A DNA stretch of 64,000 nt from Roseivivax halodurans JCM 10272 (GTDB taxonomy: Bacteria > Pseudomonadota > Alphaproteobacteria > Rhodobacterales > Rhodobacteraceae), in contig NZ_JALZ01000004.1 in the NCBI RefSeq assembly GCF_000521785.1, positions 124,001-188,000 on the forward strand, read 5' to 3'. Below are positions 1 through 64,000 of this stretch, in pieces. How positions within the stretch are numbered: position 1 is the first letter of the stretch; every line of letters starts with the position of its first letter. The position numbers and the translations under genes were made by a program. The notes below the pieces were generated by a model. It was not told where the DNA came from and searched no databases. It was given only the letters and a program-made list of their open reading frames with translations.

Positions 1-1129
1 GTCCGACCAGCGGCAAGGGCGCGCTCCAGAGGTTGAACGACAGAAGCGCGGCGATCCCGAGCGCCCAGCAGAGCCCGCCGATCACGAGCGTCGAGCCGAT
101 CCGCCCGAGGCGCGAGCGCTGCTCGGTGAAGGCGACCGCAGGTTCCAGCAGCGAGATCGCCGATGTCAGCGCGGCGAAGGCGAGCAGCAAGAAGAAGACG
201 AAGCCGACCACAGAGCCGACGGCCATCTGCGCGAAGGCGATCGGCAGCGTCACGAAGATGAGGCCCGGCCCCGCGCTGGTCTCGAGCCCGTTGGCGAAGA
301 CGATGGGAAAGATCACGAGCCCCGCCGAGAGCGCGATTACGGTGTCAAGGATCACCACCGTCCAGGCCGCCGACAGAAGGCTCGTCTCGCGCCCGAGATA
401 GGCGCCGTAGGCCATCATCACGCCCGCCCCGACCGAAAGCGTGAAGAAGGCCTGACCCATCGCCGCGATGACCAGCCCGCCGTCGATGCGCCCGAAATCC
501 ACCGCGAACATGTATGAGAGAGTCTCGCCAAAATGCCCGGTGGTCGTGCCGTAGAGGACGAGCACCGCGATCAGCACCGCAAGCGCCGGCATCAGCAGCC
601 GCACCGCCGCCTCGAGCCCGCCGGTGACGCCCCGCGCGACGATGGCGATGGTCGCGCCCATGAAGGCCGAATGCCACAGGAGCAGCGTCAGCGGGCTCGC
701 CAGCATGCCCTCGAAGAGCGCCTCGACACCCGAGCCATCCAGTCCCGCGAACGCGCCCGTCGCGGCCTCCACCGTGTAGTAGAGCGACCAGCCGCCGACG
801 ACGCTGTAGAACGACAGGATCACCGCGCCGACGATCACCGCGCTCGCGCCGAGCAGCACCCAGGCGCCGCTCCGCCCGTTCGCCGCCGAGAGATCGCGCA
901 TCGTGTCGACGGGGTTCTTCTGGCCGCGCCGCCCGATCAGCCATTCGGCCACCAGCACCGGCATGCCGATCAGCACGATGCAGGCGAGGTAGACGAGCAC
1001 GAAGGCCGCGCCGCCGCCCTCGCCGACCATGTAGGGGAACTTCCAGATGTTGCCGAGGCCGACCGCCGACCCCGCCGCAGCGAGGACGAAGGTCAGGCGC
1101 GAGCCCCAATGTGCGGTCCCGGTGCTCAT
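1..1129 (-). CDS. Sodium-dependent transporter, NSS/SNF family (C-terminus cut by window edge)
   Basis: Reading the minus strand from ATG at 1129 gives an open frame running off the left edge (about 376 residues seen). The N-terminus carries the NSS signature GLGNIWKFPY at residues 24-33 in the first unwound helix, where sodium and substrate bind in LeuT-type proteins. Hydrophobic segments follow through the visible part. The family moves amino acids or related solutes into the cell with Na+; the substrate cannot be told from the sequence. The gene lies just downstream of the response regulator on the same strand but is separated from it by about 90 bases, so co-transcription is possible but not shown. 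Family call is firm, substrate unknown. Confidence 0.9.
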   Translation of the reverse strand, partial: MSTGTAHWGSRLTFVLAAAGSAVGLGNIWKFPYMVGEGGGAAFVLVYLACIVLIGMPVLVAEWLIGRRGQKNPVDTMRDLSAANGRSGAWVLLGASAVIVGAVILSFYSVVGGWSLYYTVEAATGAFAGLDGSGVEALFEGMLASPLTLLLWHSAFMGATIAIVARGVTGGLEAAVRLLMPALAVLIAVLVLYGTTTGHFGETLSYMFAVDFGRIDGGLVIAAMGQAFFTLSVGAGVMMAYGAYLGRETSLLSAAWTVVILDTVIALSAGLVIFPIVFANGLETSAGPGLIFVTLPIAFAQMAVGSVVGFVFFLLLAFAALTSAISLLEPAVAFTEQRSRLGRIGSTLVIGGLCWALGIAALLSFNLWSAPLPLVG

Positions 1130-1216
1130 CTCTGGATGTCCTTCTGGCCGGTGCTTCGATCGGCCATGCGCCTAGTGCCTCGCGGCCCGATCGGCAAGCT
1201 GGCGCCTCCGCCCGGA

Positions 1217-1561
1217 TCAGCCGGCGAGCGCGGCCCGCAGCTCCGACATCTGCACCGGTTTGCGCAGGAGCACGCTGTCCGCGAGATCCTCGGGCAGGAT
1301 CGCGCGCGAATATCCCGTCATGAAGATCACCGCGATCCCTTCCGAACGGCAGGCGCGCGCGAAGTCGAACGAGGTCTCGTCGCCGACGTTCACGTCGAGA
1401 AGCGCCACCCGGAAGCCTTCGTTCAGAAGCAGCCGGCGCGCATGGTCGAGCGACAGCGCCGGACCGACGACGCCCCAGCCGGCGAGCCTGAGCTCGCAGG
1501 ACATGTCGAGGGCAATGATCGGCTCGTCTTCGACGACGAGGACCCCGGTAGAAGGTGGCAT
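1217..1561 (-). CDS. Single-domain response regulator (receiver only)
   Basis: A 114-residue protein made only of a CheY-like receiver domain. Acidic residues E11-D12, the phospho-acceptor D56 (ALLDVNVG), T82 in the motif FMTGYS, and K101 followed by proline form the usual receiver active site. The FMTGY stretch resembles the FATGY motif of small receivers paired with HWE/HisKA_2 kinases in alphaproteobacteria. It starts 4 bases after the stop of the PAS/HWE kinase on the same strand, so the two almost certainly form one operon and a cognate phosphorelay. There is no output domain, so the signal must go to another protein, perhaps a phosphatase, a second kinase or a sigma-factor regulator; which one is not visible here. 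Confidence 0.9.
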   Translation of the reverse strand: MPPSTGVLVVEDEPIIALDMSCELRLAGWGVVGPALSLDHARRLLLNEGFRVALLDVNVGDETSFDFARACRSEGIAVIFMTGYSRAILPEDLADSVLLRKPVQMSELRAALAG

Positions 1562-1565
1562 GGAC

Positions 1566-3302
1566 TCAGAGCCTTACTGTCATCGCCACAACGAGTCCCG
1601 TCTCCGAAAAGGTCCGTTCGAGCGTGCCGCCGAGGCTCTGCACCACCATCATGTCGATGAGGGTGGAGCCGAAGCCGAAGGTCGTCGGCTGCGCCGCGGC
1701 CGGACCGCCGGTCTCGGTCCAGGCGAGCGCGATCTCGCGACCGCCCTCCCGCCGCCGCACGCTCCATTCGATCGCGATGTGTCCGCCCTCGTGCGACAGC
1801 GCGCCGTATTTCATCGCGTTGGTGATCATCTCGTGGAAGACGACGCCGAGCTTGCTCGCCAGCGCCGCGTCGAGCCCCAAATTCGGCCCGTCGAGCGTGT
1901 AGGCGCGGCTCCCTTCGGCATAATAGATGGCGAACTGCCCTTCGAGGATCTCCCGCAGGCTGGCCGATCCGGCGGTGTCGTCGAAGATGCTATCATGCGC
2001 GCGCGAGATCGCCCTCAGCCGCCCGTCGAAACGCTTGAAGAAGTCCTCGAGCCCGCCCGAATTGCGCCGCGTATGCGAGGCGACCGACTGGATCGAGGCG
2101 AGGATGTTCTTCACCCGGTGGTTCAGCTCGTGCACCAGCAGGTCGCGCTGCTCTTCCGCCGCCTTCTGGCGGGTGATGTCCCTGACCGCCGAGATGAAAT
2201 ATTCGACACTGCCGTCGTCCCGGCGGATGCAGCTCACCGTCAGCGTCACCCAGACCAGATCGCCGTTCCGCGCGATGTAGCGCTTGTCCATCTCGTAGGC
2301 GTCGCGCTTGCCCTCGATGACCTCCTGAAGCATCCCGACATCCGCCTCGAGGTCCTCGGGATGCGTCACGTCCTGGAACCGCAATCCCAGAAGCTCGGCC
2401 TTGGAATATCCGAGCAGGTCGCAGAGGCACTGGTTGACCCGCAGCCAGGTGCCGTCCGGCGCCACATGCGCCATGCCGACGGCGGCGTTCTCGAAGGTGC
2501 TGCGGAAGAGCGCCTCGCTCTCGCGCACCACCGACTCGTATTCGGTCCGCTCGGAGAGGTCGTAGAAGTGGCAGACCACCCCGAAGCGCCGGTCCGGCAG
2601 GAAGATCCGCTCGAGCCGCCAGTCGTAGGATTCGACCGCGCCGCGATCCCGGCGCAGGCCGGTCGTGTCGTCGCTGCGGAAGCTCTCCCCGGTCTCGAGC
2701 GTGTGGCGGAACCGCCCGATGATCTCCTCGGCCATCTCCGCGGGCCAGGCCTCGCGCATGATCGCCGCGTAATCCGTGCCGATCATCTTCTCCAGCGGAT
2801 CGTCGAAGGCGAGCTTCGCGCCGTCGCTCATGAAGCGGAGCGTCAGATCGGCATCGAGCACGACGATCCCGAACGGGCAGCTGCGCACCACGGTGATGAA
2901 GGTCTCGTGCGCCTGTGCGAGCTCCAGCTCCGCCCTGCGCCGGTCGGTGACGTCCGTGGCCGAGGCGACGAGCGCGACGATCCTGCCGTGGGCGCCGCGC
3001 TGGGGCGAGATCTGCAGGTCGATGGTCATGGGATCGCCGCCCGCGACGCGGATGTCGGCCTCGAAGCGTTGCGTCTCTCCCGACGCCGCGCCTCCCGTGG
3101 CCGCACGCACGCGCTCGCGCAGGACCGGATCGTGGCGGAACCACGGCCCGTCCCAGAGCTTCGTGCCGGCGATGTCGGCATTGACCAGCCCCGACACGTC
3201 GAGCCCGGGCTGGTTGACGTCGATCAGCGTGCCGTCCGGGGCGAGGATGCCGATGAAGGCGATGACAGCGTCGAAAACCTCGCCCAATGCCGCGTAAGCC
3301 AT
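1566..3302 (-). CDS. PAS-domain sensor histidine kinase, HWE family
   Basis: About 578 residues. The start at 3302 is chosen because GGAGG lies just upstream; a longer frame to 3341 has no such site. The N-terminal two thirds hold several PAS/PAC units (a PAC-like stretch ends near EYFISAVRDITRQK), with no membrane helix, so it senses a cytosolic signal or ligand. The kinase core has the phospho-acceptor in ELNHRVKN (His at about 395), the N-box FHEMITNAMKYGALS, and the W-T-E motif (LAWTE) that names the HWE class. It likely passes phosphate to the receiver protein encoded directly downstream. The stimulus is unknown; no clear LOV cysteine motif is present, unlike the second kinase of this window near 49-50 kb. 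Confidence 0.92.
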   Translation of the reverse strand: MAYAALGEVFDAVIAFIGILAPDGTLIDVNQPGLDVSGLVNADIAGTKLWDGPWFRHDPVLRERVRAATGGAASGETQRFEADIRVAGGDPMTIDLQISPQRGAHGRIVALVASATDVTDRRRAELELAQAHETFITVVRSCPFGIVVLDADLTLRFMSDGAKLAFDDPLEKMIGTDYAAIMREAWPAEMAEEIIGRFRHTLETGESFRSDDTTGLRRDRGAVESYDWRLERIFLPDRRFGVVCHFYDLSERTEYESVVRESEALFRSTFENAAVGMAHVAPDGTWLRVNQCLCDLLGYSKAELLGLRFQDVTHPEDLEADVGMLQEVIEGKRDAYEMDKRYIARNGDLVWVTLTVSCIRRDDGSVEYFISAVRDITRQKAAEEQRDLLVHELNHRVKNILASIQSVASHTRRNSGGLEDFFKRFDGRLRAISRAHDSIFDDTAGSASLREILEGQFAIYYAEGSRAYTLDGPNLGLDAALASKLGVVFHEMITNAMKYGALSHEGGHIAIEWSVRRREGGREIALAWTETGGPAAAQPTTFGFGSTLIDMMVVQSLGGTLERTFSETGLVVAMTVRL

Positions 3303-3408
3303 GGCCCCTCCGGTCCTTCGACCCCACCGAAACGATGGCATCCCGCAAATTCAAAACCAATGAGCCTCTGCAAAGCAAATGGAAACGTCGCGCCGCACAG
3401 GCGACCAC

Positions 3409-3437
3409 TTGGCGGCGCAGCGGTCACGGGCTACCAA
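3409..3437 (+). promoter_or_regulatory. Candidate sigma-70-type promoter for tex
   Basis: TTGGCG (3409-3414) and TACCAA (3432-3437) are separated by 17 bases, and the tex start follows about 30 bases later. This is a pattern match by eye only. Confidence 0.3.
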
Positions 3438-3467
3438 GGCGCTCCCACGACCTGAGGAGCCGCAGCC

Positions 3468-5792
<2,325 letters not shown>

Positions 5793-5868
5793 GGATGCCC
5801 GGCGCGACCTTGCGCGGCGCCGCGAGACTTGAAAGGACAGGCATGACGCACCGTGACCGGAGCCGCCG

Positions 5869-6777
5869 ATGACCGAACCCGACTGGATCGCCGTCGACTG
5901 GGGCACCTCGAACCAGCGCGCCTGGCTCATGGACGGCACAGGCCGCGTGATCGACCGCCGCGCCTCGGACCGCGGCATGAACACGCTCGCCCGCGCCGAT
6001 TTCGAGGGCGCGCTCCTCGACCTCGTCGGCGACGCGCTGCCCGCGATGCGCGAGACCCCCGTGATCGTCTGCGGCATGGCCGGATCGCAGCAGGGCTGGG
6101 CCGAGGCACCCTACCGCAAGGCCCCCTGCGCCCCGCCGGGCCTCGCCGAGGCGACGCGCGCCCCCACCACCGATCCCCGGATCACCGTCCGCATTCTGCC
6201 CGGCATCCGGCAGGACCGCCCGGCGGACGTTATGCGGGGCGAGGAGACGCAGATCAAGGGCTTCCTCGCCGCGCATCCGTCCTTCGACGGCGTCATCTGC
6301 CTGCCCGGCACGCACACCAAATGGGTGCAGATCAGCGCGGGCGAGGTGGTGAGCTTCCGCACCTTCATGTCGGGCGAACTCTACGCGCTTATCGCCGGGC
6401 AGTCGGTCCTGCGCCACACCCTCGCGGACGGCTGGGACGACAAGGCCTTCGACGCCGCCGTGTCCGAGGCCATCTCGAACCCCGCGATGACCGCCGCAAC
6501 ACTCTTCTCCCTCCGCGCCGAGGCGCTCCTGCACGAGCTTCCCGGCGCCAGCGCCCGCGCGCGGCTCTCGGGCACGCTGATCGGGCTCGAGCTTGGCGGC
6601 GCGCGGCCCTACTGGCTCGGCCAGCCGATCATGCTCGCCGGCGAGGGCGGGCTCGCGACCGCCTATGCCGCGGCGCTGAAGGCGCAGGGCGCGGAGGTGA
6701 CGCCCCTCGCGGTCGAGGACCTGACGCTCGCCGGTCTCGCCGCCGCGCATGCAGAACTCAAGGGAGGCACGTCATGA
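5869..6777 (+). CDS. dgoK: 2-dehydro-3-deoxygalactonokinase
   Basis: 302 residues of the DgoK family (ASKHA fold). The N-terminal phosphate loop [10 protein letters not shown] lies at residues 10-19, the conserved segment [10 protein letters not shown] is in the middle and a glycine-rich adenosine-binding segment near the C-terminus. The enzyme phosphorylates 2-keto-3-deoxygalactonate with ATP, giving the substrate of the next gene product. Stop and start overlap (ATGA at 6774-6777) with the aldolase gene, so the pair is translationally coupled. The start at 5869 is preceded by CCGGAG. No galactonate dehydratase, transporter or regulator is beside it, so the upstream pathway steps must lie elsewhere. 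Confidence 0.93.
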
Positions 6778-7382
6778 GCCGAGAGATCATCGCCATCCTG
6801 CGGGGCATCACGCCGCCCGAAGCCGTCCCGGTGGCCGAAGCGCTCATCGACGCGGGCATCACCAAGATCGAGGTCCCGCTCAACTCTCCCGATCCCTTCG
6901 ACAGCATTGCAGCGATGATCGCGGCCGGCAGCGACCGCGCCACGATCGGCGCCGGCACCGTGCTGAAGGTTGACCAGGTCCAGAGGCTTGCGGATCTCGG
7001 CGCGCGGATGATCGTGTCGCCCGATTGCAATCCGGAGGTCATCGCTGCGACGAAGGAGGCCGGCATGGCTTCCTATCCCGGCGTCTTCACCGCAACCGAG
7101 TGTTTCGCCGCGATCCGCGCCGGGGCGGACGGGCTCAAGTTCTTCCCCGCCTCGCTGCTCGGTCCGGACGGGATCAAGGCGCTCTCCGCCGTCCTGCCGC
7201 CCGAGATTGCGACCTACGCCGTCGGCGGCGTCGGAGCGGGAGATTTCGAGGTCTGGCGCCGCGCCGGCATCACCGGCTTCGGCATCGGCTCGGCGCTCTA
7301 CGCGCCCGGGACCTCGGCCGAGGACGTGGCCGTCCGCGCCGCCGATCTCGTCACGGCCTGGGACGCCACCGAGAAAACGTAA
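6774..7382 (+). CDS. dgoA: 2-dehydro-3-deoxy-6-phosphogalactonate aldolase
   Basis: 202 residues, class I KDPG/KDPGal aldolase family. Key residues visible: R10-G11-I12 for the phosphate/carboxylate end, E33 in KIEVPLNSP (general acid-base), and K122 in [11 protein letters not shown], the Schiff-base lysine. The wording [12 protein letters not shown] and the partner dgoK favour the galactonate rather than the gluconate version. Cleaves KDPGal to pyruvate and glyceraldehyde 3-phosphate. Starts inside the stop codon of dgoK. Ends 12 bases before the convergent DUF421 gene. Confidence 0.93.
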
Positions 7383-7394
7383 GTCGCGCGCGGG

Positions 7395-7907
7395 CTACGT
7401 CGTGCCCGGCAGGTCGGGGGCGCGCTCCGCTCCGGCGATGACGGAGAACGAGCCGTCCGATTCAAGTACGATGGCGTCGATCGCGTCGAGTTCGGCATGT
7501 CCGCCGGTCCGGGCCACGGTGCGCAGCTCCGCGGGTGTGATCCGGGCCTGCCGCATTGCCTTCGGCAGCATCTCGCCCCCGCGCAGCACTAGCGTCGGTT
7601 CCGACCGGACCGTCCGCGCGAAGGCCTTCGAATGCACCGAGCCCAGCGTCACCCCGTATTGCAGGGCAATGAGCAGCACCAGCGCGAGCGCGCCCTCCGC
7701 CAACGGGACATTCTCGCTCAGCAGGATCGAGGCGAGGCAGGAACCGAACGCGACCGTGATGACGAGATCGAAGGCGTTGAGCTTGGCCAGCGTCCGCTTG
7801 CCGGACACGCGCAACGACACGACGAGAAACGCATAGGCCAGCGTCCCGACGACGAGTGTCCGGACCAGACCGCTCCAGCCCTGAAAAAACATCTCCGACC
7901 AATCCAT
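7395..7907 (-). CDS. DUF421 family membrane protein (YetF-like)
   Basis: 170 residues. Three hydrophobic segments near the N-terminus (the first in LVVGTLAYAFLVVSLRVSG) are followed by the typical DUF421 segment KRTLAKLNAFDLVITVAFGS and a soluble C-terminal domain with LRGGEMLPKAMRQARIT. Start at 7907 has a near-perfect Shine-Dalgarno site AAGGAGG; upstream extensions of the frame lack one. DUF421 proteins are inner-membrane proteins; relatives in spore formers affect germination or stress, but no biochemical function is established here. Convergent with dgoA, and alone on its strand. Confidence 0.88.
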   Translation of the reverse strand: MDWSEMFFQGWSGLVRTLVVGTLAYAFLVVSLRVSGKRTLAKLNAFDLVITVAFGSCLASILLSENVPLAEGALALVLLIALQYGVTLGSVHSKAFARTVRSEPTLVLRGGEMLPKAMRQARITPAELRTVARTGGHAELDAIDAIVLESDGSFSVIAGAERAPDLPGTT

Positions 7908-8170
7908 GCGCACCTCCTTATGCCGGGGTTCAACGACACGGACGCCTTTCCGGGTTCCGGACCGGCGGCCCGGCTGCCGCCCCGTGAGACCTCCCGTCGC
8001 TGCAATGCCCGCGAAGCGCACGCATCTCGCTGCTTTGCAGAGCCGCACGGCACCCGCCAAGGGGCCGTTCTTGCTCACAAGATCACAAACCATGACGGGA
8101 TCGATGCTATGCGAGACTCGCGGGGCGTGTATGTGTAAACTTCCCGTGACACTCTGGGAGGAGGCACGGA

Positions 8171-8488
8171 ATGATCGGTCTGATCGTACAGCCGAACCAA
8201 CGCGACGGATGCAGCGCGGCCGGCGGAGAGCCGCGTTCCATGAGCCTTCCCAGTGCCGGACCCGATACCGGCGAGGAGGAGCCTGCCATGCCGAGACCGC
8301 CCCGAAGTCCCGTTGATCGCACACGTGCCGAGTCCTCGAGCGAGGCCAATGCGCAGGGCGATCCGGGCGTTGTCGTGCCGTTCCCGAAGGCTCGCGTGGC
8401 GGTGGCGCCCGCGCTGTCCCGCGCCGCACTCGAGGAGCTGGCCTTTTCCGCGCTCCTGACGGTCTCCGCCCGCCATCGCGAGGCGTGA
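8171..8488 (+). CDS. Small hypothetical protein
   Basis: 105 residues if started at 8171 (GGGAGGAGG lies 6-8 bases upstream), or 66 residues if started at 8288, which also has GAGGAG upstream. The C-terminal part (PGVVVPFPKARVAVAPALSRAALEELAFSALLTV) is proline/alanine rich and may form one amphipathic helix; the N-terminal part is rich in Ser, Gly and Glu. No signal peptide or known domain. The frame ends 10 bases before the convergent YgjV-type gene. The two ribosome-binding sites make the true start undecided. Function unknown. Confidence 0.55.
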   Translation: MIGLIVQPNQRDGCSAAGGEPRSMSLPSAGPDTGEEEPAMPRPPRSPVDRTRAESSSEANAQGDPGVVVPFPKARVAVAPALSRAALEELAFSALLTVSARHREA

Positions 8489-8498
8489 GGCGCGCGCC

Positions 8499-9011
8499 TT
8501 AGCGCGCCGCGACGCGCGTCTGCACGCCGAAGCTCCGGACCGCCAAGGCGCCGAGCGCGAGCCCCGTGCTCACCACCGCGAAGACGCTGCCGATGCTCCA
8601 GGCATGGGCCAGCCACAGCACCTCGCCGATCACCACCAATCCGGTCAGCATGTGGCGCGTGCAGTAGCAGACGCCGGTGTTGATGAAGAATGCCCCGAGG
8701 ATCGGCAGGAGGGCCCGCCCGTCCGTCTGCCCCATCGCGACCGAGACGAGCGCCGCCGCCGCGACGGTCACGTTGACCAGCCAGGCGGCGCGTCCGAGCC
8801 GGGACAGACCGAGCATCCGGGCCCCGATCATGACCATGGCGATGACCAGCATCGACGCGCCGGCGGCGTCGCCGAGCGCCAGGAAATGCCCGGCCCAGGC
8901 GCCGCAGCAGAGAAGGTTCAGCCGCCGCAGCAGGACGTCGTCGGGCAGGGCGTAGCTCGTCACCCCGGAGAGGAGCGCCAGCGACCCCAGAAGGGCGGCG
9001 AGTGTGGACAT
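8499..9011 (-). CDS. YgjV-like inner membrane protein
   Basis: 170 residues, almost entirely hydrophobic, with about five or six membrane spans and short loops. The pattern (ALLGSLALLSGVTSYALPD at the N-terminus, LLCCGAWAGHFLALGD, NTGVCYCTRHMLTG) fits the YgjV-type bacterial inner membrane protein family (Imp-YgjV). The family has no assigned biochemical function. Cysteine-rich segment CCGAWAGH and CYC are notable. Convergent with the small hypothetical gene, and followed upstream by a 229-base gap with a hairpin. Confidence 0.75.
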   Translation of the reverse strand: MSTLAALLGSLALLSGVTSYALPDDVLLRRLNLLCCGAWAGHFLALGDAAGASMLVIAMVMIGARMLGLSRLGRAAWLVNVTVAAAALVSVAMGQTDGRALLPILGAFFINTGVCYCTRHMLTGLVVIGEVLWLAHAWSIGSVFAVVSTGLALGALAVRSFGVQTRVAAR

Positions 9012-9160
9012 GTCGGTGTGATCGTCTCGTGGCGCCGGGCAGGCGGATCTTGCGGGAAACCGTCTCGCCGGATGTGACTCGCCGGAAACGGATGAATTCG
9101 TTACGGTTTCACGTAATCCGGGACGAGCCGTCCCGTCGATTGCGCATCGGACTACCCAAT

Positions 9161-9178
9161 CCTATCCGCTCGGATAGG
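9161..9178. repeat. Perfect 7-bp inverted repeat (hairpin or operator)
   Basis: CCTATCC (9161-9167), loop GCTC, GGATAGG (9172-9178). It sits 62 bases beyond the stop of aroQ and about 150 bases upstream of the YgjV-like start; no T-tract follows on either strand, so it is a weak terminator candidate or a protein-binding site. Confidence 0.4.
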
Positions 9179-9240
9179 TTGCGGCTTCAAGGGCCGGATA
9201 CCTTCTGAAAGACGAATGTGATCCGGGGCGCGTGGTCGGG

Positions 9241-9678
9241 TCAGCCGCGGCCGATCAGGGTGCAGACCCGCCGGGTCGCCGCCTCGTATCCCTCGATCCC
9301 GAGCCCCGCGATCACGCCGTCGGCCCGCGCCGAGACGTAGGAATGGTGTCGGAAGGCCTCGCGCTTGTGCACGTTCGAGATGTGCACCTCGATCACCGGC
9401 CCGTCATAGGCGTTGAGCGCGTCGAGAATGGCGATCGACGTATGGGTGAGGGCGCCCGGATTGATTACGATCCCGGCCGCCTCGTCCCGCGCCTCGTGGA
9501 TCCAGTCGATGATCTGCCCCTCGTAGTTTGATTGCATGAGCCGCACGTCCACGCCCTCGGGGCAGGCCTTGCGACAGCGCGTCTCCACATCGGCGAGCGT
9601 CTCGTGGCCGTAGATCCCCGGCTCGCGCTTGCCGAGAAGGTTGAGGTTGGGACCGTTGAGAATGAAGATCGTGCGCAT
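9241..9678 (-). CDS. aroQ: 3-dehydroquinate dehydratase, type II
   Basis: 145 residues, normal length. The N-terminal motif [17 protein letters not shown] (8-24) carries the catalytic tyrosine (Y23) and arginine (R18); the glutamine/asparagine pair [13 protein letters not shown], the NPGALTHTS segment and [11 protein letters not shown] with the catalytic histidine follow. Dehydrates 3-dehydroquinate to 3-dehydroshikimate in aromatic amino-acid synthesis, as a dodecamer in the cytosol. The start at 9678 is the first methionine of the conserved N-terminus; the open frame extends upstream but without family similarity. In many relatives accB/accC follow aroQ; here they do not. Confidence 0.96.
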
Positions 9679-9789
9679 GCGGGTAAACCTCGGGGGGTGG
9701 TAAGACTTCGCCCTTCCTAGCGGCCCCGCACGCGCAGGCGCAATCGCCGCGGCCCCCGTGCTCGGAGTGTCGTGGCCCTCCTGCCGCGC

Positions 9790-9818
9790 TTGACCGAGGC
9801 CCGCCCGCCTCGCTACCG
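9790..9818 (+). promoter_or_regulatory. Candidate sigma-70-type promoter for mgsA
   Basis: TTGACC (9790-9795), 17-base spacer, CTACCG (9813-9818), 32 bases before the mgsA start. The CTANNN form of the -10 box recurs at other starts in this window. Confidence 0.45.
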
Positions 9819-9850
9819 CTGGCAGATGCGGCACGGCAAGGGGACACGGC

Positions 9851-10246
9851 ATGACCGACACGGGACAGGGCGCACGGATCGCGCTCGTCGCGCATGACGC
9901 GCAGAAGGAGGCCATCGTCGACTGGGCGCGCCAGAACCGCGCGCGGCTCGAGCGCTTCGAGATCTGCGCCACCGGCACCACGGGCGGGCGGCTGTCGGAC
10001 GAGGCCGGGCTCGAGGTCCACCGCCTGCTCTCGGGCCCGCTCGGCGGCGATGCACAGCTCGGCGCGATGATCGCCGAGGGCCGGCTCGCGGCGCTCTTCT
10101 TCTTCATCGACCCGCTCGCGGCGATGCCCCACGACGTCGACGTGAAGTCGCTGCAGCGGCTCGCGACGCTCTACGACATCCCGCTCGCCTTGAACCGCGC
10201 CACGGCCGACGCGGTCCTCGCCCATATCGTGGGCGGCGCGGACTGA
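9851..10246 (+). CDS. mgsA: Methylglyoxal synthase
   Basis: 131 residues. Conserved MGS-domain features: [10 protein letters not shown] at 11-20, the phosphate-binding [10 protein letters not shown] at 39-48, [10 protein letters not shown] with the catalytic aspartate D67, FFIDPL at 84-89 and the histidine H94. Converts dihydroxyacetone phosphate to methylglyoxal and phosphate, a relief route when sugar phosphates build up. AAGGGG precedes the ATG. It stands divergent from aroQ. Neighbouring dgo/kdg genes make triose phosphate, which fits such a role, but that link is inference. Confidence 0.95.
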
Positions 10247-10266
10247 GCGCGGCTGGCGCCCTTGCA

Positions 10267-10295
10267 TTGACGCCGGGCGCGGGCGCCGCCACTTT
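10267..10295 (+). promoter_or_regulatory. Candidate promoter for the 2-hydroxyacid dehydrogenase gene
   Basis: TTGACG (10267-10272), 17 bases, CACTTT (10290-10295); the gene starts at 10329. The -35 box is good, the -10 box weak. Confidence 0.35.
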
Positions 10296-10328
10296 CCGGC
10301 AACCCCGGAAGAGGAGGATCCCGCGCCC

Positions 10329-11267
10329 ATGACCGACGTCGCCGCCATCGGCAATTTCAAGGACCACGAGCGCGCGGAGCTCACCGCCGCCTTCGACCCC
10401 ATCCACCTCACTCGCCTCGCGGAGCTTCAGGACGTGGATCCCGGAACCCGCGAGGGCCTCCGCGCCATCGCCTACAAGGGCCACGTGCCCTTCGGCGCGG
10501 CCGAGATGGATCTTGTGCCGTCGCTCGGCCTCATCGCCAATTACGGCGTCGGTTTCGATGCGATCGACATCGGTGAGGCTCAGGCGCGCGGCATCCGCGT
10601 CACCAACACGCCGGACGTGCTGAACGACGACGTCGCCGACCTCGCCATCGGCCTCTGGCTCATGCAGCGCCGCGAGATGGAAGCCGCGAGCCGCTGGGCG
10701 CGCGACGGCCACTGGGCCGAAAAGGGCGAGTTCCGGCTCGTCACGCAGGCGAGCTGCGGCACCGCGGGCATCCTCGGGCTCGGCCGCATCGGCCGCGAGA
10801 TCGCGGACCGCCTCGCCGCCTTCAAGATGGAGATCCACTACACCTCCCGCACCGAAAAGGAGACGCCGGGCTGGACCTTCCACGAGGATCCGGTGGCGCT
10901 CGCCCGTGCGGTCGACACGCTTTTCGTCGCGCTCGTCGGCGGCCCCGAGACCGAGAACGCGGTCTCGAAGGACGTGATCGAGGCGCTCGGACCGACAGGC
11001 GTGCTCGTCAACATCTCGCGCGGCAGTACGGTGGACGAGGCGGCGCTTCTGGATGCGCTCGAGGACGGACGTCTCGGTGGCGCGGGCCTCGACGTCTTCC
11101 GCGGCGAGCCCGCCATCGATCCGCGCTTCTACGAGATCCCCTCGGTGGTGATCCAGCCGCACCAGGGCTCGGGCTCCGTTGCGACCCGCGCCGCCATGGC
11201 CAAGCTCCAGCGCGACAACGTCGCGGCCTTTCTGCAGGGCGACGATCTGCTGACGCCGGTGGTCTGA
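10329..11267 (+). CDS. D-isomer specific 2-hydroxyacid dehydrogenase (glyoxylate/hydroxypyruvate reductase type)
   Basis: 312 residues. NAD(P)-binding loop GLGRIG at 150-155, catalytic R231 (VNISRGS), E260 (DVFRGEP) and H278 (QPHQGSGS) form the usual triad. The residue after the nucleotide-binding strand is in YTSRTEK (171-177), where Ser-Arg suggests NADPH use. Reduces small 2-keto acids such as glyoxylate or hydroxypyruvate; the exact substrate is not determined by sequence. ATG at 10329 is preceded by AGAGGAGG. Single gene, convergent with the sugar kinase; a conserved intergenic element lies between them. Confidence 0.9.
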   Translation: MTDVAAIGNFKDHERAELTAAFDPIHLTRLAELQDVDPGTREGLRAIAYKGHVPFGAAEMDLVPSLGLIANYGVGFDAIDIGEAQARGIRVTNTPDVLNDDVADLAIGLWLMQRREMEAASRWARDGHWAEKGEFRLVTQASCGTAGILGLGRIGREIADRLAAFKMEIHYTSRTEKETPGWTFHEDPVALARAVDTLFVALVGGPETENAVSKDVIEALGPTGVLVNISRGSTVDEAALLDALEDGRLGGAGLDVFRGEPAIDPRFYEIPSVVIQPHQGSGSVATRAAMAKLQRDNVAAFLQGDDLLTPVV

Positions 11268-11290
11268 GCGGGAGGAGCGGCTGCCGCCGG

Positions 11291-11340
11291 CGGGGGCGCT
11301 GCCCCCGCACCCCCGGAGTATTTCCGCCAAGAAGAAGGGG
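11291..11340 (+). repeat. Intergenic GGGGC-hairpin / GAGTATTT / AAGAAGAAG element, copy A
   Basis: A perfect hairpin CGGGGGC-GCT-GCCCCCG (11291-11307) is followed by CCCCCGGAGTATTTCCGCC and AAGAAGAAGGGG. Copies at 27788-27840 and, inverted, near 43171-43221 share the same three blocks. Confidence 0.75.
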
Positions 11341-11352
11341 AAGGAACGCCGC

Positions 11353-12273
11353 TCAGGTCTTCGCCAGATCGTCGAAGATCCCCGGCACGAGCGCACCCGG
11401 AGACTGGATGACGCGGGCGGCGAGGCGCATCGCGGCGCGGCCCGCCTCCTCGAGGCTCGCGCCCTCGGCCCGGGCGGCGAGGAAGGCGGCGGCGAAGCTG
11501 TCGCCCGCCGCGGTCGTGTCCACCGGCTCCACCGGTTCGGGCTCGAGCACGACGCGTCCCTCGTCCTCGGCCCAGAGGGTCAGCGCGCCCGCGCCGTCCT
11601 TGACCGCGACGCACCGCGCGCCACGCTCGCGGTAGCGCGCCACGGTATCGTCGGGCACCGCGTCGCCGAAGAGCACCGAATCCTCGTCGAAGCTCGGCAG
11701 GACCACGTCCGCCGCCGCGGCGCCCGCGGTTAGCCCGCTCCGCATCGCCTCCGCGCTCTTCCAGAGCTTCGGGCGCAGGTTGGTGTCGAAGGAGACCGTC
11801 GACCCGTCCGCCCGGGCCCTGTCGAGCATGGCGCAGAGCCGCGCCCGCCCCTCGGGCGGCAGGATCGCCAGCGTGATGCCGGAGACGTGGATCACGTCGC
11901 GGCCCGTCACCATGGCCTCGAGCCGGGCAGGATCGTCGCCAAGCGTCCGCGCTGCGGAGTGCGACCGCCAGTAGGAGAAGCTGCGCTCGCCCTGATCCAG
12001 CGAGATCATGTAGAGCCCGACCGTGCGCTCCGCATGGGTCGCGAGGGCGTCCGTCTCGAGGCCTTCGGCCGCCATGAAATCCGCCATCTCGCCCGAGATC
12101 GCGTCCTCGCCGATCACGCTGCCATAGCCGACGCGCCAGTCGTCGCTCAGAAGCCGCCGCGCGTACCATGCGGTGTTGAACGTGTCGCCGGCAAAGCCGC
12201 GGCGGTAGAGGCCGCCGTCGCTCTGGGCCATCTCCACCATGCATTCGCCGATGGCGAGGAAGGATCGGGTCAT
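11353..12273 (-). CDS. kdgK: PfkB-family sugar kinase, probably 2-dehydro-3-deoxygluconate kinase
   Basis: 306 residues from ATG at 12273, which follows GGAGGCGAC; a 12-residue upstream extension lacks a ribosome site. N-terminal GECMVEM and the glycine-rich GFAGDTFNTAWY (substrate side) and the C-terminal signature DTTAAGDSF at 252-260, with D258 as catalytic base, are ribokinase-family marks. GFAGDTFNTA is the wording of KDG kinases. Phosphorylates 2-keto-3-deoxygluconate to KDPG. It lies 96 bases downstream of the small exported protein gene on the same strand, so it may be read from the cobS transcript, but TTGACA at 12351-12356 (minus strand) may be its own -35 box. Confidence 0.85.
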   Translation of the reverse strand: MTRSFLAIGECMVEMAQSDGGLYRRGFAGDTFNTAWYARRLLSDDWRVGYGSVIGEDAISGEMADFMAAEGLETDALATHAERTVGLYMISLDQGERSFSYWRSHSAARTLGDDPARLEAMVTGRDVIHVSGITLAILPPEGRARLCAMLDRARADGSTVSFDTNLRPKLWKSAEAMRSGLTAGAAAADVVLPSFDEDSVLFGDAVPDDTVARYRERGARCVAVKDGAGALTLWAEDEGRVVLEPEPVEPVDTTAAGDSFAAAFLAARAEGASLEEAGRAAMRLAARVIQSPGALVPGIFDDLAKT

Positions 12274-12369
12274 GTCGCCTCCGGGGCAGGGCCGGGCCGC
12301 CGCCCGCAATCTGGTCTACCGGGGCGCATGAACAGGGGCCGGGCGGGGGATGTCAACCGCGCGCAATCC

Positions 12370-12696
12370 TCACTCGCAGCGCGCCATCGCCCGTTCGAAG
12401 ACCTCGCGGCTCTGCCGGTCGCGGCTGTAGATATAGGCGTCGAGCATCGACGCCCGCTCGCGCGCCTCCCGCGCGATGTAGGCGTCGACTGCCGCGGCAT
12501 CGCCGGTCTCGGCCGCCGCAAGGTCGCGCCATTTCGCGGCCTGCGCCGCGGCATCGCCGGTGTCGAGATAGGCCGACACCTCGGCATAGGCCGCATAGCC
12601 GGACCAGAGCGCGGCGCATCGGGCGGCCTCGCTCTCCTCGACCGAGGCGGAGGCCGGCCCGGCGGCAAGGAGCGCGAGCGCCCCGGCGCGGATCAC
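12370..12696 (-). CDS. Small exported protein, unknown function
   Basis: 108 residues from GTG at 12696. The GTG overlaps the cobS stop codon (GTGA), so translation is coupled to cobS. Residues 1-18 ([18 protein letters not shown]) look like a signal peptide, after which an alpha-helical mature part of about 90 residues follows with two cysteines (CAALWSG and the C-terminal ARCE), which may form a disulfide in the periplasm. I recognise no catalytic motif. In Rhodobacterales the gene after cobS is commonly cobT or a small hypothetical gene; cobT is absent here. Function unknown. Confidence 0.75.
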
Positions 12697-13679
12697 CGAA
12701 GTGCGACGCGCGCGGCGCTTTCGGGAAGCTCCTCGTCGAAGCAGCGCTGGTAGAACTCGGCGACCGTCTGCCGCTCGAGCTCGTCGCACTTGTTGAGGAA
12801 CGACACTCGGAAGGCGTAGCCGAGGTCGCGGAAGATCTCGGCGTTCTGGGCCCAGGCGATCACGGTCCGCGGGCTCATCACCGTCGAGAGATCGCCGTTC
12901 ATGAAGGCCGTGCGCGACAGGTCCGCGACGGTCACCATCTGGCGGATCTGCTTGCGGCCCTTCTCGGTGTTGTAATGCGGGCATTTCGACAGGACGATCG
13001 CGGTCTCGGCGTCGATCGAGAGGTAGTTCAGCGTCGCAACGAGGCTCCAGCGGTCCATCTGGCCCTGGTTGATCTGCTGCGTGCCGTGATAGAGCCCCGT
13101 CGTGTCGCCGAGGCCGACCGTGTTCGCCGTCGCGAAGATGCGGAAGTACTTGTGCGGACGGATGACCTCGTTCTGGTCGAGCAGCGTCAGCTTGCCGTCG
13201 ACCTCGAGCACCCGCTGGATCACGAACATCACGTCGGCGCGGCCGGCATCGTATTCGTCGAAGACGATCGCGGTCGGCGTGCGCAGGGCCCAAGGCAGGA
13301 TGCCTTCCTGGAACTCGGTGACCTGCATGCCGTCCTTGAGCTTGATCGCGTCCTTGCCGATCAGGTCGATCCGGCTGATGTGGCTGTCGAGGTTCACCCG
13401 CACGGTGGGCCAGTTGAGCCGCGCCGCCACCTGCTCGATATGCGTCGACTTGCCGGTGCCGTGATAGCCCTGGATCATCACGCGCCGGTTGTGGTTGAAG
13501 CCGGCGAGGATCGCGAGCGTCGTGTCGGGATCGAACTTGTAGGTGCTGTCGAGGTCCGGAACCCGCTCCGTGCGGTCGGCGAAGCCGTGCACGACCATGT
13601 CGGTATCGATGCCGAAGACATCGCGAACCGAGATTTCTTCCGTGGGTTTGGCGTTGATGTCGATCGAGCCGTCGGCCAT
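12693..13679 (-). CDS. cobS: Cobaltochelatase AAA+ subunit CobS
   Basis: 328 residues from ATG at 13679 ([20 protein letters not shown]), normal for the family; an upstream in-frame extension to 13886 has no family similarity. Walker [10 protein letters not shown] at 71-79, Walker B AIVFDEYD with D141-E142, and the sensor region [14 protein letters not shown] are present. With CobT and CobN it forms the aerobic, ATP-dependent cobalt chelatase that inserts Co2+ into hydrogenobyrinic acid a,c-diamide in vitamin B12 synthesis. No cobT or cobN is in the window. The gene lies on the same strand as, but 3 kb from, the J-domain gene that commonly precedes cobS in this order. Confidence 0.95.
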
Positions 13680-13730
13680 GGGGTCTCCGTCCTGTCCGTC
13701 ACGTCGCGGCCCGCCGGGGCGGGCGGGCGA

Positions 13731-13750
13731 GTTGCACGTCGGGATGCAAC
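13731..13750. promoter_or_regulatory. Inverted repeat in the cobS / sigma factor divergent region
   Basis: GTTGCA (13731-13736) and TGCAAC (13745-13750) flank 8 bases, in the 197-base gap between the divergent starts of cobS and the ECF sigma gene. A dyad of this kind could bind a regulator; no binding protein is evident. Confidence 0.3.
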
Positions 13751-13876
13751 ATATCTCAGAGACGCACAAGGGGAAGGATCGACACCCGGCGCCGGCGGGG
13801 CTACGTCTCGGCGGCGGGAAAGGGGAACCGGGGCCGCGCCGCAGCGGCCATTCCCCGAGGGACGAAGACCGATCAG

Positions 13877-14422
13877 ATGACGCCACAGCAAGAGGTCGAG
13901 GAACTGCTGGCCCGGATCGCCATGGGCGACCGGCGCGCGTTCTCCGATCTCTACGATCGCACCTCCGCGAAACTTTTCGGCATCTGCCTCCGTGTTCTTA
14001 GGGACCAGGCCGAATCCGAGGAGGCGCTGCAGGAGGCCTATGTCCGGATCTGGCACAAGGCCGATGCCTACCGGGTGAACGGATACTCGCCGATGACGTG
14101 GCTGATCACGCTCACCCGCAACATCGCGATCGACCGGCGTCGGCAGAGACGGGGCACGCCGTCCGAGGCGATCGACCTCGCCGAGACGCTGCCCGACGAC
14201 GGCCCGGGACCCGAGGCGATGGCCGCCGAACGCTCCGAAGCCGGGCGCCTTCACCTCTGCCTCCGGGAGCTGCCGGAGGATCGCGCCGCGATGGTCCGCC
14301 GGGCCTATCTCGACGGCGACACCTATGCCGAGCTTGCCGCCGCCACGGGGGTCAAGCTCAACACCGTCCGCACCTGGCTCCGCCGGGCCCTGATCCAGTT
14401 GAGGGAGTGTCTCGAGCGATGA
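13877..14422 (+). CDS. ECF RNA polymerase sigma factor (SigK-like)
   Basis: 181 residues. Region 2 spans about 15-85 ([20 protein letters not shown], then [20 protein letters not shown], the -10 recognition helix) and region 4 about 125-178 ([20 protein letters not shown] and the helix-turn-helix [21 protein letters not shown]). Wording is close to SigK-type ECF factors. It starts at 13877 and its stop overlaps the next start (ATGA), which encodes a RskA-like anti-sigma factor. It likely directs RNA polymerase to its own promoter and to envelope-stress genes such as the fasciclin and MsrB genes that follow, but no matching promoter motif could be defined by eye. Confidence 0.92.
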
Positions 14423-15129
14423 GCGACGTTGGCTCGAGCGACGATCTGCCGAACGGGAGCGATGCCGCCCTCGCCGCGGAATACGTGCTCGGCCTCATGT
14501 CGGAGGCCGAGATCGAGGCCTTCGAGGCGCGGCTTCTGAAGGACGAGCGCCTGCTCCTCCAGGTCGTCACCTGGACCGAACACCTCTCCCGCATCGCCGA
14601 CACCGTCCCGGAGGCGGCGCCGCCCCCGAGCGCCAAGCGCCGGATCGAGGCCGCCGCCTTCGGCGGCACCGCCGCCCGCACCGGCCGGACCATCTGGCGC
14701 TTCCTCGTCCCCCTCGGCTTCGGCGGCGCCGCGGTCGCGGGGCTCGCCTGGGCGCTCCTGACCTTCGACCTCCTCGGCCCCGGCACCTCCGAGCCCGAGC
14801 TCGTCGCCGACATCGCGGTCGAGGACCGGGCGCTCGCCCTCCATGCCGGCTGGTTCGCCGACAGCGCCGAGCTGCTCGTGATCCGCGAGGCCGGCGAGGT
14901 GCCGCAGGGCTCCGACCTCGAGCTCTGGGTCATCCGGGGCGAGGACGCGCCGGTCTCCCTCGGCCTCGTGCCGCGGCAGGAGGACCGGATCCGCTACACC
15001 CTGCCGCCGGGGCTCTCCGGCCTTCTTCCGGGCGCGACGCTCGCCGTCAGCCTCGAGCCGCAGGGAGGATCGCCGTCCGGTGCGCCAACGGGTCCCGTGC
15101 TCGGCACCGCCCCCATCACGGAATATTGA
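14419..15129 (+). CDS. Anti-sigma factor, RskA-like membrane protein
   Basis: 236 residues. The cytosolic N-terminal part (about 1-90) holds the segment ALAAEYVLGLMSEAEIEAFE that RskA/anti-sigma-K proteins use to clamp the sigma factor; it has no HxxxCxxC zinc motif. One membrane span lies at about 93-115, followed by a periplasmic RskA domain with WVIRGEDAPVSLGLVP. ATGA overlap with the sigma gene ensures paired synthesis. In the known family, proteolysis of the anti-sigma factor frees the sigma factor. The stimulus here is unknown. Confidence 0.9.
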   Translation: MSDVGSSDDLPNGSDAALAAEYVLGLMSEAEIEAFEARLLKDERLLLQVVTWTEHLSRIADTVPEAAPPPSAKRRIEAAAFGGTAARTGRTIWRFLVPLGFGGAAVAGLAWALLTFDLLGPGTSEPELVADIAVEDRALALHAGWFADSAELLVIREAGEVPQGSDLELWVIRGEDAPVSLGLVPRQEDRIRYTLPPGLSGLLPGATLAVSLEPQGGSPSGAPTGPVLGTAPITEY

Positions 15130-15251
15130 GGGCAGGGCACGGGGCCTCCCGAAACCCGGCCTGCACGCCGTCCGTGGCTCCATGTCGACGCTGCCGATAT
15201 GCGGCGGCGCCCGTTGCCCCTCGCACGGGGCCCAAGTGGAGGACACGACCC

Positions 15252-15815
15252 ATGACGATCAAGACCCTGACCGCGACCATCGCCGCTGCCGCCCTGAGCG
15301 CCGGCGCCGCCTTCGCCCAGGACAATCCGACCGTCGGCGGTGCGCCGATGATGGCCGACATGACGATTGTCGAGAACGCCGCGAACTCCCCGATCCACAC
15401 CACGCTCGTTGCCGCCGTGCAGCAGGCCGGGCTGGTCGACACGCTGAACGGCGAGGGCCCCTTCACCGTCTTCGCCCCCACCGACGAGGCGTTCGGGATG
15501 ATCAGCGACCAGAGCCTCACGACCCTCATGATGGACGAGAACCGCGAGCAGCTCGCCCAGATCCTCACCTGCCACGTGGTCGCCACCAACGCGATGTCCG
15601 ACGCCATCGCCGGCATGATCGCCGATGATGGCGGCACGCACCCGGTGCCGACCGTCGGCGGCTGCACCCTTCAGGCCGAGATGGACGGCGACATGATCAC
15701 CCTGACCGACGAGAATGGCCGCTCCGCCACCGTGACCACCGCGGATGTGCGCCAGTCGAACGGCGTCATCCACGTGATCGACCGCGTCCTCCTGCCCGCA
15801 GGTCAGGCCGGCTGA
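15252..15815 (+). CDS. Secreted fasciclin-domain protein
   Basis: 187 residues from ATG at 15252. Signal peptide 1-22 ending AFA before QDN; the rest is one FAS1 domain with the diagnostic pieces GPFTVFAPTDEAF and, at the end, NGVIHVIDRVLLP. FAS1 domains mediate adhesion or ligand binding at the cell surface or in the periplasm. It lies 122 bases after the anti-sigma gene. In Mycobacterium the SigK-RskA pair controls the fasciclin proteins MPT70 and MPT83; the same trio of families here suggests this protein is a target of the adjoining sigma factor. That regulatory link is inference. Two cysteines (LTCHVV and GGCTLQ) may form a disulfide. Confidence 0.93.
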   Translation: MTIKTLTATIAAAALSAGAAFAQDNPTVGGAPMMADMTIVENAANSPIHTTLVAAVQQAGLVDTLNGEGPFTVFAPTDEAFGMISDQSLTTLMMDENREQLAQILTCHVVATNAMSDAIAGMIADDGGTHPVPTVGGCTLQAEMDGDMITLTDENGRSATVTTADVRQSNGVIHVIDRVLLPAGQAG

Positions 15816-15838
15816 TCCTCTTGTGATCATGCTTGTCT

Positions 15839-15866
15839 TTGAGCTCGGGCCGCGACTGCCTATCCT
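15839..15866 (+). promoter_or_regulatory. Candidate promoter upstream of msrB
   Basis: TTGAGC (15839-15844), 16 bases, TATCCT (15861-15866), about 94 bases ahead of the msrB start. Four of six positions fit in each box; low certainty. Confidence 0.25.
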
Positions 15867-15959
15867 CTAGGCGAACCGGCCCGGCACCGCCCCGCTTCCC
15901 CTCGGCGGGGCGGCACGCGCCGCGGGCCCCGATGTATGACATCTTCACGGAGACACGAC

Positions 15960-16451
15960 ATGATGCGACGCGATTTCCTGTCCCGCACCGCCGCCGTCCT
16001 CGGCCTCGGCGCGGCCGCGACCGCCGCGACCCGCACGGGCGCCGCGGAGGGTGACGGACCCTACGAAGTGACCCGGACCGAGGAGGAATGGCGCGAGATG
16101 CTCAGCGACGCCGAGTACCGGGTCATGCGCGAGGAAGGCACCGAGCGCGCCTTCTCCTCCGAGCTCCACGATCTCAAGGCGGAGGGCACCTATCTCTGCC
16201 GCGGCTGCGATCAGGCGCTCTACTCCTCCCAGCACAAATACGACAGCGGCACCGGCTGGCCGAGCTTCTGGCAACCGGTCGCGGACAGCGCCATCGGCAC
16301 CAAGCCCGACCGCTCGCTCTTCATGACCCGCACCGAGGTCCATTGCTCGCGCTGCGGCTCGCATCTCGGCCACATCTTCGACGACGGCCCGGACCCGACC
16401 GGAAAGCGCCATTGCCTCAACGGCGTGTCGCTGGTCTTCCAGGAGGCCTGA
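15960..16451 (+). CDS. msrB: Peptide-methionine (R)-S-oxide reductase, Tat-exported
   Basis: 163 residues from ATG at 15960 (second ATG at 15963). The N-terminus MMRRDFLSRTAAVLGLG is a twin-arginine signal (RRDFL), so the enzyme is exported folded to the periplasm. The MsrB fold follows: zinc cysteines C80, C83, C129 and C132, GTGWPSFWQP at 97-106, and the catalytic Cys152 in RHCLNGVSL. Repairs methionine-R-sulfoxide in oxidised proteins. It follows the ECF/anti-sigma/fasciclin genes and may belong to the same stress response, though a 144-base gap separates it from the fasciclin gene. The residue before the catalytic cysteine is His where Tyr is commoner. Confidence 0.94.
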   Translation: MMRRDFLSRTAAVLGLGAAATAATRTGAAEGDGPYEVTRTEEEWREMLSDAEYRVMREEGTERAFSSELHDLKAEGTYLCRGCDQALYSSQHKYDSGTGWPSFWQPVADSAIGTKPDRSLFMTRTEVHCSRCGSHLGHIFDDGPDPTGKRHCLNGVSLVFQEA

Positions 16452-16478
16452 CGCCTCGCGATCATTGCGGAAAAGGTA

Positions 16479-16508
16479 ACGGGCGGGGTCGCATTGGCAC
16501 CCGCCCGT
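16479..16508 (+). terminator. Hairpin downstream of msrB
   Basis: ACGGGCGGG (16479-16487), 12-base loop, CCCGCCCGT (16500-16508). A 9-bp GC-rich stem 27 bases after the msrB stop; no T-tract follows, so it is only a possible terminator. The remaining bases up to 16702 show no gene. Confidence 0.4.
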
Positions 16509-16702
16509 CGCCGGTCAAGGGACTGCCTTTGGCCTTGCGGGCGCGCGGGTCAGGACAGGGGAAACCGGACCGCGCGCTGCCCGAAAGGGAGCGACCGTTT
16601 GCGGGCAGGGAATAACCCGGGACAGACGCCTGGGAAAAAGCGTATGCAACTTCAGGGTTAGTGTCTACCCACTAATTTCGCCTAAGGCCGAACGCTTCGG
16701 GC

Positions 16703-17329
16703 TCACTTGAAGTTGCGGCTGTCCTTGATCTGGTCCCACGCCCACATGACCTCCTGCAGCTGCTCCTCCTGGCTGCGGTCGCCGCCGTTCATGTCCGGGT
16801 GCAGCACCTTGATGAGCGCCTTGTAGGCCTTGCGGACATCGGCCTTGGACCATTCTTCCTTCGCCTCGAGAATTTCGATCGCGCGCTTCTCCGTCGGCGG
16901 CAGGCGCTTGCCGCCGCCGCTGCCGTTCCGCCCGGGGTTGCGCGTGGCGTTTGCGCCCAGCACCTGATGCGGATCCTCGATGCCGAGCCGCGCCCAGGCG
17001 CGTTGCTCGGGGTCGCGCCAGTCCTTGGTCTGGCGGTCCCATACCTTGTCGGTGGTGTTCTGGGCGTTCATCTCGGCCTCGGTCTTGCCGTGGAAGAAAT
17101 CCCATTTGAGATTGTATTCCCGCACGTGGTCCTTGCAGAACCACCAGAAATCGTCGAGCACGTCAGGAGCCTTGGGCGCACGGAACTTGCCGGGCTTGTC
17201 GCACCCCTCGTGATCGCACACGCGTGTCGAGGTCTCGCTCTCGCCCGACATCCCACGGCGGCCACGCGGGTTCCGCTTCTTGGCCGAGGACACGGACATG
17301 TCGAAACCGAACGGGTCGGACTTGCTCAT
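16703..17329 (-). CDS. J-domain (DnaJ-like) protein
   Basis: 208 residues. The J domain is at the C-terminus (about 148-208) with the HPD motif at 177-179, needed to stimulate an Hsp70 partner. The N-terminal part holds a small Cys/His set C38, C43, C65, H68 (CDHEGC and FCKDH) that may bind zinc, and an aromatic stretch DVLDDFWWFCKDHVREYNLKWDFF. In Rhodobacterales this protein is usually encoded between bolA (divergent) and cobS. Here bolA is still divergent on one side but cobS is 3 kb away. Start at 17329 follows GAGGTGCCCC. Confidence 0.92.
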   Translation of the reverse strand: MSKSDPFGFDMSVSSAKKRNPRGRRGMSGESETSTRVCDHEGCDKPGKFRAPKAPDVLDDFWWFCKDHVREYNLKWDFFHGKTEAEMNAQNTTDKVWDRQTKDWRDPEQRAWARLGIEDPHQVLGANATRNPGRNGSGGGKRLPPTEKRAIEILEAKEEWSKADVRKAYKALIKVLHPDMNGGDRSQEEQLQEVMWAWDQIKDSRNFK

Positions 17330-17405
17330 CGGGGCACCTCTTTTCGACTCGGACGCCGGAGTTTAGACAAAACGGCGAGGGATTGTAGGGGGCAGAACGG
17401 GAAAA

Positions 17406-17663
17406 ATGACACGTACAGCGGAAATCGAGACACGCCTGCGAGAGGCCTTTGAGCCGACCGACCTTCAGGTCATCGACGACAGCGAGAGCCACCGTGGCCA
17501 CGCCGGCTTCCAGGAAGGCGGCGAGAGCCATTTCCATGTGGTGATGCGCGCGCCCGCCTTCGAGGGGCAGAGCCGGATCGCGCGGCACCGCGCCGTTCAC
17601 AAGGCGATCGGGCCCGACCTCATGGGCGCGATCCACGCGCTCTCGCTCGACCTCGGCACCTGA
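17406..17663 (+). CDS. BolA family protein
   Basis: 85 residues, one BolA domain. Conserved parts: DDSESHRGHAGF at 24-35, GESHFHVVM and the helix RIARHRAVHKAIG. The invariant histidine in VHKAIG can ligate an iron-sulfur cluster together with a monothiol glutaredoxin. BolA proteins act in iron-sulfur handling and morphology or stress control. Divergent from the J-domain gene across only 76 bases, so both promoters lie in that gap; the minus-strand sequence TACAAT there is a fair -10 box for the J-domain gene. Confidence 0.94.
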   Translation: MTRTAEIETRLREAFEPTDLQVIDDSESHRGHAGFQEGGESHFHVVMRAPAFEGQSRIARHRAVHKAIGPDLMGAIHALSLDLGT

Positions 17664-17686
17664 GGGCGCACGGGCACGGGGCGGCG

Positions 17687-18112
17687 TCAGCCGGCCCTGC
17701 GGCCGATCATCCGGCCCGGGGCGCGCAGCACGCCCGTCCGCTCCGCCGCGGGGCCCGGCCGGCGCAGCGCGTCGCTCGCGGCGCCATCGGCCGGTCCGGG
17801 AGCGGGCGCCGCTTTCGGCTTGGCGACCATCGGTTCGTCGGCGGTAGTCGGAGCGCTCAGCAGCCGTGGCCCGTCGCCGGCGCTCTCGCGCCGGAAGACC
17901 AGCAGCGTGCGCCAGACGGTCGTCGACGAGGTGAGGCCCTGACGCTCCTCCGAGGGCAGGGTGTCGGCGCGCAGGTACTCCCAGCCGCCTTCCGCCATCT
18001 CGTTCATCAGCCTCTCGAGCGCATGCGCAAAGCGGGCTTCCGGCCCCTTCACGCCCTTCGCCTTCTCGCCCTTCGCGGGCGCCGGCAGAACCTTGTATTC
18101 GTATGTTGGCAT
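17687..18112 (-). CDS. DUF4177 domain protein
   Basis: 141 residues from ATG at 18112 (MPTYEYKVLPAPAKGEKAKG). Residues 1-80 are the DUF4177 domain with GWEYLRADTLPSEERQG and TVWRTLLVFRR. The C-terminal 60 residues are Ala/Pro-rich and probably disordered. No membrane helix or signal. Function of the family is unknown; it is very common in this order. Convergent with bolA with 23 bases between the stops. The frame extends upstream to 18217 but without similarity. Confidence 0.85.
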   Translation of the reverse strand: MPTYEYKVLPAPAKGEKAKGVKGPEARFAHALERLMNEMAEGGWEYLRADTLPSEERQGLTSSTTVWRTLLVFRRESAGDGPRLLSAPTTADEPMVAKPKAAPAPGPADGAASDALRRPGPAAERTGVLRAPGRMIGRRAG

Positions 18113-18397
18113 GTCCCTCGCACTTTCCGGCTTCACGGGGCGGGACACTATCACGTGCCGAGAGGAGTGCCAGCCATGCGGACAGCTCTGCGTTGAACGT
18201 GAGGCAGGCGGTATCACCGGGATGGACGTATCGCGCCCACGGCGTCGAAGCCGCGGCGTGACCGGTGCGGGGCGGAATCACCCGTCCGAAGTGTCCTCGG
18301 TTTTGCCGTCGCCGGCGGTGCCGGCGCCGCCATCCTTTGTCGCGCGAAATCCGTACGAAACGCGCCGAATTTCTTACGTTTGTTACGAAACCGGGGC

Positions 18398-19912
18398 TCA
18401 GAGCCCCAGTTTCGCGCTCACGATCTCGTTCACCGCCTTCGGGTTCGCCTTGCCGCCGGTGGCCTTCATGACCTGTCCGACGAACCATCCCGCGAGCTTG
18501 GGATTGGCCTTGGCCTTCTCCACCTGTGCGGGGTTCGCCGCGATGACCTCGTCCACCGCGGCTTCGATCGCGCCGGTGTCGGTGACCTGACGGAGGCCCT
18601 TTTCCTCAACGATCTCAGCGGGATCGCCGCCCTCGGTATAGACGATCTCGAAGACGTCCTTGGCGATCTTGCCCGAGATGTCGCCCGCGGCGATGAGCTT
18701 CACGATGCCCGCCAGCTGCGCCGGCGACACCGGGCTCTCGGTGATGTCGCGGTCGTCCTTCTTCAGCCGCCCGAAAAGCTCGTTGATGACCCAGTTCGCG
18801 GCCATCTTCCCGTCTCCGGCCGCACCGGCAACCTCTTCGAAATAGACCGAGTTGGCGACCTCCGCGGTCAGCACGTTCGCATCGTATTCCGACAGGCCGA
18901 ACTCCTTGACGAAGCGCACTTTTTTCGCGTCGGGCAGCTCGGGCAGGGTGGCCTTGATCCCGTCGATCCAGTCCTGCTCGATCTCGAGCGGCAGAAGGTC
19001 GGGATCGGGGAAGTAGCGGTAATCGTGCGCCTCTTCCTTGGAGCGCATCGACCGCGTCTCGCCCTTGTCGGGATCGAAGAGCCGGGTCTCCTGCACCACC
19101 TCGCCGCCGCCCTCGACGATCTGGATCTGGCGCCGCGCCTCGTAGTCGATCGCGGCCTGGATGAACCGCATCGAGTTCATGTTCTTGATCTCGCAGCGCG
19201 TGCCGAGATGCGAGAAATCCTGCGTTTCCATGTACTTCTCGTAGGCGCCGGGACGACACACCGACACGTTCACGTCCGCCCGGAGGCTGCCGTTCTGCAT
19301 GTTGCCGTCACAGGTGCCGAGATAGCGCAGGATCTGGCGCAGCTTCGCCACATAGGCCGCCGCCTCTTCGGGTCCGCGGATGTCGGGGCGGCTCACGATC
19401 TCCATCAGCGCCACGCCCGTGCGGTTGAGATCGACGAAGGACATCGCGGGGTCCATGTCGTGGATCGACTTGCCGGCGTCCTGCTCGACATGGATGCGCT
19501 CGATCCGCACGTTCCGCGCAATGCCCGGCTCGAGATCGACGAGGATCTCACCCTCACCCACAAGCGGATGATAGAGCTGGGAAATCTGGTAGCCCTGCGG
19601 CAGGTCCGGATAGAAGTAGTTCTTCCGGTCGAAGGCCGAGCGGAGGTTGATCTTGGCATTGAGGCCAAGCCCCGTGCGCACCGCCTGTTCGATGCAGAAC
19701 TCGTTGATGACCGGCAGCATCCCCGGCATCGCCGCATCGATGAAGGACACGTTGGAATTGGGCTCGGCGCCGAATTGCGTGGAGGCCCCCGAAAAGAGCT
19801 TGGAGCGGCTCGAGACCTGGGCATGGACCTCCATCCCGATCACGAGTTCCCAATCGTGCTTTGCCCCGGCGATCACCTTGGGCTTCGGGGCCTCGTAAGC
19901 AAGATCCAGCAT
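18398..19912 (-). CDS. gatB: Aspartyl/glutamyl-tRNA(Asn/Gln) amidotransferase subunit B
   Basis: 504 residues, full length. N-terminal [12 protein letters not shown], then [16 protein letters not shown]-type sequence ([15 protein letters not shown]), the GatB signature RSDVNVS-like stretch LRADVNVSV, and the tail helical GatB/YqeY domain ending KLGL. GatCAB converts misacylated Glu-tRNA(Gln) and Asp-tRNA(Asn) to the correct amides; GatB binds the tRNA and holds the kinase site. gatC and gatA are not in the window. A possible promoter on the minus strand lies just upstream. Confidence 0.97.
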
Positions 19913-20234
19913 CGCGCATCCCTTTCGGCTACAACGCTGCCCCCTTTAGAAGAGGGCGCGCGGCGCGGCAAGGGCGGGCCCTTCGGAGATCCCTCGCCGG
20001 TCTGACTCGGCGTGGGGGCGACATCGCCGAGGCGCGCAAGACGCCGTGGGGGCAGGAAGGGGAGCCGCCGCCTCCCGGTCCCAGGGGTGTCCAGAACTGA
20101 CGTTTATTATCGAAGGCTTATCGGGCATTCTTTCGCATCTCCGCGGGTCCGGGGACCTCCGTTTCCGGCGGGAAACCGCCCAGCGGAGCCCCTCGGTCTT
20201 GCCTGACCGGGCGGAATGTCGGACATCCGGGCGC
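19913..20234. other. 322-base divergent intergenic region between gatB and the transglycosylase gene
   Basis: On the minus strand TTGCCG (19966-19971) and CTAAAG (19944-19949), spaced 16 bases, form a plausible gatB promoter 31 bases before its start. Toward the plus strand there is an AT-richer patch around 20100-20135, which may hold the transglycosylase promoter. No gene or RNA was recognised. Confidence 0.4.
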
Positions 20235-21098
20235 ATGATGACCAAGAGGCTCGTTCCGCCGATGGACATATGCAGACAGATCGCAGTACGGACGCGGTCC
20301 ACCTTCGGAGCGATCGTCGTGATCGCGCTCTGTGCGGCGCCGGTCGCGTCCACGGCTCAAGCTCCGGCTGAATACGGACCGAAATTGCGCCCCGGTCAGT
20401 TGACGCTGCCCCGCCAGGCGCAGTCCGAACAGGCGGTTCCGGTCTCGCTTCGCCCCAAGATGCGCGATGACAGGCTTCCGACCGCGCGTTGGGGTGGCTC
20501 GGCGCGCGGCACGATGTGGACGCGCGCGATGGTCAATTCGCTGCGGGGCCCGGCGGCGCCGCTCACGGACATCGTACCGCGCGACATCGACGAGTGGTGC
20601 CCGGGCTATGTTCAGAACGACCGCCGCATGCGCGAGGCGTTCTGGGTCGGGCTCGTTTCGGCACTGGCCAAGCACGAAAGCACGTACCGCCCCACCGTCG
20701 TCGGCGGCGGCGGGCGCTGGCACGGTCTGCTGCAGATCCTGCCCTCCACCGCACGGCTCTACGGCTGTCAGGCGCAATCGGGCGATGCCTTGAAATCGGG
20801 TGCGGCCAACCTGTCCTGCGGCCTGCGCATCATGGCGCGGACCGTGTCCCGCGATGGCGTCGTCTCGCGCGGCATGCGCGGTGTCGCGGCTGATTGGGGA
20901 CCGTTCCATTCCTCGGCCAAGCGCGAGGACATGATGAACTATACCCGCACCAAGGCGTTCTGCCAGCCTGCACCGTCCACACGGCCGCAGCTGCGGCCGG
21001 AACGTCCGCAGGAGCCGGTCGTCGCCTCGGCGCCGCACCCGGCCCGGACCGCGGCGACATTCGGAGTGATCAGCAGCACCGGACACCTCCCGCGCTGA
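20235..21098 (+). CDS. Exported lytic transglycosylase (SLT domain)
   Basis: 287 residues from ATG at 20235. A basic start followed by the hydrophobic stretch FGAIVVIALCAAPVAS gives a signal peptide of about 42 residues. The SLT fold spans about 118-250: the catalytic glutamate is E148 in ALAKHESTYRP, followed by GRWHGLLQILPSTARLYGC at 161-178 (the usual G-LMQI-PxTA pattern) and the segment NLSCGLRIMAR. Cleaves peptidoglycan glycan strands to 1,6-anhydro products in the periplasm. Cysteines at 122, 178 and in NLSC suggest disulfides. The C-terminus is Pro/Arg-rich. An upstream in-frame extension to 20046 shows no sense. Confidence 0.88.
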   Translation: MMTKRLVPPMDICRQIAVRTRSTFGAIVVIALCAAPVASTAQAPAEYGPKLRPGQLTLPRQAQSEQAVPVSLRPKMRDDRLPTARWGGSARGTMWTRAMVNSLRGPAAPLTDIVPRDIDEWCPGYVQNDRRMREAFWVGLVSALAKHESTYRPTVVGGGGRWHGLLQILPSTARLYGCQAQSGDALKSGAANLSCGLRIMARTVSRDGVVSRGMRGVAADWGPFHSSAKREDMMNYTRTKAFCQPAPSTRPQLRPERPQEPVVASAPHPARTAATFGVISSTGHLPR

Positions 21099-21140
21099 TC
21101 TCGCGGGCCCGGGCGTCGCAGAGCATCGTGAAGCTGTAGG

Positions 21141-21176
21141 CAAAGCAGCCGCCGAACACGTTCGGCGGCTGCTTTG
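21141..21176. terminator. Bidirectional terminator, 16-bp perfect stem
   Basis: CAAAGCAGCCGCCGAA (21141-21156), loop CACG, TTCGGCGGCTGCTTTG (21161-21176). It ends directly at the stop codon of the minus-strand acyltransferase and 42 bases after the plus-strand transglycosylase stop, so it can serve both convergent genes. The outer CAAAG/CTTTG pairs give short A/T ends. Confidence 0.8.
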
Positions 21177-22052
21177 TCAGGTGGCTTTCAGCCAAGAGGG
21201 GCGGCGGGAATTGTCGATCAGCGACACCGCAGGCGCCCGGCGTCCGCCCAGCGAAAGGGTGGCGCGGCGAAGAAGGTCGATCCCCTCCTCGGAGGTCTTC
21301 GGCAATGCAGCGGCCGAAATCGGCTCGCCCACCGTCACGCGGTACGGCTGGCGCGCCTTGTTCAGCGTCTCGTGGAAGAGCGTGATGTCGCGCAGCGTCG
21401 GATGGATCAGGTCGAAGAGGTAGAACAGCACCGAGTTCCGCGCCCGGATGTTGATCGGGATGATCGGCAGATCGAATTTCCGTGCGATCATCGCCGCGGA
21501 GGGCATCCAGTCCCGCTCGTGAAGGCTGAGGCCCTTGCGCTTGGCAAGGCGGCCCGCCGGAAAGATCACGCCGAGCCTGCCTTCTTTCACCGCGGTGCGG
21601 GTATAGGCCATCGTCTCGCGCGTCTTGCCGTGGCTGCGTTTCTCGTGCCGCCATTCGACCGGCGCGATCATGTCCTCCATCTGGGGCAGCACGCGCAGGA
21701 TGTCGTGGTTGGCGAAGTAGTAGGCATCCGGCCGGATCGGCGAGAGCAGGTGATGCAGGATGATCCCGTCTGCGATGCCCGTCGGGTGATTTGCCACAAC
21801 CAGAGCAGGCCCGTTGCGCGGGATGTTCGACATGCCGCGGATCTCGACGTCGCGGGCCAGCAACTCACCCATCGTCGACATGATCTCCGAGGATGGCGAG
21901 GAGCGGAACGACGTGGCGAGCTCGATCGTGCGCTCGTATCCGAGCATCATGTTGAGAAGCTGCCGCGCACGGACGGTGCCGAGGCGGTTCGAAAACAGCC
22001 ACGGCGCGCGTTCAGCGATGAGCGGGTCGATACGATCCTTCATGTCCGGCAC
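21177..22052 (-). CDS. Phospholipid/glycerol acyltransferase (PlsC-like)
   Basis: 291 residues from GTG at 22052, or 288 from ATG at 22043. Acyltransferase motif I is NHPTGIADG (His89, Asp95), with five instead of four residues between His and Asp; motif III is VIFPAGRLAKRKG and motif IV is DLPIIPINI. Transfers an acyl group to a lysophospholipid, lyso-ornithine lipid or related acceptor at the inner membrane; the acceptor cannot be told. A short ORF with its own strong ribosome site ends at the base before the GTG. Lies downstream of pepN on the same strand with a 163-base gap. Confidence 0.85.
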   Translation of the reverse strand: MPDMKDRIDPLIAERAPWLFSNRLGTVRARQLLNMMLGYERTIELATSFRSSPSSEIMSTMGELLARDVEIRGMSNIPRNGPALVVANHPTGIADGIILHHLLSPIRPDAYYFANHDILRVLPQMEDMIAPVEWRHEKRSHGKTRETMAYTRTAVKEGRLGVIFPAGRLAKRKGLSLHERDWMPSAAMIARKFDLPIIPINIRARNSVLFYLFDLIHPTLRDITLFHETLNKARQPYRVTVGEPISAAALPKTSEEGIDLLRRATLSLGGRRAPAVSLIDNSRRPSWLKAT

Positions 22053-22079
22053 TCAGTCACGGTTTCGTAAAACTCCCAT
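22053..22079 (-). CDS. Eight-codon leader ORF before the acyltransferase gene
   Basis: ATG at 22079 is preceded by GGGAGGAG (22088-22095). It encodes MGVLRNRD and stops with TGA at 22055-22053; the next base opens the GTG start of the acyltransferase in the same frame. This may be a coupling or attenuating leader peptide, or chance. The best Shine-Dalgarno site in the region serves this tiny ORF and not the main gene. Confidence 0.4.
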   Translation of the reverse strand: MGVLRNRD

Positions 22080-22215
22080 GACACGCACTCCTCCCTGAGG
22101 ACGGAGTTTCACGTCGCGAGACCCAATTTCGGTCATCTCAGGATGCACCATAGCTTGTCCAAACGCATCTGCCAGGGGTGAGGTTCCGCCATCGGCGGAG
22201 GTTACGCAAGGTCCG

Positions 22216-24804
22216 TCATCCGAGCATGCGCCCGACCATCTCGGCCATGTCGCCGCTCAGACCCGGCTTTTCGTATAGCCTTTCAAGGGTTGCACGGGCC
22301 TTGGCGCGCCGTTCGTCGTCGTAACGGGTCCAGGTCTGGAACGCGGAGGCCATGCGCGCGGCGGTCTGCGGATTCTTCTCGTCGAGCCGCGAGAGCCACT
22401 CCCCGAGAATCTCGTACCCGGCGCCGTCGGCCCGGTGGAAGCCCGCGTGATTGCCCGCGAGAGAGCCCATCACCGCCCGGAAGCGGTTCGGATTGGTCCA
22501 GTCGAAGGCAGGATGCTCGGTCAGTGCGCGGGTGCGGTCCGGGGCGACCTGCGGCGGGGCCAGCATGATCTGGATGCCGAACCACTTGTCCATGACGAGT
22601 CGGTCGCCGGACCAGCGCGTCTCGAAAGCAGCGAGCGCATCTTCCGCCGCGTCGGCCCGGACGAGCGCGCCGAGCGCCGACAGGCTCAGCGTCATGTTGT
22701 CCGCGTTCTCGAACTGCGCCTTTGCCGCCGCGCCCCCGTCGAGCCGCGTCTGAAGGCCGAGCACGGCTGAGCCGAGCGCGCGTTTGCCGGATTGCTCGGC
22801 GTCGGGCGCGTAGGGGGCGCTCACCCTGGCCTCCTCGGCGAGGGCCGGCAGGACATCGCGCCAGCGCTCCGCCATCGCGCGAAGAAGGCTCTCGACCGCC
22901 TCGAAGATCGCGTCGGGATCGGGCGTGACGCCCTTTTCGTGCAGCACCTGAGCCAGTTCGTTCTGCGACGGCAGGGACATCATCAGCGCGCGGAACGCCG
23001 GATCCAGCGCAGGATCGGTGACGAGACGCTTCAGGCCGTCGAGATAGGCGGCATCGGGCTCGGTCCTTTCGAGGATCGACGCTATGAGCGACGCGCGGGC
23101 GAGCGACCGCCCCGCCTCCCAACGGCTGTAGGGGTCGGTGTCGTGGGCGAGGAGGAACGCCTTGTCCTCGCCGCTCGCCTCGTGGTCGAGCACGACCGGC
23201 GCCGAGAAGCCGCGCAGCAGCGACGGGACCGGCTTCGACGGCATGTTGGGGAAGGTGAAGCTCTGCTCTCCCTCGGTCATCTCGAGCAGCGTCGTCGGCA
23301 CCACCTCGTCGCCGTTGGGATTGAGCAGGCCCACGGCGATCGGCAGCACCTGCGGCGCCTTCTCGGCCTGGCCCGGCGTCGGCGGCGTGGTCTGGCGGAA
23401 GGTCAGGGTGTAGTCGGAGCCCTCGTAGCGTTCCTCGACCGAAAGCCGCGGCGTGCCCGATTGCGAATACCAGCGCTTGAACTGCGCGAGATCGCGGCCG
23501 GTCGCGTCCTCGAAGACCTTCAGCCAGTCCTCGATCGTGCAGGCCTCGCCGTCGTGGCGCTCGAAATAGAGATCGAGCGCCTTGGAATAGGCGTCATCGC
23601 CCACGAGCCGCTTGAGCATGCCGATGACCTCAGCGCCCTTCTCGTAGACCGTGGCGGTGTAGAAGTTGTTGATCTCCTGGAAGCTCTCGGGCCGCACAGG
23701 ATGCGAAAGAGGCCCCTGATCCTCCGGGAACTGGCGGGCGCGGAGCGCGATCACGTCCGATATGCGCTTGACCGGGGCCGAGCGCATGTCCGCGGTGAAC
23801 TGGCTGTCGCGGAAGACCGTCAGCCCTTCCTTGAGGCAGAGCTGAAACCAGTCGCGGCAGGTGATCCGGTTGCCGGTCCAGTTGTGGAAATACTCGTGCG
23901 CGATGATCGCCTCGATGCGCTCGAAATTGGCGTCCGTCGAGGTGTCCGGCGAGGCGAGCACGGCCGAGGAGTTGAAGATGTTCAGCCCCTTGTTCTCCAT
24001 CGCGCCCATGTTGAAGTCGTCCACCGCGACGATGTTGAAGACGTCGAGGTCATATTCGCGGCCATAGACCTCCTCGTCCCAGCGCATCGACTTCTTCAGC
24101 GCCTCGATGCCCCATTCGGTCTTGTGAAGATCGCCGGGCCGGACCCAGAGGTTCAGGTCGACGCGGGCACCCGACCGCGTGGTGAAGACGTCGGACCGTG
24201 CCTCGAGCTCTCCGGCGACGAGCGCGAAGAGGTAGGCCGGCTTCGGCCAGGGATCGCTCCATTCCGCATGGCCCTCGCCGCGCGGGCCAGGGTTGCCGTT
24301 CGAGAGCAGCACCGGCAGGTCCGATTCGATCCGCACGTCGAAGGTGGCCATCACGTCGGGGCGGTCGGGATAGTAGGTGATCTTGCGGAAACCCTCGGCC
24401 TCGCACTGGGTGCAATACATGCCGTTCGACATGTAGAGCCCCTCGAGCGCCGTATTCCGCGCCGGCGCGATCTCGACCTCCGCTTCGAAGGTGAAGGGCG
24501 TGTCCGGCACCTCGCAAGTCAGGCCCTTGTCCGTGACCTCGGGCGAGACCTCGGCGCCGTCGATCCTGGCGGAGATCAGGTTCAACTCCTCGCCATGCAG
24601 GAAGAAGGTCCTGTCCGTCGCCGCGGGGTTCGGCGCGAAGCGGATCCGGCTGATCACGCGCGTTGCGTCCGGCGACAGGCGGAAGGTCAAATCCACGTGT
24701 TCGACCGTGTAGCCGAACGGCGTGTAGTCCTTGAGGTAAACGGTCTGCGGGCTCGCGTCTTTCACGGGGCGGAACTCCTTGAGCGGACTGATCGGCGAGG
24801 ACAT
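22216..24804 (-). CDS. pepN: Aminopeptidase N (M1 family)
   Basis: 862 residues, close to other PepN proteins. GAMEN exopeptidase motif at 267-271, zinc-binding HEYFH at 303-307 with the third ligand E326 in LKEGLTVFRD. The N-terminal beta domain starts at YTPFGYTVEHVDLTF; the C-terminal half is the helical DUF3458-type domain. Removes N-terminal residues from peptides in the cytosol. Single gene, divergent from the small membrane protein gene with 122 bases between. It complements the peptide importer encoded near 36-42 kb, though the two are not linked. Confidence 0.96.
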   Translation of the reverse strand: MSSPISPLKEFRPVKDASPQTVYLKDYTPFGYTVEHVDLTFRLSPDATRVISRIRFAPNPAATDRTFFLHGEELNLISARIDGAEVSPEVTDKGLTCEVPDTPFTFEAEVEIAPARNTALEGLYMSNGMYCTQCEAEGFRKITYYPDRPDVMATFDVRIESDLPVLLSNGNPGPRGEGHAEWSDPWPKPAYLFALVAGELEARSDVFTTRSGARVDLNLWVRPGDLHKTEWGIEALKKSMRWDEEVYGREYDLDVFNIVAVDDFNMGAMENKGLNIFNSSAVLASPDTSTDANFERIEAIIAHEYFHNWTGNRITCRDWFQLCLKEGLTVFRDSQFTADMRSAPVKRISDVIALRARQFPEDQGPLSHPVRPESFQEINNFYTATVYEKGAEVIGMLKRLVGDDAYSKALDLYFERHDGEACTIEDWLKVFEDATGRDLAQFKRWYSQSGTPRLSVEERYEGSDYTLTFRQTTPPTPGQAEKAPQVLPIAVGLLNPNGDEVVPTTLLEMTEGEQSFTFPNMPSKPVPSLLRGFSAPVVLDHEASGEDKAFLLAHDTDPYSRWEAGRSLARASLIASILERTEPDAAYLDGLKRLVTDPALDPAFRALMMSLPSQNELAQVLHEKGVTPDPDAIFEAVESLLRAMAERWRDVLPALAEEARVSAPYAPDAEQSGKRALGSAVLGLQTRLDGGAAAKAQFENADNMTLSLSALGALVRADAAEDALAAFETRWSGDRLVMDKWFGIQIMLAPPQVAPDRTRALTEHPAFDWTNPNRFRAVMGSLAGNHAGFHRADGAGYEILGEWLSRLDEKNPQTAARMASAFQTWTRYDDERRAKARATLERLYEKPGLSGDMAEMVGRMLG

Positions 24805-24926
24805 GCCGGACCTGTTGCCGGGTCCGGGCTCTGGCCTACCGTGTTACGCAACCGCGCCCCGAGCCGCAACGCGATCTCCGCGATCCCCTCCGGGCGCTTA
24901 TCGATTGCAAGAAGGTAGATCCGACC

Positions 24927-25220
24927 ATGTCCGCACCCGACACCAATACCGACAAGGAAGAGAAACGCCACCGTCCCGCATTGCTCGGCATCCGCGCCTC
25001 GATGGTCTACGCCGCGATCCTGCTGGTGGCGCTCGTGATGTGGATGTCGTTCAGCAGCGGCGAGGATACCGGCGAGCCGGGCGGCGACGATACGGTCGAA
25101 ACCGTGCCCGAAGGCCAGGAGACCGAAGAGGCGCTCGAGGGTTTCGAGGAGGAGACCTACGAACCCGGCGGCAATTCGACGGGCACCGTCGAGACCGAAG
25201 GCGAAGAGAGCAGCCAGTAA
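24927..25220 (+). CDS. Small single-span membrane protein with acidic tail
   Basis: 97 residues. A charged start (KEEKRHRP), one membrane span at about 26-42 ([17 protein letters not shown]), then a very acidic, low-complexity tail rich in Glu, Gly, Thr and Asp (about 20 acidic residues) that would face the periplasm or outside. No known domain. Four bases after its stop the DUF2256 gene begins, so they form an operon. Function unknown; it may be an assembly or charge-modulating peptide, but nothing in the sequence proves this. Confidence 0.65.
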
Positions 25221-25224
25221 CCGC

Positions 25225-25380
25225 ATGGGCCGGATGCGCCGGAAGAGCGATCTTCCCTCGCAGGTCTGTCCGGTCTGCGGGCGGCCCTTCTTCTGGCGCA
25301 AGAAGTGGTCGAGGGATTGGGAGCAGGTCATCTACTGCTCCGAACGCTGCAAACGCGAGAAGCCGCGGCCCGGAGCCTGA
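25225..25380 (+). CDS. DUF2256 small zinc-ribbon-like protein
   Basis: 51 residues. Contains [18 protein letters not shown] and YCSERCKRE: four cysteines in CxxC and CxxxC arrangement, which likely bind zinc, around a Trp-rich basic middle. This matches the DUF2256 pattern. In other bacteria the gene is often found beside cryptochrome/photolyase genes; none is here. ATG at 25225 lies 4 bases after the previous stop. Function unknown. Confidence 0.85.
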
Positions 25381-25531
25381 TCTCGGGCCGCGACCCGTGC
25401 AGATGGGCCCGTCAGTTTGACGATCCTGGCTTTGACCGGTGCCGCCATCCCAAGTTCACTGACATCAAGAACGGCCGAGCCCGTCTCGCGGGCCTTCTTC
25501 GAAAGCGGGACCTCCTGATCCCAAAGGGCTT

Positions 25532-25547
25532 GTTTCCGATCGGAAAC
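25532..25547. promoter_or_regulatory. Perfect 16-bp palindrome upstream of glcB
   Basis: GTTTCCGATCGGAAAC reads the same on both strands and lies 60 bases before the glcB start, in a 226-base gap that holds no gene. A likely operator for a dimeric regulator of glyoxylate metabolism. Confidence 0.5.
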
Positions 25548-25606
25548 CCGTGTTGTCTGCGCTCCGACCGATATCTTGCGCATGACCATCGAGGGAGGGA
25601 GCTTCC

Positions 25607-27748
25607 ATGTCCGACCGCATCACCCGCAACGAGCTGCAGATCGACCGGGTTCTCTTCGACTTCGTCGAGGGCGAGGCGCTCCCGGGCACAGGCGTCGAGT
25701 CCGATGCCTTCTGGGCGGCATTGTCGAAACTCGCGCATGAGTTCGGACCCCGCAACGCCGAGCTCCTGCAGATCCGCGAGCGGATGCAGACGCAGATCGA
25801 CGAATGGCACCTCAGCCACCGCAACCAGCCCCATGATCACGAGGCCTACAAGGCGTTCCTCGAGGAGATCGGGTACCTTCTGCCCGAGGGTGACGATTTC
25901 GAGATCGAGACCTCAAACATCGACCCCGAGATCGCGACCGTGCCGGGGCCCCAGCTCGTCGTGCCGATTACCAATGCGCGTTATGCCCTCAATGCCGCCA
26001 ACGCGCGCTGGGGCTCGCTCTACGACGCCTTCTACGGCACCGACGCGATGGGCTCGACGCCGCCGCCCGGCGGATACGACAAGGGCCGCGGCGCGCGCGT
26101 CATCGCCCGGGCGCGGGTGTTCCTCGACGAGGCGTTTCCCATCGACCGGGGCAGTCACGCCGATGCACGGCGCTATCACGTGAGCAAGGGCGCTCTTCTG
26201 GTCGACGACATGCCGCTGGCATCGCCCGAGAAATTCGTCGGCTACCGCGGCCATCCCCGTGCCCCCGAGGCGATCCTGCTGCGCAACAACGGCCTTCATG
26301 TGGAGCTCGTCTTCGACCGCACCCACCAGATCGGATCCCGCGACCAGTGCGGCCTTGCCGACATCCGGATCGAGAGCGCCGTCTCGGCGATCATGGATTG
26401 CGAGGATTCCGTCGCCTGCGTCGACGCCGAGGACAAGGCGCTCGCCTACCGCAACTGGCTCGGCCTGATGAAGGGCGATCTGTCGGAAACCTTCGAGAAG
26501 GGCGGCAGCGAGGTCACCCGGACCTTGTCCGCGGACCCGACCTTCACCGCGCCGGACGGAAAGGGCGAGGTCAGCGTGAAGGGCAGGGCGCTGATGCTGG
26601 TGCGCAATGTCGGCCACCTGATGACCAACCCCGCGATCCATCTCAAGGACGGCTCCGAGATCTACGAGGGGCTGATGGACGCGATGATCACGACGCTCAT
26701 CGCCAAGCACGACCTCGGCCGCGGGGGCGGCAATTCTGTCGCAGGATCGGTCTACGTCGTGAAGCCCAAGATGCACGGGCCGGACGAGGTCGCCTTCGCG
26801 GACGAGATCTTCTCCTTCGTCGAGGAGGCCCTCGGCCTGCCGCGCTACACCGTGAAACTGGGGATCATGGACGAGGAGCGGCGCACCTCGGTGAACCTCA
26901 AGGAATGTATCCGGGCGGCGAAGCACCGCTGCGCCTTCATCAATACCGGGTTCCTCGACCGCACCGGCGACGAGATCCACACCTCGATGGAAGCGGGTCC
27001 GTTCAGCCGCAAGAGCTTCATCAAGGACAAGGCGTGGATCACCGCCTACGAGAACCGCAACGTGGATATCGGGCTCGAATGCGGGCTCTCGGGCCGGGCG
27101 CAGATCGGCAAGGGGATGTGGGCCATGCCCGATCTGATGGCGGCGATGCTCGAGGCCAAGATCGCGCATCCGAAATCGGGCGCGAACTGCGCGTGGGTGC
27201 CCTCTCCTACGGCGGCGACGCTGCACGCGCTGCATTATCACAAGGTCGACGTGCTGGCGGTGCAGGGCAATCTGAGGAAGGGCGGGCGGCGCGCGCATGT
27301 GGACGCGCTGCTCGACATCCCGCTCGCGGCCTTCCGGAAGTGGAGCAACGCGCAGATCGTCCGCGAGGTCGAGAACAACGCCCAAGGGATCCTCGGCTAC
27401 GTGGTGCGCTGGGTCGATCACGGCGTCGGTTGCTCGAAGGTGCCGGACATCAACGACGTGGGCCTCATGGAGGACCGCGCGACCTGCCGGATTTCTGCGC
27501 AGCATATCGCCAACTGGCTGCATCACGACGTCGTCGGCCGCGAGCAGGTGATGGAGATCATGCGCCGCATGGCCGAGATCGTCGACCGCCAGAACGAGGG
27601 CGATCCGAGCTACAGGCCGATGGCGCCGGACTTCGACGGCATCGCCTTCCAGGCCGCCTGCGATCTGGTCTTCCAGGGCCGCGAGCAGCCTTCGGGCTAC
27701 ACCGAGCCGGTCCTGCACCGCCGCCGGCTGCAGCTGAAGGCGGCGTGA
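25607..27748 (+). CDS. glcB: Malate synthase G
   Basis: 713 residues, the G-form length. Recognisable segments: [40 protein letters not shown], the acetyl-CoA/glyoxylate site around [17 protein letters not shown], and the C-terminal catalytic aspartate region [10 protein letters not shown]-like ([11 protein letters not shown]). Condenses glyoxylate with acetyl-CoA to malate. ATG at 25607 follows GGGAGGGAG. The gene pairs with the GlcG-like gene 100 bases downstream. No isocitrate lyase or glycolate oxidase genes are in the window, so the glyoxylate source is not shown. A 16-bp palindrome lies in its upstream region. Confidence 0.96.
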
Positions 27749-27787
27749 GGGCACGGCGGGCCTCGGGAACCGTCTTTGGCCGCGGGA

Positions 27788-27840
27788 CCGGGGCTCTGCC
27801 CCGGACCCCGGAGTATTTTCGCCAAGAAGAAGCAAGGGGA
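27788..27840 (+). repeat. Intergenic GGGGC-hairpin / GAGTATTT / AAGAAGAAG element, copy B
   Basis: Hairpin CCGGGGC-TCT-GCCCCGG (27788-27804), then ACCCCGGAGTATTTTCGCC and AAGAAGAAGCAAGGGG, ending 9 bases before the glcG start. Same three blocks and orientation as the copy at 11291. Confidence 0.75.
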
Positions 27841-27848
27841 GGGCCGGC

Positions 27849-28277
27849 ATGGCTACGATTTCACTGAGGCGGGCGCGCACGATGATCCGCAAGGCGCTCG
27901 AACACGGGCGGGCGGAAGAGCTCAAACCGCTCTGCGCGGTCGTCCTCGATGCCGGCGGCAACCTGATCGCGGCCGAGCGCGAGGACGGCGCGAGCCCGGG
28001 GCGTTTCGACATCGCGCGGGCCAAGGCCTACGGCGCGGTGATGCTCGACATGCCCGGCTCCGCACAGATGGCGCGCGCCGAGGCACAGGCTTACTTCATC
28101 GCCTGCGCGAATGGCGCTCTTGGAGGGGGGCTGGTGCCGGTGCCGGGCGGCGTTCTTGTCAAGGATAACAAGGGCATCACCATCGGCGCCCTCGGCATCT
28201 CGGGCGATGCCTCGGACAACGACGCAGCTGCCGCGAAAGCGGGCATCGAGGCCTCGGGTCTCGCCGCCGAGGTCTGA
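27849..28277 (+). CDS. glcG: GlcG/HbpS-family protein
   Basis: 142 residues. Family features: LRRARTMIRKALEHG at the start, LCAVVLDAGGNLIAAERED, FDIARAKAYGAVM, and the glycine-rich VPGGVLVKDNKGITIGALGISGD. GlcG proteins are commonly encoded beside malate synthase G and glycolate oxidase; relatives (HbpS) bind heme, and the function in the glc setting is unclear. The adjacent glcB supports the name. The repeat element directly upstream carries the AGCAAGGGG that may act as ribosome site. Confidence 0.85.
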   Translation: MATISLRRARTMIRKALEHGRAEELKPLCAVVLDAGGNLIAAEREDGASPGRFDIARAKAYGAVMLDMPGSAQMARAEAQAYFIACANGALGGGLVPVPGGVLVKDNKGITIGALGISGDASDNDAAAAKAGIEASGLAAEV

Positions 28278-28354
28278 TCCGCTTTAATCGTGGCGGGCGG
28301 GCCGCTATATCCTCGGGTCGAAACTGCACCAACGCGCGTCGAAAGCGAGGAGAC

Positions 28355-29131
28355 ATGGCCCGCCCGGTCATCGGCATCGTCACCAATTCCCACCTGATCA
28401 ACGATCAGTACCCGGCCCATGCGTCGGGGAGCATGCTGCAGGAGGCCGTGGCCGAGGTGTCGGACTGCCTGCCGCTGCTGATCCCGGCGGATCCCGCGAT
28501 GGCCCCGCTGGACGAGCTTCTCGAGGTCTGCTCCGGTTTCCTGCTGCCGGGCGGGCGTCCGAACGTGCATCCCGAGGAATATGGCGAGGAGCCGACCGAA
28601 GCACATGGCGCCTTCGACCGGGGGCGCGACGCGGTCGTGCTGCCGCTCGTGCGCGCCTGTATCGAGCGCGGCCAGCCGGTGCTGGGCGTCTGCCGGGGCT
28701 TTCAGGAAGTGAACGTCGCGATGGGCGGCACGCTCCACCCCGAGATCCGCGAATTGCCGGGACGGATGAACCACCGCATGCCGCCCGACGGGACCATCGA
28801 GGAGAAGTTCGCGCTCCGCCATTGCGTGACCTTCACCGAAGGCGGGCCGTTCCACCGGATGATGGGGGCGCGTGAGGTGATGACCAACACGTTACACGGG
28901 CAGGGGATCAAGACAGAAGGCGCGCGGATCGTGGTCGACGGACGCGCCGAGGACGGCACGCCCGAGGCGATCTATGTCGACGGCGCGCCCGGCTTCACCT
29001 ACGCGGTGCAGTGGCATCCGGAGTACCGCGCGGCCGAGGATCCCGTCTCGCGCCCGCTCTTCGCGGCCTTCGGGGATGCGGCGCGGGCCTGGGCGAATGG
29101 GCTTGCGATGCCGGGGCGGAAGACGGCCTAG
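28355..29131 (+). CDS. Class I glutamine amidotransferase-like hydrolase (peptidase C26, PuuD-like)
   Basis: 258 residues. Nucleophile C113 in GVCRGFQEVN, and H221 and E223 in VQWHPEYR form the triad. N-terminal RPVIGIVTNS and LLPGGRPNVHPEEYG fit gamma-glutamyl-gamma-aminobutyrate hydrolase family enzymes, which free GABA or similar amines from gamma-glutamyl conjugates in putrescine breakdown. No other puu genes are here, so the substrate is not settled. Preceded by GCGAGGAGAC. Convergent with the SDR gene. Confidence 0.85.
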   Translation: MARPVIGIVTNSHLINDQYPAHASGSMLQEAVAEVSDCLPLLIPADPAMAPLDELLEVCSGFLLPGGRPNVHPEEYGEEPTEAHGAFDRGRDAVVLPLVRACIERGQPVLGVCRGFQEVNVAMGGTLHPEIRELPGRMNHRMPPDGTIEEKFALRHCVTFTEGGPFHRMMGAREVMTNTLHGQGIKTEGARIVVDGRAEDGTPEAIYVDGAPGFTYAVQWHPEYRAAEDPVSRPLFAAFGDAARAWANGLAMPGRKTA

Positions 29132-29149
29132 ACGGGCCGCGCGGAGCCA

Positions 29150-29902
29150 TCACATCTCGCCGCCGGAGATCTGGATCGCCTGACCGTCGATCGAGCCGGA
29201 ATTCGGACCGCAGAGCCAGAGCGCGGCATCCGCGACCTCCTCGGGGAGGATCAGGCGGCCATGAGGGTTCACGCCCTCCATCGTGGCCCGGGCGTCCGCT
29301 TCGGACATGCCCGTGCGCTCCATGATCCGGGCAACGTTCTGCGGCACGATTTCGGTGTCGACGTAGGACGGGCAGAGCGCGTTGAAGGTATAGGGCTTGC
29401 CGAGATAATCGGCCGAAAGCCCCCGGATGAGGCCGACCAGCCCGTGCTTCGAGGCGGTGTAGACCGGCGCGCCCTTGAGGCCCCGCAGACCCGCGATTGA
29501 GGACACTGCGATGACCCGGCCCCAGTCTGTCTGCCGCATGGAGCCGAGGCATTCGCGGATCGTCAGGAAGGCCCCGTCGAGATTGATCCCCATCATCTTG
29601 CGCCAGAGACCCATATCCGTCTTGTGGATCGCCGAGGGCTCCGCGATGCCCGCGTTCGGGACGCAGATCTGCACCGGCCCGCGCGCCTCGACCGCCGAGG
29701 CGATGCCCTCGACGACGGACGCTTCCTCGGAGACGTCCATGCGGAGCGGGTGGATGCGCGGGCTGCGCGCAGCTTCCAGCACCTCCATCCGGCGGCCGGT
29801 GATGGTGACCTCCGCACCTTCGGCGGCGAGTGCCCGCGCGATGGCGAGGCCGATCCCGGTGCCGCCTCCGGTGATGAGCGCGTGGCGTCCCTCGTGTTGC
29901 AT
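29150..29902 (-). CDS. Short-chain dehydrogenase/reductase
   Basis: 250 residues from ATG at 29902 (AGAGGCACGCC upstream). Cofactor loop TGGGTGIG at 11-18, NAG motif at 83-85, catalytic S135, Y148 and K152 (VYTASKHG). Residues GRRME after the second strand suggest NADP(H). The C-terminus SIDGQAIQISGGEM is typical of classical SDRs near 3-hydroxybutyrate dehydrogenase / 3-oxoacyl reductase, but substrate is not deducible. A longer frame to 30283 is antisense noise. Minus-strand TTGTGC ... TAGGGT around 29934-29962 may be its promoter. Confidence 0.85.
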   Translation of the reverse strand: MQHEGRHALITGGGTGIGLAIARALAAEGAEVTITGRRMEVLEAARSPRIHPLRMDVSEEASVVEGIASAVEARGPVQICVPNAGIAEPSAIHKTDMGLWRKMMGINLDGAFLTIRECLGSMRQTDWGRVIAVSSIAGLRGLKGAPVYTASKHGLVGLIRGLSADYLGKPYTFNALCPSYVDTEIVPQNVARIMERTGMSEADARATMEGVNPHGRLILPEEVADAALWLCGPNSGSIDGQAIQISGGEM

Positions 29903-30059
29903 GGCGTGCCTCTCGTCTGCCTGATGCCGTGACCCTAGCGGGCCGCAGGTGGGGCACAACCCGGGAGCGGTGAGCAACGCCACGTCGCGCCGTCGCTTGC
30001 GGCGTTGCGGCATCCTCAGCAGAGTGGCCTGCGACGAGACGGCCCCGGGAGAGGCACGC

Positions 30060-30497
30060 ATGAAGTGGATCGACACGCCGCCGGTCTGGCTCGCCGGATT
30101 TGCCGGCGCCGCATGGATGTTGCGCGGCCTAGGGCCGGAGCTTGGAGCTGTCGGAGACGTACTGGGCGGCATCCTGATCGCGCTCGCGCTTCTCCTTGTC
30201 GGCCTGGCCGCGAGGGAGTTCCGCCGGCACCGAACCACGATCATTCCGCACGAGATCCCCAAGGCGCTCATCACCACGGGCATCTACGCGCGCAGCCGCA
30301 ACCCGATCTATCTGGCCGACGCGATGATCCTCGCCGGTCTGGCGCTAATCTGGAGCGCGTCATTGGCGCTTATCCTCGTCCCGGCCTTCATGGCGATGAT
30401 CCAAGCGCGCTTCGTCCTGCCGGAGGAGAGACGTCTCGAAAACAATTTTCCTGCGGAATACGCGGCATACGCGCAACAAACGAAGCGATGGCTTTAA
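30060..30497 (+). CDS. Isoprenylcysteine carboxyl methyltransferase-like membrane protein
   Basis: 145 residues from ATG at 30060. Three or four membrane spans (VLGGILIALALLLVGLA and AMILAGLALIWSASLALILVPAFMAM) and the signature ALITTGIYARSRNPIYLAD plus EERRLENNFPAEYAAYAQ, which bind S-adenosylmethionine in ICMT/PEMT-type enzymes. Likely methylates a lipid or hydrophobic acceptor at the membrane; target unknown. Start preceded by GAGAGG. 103 bases upstream of pntA. Confidence 0.82.
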   Translation: MKWIDTPPVWLAGFAGAAWMLRGLGPELGAVGDVLGGILIALALLLVGLAAREFRRHRTTIIPHEIPKALITTGIYARSRNPIYLADAMILAGLALIWSASLALILVPAFMAMIQARFVLPEERRLENNFPAEYAAYAQQTKRWL

Positions 30498-30499
30498 GT

Positions 30500-30529
30500 C
30501 TCGCGGCCGCTATGCTCTAAGGCCGCGAG
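30500..30529 (+). terminator. Hairpin between the methyltransferase-like gene and pntA
   Basis: CTCGCGGCC (30500-30508), 12-base loop containing TATGCT, GGCCGCGAG (30521-30529). Begins 3 bases after the upstream stop codon. No T-tract; could be a terminator or a leader structure of pntA. Confidence 0.4.
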
Positions 30530-30600
30530 CGGTTAACGGTGGGCGGGGCGCAGGGCGCCCCTCGGCCTGCGACACGAACTGACGGAGAGGAACAGCACTC

Positions 30601-32175
30601 GTGAAGATAGGGACGCCAAAGGAAATTCTCGACGGCGAGAACCGGGTCGCGATGACCCCGGACTCGGCCAAGATGCTGCAGAAGCTCGGGCACGAGTGCA
30701 TGATCGAGGCCGGAGCCGGAACGAAGGCCGGCTTTCTCGACGACGCCTACCGCGAGGCGGGGGTCGAGGTCGTCGACGGACCGGACGCGCTCTGGCAGGG
30801 CGCCGACATCATCGCCAAGGTGCGCCCGCCCACGGAAGACGAAGTGGGCCGCCTCGATTCGAGCAAGACGCTGATCTCGCACTTCTATCCGGGCTCGAAC
30901 GAGGAGCTGATGAAGCTCGCCTCGTCCAAGGGCGCGACCGTCATCGCGATGGACATGATCCCACGGATCTCCCGCGCACAGAAGATGGACGCGCTGTCGT
31001 CGATGGCGAACATCGCGGGCTATCGCGCGGTGATCGAGGCGGGCAATAATTTCGGACGCTTCTTCACCGGTCAGGTGACGGCTGCGGGCAAGGTTCCCCC
31101 GGCGAAGGTTCTGGTCGTCGGTGCGGGCGTCGCGGGGCTCGCGGCGATCGGCACGTCGACCTCTCTCGGCGCGATCACCTTTGCCTTCGACGTGCGGCCC
31201 GAAGTGGCCGAGCAGGTCGAGTCGATGGGCGCGGAGTTTGTCTATCTCGATTTCGAGGAAGAGCAGGAGGACGGCTCTGAATCGGGCGGCTACGCCAAGC
31301 CGTCTTCGCCCGAGTTCCAGGAGGCACAGCTGGCGAAGTTCCGCGAGCTTGCGCCCGACATGGACATCGTCATCACCACGGCGCTGATCCCCAACCGCGA
31401 GGCGCCCGAGCTCTGGACCGAGGACATGGTCAAGGCCATGAAACCCGGCTCGGTGATCGTGGACCTCGCCGCCGAGCGCGGCGGCAACTGCAAGATGACC
31501 GTCAAGGACGAGCGCATCGTCACCGAGAACGGCGTGGTGATCATCGGCTACACCGATTTCCCCTCCCGAATGGCGACGCAGGCCTCGACGCTGTACTCCA
31601 CGAACATCCGCCACCTTATGACCGACCTCACGCCCGAGAAGGACGGGGCGGTCAATCACGACATGGAGGATGACGTCATCCGCGGCGCGACCATCGCGCA
31701 TGGCGGCGAGGTGACCTTCCCGCCGCCGCCGCCCAAGACCAAGGCGATCGCGGCGCAGAAGCCGAAGCCCAAGGAAAAGGAGAAGACGCCGGAGGAGAAG
31801 CGCGCCGACGAGATGGCCGCCTTCAAGCAGCAGACGAAGAACCAGGTCACGCTGCTCGGCACCGGTGCGGTGCTGATGCTGCTCGTGGGTCTCGTCGCTC
31901 CGCCGAGCTTCCTGCAGCACTTCATCGTCTTCGTTCTCGCCTGCTTCGTCGGCTTCCAGGTCATCTGGAACGTGGCGCACAGCCTGCACACGCCGCTCAT
32001 GGCGGTGACGAACGCGATCTCGTCGATCATCATCCTGGGCGCGCTGATGCAGATCGGCTCGGGTTCGTTCCTGGTGATCCTCCTCGCCGCGCTCTCGGTC
32101 TTCATGGCCGGGATCAACATATTCGGCGGCTTCCTCGTGACACGGCGCATGCTCGCCATGTTCCAGAAATCCTGA
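30601..32175 (+). CDS. pntA: NAD(P) transhydrogenase subunit alpha
   Basis: 524 residues from GTG at 30601 (GGAGAGG upstream). Residues 1-370 are the NAD(H)-binding domain I ([49 protein letters not shown]). A lysine/glutamate/proline-rich linker at about 375-405 joins four membrane helices from about 416 on. So the protein is the fused PntAA-PntAB form. With PntB it uses the proton gradient to reduce NADP+ with NADH in the inner membrane. pntB follows after 16 bases. Confidence 0.96.
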
Positions 32176-32191
32176 TCCGGCGGAGGAACAC

Positions 32192-33691
32192 ATGGAATTC
32201 CCGTTCACTACCGCGGCCTACGTGGTCGCAGCCGTTCTGTTCATCCTCTCGCTCGGGGGCCTTTCGGGACAGGAAAGCGCAAAGCGCGCCATCTGGTACG
32301 GCGTCGTTGGCATGGCGCTGGCGGTGCTCGCCACCTTGGTGGGCCCCGGCGGCGGAGCCTGGTGGCTGTCGGTCATCCTGATCGCGGGCGGCGGCGCCAT
32401 CGGCGTCTATGTCGCGAAACGCGTGCAGATGACCGAGATGCCGCAGCTCGTCGCGGCGATGCACTCCCTCGTCGGCCTCGCGGCCGTCTTCGTGGGTTAC
32501 AACGCCCATATCGAGATCGGCCGGGTCGCAGGCATCTTCGCCGATGCGGGCGTGCCGTTCCCGATCCCGCACGAGGGCGTCGATACCGCCACCCTGGCGG
32601 CCATCGCCGCGGTGGAGGAGCAGTTCCGCGGCTTTGCAGCCATCGTCGCGCACAAGACGCAGGCCGAGATCAACGTTCTGCGCCTCGAGCTCTTCCTCGG
32701 GGTCTTCATCGGCGCGGTGACCTTTACCGGGTCGGTGATCGCCTACGGCAAGCTCGCCGGAAAGGTGTCGTCAGCGGCGACCAAGCTGCCGGGCGGCCAC
32801 ATGCTGAACGCCGGGGCCGCGGCGGTCTCGCTGATCTGCCTCTTTTGGTATTTCGGCACCGGCGGGTTCTTCCCGCTCTTCCTGATGACGCTGCTCGCGC
32901 TCTTCATCGGCTACCACCTCATCATGGGGATCGGCGGCGCGGACATGCCGGTGGTCGTCTCGATGCTGAACAGCTACTCGGGCTGGGCGGCGGCGGCGAT
33001 CGGCTTCTCGCTGTCGAACGACCTCCTGATCGTGGTCGGCGCGCTGGTCGGCTCCTCGGGTGCGATCCTCTCCTACATCATGTGCAAGGCGATGAACCGG
33101 TCCTTCGTGTCGGTCATCCTGGGCGGCTTCGGCGGCAGCCAGGGCGAGCAGCAGGCGGTCGAGGGAGAGCAGGTTGCGATCGACGCCGACGGCGTGGCGC
33201 AGGCCCTCGAGGAGGCCGACAGCGTGATCATCGTGCCGGGTTACGGGATGGCGGTGGCGCAGGCGCAGAACAACGTCGCCGAGCTCACTCGCCGTCTGCG
33301 CGGTCAGGGCAAGGAGGTGCGTTTCGCCATCCACCCCGTCGCGGGGCGTCTGCCGGGGCACATGAACGTGCTTCTGGCCGAAGCGAAGGTGCCTTACGAC
33401 ATCGTGCTCGAGATGGAGGAGATCAACGACGACTTCCCCGATACCGACGTCGTGATCGTCATCGGCTCGAACGACATCGTGAACCCGGCAGCGCAGGACG
33501 ATCCCAACTCGCCCATCGCCGGCATGCCGGTGCTCGAGGTCTGGAAGGCCAAGAACGTCTTCGTCTCCAAGCGCGGGCAGGGCACCGGTTACTCCGGGAT
33601 CGAGAACCCGCTCTTCTTCAAGGACAACACTCGGATGTTCTACGGCGACGCCAAGAAGTCGCTCGACGATCTATTGCAGAAGCTCGGCTAA
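32192..33691 (+). CDS. pntB: NAD(P) transhydrogenase subunit beta
   Basis: 499 residues. The N-terminal half is membrane domain II with eight or nine spans ([24 protein letters not shown], then [27 protein letters not shown]). The C-terminal domain III (about 320-499) binds NADP(H): [34 protein letters not shown] and the end [19 protein letters not shown]. Completes the transhydrogenase; main role is NADPH supply. GGAGGAACAC precedes the ATG. A classic terminator follows 26 bases after its stop. Confidence 0.97.
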
Positions 33692-33717
33692 GTCCCGCTC
33701 GGCGGGGCCGTGCCGAT

Positions 33718-33756
33718 GACCGCCGGGTGGGTGATCCACCCGGCGGTCTTTTTTTT
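33718..33756 (+). terminator. Rho-independent terminator of pntAB
   Basis: GACCGCCGGGTGG (33718-33730), loop GTGAT, CCACCCGGCGGTC (33736-33748), then eight T (33749-33756). 13-bp perfect stem with T-tract: the clearest terminator in the window. Confidence 0.95.
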
Positions 33757-33959
33757 GCCGCTCTGCCGGCGACAGACGTGCGCTTTCTGGCACAGTTCCC
33801 TCCGTGCCTCGAAGGTGACGCATGCTTTCAGCCGTTTGCCGCCACCCTCGCAGCCAACACTTGCCGAGCCGGTTTTCCGCCACTCGGTCCGGGACTAATT
33901 GGATGCTATGTCAACGGCGCGCCGGAAAGGCGCGGGGCAGGCAGGCAAGGAGTCGTGCT

Positions 33960-34187
33960 ATGATCAGCCAGGAAACACGCTCCATGCGCATCTTCGGAAT
34001 GCTGACGATGGGCTTCCTGCTTGTGGGGATTTCCATGCTTTCCGCCCCGGCGATCGGTCACTGGGCGCTTGTGCTCCTTGGTTTCGCGATCCTGCTGCTC
34101 CTGCGGGCAATTCTGCTGGCGATCACCCTGGACCGCCCTTCGAGGTCGCTGGAGGCGATGCCCGATAATCCGGCCCGATTGCGCTGA
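33960..34187 (+). CDS. Small two-span membrane protein
   Basis: 75 residues from ATG at 33960, with AAGGAG 8 bases upstream. Two hydrophobic segments, IFGMLTMGFLLVGISML at about 11-27 and WALVLLGFAILLLLRAILLAI at about 35-55, followed by a polar tail. An open frame extends upstream to 33822 but without a ribosome site. No known family recognised. It lies alone between the pntB terminator and the DUF3422 gene. Confidence 0.6.
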   Translation: MISQETRSMRIFGMLTMGFLLVGISMLSAPAIGHWALVLLGFAILLLLRAILLAITLDRPSRSLEAMPDNPARLR

Positions 34188-34374
34188 TGCCGCAATGCGG
34201 CGTTGTGACACTTCAGATCGTCAAACGTGGCTAACCGCCTGAAAAGGCGAGCCCGCGCCGTGCAGGCGAGACGCGACATTCCGACAACCTGCTGACGAGA
34301 CGTACAGCTTTTCCTTTACCCAGCGTGATGCGCCGGTATGTGGTGAAACCGAAGTTGACCAGACCGGGCCCCAC

Positions 34375-35670
34375 ATGCCGCCGATCCAGGACCATCCCCT
34401 GCGCTACCGCCTTGCCAACGAGCTGCATGCGCGCCCCTTTCCGTCCCTTCAGGCGCCGTGCCGCGCGGTCTATCTTGCGGTCAAGAAGCCCCATCAGGCC
34501 GCGTCGCGCGACAAGTCGCTCGACCTTGCGCACCTGACCGATTTGCTCGACCGTTACGGATCCCCGCACCCCCAGCCCGGGGCCACGCATTTCTTCGGCA
34601 GGATCGGCCAGCACGTCCTAAAATGGGAGCAGCATACCGAGTTCGTCACCTACACGGTCTTTCTGAGCGGCCTGACGGACCGGCCGTTCGATCCCGCCGA
34701 TTTCGAAGTGTTCCCGACCGAATGGCTCGACGCCGCTCCGGGCACACGGATCACATCGGCCCTGATCCGCGTCGAGGAACGTCCCGATGACGAGGACCGG
34801 ATCGCAGCGATGATCGACGATTGGCTGGTGGCCGAGTCGATTGCCGTCAGTGCCGTCATCGACGACGAGGCGGTGATTGCCGGCGATTTCCGGATCGACC
34901 CTGCCGGGCATATGCGGTTCGCGGTCTTCCCGCGCCCGAATGTGGGAGATCGGCGCGTCGGTCGGATCGTGCAGCGCCTGACCGAGATCGAGACCTACAA
35001 GACCATGTCGATGCTCGGCTTCACCCGGGTCAGGGAGGTGTCCCCCAAGCTCGGTCAGATCGACGAGGAGCTCTCGAAGCTGATGGAGGCGATGACCCAC
35101 GGGGAAGGATCTCCGGAGCTTACGCTGAAGTCGCTGCTCGCGACCTCGGCGGAGCTCGAGTCGCTGTCGGCCCAGACATCGTTCCGGCTCGGCGCGACCG
35201 GCGCGTACGAGGCCATCGTGGGGCAGCGGATCTCGGTGCTGCGGGAGCAGCGCTGGCAGGGGCGCCAGACCTTCGCCGAGTTCATGATGCGCCGCTACGA
35301 TCCCGCCATGCGAACCGTGAAGTCCACGGAGCGCCGCATCGGAACGATGAGCCAGCGCGCCATGCGCACCAGCGAGCTTCTACGTACCCGGGTCGAGGTC
35401 GAACGCTCCGCCCAGAACCAGGAGCTTCTCGAGAGCATGAACCGCCGGGCCGACATGCAATTGCGGCTGCAGAAGACGGTCGAGGGGCTCTCTACCGTGG
35501 CGATCAGCTATTACGCGGTCTCGCTCGCCGCCTACCTGCTTTATCCCGCCGCAGAGGCGCTCGGGGTCTCCAAGGGCCTTCTGACCGCGGCGGTGACGCT
35601 GCCGGTCATCACCGGCGTCTGGTACATGATCCGTCGTCTTCGGCAGGAGGTCGAGGGCAAGGAGGAGTGA
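34375..35670 (+). CDS. DUF3422 family membrane-anchored protein
   Basis: 431 residues. The N-terminus DHPLRYRLANELHARPFP is the DUF3422 hallmark. A long soluble, largely helical part (about 200-375, with coiled-coil character in ELSKLMEAMTHGEG and RMRRTSELLRTRVEVERSAQNQELLESM-like sequence) precedes two membrane helices near the C-terminus (about 377-395 and 402-420) and a charged tail KEE. Function unknown in all members known to me. No clear ribosome site precedes the ATG. Convergent with the permease gene, 4 bases between stops. Confidence 0.88.
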   Translation: MPPIQDHPLRYRLANELHARPFPSLQAPCRAVYLAVKKPHQAASRDKSLDLAHLTDLLDRYGSPHPQPGATHFFGRIGQHVLKWEQHTEFVTYTVFLSGLTDRPFDPADFEVFPTEWLDAAPGTRITSALIRVEERPDDEDRIAAMIDDWLVAESIAVSAVIDDEAVIAGDFRIDPAGHMRFAVFPRPNVGDRRVGRIVQRLTEIETYKTMSMLGFTRVREVSPKLGQIDEELSKLMEAMTHGEGSPELTLKSLLATSAELESLSAQTSFRLGATGAYEAIVGQRISVLREQRWQGRQTFAEFMMRRYDPAMRTVKSTERRIGTMSQRAMRTSELLRTRVEVERSAQNQELLESMNRRADMQLRLQKTVEGLSTVAISYYAVSLAAYLLYPAAEALGVSKGLLTAAVTLPVITGVWYMIRRLRQEVEGKEE

Positions 35671-35674
35671 GGTC

Positions 35675-36655
35675 TCACCGCCCCCGCAGCCGCGGATCGA
35701 GCGCGTCGCGCAGCCCGTCGCCGAGATAGTTCACGCTCAGGACGGTGAGCGAGATCGCGATGCCCGGCAGCATCACGCGCTCGGGGTAGTCGATCATGCG
35801 CGGCACCGCGTCCGCCAGCATCTTGCCCCATGTGGGATAGTCGGAGGGAAAGCCGACCCCCAGAAACGAGAGCGAGCTCTCGGTGATGATCGCAGTCGCG
35901 AGGCCGAGCGTCGCGGAGACCATGATCGGGGACAGGACGTTGGGCAGCAGGTGCCGCAGGATAATCTTCCACGGCGTTGTGCCGATGGACCGTGCGGCGA
36001 GCACGAACTCGCGTTCCTTGAGCGCGAGGATGTCGCCCCGCACGATCCGCGCCGTGGGCATCCACGAGGTGATGCCGATCACCGTGACGATGAGGATGAA
36101 CATGCCGCCCTCGGGGCCGAAATTTGCCCTGAGCGGCTGACGGAAGAGCGTGACCGCGACCAAGAGGAGCGGCAGGATCGGCAGCGACAGGAAGAGGTCC
36201 GTCAGGCGCATCAGCACGCCGTCGAGCCGCCGGAAAAAGCCGGCCGCGACCCCGATGGCCGTGCCGATGATCAGCGACAGCAGCATCGCCGCCCAGCCGA
36301 CCGCAAGCGAGGCGCGCCCGCCCGAGATCATCTGCGCCATCTGGTCCCGGCCGAGATTGTCGGTTCCGAAAGGGTGCGCCCAGGACACGTTCGCCGTGCC
36401 GTTCCAGAGAGCCGAATAGATCGGGCGCAGGTCCTTGTTGCGGATGTCGAGCTCCTGCGGATCGAGCGGCCAGATCCAGGGCCCGACGAGCACCGCCAGC
36501 GTGACGAAGATCAGGAACCCAGCCCCCATGACCGCGCCCTTGTGGCGGGTGAACTGCTCCCAGACGTCCTGCCATTGCGAGCGGGGAGGGCTCTCCGGGC
36601 CCTCGTCGGCGAGCGCCGCGATGGCGTTGGGGCTGGCGGGGACCGGTTCAGTCAT
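35675..36655 (-). CDS. Dipeptide/oligopeptide-type ABC transporter permease (DppC-like)
   Basis: 326 residues. Membrane spans include MGAGFLIFVTLAVLVGPWI near the N-terminus, and the ATPase-contact EAA loop is in REFVLAARSIGTTPWKIILRHLLPN. The segment FGTDNLGRDQ is typical of DppC/OppC. Forms the heterodimeric channel with the DppB-like protein encoded upstream; their genes overlap by 8 bases. Part of the minus-strand operon binding protein, SnoaL-like, DppB, DppC. Confidence 0.93.
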   Translation of the reverse strand: MTEPVPASPNAIAALADEGPESPPRSQWQDVWEQFTRHKGAVMGAGFLIFVTLAVLVGPWIWPLDPQELDIRNKDLRPIYSALWNGTANVSWAHPFGTDNLGRDQMAQMISGGRASLAVGWAAMLLSLIIGTAIGVAAGFFRRLDGVLMRLTDLFLSLPILPLLLVAVTLFRQPLRANFGPEGGMFILIVTVIGITSWMPTARIVRGDILALKEREFVLAARSIGTTPWKIILRHLLPNVLSPIMVSATLGLATAIITESSLSFLGVGFPSDYPTWGKMLADAVPRMIDYPERVMLPGIAISLTVLSVNYLGDGLRDALDPRLRGR

Positions 36656-37685
36656 AGCGGATCCTCGGGTCGAGCAGGCCGTAGAGCACGTCGGCGATCA
36701 GGTTGAAGAGCACGATCAGCGTCGCGAAGATGAAGGTCAGCGTCATCACCATCGGCAGGTCGTTGGCAAAGAGCGCGGTGATCAGGAGCTGGCCGATCCC
36801 GTTCACCTTGAAGACGTTCTCGGTGATGATCGCGCCGCCGAAGATGGCGGGCACCCCGAGCGCGATGACGGTGACCACCGGGATCATCGAGTTGCGCAGC
36901 ACGTGGACGTTCACCACGACCGCTTCCTTCAGGCCCTTGGCGCGGGCTGTGCGTACGTAATCCTGCCCGAGATTGTCGAGCATGGAGGCGCGCATGTAGC
37001 GCGAGAACTGCGCGGTGATCTGCAGCGCCAGCACCATGACCGGCATGACCATCTGGCTCAGCTGCACCACGAAACTGTCCCAGTCGTTGACGACGTGGGT
37101 CGTGTCGTAGATCGAGGGCAGCCAACCGAGCTGCACCGAGAAGATGACGATGAGCAGCGGCCCGGTGAAGAAGGGCGGGATCGAGAAGCCGATCATGGTC
37201 ACGAAGGTGCCCGCCTGGTCGAAGACCGAATATTGCCGGTACGCCGAGTAGATGCCGATCGGGATGGCGATCAGGATGCCGACGACGTAGGCGAGCCCGA
37301 CGACCCAGAGCGTCTGCGGGATGCGCTGGAGCACGATCTCCATGACCGGAGAGCGGGTCTGCCACGAGATCACGCGGAGCTCGCCGTTGTAGAGGGAGGT
37401 GTCCGGCAGCCAGCCGAGAAGCAGGGAGTCGCGCGTCATCCAGTCGATGAAGACGGCCGGCTCCAGCAGGAAGACTTGGCGCAGCCACTTGCCGTATTGG
37501 ACGAGCGGCGGCTCTCCGAGGCCGAGCGCCTGGCGCATCTGCTCCCTGACCTCGGGCGGGACAGTGAGGGGCACCTGCGCCATGGGATCGCCGGGGGCGA
37601 GCTGGAGCAGCATGAAGATGACGAAGCTGATGAGGATCAGCGTCGGGATCGCGAGGATCAGGCGTCGGATGGTGAAGGTCAGCAC
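36648..37685 (-). CDS. Dipeptide/oligopeptide-type ABC transporter permease (DppB-like)
   Basis: 345 residues. Begins MLTFTIRRLILAIPTLILISF, the usual DppB start; EAA loop in GQDYVRTARAKGLKEAVVVNVHVLRNSMIPVV; a long periplasmic loop of about 100 residues after the first span. Partner of the DppC-like permease. The start lies 39 bases after the stop of the SnoaL-like gene. Confidence 0.93.
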   Translation of the reverse strand: MLTFTIRRLILAIPTLILISFVIFMLLQLAPGDPMAQVPLTVPPEVREQMRQALGLGEPPLVQYGKWLRQVFLLEPAVFIDWMTRDSLLLGWLPDTSLYNGELRVISWQTRSPVMEIVLQRIPQTLWVVGLAYVVGILIAIPIGIYSAYRQYSVFDQAGTFVTMIGFSIPPFFTGPLLIVIFSVQLGWLPSIYDTTHVVNDWDSFVVQLSQMVMPVMVLALQITAQFSRYMRASMLDNLGQDYVRTARAKGLKEAVVVNVHVLRNSMIPVVTVIALGVPAIFGGAIITENVFKVNGIGQLLITALFANDLPMVMTLTFIFATLIVLFNLIADVLYGLLDPRIRYD

Positions 37686-37724
37686 GGGGCGACGGATCTC
37701 CGGTCGGGCAGGCGCAAACGGGGC

Positions 37725-38060
37725 TCAGATCGGGGTCTGCTGGTGCAGGACGAGGCGCAGACCGTCGTCCCCCTCGGTCCAGAGCGAGGAGCAGGCGATG
37801 ACTTGCGTCTCGCCGCCGCGGGACGCGTGCGCGGTGTAGGTCAGGATGACGGAATGGCCGATATCGGTTTCGGTCTGGTGCTCGAAGCTCACCTCGGACC
37901 AGCGGTCACTGGCGCGCACCGCCTCGAGGATGGCGTCGTGACCGAGCGCCTCGCCGGGCATCGGAAACACCATTCTGACCTCGGGGAGCATCAGCCGCTG
38001 GAACGTGTCCGCGCCCCCGAGCCACAGCGCGCGTTCCCATCGCCACAGGTCTTCTTCCAT
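37725..38060 (-). CDS. SnoaL/NTF2-like protein within the ABC operon
   Basis: 111 residues, start preceded by GGAAGGAAG. Pattern WRWERALWLGGADTFQRLML, FPMPGEALGHDAILEAVRAS, and the strand-rich end fits the cone-shaped SnoaL/DUF4440 (NTF2-like) fold. Such proteins bind or transform small molecules, or act as stability partners. Its place between the binding-protein gene (64 bases) and the permease gene (39 bases) is unusual for a peptide importer and suggests a function tied to the imported substrate. No catalytic residues can be assigned. Confidence 0.72.
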   Translation of the reverse strand: MEEDLWRWERALWLGGADTFQRLMLPEVRMVFPMPGEALGHDAILEAVRASDRWSEVSFEHQTETDIGHSVILTYTAHASRGGETQVIACSSLWTEGDDGLRLVLHQQTPI

Positions 38061-38124
38061 CGAGACGCTTCCTTCCGCGCGAGCCGGACAGGGGCGAGCG
38101 AGTTGGCCCGCCCCGAGGTGTGCA

Positions 38125-39828
38125 TCACTCCTCGCGGTACCAGTCCGCGATGTTCCACAGCTCGCTGTCCCATGTGTTCAGGACCACGCCGCCGAGGGAG
38201 TTCGACTTTGCCGAGACCCGGCCGCGGTGCACGAGCGGCACGATCACCATCGAGTCCTTCGTGATGATGTCGTTCAGCTCCTTCGCGATCCGCGCGCGCT
38301 CTTCCAGCTCGCCGGTCTGCGCCAGCTCGTCGAGCAGCGCGTCGTATTCCTCCGAGCAGAAGCGGTTGATGTTCTCGCCCTGCCACTGCGTCTCGGGACG
38401 CGGATGATTGTTGCAGCGGTATTGCGCGAGGTACGACTGTGGATCGGTGCCGTCGAAGTTGTTGGCGTACATCTCCACGTCCGCGTAGAACCTCTGGAAC
38501 GTGTCCGGACTGCCCGGATCGCCGCCAAAGAAGACCGACGAATCGACATTGCGCAGCTCGGTCTCGACCCCGATCTCGGACCACCACTGCTTGATCAGCG
38601 CCTGGAAGTCCTGCCGCACGGCGTTTGTGGAGGATTGGAAGAGCAGCGACAGGCGCTCGCCGTCCTTGTCGCGCACGCCGTCGCCGTCGCTGTCGGTCCA
38701 GCCGGCTTCTTCGAGAAGAGCCTTCGCCCCCTCGATGTCCTGCGTCAGGCACTCGGTATTGTCCGAGGCGAACATGTCGGGTGCGGGCACGAGGTTGCAG
38801 GTCGGACGGCCCGCCTGACCGTAGCCGATCTCGGTCAGAAGCTCGCGGTCGATCGCCATCGAGAGGGCCCGGCGCACGCGTTCGTCCGTCAGGAACGGGT
38901 GCGGATGTGCAAGCGTCGCCCGTTCGCCCTCGGGCAGGTCGGGAGAGGGATCGGTGAGGTTCATCTCGATCCGCTCGACGAGCGTGCCGAAGGCGGCGAT
39001 GATCTCGCCTTGCCCCGCCTGCGCCATCTGCTCGAGCACGTCGGGTGCGAGCTGGGTGTTCCAGGCGTAATCAAATTCGCCGGTCTCGAGCACCGCGCGC
39101 GCCGCGGCGAGCTCGTCCCCGCCGCCCTTGAAGTTGATCGTCGCAAAGGCCGGCTTGTCTTCCTCGCGGTAGTTCTCGTTCGCGGAGAAGGTGATGACGT
39201 CGTTCGGGCGGAACTCGTCGACAACGAACGGTCCCGTGCCGATCGGGTTGAAGTTGGCCTCGGTGCAGGACGGCGCAGCGGCGCCGAGGCAATCCTGGAA
39301 TTGGGCCTTCTGGAGGATCGGGCTCTCGTTGCCGACGAACATCGTGTAGGGGTTGGCGGTCGGCTTGTTGAAGGTGACTTTGACCGTCTGCTCGTCCACC
39401 GCCTCGACGGTCTCGATCCCGTCGAACTTGGCCCGCTGCGCGCAGCCGCCTTCCGGCGCCATGCAATACTCGGCGGTGAAGACCACGTCTTCGGCCGTCA
39501 GGGGCGAGCCGTCCGACCAGGTGATGTCGTCGCGCAGCGAGTAGGTGATCGTTGTCAGATCCTCGGAGACCCCGCCGTTCTCGACCGTCGGAACCTCGGT
39601 CACGAGCCACGGCAGACGCTCGGCATTCTCGTTGTAGCGCACCAGCGGCTCGAGCACGATCGAGGAAGCCTGGATGTCCTTGGTGCCGCCCGAGAGATAC
39701 GGATTCAGGATCGACGGCGCCTGATGGTAGAGGATGTTGACCTGACCATCCTCGCCACGCTCCGCGAAGGCCGCGGGAGCAATCGCACCGATCGCGGCCG
39801 CCCCCATGAGAAGCGATTTCAACTTCAT
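38125..39828 (-). CDS. ABC transporter substrate-binding protein, family 5 (peptide type)
   Basis: 567 residues. Signal peptide 1-22 (LLMGAAAIGAIAPAAFA). SBP family 5 features: SLRDDITWSDGSPLTAEDVVFT at about 97-118, NPIGTGPFVVDEF, RRALSMAIDRELL. A segment TDSDGDGVRDKDG at 378-390 resembles a calcium-binding DxDxDG loop. Four or more cysteines suggest disulfides. Binds peptides or similar ligands in the periplasm for the importer encoded downstream. AGGGAG precedes the start. First gene of the minus-strand operon. Confidence 0.94.
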   Translation of the reverse strand: MKLKSLLMGAAAIGAIAPAAFAERGEDGQVNILYHQAPSILNPYLSGGTKDIQASSIVLEPLVRYNENAERLPWLVTEVPTVENGGVSEDLTTITYSLRDDITWSDGSPLTAEDVVFTAEYCMAPEGGCAQRAKFDGIETVEAVDEQTVKVTFNKPTANPYTMFVGNESPILQKAQFQDCLGAAAPSCTEANFNPIGTGPFVVDEFRPNDVITFSANENYREEDKPAFATINFKGGGDELAAARAVLETGEFDYAWNTQLAPDVLEQMAQAGQGEIIAAFGTLVERIEMNLTDPSPDLPEGERATLAHPHPFLTDERVRRALSMAIDRELLTEIGYGQAGRPTCNLVPAPDMFASDNTECLTQDIEGAKALLEEAGWTDSDGDGVRDKDGERLSLLFQSSTNAVRQDFQALIKQWWSEIGVETELRNVDSSVFFGGDPGSPDTFQRFYADVEMYANNFDGTDPQSYLAQYRCNNHPRPETQWQGENINRFCSEEYDALLDELAQTGELEERARIAKELNDIITKDSMVIVPLVHRGRVSAKSNSLGGVVLNTWDSELWNIADWYREE

Positions 39829-40146
39829 GTCTTACTCCCTGTCGGGCGCACGTGATGCAGTGCGCTCATTCGTTTTTTCGCCGGCACGGCGCTGGAAAGG
39901 CTGGTGATGCCGGTCCGCGCTTCGTCCGGATCGTGGTCCGATCGAAAACCGGGTGTTCCGAAAAAGCAAGTCTGGGGCGACATGGAGATACCGGGTTCGC
40001 CTGCAATGCGCACAACAGATGGGCGCGGCCCCTGATGTGAAGGCTCGCTCATGGACTTGCCGGACCCGCAAGGGACACAGCCATTTGACATTCGGCGCGC
40101 GCGCTCCCTAGCGTCGTGAAACCCGTTGCCCCCGAGGACGCTTGCC
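39829..40146. other. 318-base divergent control region of the peptide ABC transporter
   Basis: Separates the binding-protein operon (minus) from the ATPase gene (plus). It holds an inverted repeat GCGCAC-8-GTGCGC at 39846-39865, close to the binding-protein start, and a promoter-like TTGACA near the ATPase gene. No gene was recognised. Confidence 0.5.
40085..40113 (+). promoter_or_regulatory. Candidate promoter of the ABC ATPase gene
   Basis: TTGACA (40085-40090), 17-base spacer, CTAGCG (40108-40113), 33 bases before the start at 40147. The -35 box is perfect; the -10 box has the CTANNN form seen at other starts here. Confidence 0.5.
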
Positions 40147-41979
40147 ATGCTCGACGCTCCCGCTGCCCGGCCCGTGGCCGTCATCGACCGCCTGCGGGTG
40201 GAGTTCCGCACCCGCCGCGGCACCATCGTGGGTGTGAAGGACGTCTCCTTCGAGATCGGCCCGGGCGAGACGGTCTGTGTGGTGGGCGAAAGCGGGTCGG
40301 GCAAGTCTGTCTCCTCGCTGTCGCTGATGCGGCTCGTGGAGTTCGGTGGCGGGGAGATCGCGGGTGGCCGTCTGATCTTCGACCGGGGGGAGGGGGATGC
40401 GCCGCTCGACCTCGCCACGCTCGATCAGGACGCGATGCGGGACATCCGCGGCGACGCGATCGGCATGATCTTTCAGGAGCCGATGACCGCGCTGAACCCG
40501 GTCTTCACCGTCGGGCGGCAGCTCACCGAGGGGCTGCGCGTCCATCGCGGCATGAGCCGCAAGGAGGCCGAGGCGCGGGCGCTGGAGCTCCTGCGCGAAG
40601 TGCGCATCCCCGAGCCCGAGCGGCGGCTGAAACAATATCCCCACGAGCTTTCGGGCGGGATGCGCCAGCGCGTTGTCATCGCCATGGCGCTGGCCTGCAA
40701 GCCGAAGCTCCTGATTGCGGACGAGCCGACCACCGCACTCGACGTCACGATCCAGGCCGAGATCCTCGCCCTGATCGACCGGCTCAAGCGCGAGACCGGC
40801 ACCGCGGTGCTCTTCATCACCCACGACATGGCGGTGGTGGCCCAGATGGCCGACCGCGTCGTGGTGATGTTCCGCGGCGAGAAGGTCGAGGAGGGACCCG
40901 TCGGGCAGATCTTCGCGGAGCCGAAACACGACTATACCCGGGCGCTCCTCGCTGCAGTGCCGAAGCTCGGAGAGATGCGTGGCACCGACGCGCCCGCGCC
41001 GATGAAGCTCGTGGGGCAGGGCAACGGGGCGGGGGCCCCGGTGCGCGGCTCGGACGAGACGCTGCTGCGTGTCGAGAACCTGACCACGCGCTTTGCGGTG
41101 AAGGGCGGCCTTCTGCGCCGCACAGTCGCTCTGGTCCACGCGGTGGAGGACGTGTCCTTCACCACCAACCGCGGCCAGACGCTCAGCCTCGTCGGCGAAT
41201 CGGGCTGCGGGAAGTCGAGCGCGGGGCGGTCCGTGCTGCGCCTGATCGAGCCGCATTCGGGACGGATCGATCTCGACGGCACCGATGTCATGGCCCTGAA
41301 CGACCGCGATCTGCGCCGCGCCCGGGCCGACATGCAGATGATCTTCCAGGATCCTTTCGCCTCGCTCAATCCGCAGATGCAGCTCGCCGCTCAAGTCGCA
41401 GAACCCATGCGCAATTTCGGGATCGGCGGGAGCGAGGCCATGGATAAGGTCGCGCGCCTCTTCGACCGGGTCGAGCTGCCCCGCTCCTACATGCGCCGCT
41501 ACCCCCACGAGCTGTCGGGCGGACAGCGCCAGCGCATCGCCATCGCCCGCGCGCTCGCCCTCAATCCCAAGCTCATCGTGGCCGACGAGGCTGTCTCCGC
41601 GCTCGACGTCAGCGTTCAGGCGCAGGTCTTGAACCTGATGCTGGAACTGCAGGCCGAGCTGGGCCTCTCCTACCTCTTCATCAGCCACGACATGGCGGTG
41701 GTGGAGCGGGTAAGTCACAAGGTCGGGGTCATGTATCTCGGCCGGATCGTCGAGATCGGACCGCGCCGCGCGGTCTTCGAGGATCCCCGCCACGCCTATA
41801 CGCGCGCGCTGATGAAAGCCGTGCCGATCGCCGATCCGAACCGCCGGACATCCGAGAAGGACCTCAACTTCAAGCCGATCCCGTCGCCGATCCGCCCTGT
41901 CGGCCACGAGCCGGAGCCCTCTTCCTACGAGGAGGTCGCGCCGGGCCACTTCGTGCTCACGACCGACAGCGGCTACTGA
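40147..41979 (+). CDS. ABC transporter ATP-binding protein, fused double ATPase (DppD-DppF type)
   Basis: 610 residues from ATG at 40147 (GAGGA upstream). Two complete nucleotide-binding domains: first Walker A GESGSGKS near 50 and signature LSGGMRQR with DEPTTALD; second Walker A GESGCGKSS near 355 and signature LSGGQRQR with DEAVSALD. Each ends with an oligopeptide-transporter C-terminal element (YTRALLAAVPKL and YTRALMKAVPIADP). Powers the importer encoded divergently. The argE-like gene follows 19 bases downstream, so they share a transcript. Confidence 0.95.
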   Translation: MLDAPAARPVAVIDRLRVEFRTRRGTIVGVKDVSFEIGPGETVCVVGESGSGKSVSSLSLMRLVEFGGGEIAGGRLIFDRGEGDAPLDLATLDQDAMRDIRGDAIGMIFQEPMTALNPVFTVGRQLTEGLRVHRGMSRKEAEARALELLREVRIPEPERRLKQYPHELSGGMRQRVVIAMALACKPKLLIADEPTTALDVTIQAEILALIDRLKRETGTAVLFITHDMAVVAQMADRVVVMFRGEKVEEGPVGQIFAEPKHDYTRALLAAVPKLGEMRGTDAPAPMKLVGQGNGAGAPVRGSDETLLRVENLTTRFAVKGGLLRRTVALVHAVEDVSFTTNRGQTLSLVGESGCGKSSAGRSVLRLIEPHSGRIDLDGTDVMALNDRDLRRARADMQMIFQDPFASLNPQMQLAAQVAEPMRNFGIGGSEAMDKVARLFDRVELPRSYMRRYPHELSGGQRQRIAIARALALNPKLIVADEAVSALDVSVQAQVLNLMLELQAELGLSYLFISHDMAVVERVSHKVGVMYLGRIVEIGPRRAVFEDPRHAYTRALMKAVPIADPNRRTSEKDLNFKPIPSPIRPVGHEPEPSSYEEVAPGHFVLTTDSGY

Positions 41980-41998
41980 CGTCATCGAAAGACCCCGA

Positions 41999-43162
41999 AT
42001 GCCCGAACGTCTCTCACCCCGCGCCATACTCGAGCGGCTCGTCGCCTTTCCGACCGTCAGCCATGCCAGCAATCTCGACCTGATCGACTGGGTGGAGAGC
42101 TACCTCGCGGGCCACGGCATCACCGCGCACCGGCACTGGAACGAGGTCGGCGACAAGGCCGCCCTCTATGCCCATGTCGGGCCGGAGGTCGAGGGCGGCG
42201 TGATCCTTTCGGGCCACAGCGACGTCGTGCCGGTTGAGGGGCAGGACTGGAGCTCCGACCCCTGGCAGGTGACCGAGCGCGACGGCAAGCTCTACGGCCG
42301 GGGCACGACCGACATGAAGGGGTTCGACGCCCTCGCGATCTGGGCCCTGGTCGAGGCCCGTCACGCCGGGATCGAACGGCCGCTGCAACTCGCACTTTCC
42401 TACGACGAGGAGGTCGGATGCACCGGTGCGCCGCCTCTCATCGCCGCGATGTCCGGCCTGCCGCGCGCCTCGGCGGTCATCGTGGGCGAGCCGACGGGGC
42501 TCTCGCCGGTGACAGGTCACAAGGGCGGGGTGACCTACAAGGTGCATGTGCAGGGCTTCGAGGTGCATTCCTCGATCCTGCACCGGGGCGTGTCGGCGAT
42601 CATGTGGGGCACGAAGCTGATCGAGTGGGCGAACGGGGTGAACGATGCGAACCTCGCCGCCACGCCGGGCCCGCTTGCCGCCGCATTCGATCCCCCCTGT
42701 ACGAACCTGCATGTGGGGCAGATCCGCGGCGGCACCGCGCACAACATCACCGCGAAGTACTGCACCTTCGGGCTCGGCGCCCGCGTCGTTCCCGGCGAGA
42801 CGCTGGACCAGTGGCGCGGCAAGATCGAGGCTGCGGCGCGCGAGATCGAGGGACGGATGCAGGCGGTGCGTCCCGAGGCACGCATCGCGATGGCCGAGAC
42901 CTTCTCGCTGCCGGTCTTCGTCCCCGAGGAGAACGGCGAGGCAGAACGCCTCGTCCGCAGGATCACCGGAGAGAACGGCCCCGCGGGCGCCGTCAGCTTC
43001 GGCACCGAGGCGAGCCACTTCCAGGCCGCGGGCTATTCCGCGGTGGTCTGCGGCCCGGGCGACATCGCGGTCGCGCACCAGCCTGACGAGTACATCACGC
43101 AGGCGCAGTTCCAGGCGGGCGAGGCATTCATGACCCGGCTGGTCGAGACGCTCAGCGGATAG
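41999..43162 (+). CDS. argE: Acetylornithine deacetylase-like M20 peptidase
   Basis: 387 residues. M20 metal-site motifs: SGHSDVVPVEGQDW (His and Asp), GRGTTDMKGFDA, SYDEEVGCTGAPP (catalytic Glu and ligand), and GTEASHFQAAGY near the C-terminus. The wording SDVVPVEGQDW is of ArgE deacetylases, which remove the acetyl group from N-acetylornithine. Being co-directional with a peptide ABC ATPase gene, it may instead act on imported N-acyl amino acids. Family certain, substrate inferred. Confidence 0.85.
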   Translation: MPERLSPRAILERLVAFPTVSHASNLDLIDWVESYLAGHGITAHRHWNEVGDKAALYAHVGPEVEGGVILSGHSDVVPVEGQDWSSDPWQVTERDGKLYGRGTTDMKGFDALAIWALVEARHAGIERPLQLALSYDEEVGCTGAPPLIAAMSGLPRASAVIVGEPTGLSPVTGHKGGVTYKVHVQGFEVHSSILHRGVSAIMWGTKLIEWANGVNDANLAATPGPLAAAFDPPCTNLHVGQIRGGTAHNITAKYCTFGLGARVVPGETLDQWRGKIEAAAREIEGRMQAVRPEARIAMAETFSLPVFVPEENGEAERLVRRITGENGPAGAVSFGTEASHFQAAGYSAVVCGPGDIAVAHQPDEYITQAQFQAGEAFMTRLVETLSG

Positions 43163-43170
43163 TCTTCCCG

Positions 43171-43221
43171 TCCTCCCTTCTTCTTGATTGAAATATCCCG
43201 GGAGCGCGGGGGCAGAGCCCT
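43171..43221 (-). repeat. Intergenic GGGGC / GATATTT / AAGAAGAAG element, copy C (inverted)
   Basis: Read on the minus strand: GGGCTCTGCCCCCGCGC, then TCCCGGGATATTTCAATC, then AAGAAGAAGGGAGG. It matches copies A and B in block order but lies in opposite orientation relative to the flanking genes, in the 141-base gap between the two M20 genes. Confidence 0.7.
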
Positions 43222-43303
43222 CGCCTATAACGCGACCTTGCAGCCGGTCCGGGGCTCGGGCAGTCTCCGGCAATCCGATCACATCTCCCGGGGAGAGCCT
43301 TCC

Positions 43304-44467
43304 ATGCCGGTCAAGAACCGCTTCGCCGAACTGCACGACGACATCACCGCGTGGCGGCGCGATCTGCACCGGCATCCCGAGATCCTGTTCGAGACGCACC
43401 GCACCGCGTCGCTGGTGGCGGAGAAGCTGCGCGAGTTCGGCTGCGACGAGGTCACGACAGGCATCGGGCGGACCGGGGTCGTCGGCGTCATTCACGGCAG
43501 GAGCACCGGATCGGGCCGCACGATCGGCCTGCGCGCCGACATGGACGCGCTGCCGATCCATGAGACGACCGGCGCCGAATGGGCCTCGACGACCGAGGGC
43601 GCGATGCATGCCTGCGGCCATGACGGCCACACCGCGATGCTGCTCGGCGCTGCACGCTATCTCGCCGAGACCCGTAATTTCGACGGAACCGCCGTGGTGA
43701 TCTTCCAGCCCGCGGAGGAGGGCGGCGGCGGCGGACGCGAGATGTGCCGCGACGGCCTCATGGAGCGATGGGGGATCGAGGAGGTCTACGGCATGCACAA
43801 CTGGCCCGGCGTGCCGGTGGGCGAGTTCCAGATCCGCCCGGGGGCGTTCTTTGCCGCGACGGATCTCTTCGAGATCGAGGTCGAGGGCCGGGGCGGGCAC
43901 GCCGCAAAGCCGCACGAGACCATCGACACGACGGTCGTCGCGGCGCAGATGGTCACCGCGCTGCAGAGCATCGCGAGCCGCAACGCCGATCCAGTCGCGC
44001 AGGTGGTGGTGTCGGTCACCTCGTTCCAGACCTCCTCGACGGCCTTCAACGTCATCCCGCAGAAGGTGCACCTGAAGGGCACGGTGCGCACGCTCTCGCC
44101 CGAGATGCGCGATCTCGCCGAGACGCGGATGCAGGGCATCTGCAAGGGGATCGCCGAGGCTTTCGGCGCGACGGCGCGGCTCGACTACGTGCGGAATTAC
44201 CCGGTCATGGTGAATTCCGAGGAGCAGACCGCGTTCGCGGCCGATGTCGCCCGGTCGGTGTCGGGGGAATGCGCGACCGCCGATCTCGTCATGGGCGGCG
44301 AGGATTTCGCCTTCATGCTCGAGGAGCGTCCGGGCGCCTACATCCTCGTCGGCAACGGCGACACTGCATCGGTCCACTCGCCGGATTACGATTTCAACGA
44401 CGCCGCAATCCCGGCCGGCTGCTCCTGGTGGGCCGAGATCGTTGAACGTCGCCTGCCGGCGGCCTGA
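43304..44467 (+). CDS. M20 family amidohydrolase (hippurate hydrolase/aminoacylase type)
   Basis: 387 residues from ATG at 43304 (GGGGAGAG upstream). RRDLHRHPEILFET at 18-31, metal site MHACGHDGHTAMLLG at 101-115 with C104, FQPAEEGGGGGREMC with the catalytic glutamate, GMHNWPG, and GGEDFAFMLEERPGAY near the end. This pattern is the hippurate hydrolase / N-acyl-amino-acid amidohydrolase branch. It cleaves acyl groups from amino acids. Downstream of argE with a repeat element between. Confidence 0.92.
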   Translation: MPVKNRFAELHDDITAWRRDLHRHPEILFETHRTASLVAEKLREFGCDEVTTGIGRTGVVGVIHGRSTGSGRTIGLRADMDALPIHETTGAEWASTTEGAMHACGHDGHTAMLLGAARYLAETRNFDGTAVVIFQPAEEGGGGGREMCRDGLMERWGIEEVYGMHNWPGVPVGEFQIRPGAFFAATDLFEIEVEGRGGHAAKPHETIDTTVVAAQMVTALQSIASRNADPVAQVVVSVTSFQTSSTAFNVIPQKVHLKGTVRTLSPEMRDLAETRMQGICKGIAEAFGATARLDYVRNYPVMVNSEEQTAFAADVARSVSGECATADLVMGGEDFAFMLEERPGAYILVGNGDTASVHSPDYDFNDAAIPAGCSWWAEIVERRLPAA

Positions 44468-44565
44468 CAGCAAGAGCCTGGGGCGGGAGCCGCGGCGCGT
44501 CCCGGGCGAAGATCGTGCATACGGACCCTACGGAAGCGGCGACCGGTATTCCCGGAATGCGATGG

Positions 44566-44583
44566 GTGGCGGCAGTGCCGCCA
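44566..44583. terminator. Hairpin between convergent M20 and DUF882 genes
   Basis: TGGCGGC-AGT-GCCGCCA (44567-44583), 20 bases beyond the DUF882 stop and about 100 beyond the M20 stop. No T-tract. Confidence 0.35.
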
Positions 44584-44602
44584 TGCCAGGCAGCGGGTTC
44601 CG

Positions 44603-45226
44603 TCAGCTCCCCCAGGTGCGGACCGGCCCGGAATCGATATGTGTGAAGCGCGAGCCGTAGCGTCCGACACCGCCGACTTCGAACCATTCTGCCAGCCGGG
44701 CGACCTCTTGCGGGGGGATGCCCTCGAACCGGATATCCGCCGCGCGGCGCCGCATGTGGTAGCTCGTCGAGGATGCGCCCGCGCTTTGGCTCTGCAGCAA
44801 CTGCGTCGTGTGAGCCGTCCGGTAGCCCGACAGCAGCGTGATCTCGCCGGAATGGCCGTTGCGCTTCGCGGAATTCGAGAGCGCTGCGAGGGCCCAGTAG
44901 ACGCGGCGGTCGATATCCGGGGCCTCCTCGTCGCGCCAGTCCCGGAAGATCCAGTCGAGCTTGCGCAGGGCCCCGCGTCTTTCGCGGCCTCCGGACATGA
45001 AGCGCACCGCGACGCGCTCGCCGGTATGGGCGTTCACGACGTTGAGATGGCTGTCGACGTCCCGGACCATCGCGTCGAGCCGGGTTCCGGGCCTCGAGGG
45101 ATCGGGCAGCGGCTCGTGGCTGCGAATGCCGCAACCGGCCACCAGGGGAACACTCAGGCCTGCGCCGAGAGTGGCAAGAAGACGGCGCCGATCGATGCGG
45201 CCCGCGGAAACGGGGTGTGTGCTCAT
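44603..45226 (-). CDS. DUF882 / YcbK-like peptidase, Tat-exported lipoprotein candidate
   Basis: 207 residues from ATG at 45226 (GAGG 8 bases upstream); a start at 45238 is possible. The N-terminus has a twin-arginine motif (DRRRLLATLG) and a lipobox-like LVAGC with Cys32. The mature part has LLSGYRTAHTTQLL, SYHMRRRAADIRFEG and RFTHIDSGP, the M15/DUF882 pattern with zinc ligands His, Asp, His (SxHxxxxAxD). Likely a periplasmic peptidase or amidase-like enzyme acting on cell wall crosslinks; not proven for this subfamily. Confidence 0.87.
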   Translation of the reverse strand: MSTHPVSAGRIDRRRLLATLGAGLSVPLVAGCGIRSHEPLPDPSRPGTRLDAMVRDVDSHLNVVNAHTGERVAVRFMSGGRERRGALRKLDWIFRDWRDEEAPDIDRRVYWALAALSNSAKRNGHSGEITLLSGYRTAHTTQLLQSQSAGASSTSYHMRRRAADIRFEGIPPQEVARLAEWFEVGGVGRYGSRFTHIDSGPVRTWGS

Positions 45227-45491
45227 ACTCTGCCTCATATCTGCTCGGCCCCGTTGACCGGGGTCTCAAGACGGCGCGCATGTCAGTACGCTCCGCGGTC
45301 CAGCATGAGGACGGAAAGCCTCTGGAGCAAGAAAATTGAGGTCCGACGGCACATGTTTCGCTGGGCCGGTGTCGTATCGAGCACGCGACCTCCGGTCCGA
45401 AGCGGAAGCACCGGCGCCATGCACGGCGGGGCCACACTCAAACGGTGAGTGACCCGTTCCCCGGACCCGCCAGGTTTCGCAAGCCTTCAGC

Positions 45492-45510
45492 AAAAATGCA
45501 GAAATTGCAT
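45492..45510 (-). terminator. Short hairpin with T-run after tRNA-Arg
   Basis: On the minus strand ATGCA-ATTTC-TGCAT followed by TTTT, 8 bases beyond the CCA end of the tRNA. Stem is only 5 bp, so efficiency is doubtful. Confidence 0.4.
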
Positions 45511-45517
45511 GACATGC

Positions 45518-45594
45518 TGGCGACCCGGGGAGGACTCGAACCCCCGACCAAAAGCTTAGAAGGCTTCTGCTCTATCCAGCTGAGCTACCGGGCC
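45518..45594 (-). tRNA. tRNA-Arg(TCT)
   Basis: 77 bases on the minus strand. Acceptor stem GGCCCGG/CCGGGTC (one G-T pair), D arm TAGCTCAGCTGGATAGAGCA, anticodon loop CTTCTAA with anticodon TCT (complement of 45558-45560), T loop GGTTCGAGTCC, discriminator G and encoded CCA at 45520-45518. Decodes AGA/AGG, rare arginine codons in this GC-rich genome. Confidence 0.97.
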
Positions 45595-45675
45595 ACGCTT
45601 TTCCCCTACTACCATGAATCGGGTGTTGAAAGCCGAAATCGGCCCGGAACCTCGAGGCTCCGGTTGCAGATCATC

Positions 45676-45693
45676 CGGGGGCGTTCGCCCCCG
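45676..45693. repeat. GC hairpin upstream of the glycosyltransferase gene
   Basis: CGGGGGC-GTTC-GCCCCCG (45676-45693), followed by GACTTCCGGTGGAAC. The stem matches the hairpin of the intergenic element copies; the GAGTATTT and AAGAAGAAG blocks are absent, so this may be a decayed copy. Confidence 0.4.
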
Positions 45694-45743
45694 ACTTCCG
45701 GTGGAACTTGCGGGGCAGGCCCGGCGCGGGTAAGCGGCCCTTC

Positions 45744-46541
45744 ATGGATCACGCGACCATCGCCTGCATCAAATGGGGCACCGCCTTCGGCCCCGAATAT
45801 GTCAACCGGCTCTATTCGGGGGTGCGGCGGCACCTCTCCTTGCCCGTGCGCTTTTGCTGCATGACCGAGCATGCCGACGGTCTGCATCCGGATGTCGAGG
45901 TCATCGACCTGCCGGTCGAGCCGTTTCGGGACGAGATGGACAGGGCGCTTGCGGTGGCGAACCGGCAGGGGGCGATGCGGAAGGTATCGCTCTTCCGCCA
46001 GGGCGTGATCCCCGACCTGAAAGGGCCGGTGCTCGGCTTCGACCTCGACGTCGTGATCACCGGAGCGCTGGACGGGATGCTGGAACTCGCGCCGGGCAAG
46101 GTCGCGATGCGGCACGACTGGACCGAGAAGCGCAAGGGCCGGCCGACAGGGCACGGCTCCGTCTTCCGCTACGATCCCGCCGAACATGGGTTCCTCTACG
46201 AGGACCTCGCCGCGAACCCCTATGCCGAGGTCGAGGCGGCGCGCGGATCCGAGCAGCGTTATACCAGTCACAAGGCGATGGACCGGGGCGCGTTTGACTA
46301 CATTCCCGAGAACTGGGTCGTGTCGTTCAAGTACGATTGCAACCCGTTCCCGCGCAACTGGGTGCGTCCGCCGCAATTGCCGGGCGATGCGCGCGTCGTC
46401 TGCTTTCACGGCCGGCCGAAGATGCACGAGGCGATCGAGGGATATTCCGGCTCGCTGATCCGGCGCTCGGCGCCCTGCGACTGGCTGCGCGAGCACTGGA
46501 TCGACCGCTCGCGCGCGGATCTCGGGCACGACTGGGCCTGA
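45744..46541 (+). CDS. Putative GT-A type glycosyltransferase
   Basis: 265 residues from ATG at 45744. The N-terminus ATIACIKWGTAFGPEYVNRLY and the DxD-type motif GFDLDVVITGAL (D100, D102) are those of metal-dependent GT-A glycosyltransferases. It has W/H-rich C-terminal segments such as VVCFHGRPKMHEA. Transfers a sugar from a nucleotide sugar to an unknown acceptor, perhaps in surface polysaccharide. No signal peptide or membrane span. No polysaccharide genes nearby; it stands between the tRNA and fabF. Confidence 0.75.
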   Translation: MDHATIACIKWGTAFGPEYVNRLYSGVRRHLSLPVRFCCMTEHADGLHPDVEVIDLPVEPFRDEMDRALAVANRQGAMRKVSLFRQGVIPDLKGPVLGFDLDVVITGALDGMLELAPGKVAMRHDWTEKRKGRPTGHGSVFRYDPAEHGFLYEDLAANPYAEVEAARGSEQRYTSHKAMDRGAFDYIPENWVVSFKYDCNPFPRNWVRPPQLPGDARVVCFHGRPKMHEAIEGYSGSLIRRSAPCDWLREHWIDRSRADLGHDWA

Positions 46542-46582
46542 GGGCTCGGCGAACTTCCCCGCACGGGAGGGGGCGGGCGCTC

Positions 46583-46611
46583 TTGCTCAGGCCCCCCGCA
46601 GCGCGCTAAGA
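46583..46611 (+). promoter_or_regulatory. Candidate promoter of fabF-mltG
   Basis: TTGCTC (46583-46588), 17 bases, CTAAGA (46606-46611), 48 bases before fabF. Confidence 0.45.
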
Positions 46612-46659
46612 GCGTTGCCAAATTGGCCGAAGGCCGAAGATATCGAGGAAGGGCAGCAG

Positions 46660-47919
46660 ATGCGTCGCGTCGTGGTTACCGGAATGGGCCTGGTCACTCC
46701 GCTTGCGAGCGGGGTCGAGGAAAGCTGGAGCCGGATCCTCGCCGGCAAGTCGGGCGCGGGCCCGATCACGAAGTTCGACGCCTCGAACCTTGCCACCACC
46801 TATGCCTGCGAAGTGCCTTACGGCGACGGCTCCGACGGCACGTTCGATCCGGACACCTACCTCTCGCCCAAGGAGCGGCGGAAGGTGGACGACTTCATCC
46901 TCTACGGCATCGCCGCGGCGGAGCAGGCGGTCGCCCAGGCGGGTTGGGCCGAGGCCTCCGAGGACGAGAAGCTGCGCACCGGCGTGATGATCGGCTCGGG
47001 CATCGGCGGGCTCAATTCGATCGCCGACACTGCGCTTCTGATCCGGGACAAGGGGCCGCGGCGGGTATCGCCGTTTTTCATCCCGGGCGCGCTCATCAAC
47101 CTCATCTCGGGGCAGGTGTCGATCCGCTACGGTTACAAGGGCCCGAACCATTCGGTCGTGACCGCCTGTTCGACCGGCGCGCATGCGATCGGCGACGCCG
47201 CCCGGATGATCCGCGACGACGACGCCGACGTGATGATCGCGGGCGGCGCCGAGGGTGCGATCTCCGAGATCGGGATCGCCGGCTTCAACGCGTGCAAGGC
47301 GCTCTCGACGAAACGCGGCAACGATCCCGAGAAGGCGAGCCGGCCCTACGACAAGGACCGCGACGGCTTTGTCATGGGCGAGGGCGCGGGCATCGTCGTT
47401 CTCGAGGAATACGAGCACGCCAAGGCCCGCGGCGCAACGATCCTCGCCGAAGTCTGCGGCTACGGCATGTCGGGCGACGCCTACCACATCACCGCGCCCT
47501 CCGAGGACGGCGACGGGGCGGAGCGGTCCATGCGCGCGGCGCTGAAGCGAGCAGGGCTCGAGCCGGGCGATCTCGACTACATCAACGCCCACGGCACCTC
47601 GACCATGGCGGACGTGATCGAGCTCGCCGCGGTCGAGCGGATGCTCGGCGACGCGGCCTCGAAGGTCACCATGTCGTCCACGAAATCGGCGACCGGGCAC
47701 CTTCTCGGGGCAGCGGGCGCGATCGAGGCGATCTTCTCGATCCTCGCGATCCGCGACCAGGTGGCGCCGCCGACCATCAATCTCGACGATCCGGCGGTGG
47801 AAACCTCGATCGACCTCGCGCCGAACGCCAAGCGCGAGCGCGAGGTGCGCTACGCGCTCTCCAACTCCTTCGGCTTCGGCGGCACCAATGCGAGCGTGAT
47901 CTTCGGAAAGGTGGCCTGA
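46660..47919 (+). CDS. fabF: Beta-ketoacyl-ACP synthase II
   Basis: 419 residues from ATG at 46660 (GAGGAAGG upstream). Catalytic triad C170 (VVTACSTGAHA), H311 (NAHGTST) and H347 (KSATGHLLGAAG). Elongates acyl-ACP with malonyl-ACP in fatty acid synthesis; FabF also sets temperature-dependent unsaturated chain length. In this order acpP usually precedes fabF; here a glycosyltransferase gene does. The mltG gene follows after 4 bases, the conserved fabF-mltG arrangement. Confidence 0.96.
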   Translation: MRRVVVTGMGLVTPLASGVEESWSRILAGKSGAGPITKFDASNLATTYACEVPYGDGSDGTFDPDTYLSPKERRKVDDFILYGIAAAEQAVAQAGWAEASEDEKLRTGVMIGSGIGGLNSIADTALLIRDKGPRRVSPFFIPGALINLISGQVSIRYGYKGPNHSVVTACSTGAHAIGDAARMIRDDDADVMIAGGAEGAISEIGIAGFNACKALSTKRGNDPEKASRPYDKDRDGFVMGEGAGIVVLEEYEHAKARGATILAEVCGYGMSGDAYHITAPSEDGDGAERSMRAALKRAGLEPGDLDYINAHGTSTMADVIELAAVERMLGDAASKVTMSSTKSATGHLLGAAGAIEAIFSILAIRDQVAPPTINLDDPAVETSIDLAPNAKREREVRYALSNSFGFGGTNASVIFGKVA

Positions 47920-47923
47920 CCCC

Positions 47924-49078
47924 ATGTGGCGGCACATTGCGTCCAACGCGCTGACCTTCCTCGTCGTCCTCGTGTTCCTCGCGGGCGGGGTGCTGATCTG
48001 GGCACAGCAGGAATACGACGGCGCCGGACCGCTCAGCGAGGCGATCTGCGTGGACGTCCCGCGCGGGTCGAATTTCACCACCGTCTCCGAGGATCTTGCG
48101 GAGCAGGGCGCCGTCTCCTCGCCGATGCTGATGAGGCTCGGCGCGGATTATTCCGACAAGTCCGACCAGCTCAAGGCGGGGTCCTTCCTCGTGCCCGAAC
48201 GTTCCTCGATGGCCGAGATCGTCGACATCGTGACCCGGGGCGGCGCGTCGACCTGCGGAACCGAGGTGATCTATCGCATCGGCGTGAATTCCGCGCAGGT
48301 CGAGGTGCGGGAACTCGACCCCGCGACGGGCCGGTTCGCCGAGGTGGTGAAGTTCGATCCTGCCGCAGAGGAGGACCCCGAGGAATATACCGCGGTCCGT
48401 CAGGCGCAGGACACCCGCTACCGTATCGCGCTTGCCGAAGGCGTGACCTCCTGGCAGGTGGTCGAGGAGCTGAAGTCGGTTGATCTGCTCGAAGGCGAGG
48501 TCGAGGTCCCGGCGGAAGGATCTCTCGCGCCGAACAGCTACGAGGTCGCGCCCGGCGACACCCGTGCCGACCTGATAGACCGGATGCAGGAGGCGCAGGA
48601 GGTGATCCTCGCCGAGGCGTGGGCCAACCGCGCCGACGAATTGCCGCTCGAGAGCCCCGAGGAAGCGCTGACGCTGGCCTCGATCGTCGAGAAGGAAACC
48701 GCGCTCGCGTCGGAACGTCCGCAGGTGGCCAGCGTCTTCGTCAACCGTCTGCGCCGCGGAATGCGGCTTCAGACGGATCCGACCGTTATCTACGGCATCA
48801 CCGACGGGCAAGGCGTACTTGGCCGGGGCATCCGCCAGTCCGAATTGCGCCAAGCGACACCCTACAACACCTATGTTATCGAGGGGCTGCCTCCGACGCC
48901 GATCGCCAATCCGGGGCGCGCATCGATCGAGGCGACGCTGAACCCGGCCGAGACGCAATACGTGTTCTTCGTGGCGGATGGCACCGGCGGTCACGCCTTC
49001 GCGGAGACGCTCGACGAACACAACTCCAACGTGGCCCGGTGGCGCCAGATCGAGTCCGAGCGCGGAACGGGGAACTGA
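47924..49078 (+). CDS. mltG: Endolytic murein transglycosylase MltG
   Basis: 384 residues. One N-terminal membrane span at about 9-28 (ALTFLVVLVFLAGGVLIWAQ), a LysM-like domain, then the YceG domain with IVEKETALASERPQVASVFVNRL at 254-276, containing the conserved catalytic glutamate, and the C-terminal NPAETQYVFFVADGTGGHAFA. Cuts nascent peptidoglycan strands in the periplasm, limiting glycan length. Directly behind fabF, 4 bases apart. Confidence 0.95.
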   Translation: MWRHIASNALTFLVVLVFLAGGVLIWAQQEYDGAGPLSEAICVDVPRGSNFTTVSEDLAEQGAVSSPMLMRLGADYSDKSDQLKAGSFLVPERSSMAEIVDIVTRGGASTCGTEVIYRIGVNSAQVEVRELDPATGRFAEVVKFDPAAEEDPEEYTAVRQAQDTRYRIALAEGVTSWQVVEELKSVDLLEGEVEVPAEGSLAPNSYEVAPGDTRADLIDRMQEAQEVILAEAWANRADELPLESPEEALTLASIVEKETALASERPQVASVFVNRLRRGMRLQTDPTVIYGITDGQGVLGRGIRQSELRQATPYNTYVIEGLPPTPIANPGRASIEATLNPAETQYVFFVADGTGGHAFAETLDEHNSNVARWRQIESERGTGN

Positions 49079-49114
49079 CGCAGCCGCTGCGTGTTCCCGC
49101 AACGTTCGTGACGG

Positions 49115-49142
49115 TTGTCCCCCGAGACGCATCACCTATATC
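49115..49142 (+). promoter_or_regulatory. Candidate promoter of the LOV histidine kinase
   Basis: TTGTCC (49115-49120), 16 bases, TATATC (49137-49142), 96 bases before the kinase start. Confidence 0.4.
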
Positions 49143-49156
49143 TGACCGAGATCAAT

Positions 49157-49187
49157 GGCATCCCGCGCATCTTTCGTGCGGGATGCC
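49157..49187 (+). terminator. Stem-loop upstream of the LOV kinase (terminator of mltG or leader structure)
   Basis: GGCATCCCGC (49157-49166), 11-base loop, GCGGGATGCC (49178-49187), then CTTTC. It lies 79 bases after mltG and 51 bases before the kinase start, and downstream of the TATATC box, so it could end the fabF-mltG transcript or fold in the kinase leader. Confidence 0.5.
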
Positions 49188-49237
49188 CTTTCACGGCGTG
49201 ATGCGAGATCGCGCAAAGGGACCGAGGGACGGCGTCT

Positions 49238-50368
49238 ATGACGGGAATGTCTGAACAGGGTGCAGAGGCGCTGCTCGGATCTGCCGTGCGACATTCCCCC
49301 TTGTCCATCGTGCTGACGGATCCGCGGCTCGACGACAACCCGATCACCTATGTCAACGACAGCTTCCAGCGGACGACGCTCTACAGCCGCGAATTCGCCC
49401 TCGGTAGGAACTGCCGTTTTCTTCAGGGCGAGGAGACGGATCCCCGCGATGTTCAGCGTATGCGCGACGGCCTGACGGCGCGCGAGCAGTTCGAGCTGAC
49501 GATCGTGAACCACAAGGCCGACGGGACCCCGTTCACCAACCAGCTGCTGATCTCGCCCGTGCACGACGACGACGGCGAGGTGGTGGCGTTCTTCGGACTG
49601 CAGCGCGAGGTCACGGACAGGCAGGCCTCGAGCGCCCGGGAAGACACCGAACGCGCGCGGGACGGCGCCAGCCAGATGCTGCGCGAGTTGCAGCACCGGG
49701 TGAAGAACCATCTCTCGATGGTGGTCTCGATGATCCGGATGCAGGCCCGCCGGGACGTGACACGCGACAGCTTCAAAGCGCTCTCTCGGCGGATCGAGGC
49801 CCTGGCGCTGCTCTACGAGGAGCTCTTCAAGCTCAATATCGATGGCGGTGAGGACCGCTCGATCGCCGCCGGCGCGTATCTTTCTCGGATCGCGTCCGTT
49901 CTCTCCGGCATCGAGGGACGGGACGCGGTGCGCATCACGATCAACTGCGATGCGGTCGACCTCTCGGTCGATCAGGCCGCGCGCTGCGGGCTGCTTCTCT
50001 CCGAGCTCGTGACGAACGCGCTCGAACACGCTTTCGAGGAACGCGACCACGGCGAGATATCGGTCGGCTTCGGGCTGACCGAAGCGGGCCGGGTGCAGCT
50101 TAGGGTCAAGGACGACGGGATCGGACTGCCCGAGGGAAGCAACTGGCCATACGGGGCAGACAGCCTTCGGCAGCAGCGTGATCGGGCGGAGGATGCCGCC
50201 GGGGGCGCGGACGGCAGGCTCGACACGACCGGTTCCAATGCGGACCCGGGCGTCGGCGGAAGTATCGTCGTGGCTCTGGCAAGCTCGCTCGACGCCGACA
50301 TCGACGTCGCCCCCGTGGGGGACGGCAAAGGCACCTGCGTGACCATCGAGTTCGACCAGGAGATCTGA
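49238..50368 (+). CDS. LOV-domain (blue light) sensor histidine kinase, HisKA_2/HWE type
   Basis: 376 residues. Residues 15-128 form a LOV-type PAS domain: the flavin-binding cysteine is C59 in GRNCRFLQG, with NHKADGTPFTNQLLISPV at 91-108 and Q122 in FFGLQREVTDR. The kinase part has phospho-acceptor H153 in ELQHRVKNHLSM, the N-box ELVTNALEHAFEE, and KDDGIGLPEG at 291-300. Between this and the last glycine box (GVGGSIVVALASSLDADI, about 338-355) sits an extra hydrophilic stretch of about 35 residues. Likely a cytosolic blue-light sensor that phosphorylates an unlinked receiver. No cognate regulator gene adjoins it. Start 49238 follows GAGGGA. Confidence 0.93.
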   Translation: MTGMSEQGAEALLGSAVRHSPLSIVLTDPRLDDNPITYVNDSFQRTTLYSREFALGRNCRFLQGEETDPRDVQRMRDGLTAREQFELTIVNHKADGTPFTNQLLISPVHDDDGEVVAFFGLQREVTDRQASSAREDTERARDGASQMLRELQHRVKNHLSMVVSMIRMQARRDVTRDSFKALSRRIEALALLYEELFKLNIDGGEDRSIAAGAYLSRIASVLSGIEGRDAVRITINCDAVDLSVDQAARCGLLLSELVTNALEHAFEERDHGEISVGFGLTEAGRVQLRVKDDGIGLPEGSNWPYGADSLRQQRDRAEDAAGGADGRLDTTGSNADPGVGGSIVVALASSLDADIDVAPVGDGKGTCVTIEFDQEI

Positions 50369-50479
50369 ACCGGCTGTCAGTCAAAGGCTTTCGGATATGT
50401 TTGCCTGGGCTCCTGTTTCGAATTCATGCCGGCAGAGGCTGACGGGCAGCGGGTGGACCGGCAAAGGCTGAGAGCGACG

Positions 50480-50509
50480 GGGCTGCGGATGCGTCAGGTT
50501 TCGCAGCCC
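50480..50509 (+). terminator. Hairpin after the LOV kinase
   Basis: GGGCTGCG (50480-50487), 14-base loop, CGCAGCCC (50502-50509). No T-tract; weak candidate. Confidence 0.25.
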
Positions 50510-50541
50510 GCCAAGAAAGCAAGACTCACAAGGAGGCTTTG

Positions 50542-50721
50542 ATGAGCGAGAGCGACGAGGATTTGCAGTACTTCCGGGAGCAGCTCTACGAGGTCGAGGC
50601 CGAGAACCAAAGGTTGGCTGCCATCCTGCAGAGTGCCCGGGACTTCGTCGACGGCAAGTCGGGCACTGCGATGTCGGCCGAACATGTCGAGCAACTGAGC
50701 CGGCTTCTGAACTCTGCCTGA
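50542..50721 (+). CDS. Small acidic coiled-coil-like protein
   Basis: 59 residues from ATG at 50542, with AAGGAGG upstream. Residues 7-30 (DLQYFREQLYEVEAENQRLAAI) show a heptad pattern typical of a short coiled coil; the C-terminal helix is AEHVEQLSRLLNS. No signal or membrane span. Excellent ribosome site supports a real gene. It follows the LOV kinase by 173 bases. Function unknown; a partner or adaptor role is only a guess. Confidence 0.7.
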   Translation: MSESDEDLQYFREQLYEVEAENQRLAAILQSARDFVDGKSGTAMSAEHVEQLSRLLNSA

Positions 50722-50972
50722 CAGAACGGCGTCCCTTCGGGGGGCGATATTTTCGGACCTCCATTGAAGGCGAGGCGGGCCTCCCCCACTTCTTTCGAGT
50801 TGGGCCGGAGATTCCGATCAAGATGGACCACCGACAGGCCGGGCACGTGACCGAGGTCGATGAGGCTCTGAGCGTTCGCGCAGCCTCATCGCTGCATCGC
50901 GCCTCGTGTAGGTCGGTCCGTGACGATCTCCGCTCCACCATCTGCAACGCAGCGTCATCATGGGAGGTCGAG

Positions 50973-51110
50973 ATGGCGAAGGGAAAGTCGAAGCGAGGCC
51001 GTGAAGAAAAGAAACCCAAGAAGATCAAGGAGAAGGTGCTCGCTACCGCCGACTCCCTGAAGGGCAAGACCGTCACGGCGATGACCGGCAAGAACACGAA
51101 GCCGGCATAA
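50973..51110 (+). CDS. Very small basic lysine-rich protein
   Basis: 45 residues from ATG at 50973 with GGGAGG upstream. Composition is about one third Lys/Arg, with MAKGKSKRGREEKKPKKIKE at the start and GKTVTAMTGKNTKPA at the end. Short MAKG...KKPKK proteins of unknown function are common in alphaproteobacteria; they might bind nucleic acid. An in-frame extension to 50823 lacks a good ribosome site. Confidence 0.6.
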   Translation: MAKGKSKRGREEKKPKKIKEKVLATADSLKGKTVTAMTGKNTKPA

Positions 51111-51450
51111 CCCGCGAACCGGCCGGGTGCGGCCCGCCGCCCCGGCCGAGAAGATGTCCGATGCGCAGATCGCACGACGGCGCGAGATGCGGAATGTGAG
51201 ATGTCTCGGCGTTGGTGTCTCGGTCACTCCCATGGAGTTGCGCTGGAGCGGAATTTGCCAACGTCCTCAATGACAGCGCCTCGCAAGAGATAAAGACCGC
51301 GGCGCGTCTTCATGCGTGTCTGTCTGCACCAGCAAAGAACCATTCGGGCGCCGCAGCTTCCTGCGCGGAGCCTCACATTTCCGCCATCTGAGCGTCATCG
51401 CATTGATCTCGCCTCGGTCGGCCACACCCTCGGCACCTGAACCTTTGAAT
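51111..51450. other. 340-base intergenic region before the RND adaptor gene
   Basis: No gene with a sound start or ribosome site was seen on either strand. No strong terminator or operator was recognised. It should contain the promoter of the RND operon, which has no adjacent regulator gene. Confidence 0.5.
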
Positions 51451-52569
51451 ATGTCAGGCGCGAAGAGATCATGGGCCGTGGGTAAATTTGCTAGGATTCT
51501 GGGAGGCACCTGCCTTGTTGCGGCTTTTGCGGCGGCAGGACTTTTCGGCACCGAATATCTTCTGTCGTCGGAAAGCGCGGCGAACCAGCCGCAGCAGGGC
51601 GGACAGCAGCAAGCGACGCGGGTCGGAGTAAGCGAACCCACACGCCGCGAGTTTGCGACCGAGGTGTCGGCCGTCGGAACCATCATGCCCGTGCGCCAGG
51701 TCGACATTGCATCGTCGGTCGAGGGTCGCGTCACGGAGGTTGCGGTGTCCTCCGGGGCCGAGGTCGAGCAGGGCGAGCTTCTAGCGCAGCTCGACGCCCG
51801 CGCCGAGCGCGCCGCGCTGCGCAGTGCCGAGGCCACGCTCTCGGAAGCCGAACAGAACTTGGCGCGGATCGAGCTCCTGAACGAGTCCAACACCGCGGCC
51901 GAGCAGCGGCTCGAGCAGGCCCGCGCGACCTTCGCCCGGGCCGAGGGGGACGTGATGGCGGCGCGCGCCGCTCTGGAGGACCGGACGGTGACGGCGCCGT
52001 TTGCCGGCACGCTCGGTTTCGTGGATCTCGACGCTGGTGCCTATGTGACGCCGTCGACCACCATCGCCCGGCTCTCCGATCTTTCGGTTGTACAGGTCGA
52101 TCTGTCCCTCCCGGAGCGGTATTTCGAACAGGTATCGCCGGGCCAGAGGGTCGAGCTGACCGTTCCGGCGTATCCCGATGCCGGCTTCTCGGGCACGGTG
52201 ACCGTCCGGGACAGCGCGGTGGCGGCGGGGTCGCGCAGCTTTGACGTGCGCGCCGAGATCTCGAATGCGGACCGGCGACTCGTCGGGGGAATGTTCGCGC
52301 AGACCCGGGTCGTCTTCGGAACCTATGACGGCCTCGCCGTGCCGGACGATGCGATCATCAGCGAGGGTGCCCGAACCTTCGTCTACACCGTGTCGGACGG
52401 GCAGGCGGCCCGGCAGACGGTGTCGCTCGGCGGCTCTGCGGGCTCCTTGACGGAGGTGACCGAAGGCATCGAGGAAGGCGACCGGATCGTGGTCACCGGC
52501 TGGGACAACCTGCGCGACGGGGCTCCGGTCGAGGTTGCCGAGAATGTGGCCCGCGAGGGCCTGGAATGA
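51451..52569 (+). CDS. RND efflux periplasmic adaptor subunit
   Basis: 372 residues from ATG at 51451 (no clear ribosome site). One N-terminal anchor at about 12-31 (ILGGTCLVAAFAAAGLFG), a Gln-rich linker, then the HlyD/AcrA arrangement: lipoyl half (VDIASSVEGRVTEVAVSSGAEVEQGE), helical hairpin ERAALRSAEATLSEAEQNLARIE, lipoyl second half (TVTAPFAGTLGFV), and beta-barrel/membrane-proximal domains. Links the RND pump to an outer membrane channel; no such channel gene is here. Its stop overlaps the pump start (ATGA). Confidence 0.93.
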   Translation: MSGAKRSWAVGKFARILGGTCLVAAFAAAGLFGTEYLLSSESAANQPQQGGQQQATRVGVSEPTRREFATEVSAVGTIMPVRQVDIASSVEGRVTEVAVSSGAEVEQGELLAQLDARAERAALRSAEATLSEAEQNLARIELLNESNTAAEQRLEQARATFARAEGDVMAARAALEDRTVTAPFAGTLGFVDLDAGAYVTPSTTIARLSDLSVVQVDLSLPERYFEQVSPGQRVELTVPAYPDAGFSGTVTVRDSAVAAGSRSFDVRAEISNADRRLVGGMFAQTRVVFGTYDGLAVPDDAIISEGARTFVYTVSDGQAARQTVSLGGSAGSLTEVTEGIEEGDRIVVTGWDNLRDGAPVEVAENVAREGLE

Positions 52570-55500
52570 CGCTGTCGGACCTCTGCCTGCGCCGGCCGGT
52601 GCTCGCCACGGTGATGTCGATCCTGATCGTCATCCTCGGCATCGCCAGCCTCACCCGCATGCCAGTCCGCGAATTGCCCGACACGAGCACGGCGCAGGTG
52701 ACCGTGAGCGTGCAATATGTCGGCGCGGGGCCGGGGGTCGTCGACAGCGAGATCACCTCCGTAATCGAAGGCGCGATCTCCACGGTTGCCGGGATTGATC
52801 GGATCTCGACCGAGGCCGAGCTCGGCGGCTCGCGTACCGTCATCACGTTCCGTCAGGATCGCGACATCGACCAAGCGGCCTCGGACGTGCGCGCCGCGGT
52901 GCAGGCGGTCTCGGGCGATCTTCCCGAGGAGGCCGAGGAGCCCGAGGTCGAGAAGAACGACAGCCAGGGCGATCCGATCATCTGGATGACGATGACTTCG
53001 GACAGGATGTCGGCGACCGAGCTCACCGATTACGCCGACCGCTTCGTCACGGACCGGCTCGAGACGCTGTCGGGGGTCGCCGCGGTCAACATCTACGGCG
53101 ACCGGCCCTATGCGCTGCGCGTCTGGCTCGAGGCCGACGCGATGGCTGCGCGTGACGTGACCGTGAACGAGGTCAGCGAGGCGCTGCGCAACAACAACCT
53201 CGAGCTTCCGGCCGGTCAGATCGAAAGCTCGTACCGCACCTATCTGCTGCGGACGCAGACCCGCCTGACCGAAGTGGACGAGTTCGAAAACCTGATCGTA
53301 CGCGAGGTGGACGGCTTCCAGATCAGGCTCGGAGATGTTGCACGGGTCGAGATCGGCACCGAGAGCGACGATTCCAACTTCCGCTCGAATGGAGAGACGG
53401 CCATTGGGCTCGGAGTGCTGCGGCAATCCTCGGCGAACACCCTGTCGATCTCCTCCGCAGTGAACGAGGAGGTCGGAGCGATCCAGGAGGACCTGCCGGA
53501 AGGCATGACGCTGGACGTCTCGAGCGACGATGCGGACTTCATCCGCAACTCGATCCGTCAGGTCCTCTCGACGCTCGCCATCGCGGTCGCGGTGGTGGTC
53601 GCGGTGATCTACCTGTTCCTCACATCGGTGCGGGCGACGATCGTGCCGGCGGTGACGATCCCCATTGCGCTGCTCAGTGCCTGCGCCGGCATCGGGCTTG
53701 CCGGGTTCTCGATCAACATCCTCACGCTCTTCGCGCTGATCCTCGCCATCGGTCTCGTGGTCGACGACGCCATCGTCGTGCTCGAGAACATCGAGCGCCG
53801 GGTGGAAGAGGGCGATCCGCCGGGCGAGGCCGCCCGCCAGGGCGCCAATCAGGTGTTCTTTGCGGTGGTTTCGACCTCCGCGACCCTGATCGCGGTCTTC
53901 GTGCCGCTGTCCTTCCTGCAGGGCGAGATCGGCCGGCTCTTCTCCGAGTTCGGGATCACTCTTGCCATCTCCGTTGCGGTGTCGTCCTTCGTCGCGTTGT
54001 CGCTCTGCCCGGTGATCGCGGCCCGCCTCCTGAAGCCCGGCATGAACGAGGGGCGCTTCGCGCGTTTCGTTCACAGCGCGACGACGCGGCTCTCGAACGG
54101 CTACCGCAGCCTGCTGGAGAGGGCGATCCGTGTGCCGGTCGTGATCCTCGGCATCGCGGCATTGATGACCGGTATTTCCTGGACGCTTTATCAGCAGCTT
54201 CCCTCGCAGCTGACGCCGGAAGAGGATCGCGGCGTCTTCTTCGTCAGCGTCTCGGCGCCGGCCGGATCCGCGCTCGGCCTGACCGACGCTGCGGTGAGCG
54301 AGGTGGAGGCGCTGATCGAGCCCTATCGCGAGGAGGGGATCGTCGACGACGTCATCGCGATCGTGGGTCAATACGGCGAGACCGGCCGCGCCTTCCTGGT
54401 GGCGGGGATGTCTCCCTGGGGCGAGCGCGAGATGGGGCCGCGCGACGTGATTGCCGAATTGCGACCGAAGTTCGAAAAGATCACGCTTGCCTCCATCCGT
54501 ACGTTTGCGCCCTCGGGCTTGAATGCGGGCGGCGGGTCCGGGCTCGAGGTGATCGTGACCGCCCCGAGCTTCGAGCAGGCGGCGGATTATTCCGCGCAGC
54601 TCGAGCAGGCAATGCGCGACAGCAGCGACATTACCGGCGTCCGGCGGTCCTACGAGGTCAACACGCCGGGCTACGATATCCGCGTCAACCGCGAACTCGC
54701 GCGATCCATCGGCGTCGAGGCGCGCGCGATCTCCGACAGCGTGCGGACCTTCTTCGCCTCCGCCGAGGTCACCGAGTTCATTCAGCAGGATCGGCAATAT
54801 CCGGTGATCCTGCAGGCGCCCGAGGATCTGCGCGCCACGACGGACAACTTGCGCGGGCTGAACATCCGCACCGCGGCAGGCGACCTCGTCCCGCTCGACG
54901 GGCTGGTGGAGCTCGAGCGCCGCGCGTCGGTTGCCGCCTATAGCCGCTTCAACAGGCAACCTGCGGTCGAGATCAGCGGCTCGCCCGCATCGGGTGTGGA
55001 TCTTGGCACCGCCGTCGCGACGGTCGAGCGCCTCGCCGGAGAGCTACCCCCCCAGATGTCGATCGCCTTCTCCGGTCAGGCTGAGCAGTTCCAGGAGACC
55101 TCGGGGGGCATCCTCGTCACCTTCGCGCTGGCGCTGCTGGTCGTCTTTCTCGTCCTCGCGGCGCAATTTGAGAGCTTCGTGCAGCCGGTGATCATCCTGC
55201 TGTCGGTGCCGCTCGCCGTCGCCGGGGCGCTGATCACGCTCTTCGCGCTCGGCGAAGCGGTGAACATCTATTCGCAGGTGGGGATGGTCATGCTGATCGG
55301 CCTCATGGCCAAGAACGGCATCCTGATCGTGGAATTCGCCAACCAGCTGCGCGAGGAGGGCCGCTCGGTCCGGGACGCCGTGATCGAAGCGTCCGCAGTG
55401 CGTCTGCGCCCGATCCTGATGACGGTCCTCTCGACGGTCCTCGGCGCGGTGCCGCTGGTCTTCTCGAGCGGGGCGGGGGCCGAGAGCCGGTTCTCCATCG

Positions 55501-55655
55501 GCATCGTCATCATCGGCGGCTTTCTCGTCGCCTCGATCCTGACGCTGTTCCTGACGCCGGTGCTCTACGATCTGCTGCAATCGGATCGGGAGAAGGACGA
55601 AGCCAGTGCCGGTTCCGAGCCGGTCTCGAGCGGGGCCGGCGCGCCGGCTTCGTGA
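52566..55655 (+). CDS. RND efflux transporter permease (HAE1/MexB-type)
   Basis: 1029 residues, normal for the family. Twelve spans, with the first helix at 12-28 and the proton-relay aspartates D400 and D401 in IGLVVDDAIVVLENIERRV. Two large periplasmic loops after spans 1 and 7. The conserved GLMAKNGILIVEFANQLREEG lies late in the protein, followed by the last two helices. Exports drugs, detergents or other hydrophobic compounds by proton antiport. Translationally coupled to the adaptor gene. Substrate unknown. Confidence 0.95.
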   Translation: MTLSDLCLRRPVLATVMSILIVILGIASLTRMPVRELPDTSTAQVTVSVQYVGAGPGVVDSEITSVIEGAISTVAGIDRISTEAELGGSRTVITFRQDRDIDQAASDVRAAVQAVSGDLPEEAEEPEVEKNDSQGDPIIWMTMTSDRMSATELTDYADRFVTDRLETLSGVAAVNIYGDRPYALRVWLEADAMAARDVTVNEVSEALRNNNLELPAGQIESSYRTYLLRTQTRLTEVDEFENLIVREVDGFQIRLGDVARVEIGTESDDSNFRSNGETAIGLGVLRQSSANTLSISSAVNEEVGAIQEDLPEGMTLDVSSDDADFIRNSIRQVLSTLAIAVAVVVAVIYLFLTSVRATIVPAVTIPIALLSACAGIGLAGFSINILTLFALILAIGLVVDDAIVVLENIERRVEEGDPPGEAARQGANQVFFAVVSTSATLIAVFVPLSFLQGEIGRLFSEFGITLAISVAVSSFVALSLCPVIAARLLKPGMNEGRFARFVHSATTRLSNGYRSLLERAIRVPVVILGIAALMTGISWTLYQQLPSQLTPEEDRGVFFVSVSAPAGSALGLTDAAVSEVEALIEPYREEGIVDDVIAIVGQYGETGRAFLVAGMSPWGEREMGPRDVIAELRPKFEKITLASIRTFAPSGLNAGGGSGLEVIVTAPSFEQAADYSAQLEQAMRDSSDITGVRRSYEVNTPGYDIRVNRELARSIGVEARAISDSVRTFFASAEVTEFIQQDRQYPVILQAPEDLRATTDNLRGLNIRTAAGDLVPLDGLVELERRASVAAYSRFNRQPAVEISGSPASGVDLGTAVATVERLAGELPPQMSIAFSGQAEQFQETSGGILVTFALALLVVFLVLAAQFESFVQPVIILLSVPLAVAGALITLFALGEAVNIYSQVGMVMLIGLMAKNGILIVEFANQLREEGRSVRDAVIEASAVRLRPILMTVLSTVLGAVPLVFSSGAGAESRFSIGIVIIGGFLVASILTLFLTPVLYDLLQSDREKDEASAGSEPVSSGAGAPAS

Positions 55656-55670
55656 GTGGCGTGGTCGCAC

Positions 55671-55707
55671 CGCGGGGCGATGTCGTCGGCGCAGGACGCG
55701 CCCCGCG
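55671..55707. terminator. Possible bidirectional hairpin between RND and yebC
   Basis: CGCGGGGCG (55671-55679), 19-base loop, CGCCCCGCG (55699-55707), in the 63-base gap between the convergent stops. No T-tract. Confidence 0.35.
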
Positions 55708-55718
55708 ACGGGCGCAGC

Positions 55719-56459
55719 TCAGAGCTGCGCCATCACGTCGTCGGAGGCTTCGAAGTTCGTCGTGACGCGCTGCACGTCGTCGTCGTCCTCGAGTGCGTCG
55801 ATCAGCTTCATCAGCGACTGCATGCCGTCGAGGTCGAGCTCGGTGGTGTTCTGCGGACGCCAGACGAGCTTGGTGCTCTCGCTCTCGCCGAGCGTCGCCT
55901 CGAGCGCGGTCGAGACGTCGTTGAGGTCGGTGTCCTCGCACCAGATGACGTGCCCGTCCTCGGAGCTTTCGACATCCTCGGCCCCTGCGTCGATCGCCGC
56001 TTCGAGGACCTCTTCGGACGAGCCGACCGCAGCCGGGTAGATGATCTCGCCCTTGCGGTCGAACATGAAACCGACGGAGCCCGTCTCGCCCATGTTGCCG
56101 CCGTTCTTGGTGAAGGTCGAGCGCACGTTCGAGGCCGTCCGGTTGCGGTTGTCTGTCATCGCCTCGACGATCACCGCAACGCCGTTCGGGCCGTAGCCCT
56201 CGTAGCGGATCTCCTCGTAGGCTTCGCCTTCGCCGCCGGTCGCCTTCTTGATCGCGCGGTCGATGTTGTCCTTGGGCATCGACTGGCCCTTGGCTTCCTT
56301 GATAGCCATGCGCAGGCGCGGGTTCTTGTCGGGATCGGGGTCACCCATCTTGGCGGCGACGGTGATCTCCTTCGACAGCTTGGAGAAGAGTTTGGAGCGC
56401 GCCGCGTCCTGCCGCCCCTTGCGATGCTGGATGTTGGCCCATTTGGAATGGCCGGCCAT
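55719..56459 (-). CDS. yebC: YebC/PmpR-family protein
   Basis: 246 residues. The N-terminus [27 protein letters not shown] is invariant in the family, and [28 protein letters not shown] follows in the middle domain. Family members were called DNA-binding regulators; several have been linked to ribosome rescue at proline stretches. Cytosolic, often near ruvC; here it stands alone, convergent with the RND operon. Confidence 0.95.
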
Positions 56460-56601
56460 GGTCGTGCCTCGTCGGATGGGAATGTCTGAAATCGACCGTC
56501 TCTATAGGGCAGGGGCAGGGTCCGGGGCAAGCCTCGGGCTGGCAACGCAGATTGTCCCGATGCAAGGTGCCGGTTCGAGGCGACTTGCGGAGGGGTGACG
56601 G

Positions 56602-57195
56602 ATGCAGGCGGCGCTGGCCGGATTTACGCTGGGATTGTCGCTGATCCTCGCGATCGGCGCGCAGAATGCCTTCGTGCTGCGGCAGGGGCTGGCGCAACGT
56701 CACGTGCTCGCCGTGGTGCTGACCTGCGCGATCTCGGACGCGGCATTGATCGCCGCCGGCGTGGCAGGCATGGGCGCGCTCGGGCAGGCGTTGCCGTGGT
56801 TCGCTCCGGCGATGCGCCTCGGCGGGGCGGCCTTCCTGATCTGGTACGGGGCGCGGGCCCTTCTCGCGGCGTGGCGGGGCGGCGCGGCCATGGGCGCGAG
56901 CGGTGCGGCGGAGGGGCTTCGCGCGGCGCTTCTGACCTGTCTCGCGCTCACCTGGCTCAACCCGCATGTCTATCTCGACACTGTGGTGCTGATCGGCGCG
57001 GTCGCGGCCGGTTACGGCAACCGCCTGGCTTTCGGAGCCGGCGCGGTCGTCGCGTCCTTCGTCTTCTTCTTCGCCCTTGGATACGGCGCACGCGCCCTTG
57101 CGCCCCTCTTCGCGCGTCCGGCGTCCTGGCAGGCGCTCGACGCCATCATCGGGCTCACGATGTGGGCGATCGCGGTCTCGCTGCTTCTTCACTAA
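56602..57195 (+). CDS. LysE/ArgO-family amino acid exporter
   Basis: 197 residues with about six spans. The start AALAGFTLGLSLILAIGAQNAFVLRQGL carries the LysE pattern IGxQNxFVLRQG, and the middle LTCLALTWLNPHVYLDTVVLIGA is the second conserved block. Exports basic amino acids such as lysine or arginine. Substrate is not provable. GGAGGGG precedes the ATG. No LysG-type regulator gene adjoins it; the EamA gene follows after about 70 bases. Confidence 0.92.
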   Translation: MQAALAGFTLGLSLILAIGAQNAFVLRQGLAQRHVLAVVLTCAISDAALIAAGVAGMGALGQALPWFAPAMRLGGAAFLIWYGARALLAAWRGGAAMGASGAAEGLRAALLTCLALTWLNPHVYLDTVVLIGAVAAGYGNRLAFGAGAVVASFVFFFALGYGARALAPLFARPASWQALDAIIGLTMWAIAVSLLLH

Positions 57196-57264
57196 CGCCG
57201 CCCGGCCACAGCGGGAGCACGCCTTCCGGCTATCGGCTTGCAACTCAGCTGCACCCCGCGCTTG

Positions 57265-58176
57265 ATGCCCGCCATGAGTGACGCGGCGTATCGGCCCCTT
57301 GCGGGCATTCTCTGGATGATCGCGACGGGGTTCTGCTTCGTGATGGTGACGGCGCTGGTGAAGCTGCTCGGCGGCCGCATTCCCGCGGCCGAGAGCGCGT
57401 TCCTGCGGTATCTCCTGGGGCTCGTGTTCCTCATTCCCGCTTGGAAGCAGCTTGCGGCGATGAAGCTCGGGTCGCGCGGCTGGACGCTCTTCTCGATCCG
57501 CGGCGCGTTCCACACGTTGGGGGTGATCTGCTGGTTCTATGCCATGACCCGCATCCCGATCGCCGAGGTCACGGCGATGAACTACCTCAATCCGGTCTAC
57601 GTCTCGATCCTCGCGGTGCTGTTTCTCGGCGAGCAGATCGCTGCGCGACGCATCCTCGCCATCGTGGCCGCCTTGATCGGTGCGCTCGTGATCCTCCGGC
57701 CCGGCATCCGCGAGCTCGACCCCGGGCACATCGCGATGATCTTCACGGCGCTCCTTTTCGCCGGGTCGTATCTGACCGCCAAGATCCTGTCCGGTGAGCA
57801 CAGCGCAATTGTCGTGGTGGCCATGCTGTCGATCACGGTCACGATTGGGCTTGCGCCCTTCGCAGCGGCGAACTGGGTGACGCCGACGCCGGGAGAGCTC
57901 GGGATCCTCTTTTTCGTGGCCTGCTTCGCGACCGCCGGGCATTTCGCCATGACGAACGCCTTCGCCGCGGCGCCGGTGACGGTCACGCAGCCCGTCACCT
58001 TCCTGCAGCTCGTCTGGTCGGTGATCGTCGGCGCCGCGTTCTTCGCCGAGCCTCCCGACCCCTACGTTATCGCCGGGGGCGGGATCATCGTCGCCGCGGT
58101 GAGTTTCATCACCTGGCGCGAGGCAAGGGCCAAGAAGCGCGCGATCACGCCTCCGATCCACGCGACGAAGACCTGA
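57265..58176 (+). CDS. EamA/DMT-family transporter
   Basis: 303 residues from 57265; ATG at 57274 is an equal choice. Ten predicted spans in two EamA repeats, with the first repeat ending FLGEQIAARRILAIVAALIGALVIL and the second FFAEPPDPYVIAGGGIIVAAVSFI. These proteins export metabolites or import nucleotides and similar solutes; substrate unknown. Same strand as the LysE gene upstream and the bet cluster downstream. Confidence 0.88.
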   Translation: MPAMSDAAYRPLAGILWMIATGFCFVMVTALVKLLGGRIPAAESAFLRYLLGLVFLIPAWKQLAAMKLGSRGWTLFSIRGAFHTLGVICWFYAMTRIPIAEVTAMNYLNPVYVSILAVLFLGEQIAARRILAIVAALIGALVILRPGIRELDPGHIAMIFTALLFAGSYLTAKILSGEHSAIVVVAMLSITVTIGLAPFAAANWVTPTPGELGILFFVACFATAGHFAMTNAFAAAPVTVTQPVTFLQLVWSVIVGAAFFAEPPDPYVIAGGGIIVAAVSFITWREARAKKRAITPPIHATKT

Positions 58177-58204
58177 AAGCCCCGCCCGGACCTCGGGTGC
58201 CTTG

Positions 58205-58250
58205 ACGGGCTCTGCCTGTGGCCGGAGCCCGTGCGGGACCGCCTTTTTTT
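58205..58250 (+). terminator. Probable terminator after the EamA gene
   Basis: ACGGGCTC (58205-58212), 12-base loop, GAGCCCGT (58225-58232), then an 11-base gap and seven T (58244-58250). The gap is longer than usual. Confidence 0.45.
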
Positions 58251-58323
58251 GCGACACTCTCGAATGATGATCCGCGCGGGTGACAGCAACCGGTCCCGTT
58301 TCGGATCGGTATGGCTCCATGCG

Positions 58324-58356
58324 TTGATTGACGAGTCAATCAGTTCACGTTATCAC
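58324..58356 (+). promoter_or_regulatory. BetI-like operator overlapping the betC promoter
   Basis: TGATTGAC-GA-GTCAATCA (58325-58342) is a perfect dyad with 8-base arms. It covers the -35 box TTGACG (58328-58333) of a promoter with TATCAC at 58351-58356 (17-base spacer). The ATTGA...TCAAT core resembles the E. coli BetI site. A choline-responsive TetR-type repressor would block transcription here; betI itself is not in the window. Confidence 0.65.
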
Positions 58357-58393
58357 GCCGGGGAACCCTAATGACAGCGACAGGAGGCGCGAC

Positions 58394-59902
58394 ATGAGCA
58401 GCCCGAACATCCTCGTGCTGATGGTGGACCAGCTGAACGGCACGCTCTTCCCGGACGGCCCGGCGGACTGGCTGCACATGCCGAACCTGCGCAAGTTGGC
58501 GGAGCGCTCGACGCGCTTCAAGAATGCCTACACCGCCTCGCCTCTCTGTGCGCCGGGCCGCGCCTCGTTCATGTCGGGTCAATTGCCTTCGGTCACGCGC
58601 GTCTACGACAACGCCGCCGAATTCTCCTCGGACATTCCCACCTATGCGCACCACCTGCGGCGGGCGGGGTACCAGACCTGCCTCTCGGGCAAGATGCACT
58701 TCGTTGGCCCCGACCAGCTCCACGGGTTCGAGGAGCGTCTGACGACCGACATCTACCCGGCCGATTTCGGCTGGACGCCTGACTATCGCAAACCGGGCGA
58801 GCGGATCGACTGGTGGTACCACAATCTCGGTAGCGTGACGGGAGCGGGTGTCGCGGAGATCTCCAACCAGATGGAGTACGACGACGACGTCGCCTATTTC
58901 GCGCAGCAGAAGCTTTACGATCTGGCGCGCGGCCACGATGCGCGTCCGTGGATGCTGACCGTCAGCTTCACGCACCCGCACGACCCTTACGTGGCGCGCC
59001 GCAAGTTCTGGGATCTCTACGAGGAGTGCGAGCATCTCGCTCCGGAGGTCGGCGCGCTCGGCTACGAGAACCACGACCCGCATTCGCAGCGCATCTTCGA
59101 TGCCAACGACTGGCGGAACTTCGAGATCACCGATGAGGACATCGCGCGGTCCCGCCGCGCCTATTACGCCAACATCTCCTATCTCGACGAGAAGGTGGGC
59201 GAGATCCTCGACGTGCTCGACCGCACCCGGCAGGAGGCGATCATCCTCTTCGTGTCGGATCACGGCGACATGCTCGGTGAGCGCGGGCTCTGGTTCAAGA
59301 TGTCCTTCTACGACGGCTCCGCGCGAGTGCCGCTGATGATCTCCGCGCCGGGCATGGAGCCGGGGCTCGTCGAAGAGCCCGTATCGACCATCGATGTCTG
59401 TCCGACGCTCTGCGAGCTCGCCGGCGTGTCCATGGCCGAGGTGATGCCCTGGACCGAGGGCGAGAGCCTCGTGAAGCTGGGGCAGGGCGGGACGCGCCGT
59501 TCCCCGGTGGCGATGGAGTATGCGGCCGAGGCCTCCAATTCTCCGCTGATCGGATTGCGCGAGGGGCGCTTCAAATACACCAATTGCGCGCTCGATCCCG
59601 AGCAGCTCTTCGATCTCGAGGCCGACCCGCACGAATTGGCGAACCTCGCCGAGGACGACGCGCACGCCCAGACCCTCGAGCGATTCCGCGAGATGGCGGC
59701 CTTGCGCTGGGATCTGGAACGCTTCGATGCGGAGGTCCGGCAGAGCCAGGCGCGGCGGTGGGTGGTCTACGATGCGTTGCGGCAGGGCGGGTATTACCCC
59801 TGGGATTTCCAGCCGCTTCAGAAGGCCTCCGAGCGGTATATGCGCAATCACATGGATCTGAACGTCGTCGAGGAAAGCCAGCGCTTCCCGCGCGGCGAGT
59901 GA
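58394..59902 (+). CDS. betC: Choline-sulfatase
   Basis: 502 residues from ATG at 58394 (CAGGAGG upstream); a 22-residue longer frame is unlikely. Alkaline phosphatase fold sulfatase: metal-binding D12, formylglycine site C52 in LCAPGRASFMSG (CxPxR), SGKMHFVG, and VSDHGDMLGERGLWFKMSF. The C-terminal ARRWVVYDALRQGGYYPWDFQPL is the choline-sulfatase tail. Splits choline-O-sulfate to choline and sulfate. First gene of the bet cluster. Needs a formylglycine-generating system not seen here. Confidence 0.94.
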   Translation: MSSPNILVLMVDQLNGTLFPDGPADWLHMPNLRKLAERSTRFKNAYTASPLCAPGRASFMSGQLPSVTRVYDNAAEFSSDIPTYAHHLRRAGYQTCLSGKMHFVGPDQLHGFEERLTTDIYPADFGWTPDYRKPGERIDWWYHNLGSVTGAGVAEISNQMEYDDDVAYFAQQKLYDLARGHDARPWMLTVSFTHPHDPYVARRKFWDLYEECEHLAPEVGALGYENHDPHSQRIFDANDWRNFEITDEDIARSRRAYYANISYLDEKVGEILDVLDRTRQEAIILFVSDHGDMLGERGLWFKMSFYDGSARVPLMISAPGMEPGLVEEPVSTIDVCPTLCELAGVSMAEVMPWTEGESLVKLGQGGTRRSPVAMEYAAEASNSPLIGLREGRFKYTNCALDPEQLFDLEADPHELANLAEDDAHAQTLERFREMAALRWDLERFDAEVRQSQARRWVVYDALRQGGYYPWDFQPLQKASERYMRNHMDLNVVEESQRFPRGE

Positions 59903-60036
59903 GGGCGGCGACACAAAAGAATATTCGAAACGTCGAATGAGCGACCTAGAAAGAGGCGGGTGCGAAAGGCCGCGCTGCCAGATGCGGTCGACATAGCGAG
60001 AAAGACAGAAACGCGAACAAGAACAAGGGAAGACGT

Positions 60037-61224
60037 ATGACCTACCTGATTTCGGTCGGCATCCTGATGGCCTTCACGTTGGTCATCATATGCACCGTGA
60101 AGTGGTGGAACCTGCGCCTGATCGGGCCAACCCCCGTGCCGCATTACGTCTTTATCGCGATCCTCTTCACGTCTGGACTCGATGTGGGGCTGATCATGTT
60201 CCCGCTCGCCTTCGATTTCCCGCTCTATGCCGATACCGAGGCGAACCCGGCCTATTCCTTCACCAATCCGCTGGCGCTCGAATTCGGCTTCTGGGGCTTC
60301 CTCATTTGGGCCTTCTACTTTCTCACGGCCTTTTACTTCTGCGCCATCGAGCCACGGGTCGAGTTCTTCAAGAAGCCGCTCGTGCGGCTCGTGAACAACG
60401 TGGTGATCGTAACCACCTGCGCCTTCACCGGCTCGCTCTTCCTCGTCTACCTGCCCTTTTACCTGCCGGGGATCGGCGACGGAGAGACGGTGGTGGCAAC
60501 CTTCTACGTCATCGTCTTCGCGGTGATCCTCGCCGCCGCCTACAGCTCGACCGACATCAAGTACGTGAAGGTCCTGTCCGTCGGCTCTTCCGCGCTCTTC
60601 CTGGCTCTGATCGCCTTCCTGTGGATCTACGCGGGCATCTCGCCCGGCGAATTCGGCGAGTCGATCGCCCATATCGGCGGCTACTTCGGCAATCTCCACC
60701 GCTTCGTTCTGCCGGTGACCGAGTACCACGAGTTCTACCTCTTCTGGTGGTTCGCATGGTCCATCATGATCGGTCAGTTCACCTCGCGCTTCGTGGGCGG
60801 CATGAAGACCCAGCACATGCTCGCGGCCCTGATGATCGTCCCCTCGATCCCGCTCGCGATCTGGTTCTCGGTGCTTTTCTACTATTACGAGGCCGGCATC
60901 TCGACCGAGGGCTTCGTCAACATCGCCATGGTGATCGTCGGCACGACCTTCGTGATCAACTCGCTCGACTCGCTGATCCGGCTCTACACCGACAATCTCG
61001 ACCTCACGACCGAGCGGTTCGGCAAGTGGAAATACGTGGCGGGCAACACCGCGGTGCTCTTCCTGCTGACGCTGCTCTTCAAGAGCCAGTGGCTCCAGAT
61101 CGAGTGGATCGGCGGCATCGTGATCGCCCTCTACGTCTCGGTGCTGGTCTACATCGCCATGCGCGCGCAGCACGTCGTGTCGGACCCCAAGGGCACCTAC
61201 AAGAAACCGGCGCTCGACCTCTGA
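60037..61224 (+). CDS. Short BCCT-like transporter, likely choline/betaine-type carrier
   Basis: 395 residues, about 10-11 spans. The segment EYHEFYLFWWFAWSIMIGQFTSRFVGG matches the Trp-rich TM8 region of BCCT carriers (WW..xWSPFVGxFIARxS), and LFTSGLDVGLIMFPLAF matches the TM3 unwound stretch. The protein begins where BCCT helix 3 normally lies, so it lacks the first two helices and is about 100-150 residues shorter than BetT/BetP. Lies 134 bases after betC and 53 bases before betB, which suggests choline or choline-sulfate import. The assignment to BCCT rests on motif resemblance. Confidence 0.75.
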   Translation: MTYLISVGILMAFTLVIICTVKWWNLRLIGPTPVPHYVFIAILFTSGLDVGLIMFPLAFDFPLYADTEANPAYSFTNPLALEFGFWGFLIWAFYFLTAFYFCAIEPRVEFFKKPLVRLVNNVVIVTTCAFTGSLFLVYLPFYLPGIGDGETVVATFYVIVFAVILAAAYSSTDIKYVKVLSVGSSALFLALIAFLWIYAGISPGEFGESIAHIGGYFGNLHRFVLPVTEYHEFYLFWWFAWSIMIGQFTSRFVGGMKTQHMLAALMIVPSIPLAIWFSVLFYYYEAGISTEGFVNIAMVIVGTTFVINSLDSLIRLYTDNLDLTTERFGKWKYVAGNTAVLFLLTLLFKSQWLQIEWIGGIVIALYVSVLVYIAMRAQHVVSDPKGTYKKPALDL

Positions 61225-61277
61225 GCGCCAGCGGCCCCGGTTCCGGCCGGGGCGGGACTTCCTGAAACGAGAGAGAC

Positions 61278-62729
61278 ATGCAGACACAGCCGACTGCCAG
61301 CCATTTCGTCGATGGCGAATACATCGAGGACACCGCCGGAGAGAAGATCGAGGTGATCTATCCCGCCACCGGCGAGGTGATCGCGACCGTATACGCGGCA
61401 ACCGAGGCCGTGATCGACCGCGCGCTCGACAGCGCGGTGAGGGCCCAGGCCGAATGGGCGAAGATATCCCCGCGCGAGCGCGGCCGGGTCCTCACGCGAG
61501 CCTCTCAGATCATGCGCGAGCGCAACCGGGAGCTTTCCGAGCTCGAGACCATGGATACCGGCAAGCCGCTCCAGGAGACGCTCGTCGCCGATGCGACCTC
61601 GGGCGCGGATGCGCTCGAGTATTTCGGCGGCATCGCCGCGGGCCTCACCGGAGAGCACATCCCGCTCGGCGAGGACTGGGCCTACACGATCCGCGAGCCT
61701 CTCGGCGTCTGCGCGGGGATCGGGGCGTGGAACTACCCGACCCAGATCGCCTGCTGGAAGGCCGGTCCGGCGCTCGCCTGCGGCAACGCGATGGTCTTCA
61801 AGCCCTCCGAGACGACTCCGCTCTGCACGCTGAAGGTGGCCGAGATCCTTGTCGAGGCGGGCCTGCCGGCGGGGCTCTTCAACGTCGTGCAGGGCATGGG
61901 GCCCGTGGGCGCCGCGCTGACGACGGATCCGCGCGTCGCGAAGGTGTCGCTGACGGGCTCCGCGCCGACCGGGCGCAAGGTCTATTCCTCGGCGGCGGAG
62001 CACATGAAGCACGTCACCATGGAGCTTGGCGGCAAGTCCCCGATGCTGGTCTTCGACGACGCCGATCTCGACGACGCAGTCGGCGGCGCGATCATGGGCA
62101 ACTTCTACTCTTCGGGGCAGATCTGCACCAACGGCACGCGGGTCTTCGTCCAGAAGGGGCTCCGCGAGGCCTTCGTCGATCGCATGGCCGAGCGGATGAA
62201 GGACGCGGTGATCGGCGATCCGCTCGACGAGGGCACGAATTTCGGGCCGATGGTCTCCGCGACGCAGATCGGGATCGTGGAGCGCTACCTCGAGATCGCC
62301 GAGAAGGAAGGCGCGCGCCGCGTCGTAGGGGGCGAACGTCTCGACCGGCCGGGCTACTGGCTGACGCCCGCGCTCTTCGACGGCGTGACCGACGACATGA
62401 CCATGGCGCGCGAAGAGATCTTCGGGCCGGTCCTGTCGGTGCTCGAGTTCGAGACCGAGGAAGAGGGCATTGCCCGCGCCAACGCCACGGAGTTCGGCCT
62501 CGCGGCGGGTGTCTTCACCAAAGACATCTCGCGGGCGCACCGGGTGATCGGCCAGCTGCGTGCAGGCACGTGCTTCATCAACTCCTACAACGACGCGCCG
62601 GTCGAGATGCCGTTTGGCGGCGTGAAGATGTCGGGGGTCGGCCGCGAGAACGCCAAGGCGGCGATCGAGCATTACAGCCAGGTGAAGTCCGTCTACGTGC
62701 GGATGGGCCGGATGGAAGCGCCCTTCTGA
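61278..62729 (+). CDS. betB: Betaine aldehyde dehydrogenase
   Basis: 483 residues. Aldehyde dehydrogenase fold: NAD-binding PWNYP-type segment [13 protein letters not shown] at 149-161, KPSETTPL, catalytic E249 in [10 protein letters not shown], and nucleophile C283 in [12 protein letters not shown], where [10 protein letters not shown] is the BetB wording. Oxidises betaine aldehyde to glycine betaine with NAD(P)+. Start ATG at 61278 follows AGAGAGAC. Followed by betA after 211 bases of structured sequence. Confidence 0.96.
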
Positions 62730-62940
62730 GGTCCCTCGCCGCGCGGCCCCGTCCCGGGAACGGTGCGCGCCGGGCGGCCGGCCGCCGGGCGTAGGGGCCG
62801 CAAGCCCCGGGGCCCCGCGCGGCGCAAGGTCAGGTGTTGGATCGGGGTTCGCAAGCCTCGGGAAGGAGCGCGGCGTCGCAGGGCGGCCCGGCGGTCCTCC
62901 CCGAGCACCGCGGGTCCCCCGCGAGTTGGAGATGTGAGAC
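62730..62940. other. 211-base GC-rich spacer between betB and betA
   Basis: Contains strong self-complementarity: CCGGGCGGCC next to GGCCGCCGGG around 62769-62789, and GGGGCCGCAAGCCCC around 62795-62809. No sound gene was seen. It may be a transcript-folding or pause region of the operon. Confidence 0.45.
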
Positions 62941-64000
62941 ATGGAAGCGGATTACGTCATCGTCGGTGCCGGGAGCGCGGGATGCGCCATGGCCTATCGT
63001 CTGGTCGAGGCCGGGAAGTCGGTCATCGTCATCGAGTACGGCGGCTGGGACGGCGGCCCGTTCATCAACATGCCGGGGGCGCTGAGCTACCCGATGAACA
63101 TGTCGATCTACGACTGGGGCTACCAGTCCGAACCCGAGCCGCATCTCGGAGGCCGTCAGCTCGCGGCGCCGCGCGGCAAGGTGATCGGCGGCTCGTCGTC
63201 GATCAACGGCATGGTCTATGTCCGCGGCCATGCGATGGATTACGACCATTGGCGCGATCAGGGCGCCGACGGTTGGGGCTACGCGGACGTTCTGCCGTAT
63301 TTCAAGCGGATGGAGACCTCGCATGGCGGCCAGAAGGGATGGCGCGGCACCGACGGGCCGCTCCACATCAGCCGCGGCAAGCGCGACAACCCGCTGACCC
63401 AGGCCTTCGTCGAGGCTGGCCGAGAGGCCGGATACGAGACCACGGCGGATTACAACGGCGAGAAGCAGGAAGGCTTCGGACCGATGGAAGCGACCATCCA
63501 CCGCGGCGCGCGCTGGTCCGCCGCGCAGGCCTATCTGCGCCCCGCGCAGAAGAAGGGCGCCGTCCTTCATAAGGGCATGGTCACAAAGGTGGTGATCGAA
63601 GAGGGGCGCGCAACCGGCGTCGAGGTCGAGCGCGGGGGCAGTCGCGAGACGATCCGCGCGCGCGCCGAGGTCATCCTCTCGGCCTCGGCCTTCAACACGC
63701 CGAAGCTGCTGATGCTGTCGGGCGTCGGGCCGGCCGCCCATCTCGCCGAGCACGGGATCGATGTCGTCGCGGACCGGCCGGGTGTCGGCGCGAACCTCCA
63801 GGACCATCTCGAGCTCTACATCCAGATGGCGGCGACGCAGCCCGTCAGCCTCTTCAAGTACTGGAACCTGCTCGGCAAGGCCTATGTGGGCGCGCGCTGG
63901 CTGCTGACGCGGACGGGTCCGGGGGCGTCGAACCAGTTCGAGAGCGCCGCCTTCATCCGCTCCCGCCCGGGCGTGCAATACCCGGACATCCAGTACCACT
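62941..64000 (+). CDS. betA: Choline dehydrogenase (C-terminus cut by window edge)
   Basis: About 353 residues are visible from ATG at 62941 (GGAGATG upstream). GMC flavoprotein: FAD loop [18 protein letters not shown] at 4-21, GMC signature [18 protein letters not shown] at about 79-96, and [19 protein letters not shown] at about 243-261. Oxidises choline to betaine aldehyde at the membrane; BetB does the next step. The catalytic histidines lie beyond the window edge. The pathway neighbours make the name safe. Confidence 0.95.

Follow-up and report, generated by a model that had tools for sequence, protein, structure and literature searches.

Organisation of the bet locus

A short carrier gene was found between betC and betB in the window, which is a 64,000-nucleotide stretch of DNA from Roseivivax halodurans JCM 10272, the gene order being betC-BCCT-betB-betA. 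The features of this locus are:

58327..58340, + strand: BetI-box-like palindrome ATTGACGAGTCAAT, 53 bases 5' of the betC ATG
58394..59902, + strand: betC, choline sulfatase (ATG as read; TIGR03417, 892.8 bits, over the cut-off)
60037..61224, + strand: short BetT, predicted 11-TM BCCT-type carrier of 395 aa (open reading frame, PF02028, AlphaFold2 model and homology to Ruegeria pomeroyi)
61278..62729, + strand: betB, betaine-aldehyde dehydrogenase (TIGR01804, 684.5 bits vs. a cut-off of 668.6)
62941..64000, + strand: betA, choline dehydrogenase (TIGR01810), running past the window end and continuing in locus L117

Because the window stops within betA, the fragment of this gene stayed under the TIGR01810 cut-off (513.2 bits vs. 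the 732.1 required). The choline-sulfate cluster proposed in the initial annotation was recovered, with betC and betB over curated cut-offs and betA adjacent, and the catabolic uptake role suggested there fits a carrier gene located within a catabolic choline operon.

A single base separates the palindrome before betC from the R. pomeroyi BetI1 box given in PMC12442346. When up to one mismatch was allowed, this was the only site of its type in the window (0.03 expected), and 3 of 100 shuffled sequences contained a match. The cluster itself has no betI, and the best BetI-type regulator of the genome (TIGR03384, 210.3 bits vs. a cut-off of 201.3) is encoded on another contig (locus L144, G000:C1:286000-302000, at 8504-9103), where betA, betB and betC were not found in the 16 kb around it. 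We infer that this orphan regulator controls the bet operon of the window, and the choline/choline-O-sulfate catabolic operon is probably BetI-controlled. Many relatives keep betI beside betC or beside the carrier gene; here the regulator is an orphan and the BetI-box-like site before betC has been kept.

Genes for a LysE-type and an EamA-type transporter are located directly upstream of betC (window positions 56602-58176). The same pair was detected upstream of the bet cluster in relatives such as L038, L046, L066, L087, L098, L148, L149, L154, L155 and the R. pomeroyi locus L167, which makes this a conserved neighbourhood.

Integrity of the short reading frame

The frame at 60037-61224 (+) starts with an ATG and encodes 395 residues, the length given in the initial annotation. 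It is about 150-200 residues below the other BCCT frames of the same genome, which are four full-length frames of 559-592 aa from stop to stop, as would be expected of a degraded or mis-started BCCT gene whose TM1 had been lost by mutation or was encoded further upstream. However, an in-frame stop is located at 59947, 29 hydrophilic codons ahead of the ATG, so that no helix is hidden in frame before position 60037. The relatives of the short BCCT also keep its length (382-406 aa) and its start; an upstream stop could be seen in 111 rows, 93 of which leave room for 45 residues or less, and none of 56 upstream extensions of short-BCCT rows, examined over at most 87 residues before the start, reached a helix-like hydropathy of 1.6. 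In addition, dN/dS between the window gene and three homologues was about 0.13-0.22, and the short orthologue of R. pomeroyi is functional, as seen from the published mutants discussed below. A truncated or mis-started gene was therefore rejected on the conserved short form, the upstream stop, the hydrophilic extensions and the dN/dS values, the probability left for it being negligible. The initial annotation had supposed that such a stripped carrier could be functional, and we judge this to be likely.

Relationship with the BCCT family

The BCCT relationship proposed in the initial annotation held in a profile search, in which the protein reached 36.7 bits with PF02028 (BCCT), over the gathering cut-off of 27, and BCCT was the sole Pfam family listed even at E ≤ 10. 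All 46 rows of alignment A1, which includes 45 of the 80 best loci, matched PF02028 at E ≤ 10 (best E 1.3e-9), any other Pfam family matching at most eight rows at this threshold.

The sequence match to solved structures was only weak. In a single-sequence phmmer search, BetP was found at E 0.0097 and all 10 matches at E ≤ 1 were BCCTs, and a profile search gave a trimethylamine transporter (E 0.0012) and the BetT-type transporter 9vbp (E 0.0015), with BCCTs accounting for 11 of the 12 matches at E ≤ 10 and a bile salt hydrolase (E 1.6) for the other. Matches to Pfam and to structures were thus all led by BCCT, with none better outside the family.

The narrower NCBIfam model for BCCT, TIGR00842, gave 24.8 bits for the window protein vs. 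a cut-off of 407.55, and the R. pomeroyi orthologue matched no NCBIfam model at E ≤ 1e-5. The window protein is a divergent BCCT relative, which would work like a BCCT and falls within the family as Pfam broadly defines it, but misses two narrower definitions, namely TIGR00842 and, in the predicted model, the presence of twelve helices.

Predicted structure and the missing helix

The protein was modelled with AlphaFold2 from the 46-row alignment (pLDDT 86.5, pTM 0.84), as a monomer, whereas BCCTs form homotrimers. The model contains eleven long helices and one amphipathic helix at residues 203-218, which lies between TM7 and TM8. From the first helix to the last it covers residues 2-382 of 395, which leaves almost no tails. 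When compared with solved structures by Foldseek (E ≤ 0.001), 44 of 45 matches were BCCT structures, a BetP-G153D structure with bound choline among them, and the last one was CodB. The best match in VIA-align was BetP (Z 31.0, rmsd 3.3, 368 aligned residues, almost end to end), further BCCTs being BetT (8ybr, Z 27.6) and CaiT (Z 25.6). The best non-BCCT row was CHT1, of the SSS choline transporters, with a weaker fold match (Z 19.2) than BetP. The LeuT-fold core (BCCT TM3-TM12) is present in the predicted model, and a fold unlike LeuT, the outcome that the initial annotation had set against its own proposal, was not obtained.

The position of the first residue was read from several alignments. 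Residue 1 of the model was aligned by VIA-align with BetP 99, BetT 55 and CaiT 51, the LeuT-fold core (BCCT TM3) starting at BetP 138 and CaiT 88 according to Table 1 of PMC3578728. By phmmer and hmmsearch, residues 4-5 onward align with the BetP helix that precedes the GMGIG motif. Moreover, a single hydrophobic region was detected before TM3 in the window protein vs. two in each of the four full-length BCCTs of the genome. Since residue 1 falls on BetP 99, the core begins at BetP 138 and there is one hydrophobic region before TM3, one helix is missing and not two. The initial annotation, which had the protein starting at helix 3 without helices 1 and 2, has to be corrected on this point, as only helix 1 is gone and helix 2 is present:

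60040..60102, + strand: first helix, residues 2-22, corresponding to BCCT TM2 (model helix; residue 1 on BetP 99)

As modelled, the window protein has TM2-TM12, with the amphipathic helix that separates TM7 from TM8, and the full aromatic box, whereas TM1 is absent and the tails are almost absent. All BCCTs are described as having twelve TM domains (PMC12093977), vs. the eleven long helices predicted here, the first of which is the TM2 equivalent. The long regulatory N- or C-terminal tails of osmoregulated BetT and BetP were not found either, as a single residue precedes the first helix of the model and the last one ends at 382 of 395, and the statement of the initial annotation that long osmosensing tails are lacking was correct. 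Such a long regulatory C-terminal tail is reported for BetT of E. coli and P. syringae (PMC4744692). The solved BetT-type choline transporters (9vbp and 8ybr) share the predicted fold and the aromatic box with the window protein, but both have the TM1 that is missing from the model. Similarly, BetP, a Na+-coupled glycine betaine carrier, is the best fold match and its aromatic residues of TM4 and TM8 align with those of the window protein, which differs from it by the absence of TM1 and of the sensing tails, and by Asp49 in place of G151. A limited literature search found no description of this BetT branch without TM1 or with an invariant hinge Asp.

Conserved motifs

Conservation was assayed in 113 rows (the query, the 80 best loci and 32 others, with some genomes represented twice). 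The motifs considered are:

60175..60189, + strand: TM3 hinge GLDVG, residues 47-51, with Asp49 (aligned to BetP GMGIG and 9vbp GIGID)
60292..60318, + strand: TM4 part of the aromatic box, residues 86-94, with W86, W91 and Y94 (aligned to BetP)
60745..60759, + strand: TM8 part of the aromatic box, residues 237-241, with W237, W238 and W241 (aligned to BetP)
60958..60972, + strand: TM10 NSLDS, residues 308-312 (conserved; putative ion-site role)

The hinge residues G47, D49 and G51, the tryptophans W86, W91, W237, W238 and W241 and the TM10 residues N308, S309, D311 and S312 were found in 113 of 113 rows, and Y94 in 112, with one gap. The aromatic substrate box of BCCTs (TM4 plus TM8) is complete, as phmmer placed W86/W91/Y94 and W237/W238/W241 on the aromatic residues of BetP; the TM8 stretch of the latter reads FYWAWWISWSP, and the resemblance of FWWFAWSIMIGQFTSR to the Trp box of helix 8, noticed in the initial annotation, was borne out by this alignment. 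The NSLDS motif presumably faces the Na2-type ion site of BetP (T467, S468), where Asn308 of the window protein would replace a Thr.

The hinge differs from those of the solved carriers. D49 aligns with the second Gly of BetP GMGIG (G151), and in the profile alignment G51 shares a column with the Asp of 9vbp, so that the window Asp sits two residues before that of this BetT-type choline transporter (third position in GLDVG vs. fifth in GIGID). The entry name of 9vbp, 'High-affinity choline transport protein', is the name of E. coli BetT. The genome of the window encodes four full-length BCCTs, and a GxGxD hinge was absent from all of them. In monoamine transporters, a substrate-binding Asp occupies the LeuT-24 position (SERT D98, DAT D79). 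This position corresponds to BetP 151, since BetP 138-162 is equated with LeuT 11-35 in Table 1 of PMC3578728.

The orthologue of Ruegeria pomeroyi DSS-3

Genome G455 was taken as that of R. pomeroyi DSS-3, as a stretch of the DSS-3 megaplasmid (NC_006569.1) matches it at 100% with identical coordinates. Its sole match to the window protein was detected at C1:1141879-1143012 and corresponds to a short BCCT of 400 aa, with 66% identity over 394 residues. The genes of this locus follow the order LysE-EamA-(137-aa ORF)-betI1-betC-two ORFs (119 and 268 aa)-betI2 (reverse)-short BCCT-betA, with the exact 14-base BetI1 box ahead of betI1 and repeats of the AAACTTGAAC type in the interval from betI2 to the carrier gene. 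As the same order and operator motifs appear in the published layout of SPO1082-1088 (PMC12442346), the short BCCT of this genome is BetT/SPO1087. On the basis of gene order, motifs and identity, and with betC and betA as neighbours, the window protein can be assigned as an orthologue within the SPO1087 group of Roseobacter BetTs. The two share the hinge and aromatic motifs, an adjoining betA and BetI boxes, whereas the order in the window is betC-betT-betB-betA without betI in the cluster.

The growth of R. pomeroyi betT mutants has been described in two studies. In the first one, the mutant grew at 0.012 vs. 0.073 per h on choline and at 0.027 vs. 0.043 per h on choline-O-sulfate (COS), with unchanged growth on glycine betaine (PMC4744692). 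In the second, the mutant could neither grow on choline nor draw it down, and a table row for betT gives 100.5 and 94.1, which we take as percent defects (PMC10130141). The two studies differ on choline, with slow residual growth in the former (PMC4744692) and none in the latter (PMC10130141).

Phaeobacter sp. MED193 BetT (MED193_21671) was among the proteins induced on phosphocholine, and the published order around it, TetR-BetT-BetC-BetB-BetA (PMC10132767), is that of the Leisingera locus L087, which carries a short BCCT; the likeness of the MED193 protein to the short BCCT is one of gene order alone.

As the R. pomeroyi orthologue is a genetically tested BetT already noted as short, the novelty implied by the initial annotation shrinks: short BetTs of this kind are already known, and the window gene belongs to an already studied BetT group. 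The BetT of E. coli has 677 aa, a difference of about 280. The published remark that the BetTs of E. coli and P. syringae exceed that of R. pomeroyi by over 100 residues, made where nutrient uptake was inferred (PMC4744692), therefore fits only loosely.

Distribution of the relatives

Strong matches (E ≤ 1e-30) were present in 28 of 394 genomes sampled across the family, of which three had 44-45% identity. Within the genus to which the Ruegeria locus L114 belongs, 31 of 54 genomes had such a match. In the genus of R. pomeroyi, four of five genomes had a strong match and the fifth had weak ones only. With a model based on the Lidbury sequences, about 5-10% of marine bacteria were reported to have betT (PMC10132767).

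Matches were also detected in 13 plasmid records: seven of Pseudoalteromonas (58-59%), four of Sinorhizobium (43.5-44.7%) and two of Agrobacterium (23.7%), the last two being full-length BCCTs. In six of the 11 Pseudoalteromonas and Sinorhizobium records the gene is labelled 'BCCT family transporter'; the other five have no gene entry at this place. The order in Pseudoalteromonas sp. Bsw20308 is betI-betB-betA-BCCT. Sinorhizobium meliloti pSymB (L168), together with L021, L137 and L138, makes up a branch that is further away (44-45% identity). The neighbours of the Sinorhizobium copy encode an Lrp/AsnC regulator and a class V aminotransferase, and no bet gene is annotated in its vicinity.

The locus set comprised the best 80 of at least 578 relatives, and betA, betB or betC was found nearby in 57 of these 80. 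The other 23 had none of the three in the DNA examined, some of them on short contigs. Relatives without bet genes (L105, L107 and L114 of Ruegeria; L052, L082, L103, L108 and others) often stand alone among unrelated genes.

Cargo and proposed mechanism

Choline import is the most likely function of the window gene, because orthologous betT mutants are badly impaired on choline, less so on COS and not on glycine betaine. We therefore consider it very probable that it encodes the BetT orthologue of a choline/choline-O-sulfate catabolic operon, in the form of a predicted 11-TM BCCT-like LeuT-fold carrier without TM1. Choline would enter by cation-coupled symport (Na+ or H+), with alternating access in the LeuT-fold core; the aromatic box of TM4 and TM8 would hold its trimethylammonium group, with the invariant hinge Asp49 nearby, and BetA and then BetB would oxidise the imported choline to glycine betaine. 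COS would be hydrolysed inside the cell by BetC and is probably a secondary cargo of the carrier, which perhaps also aids choline-sulfate uptake.

That COS, and not choline, should be the main cargo in this operon seems improbable. The carrier gene immediately follows betC, the product of which acts in the cytoplasm and showed no evident signal peptide when its N-terminus was read by eye; moreover, on COS the growth rate of the R. pomeroyi betT mutant is reduced by 38% (PMC4744692), and its growth is also poorer with COS as nitrogen source (PMC12442346). Nevertheless, loss of the orthologue has a much larger effect on the use of choline than on that of COS (PMC4744692, PMC10130141), a further COS transport system was inferred in both PMC4744692 and PMC12442346, and in L060 (cut by a contig end), L098 and Pseudoalteromonas the gene is found with betA but without betC in the DNA examined.

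An even smaller probability is given to another quaternary amine or osmolyte as cargo (glycine betaine, carnitine or DMSP) or to a broad specificity. The aromatic box is common to betaine carriers, and PMC10132767 warns that BCCT-type BetT may be unspecific, but the gene shares its operon with choline enzymes and the R. pomeroyi mutant was unchanged on glycine betaine (PMC4744692). The 23 of the best 80 relatives without bet genes speak for such a cargo; together with the genes around the Sinorhizobium copy, they count against the choline importer, and for this reason not every member of the short BCCTs need carry choline, and the relatives without bet genes may differ in cargo.

For this locus alone, the outcome is an annotation as choline importer with a well-supported function. 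What deserves the attention of specialists is the lack of TM1 and the displaced hinge Asp. The balance is even on whether marine BetTs are a widespread functional BCCT branch without TM1, in which choline is recognised or coupled by an Asp that has moved to the BetP-G151/LeuT-24 hinge position, and not by one at the BetP-G153 position as in the solved BetT-type choline transporter, this function of D49 being one that we infer. If true, TM1 would be dispensable for transport by BCCTs, and the moved hinge Asp would offer a natural comparison for the discrimination between choline and betaine.

Elsewhere in the same genome (L001, G000:C14), a full-length BCCT gene adjoins a second choline-dehydrogenase-like gene, the product of which is 42% identical to BetA.
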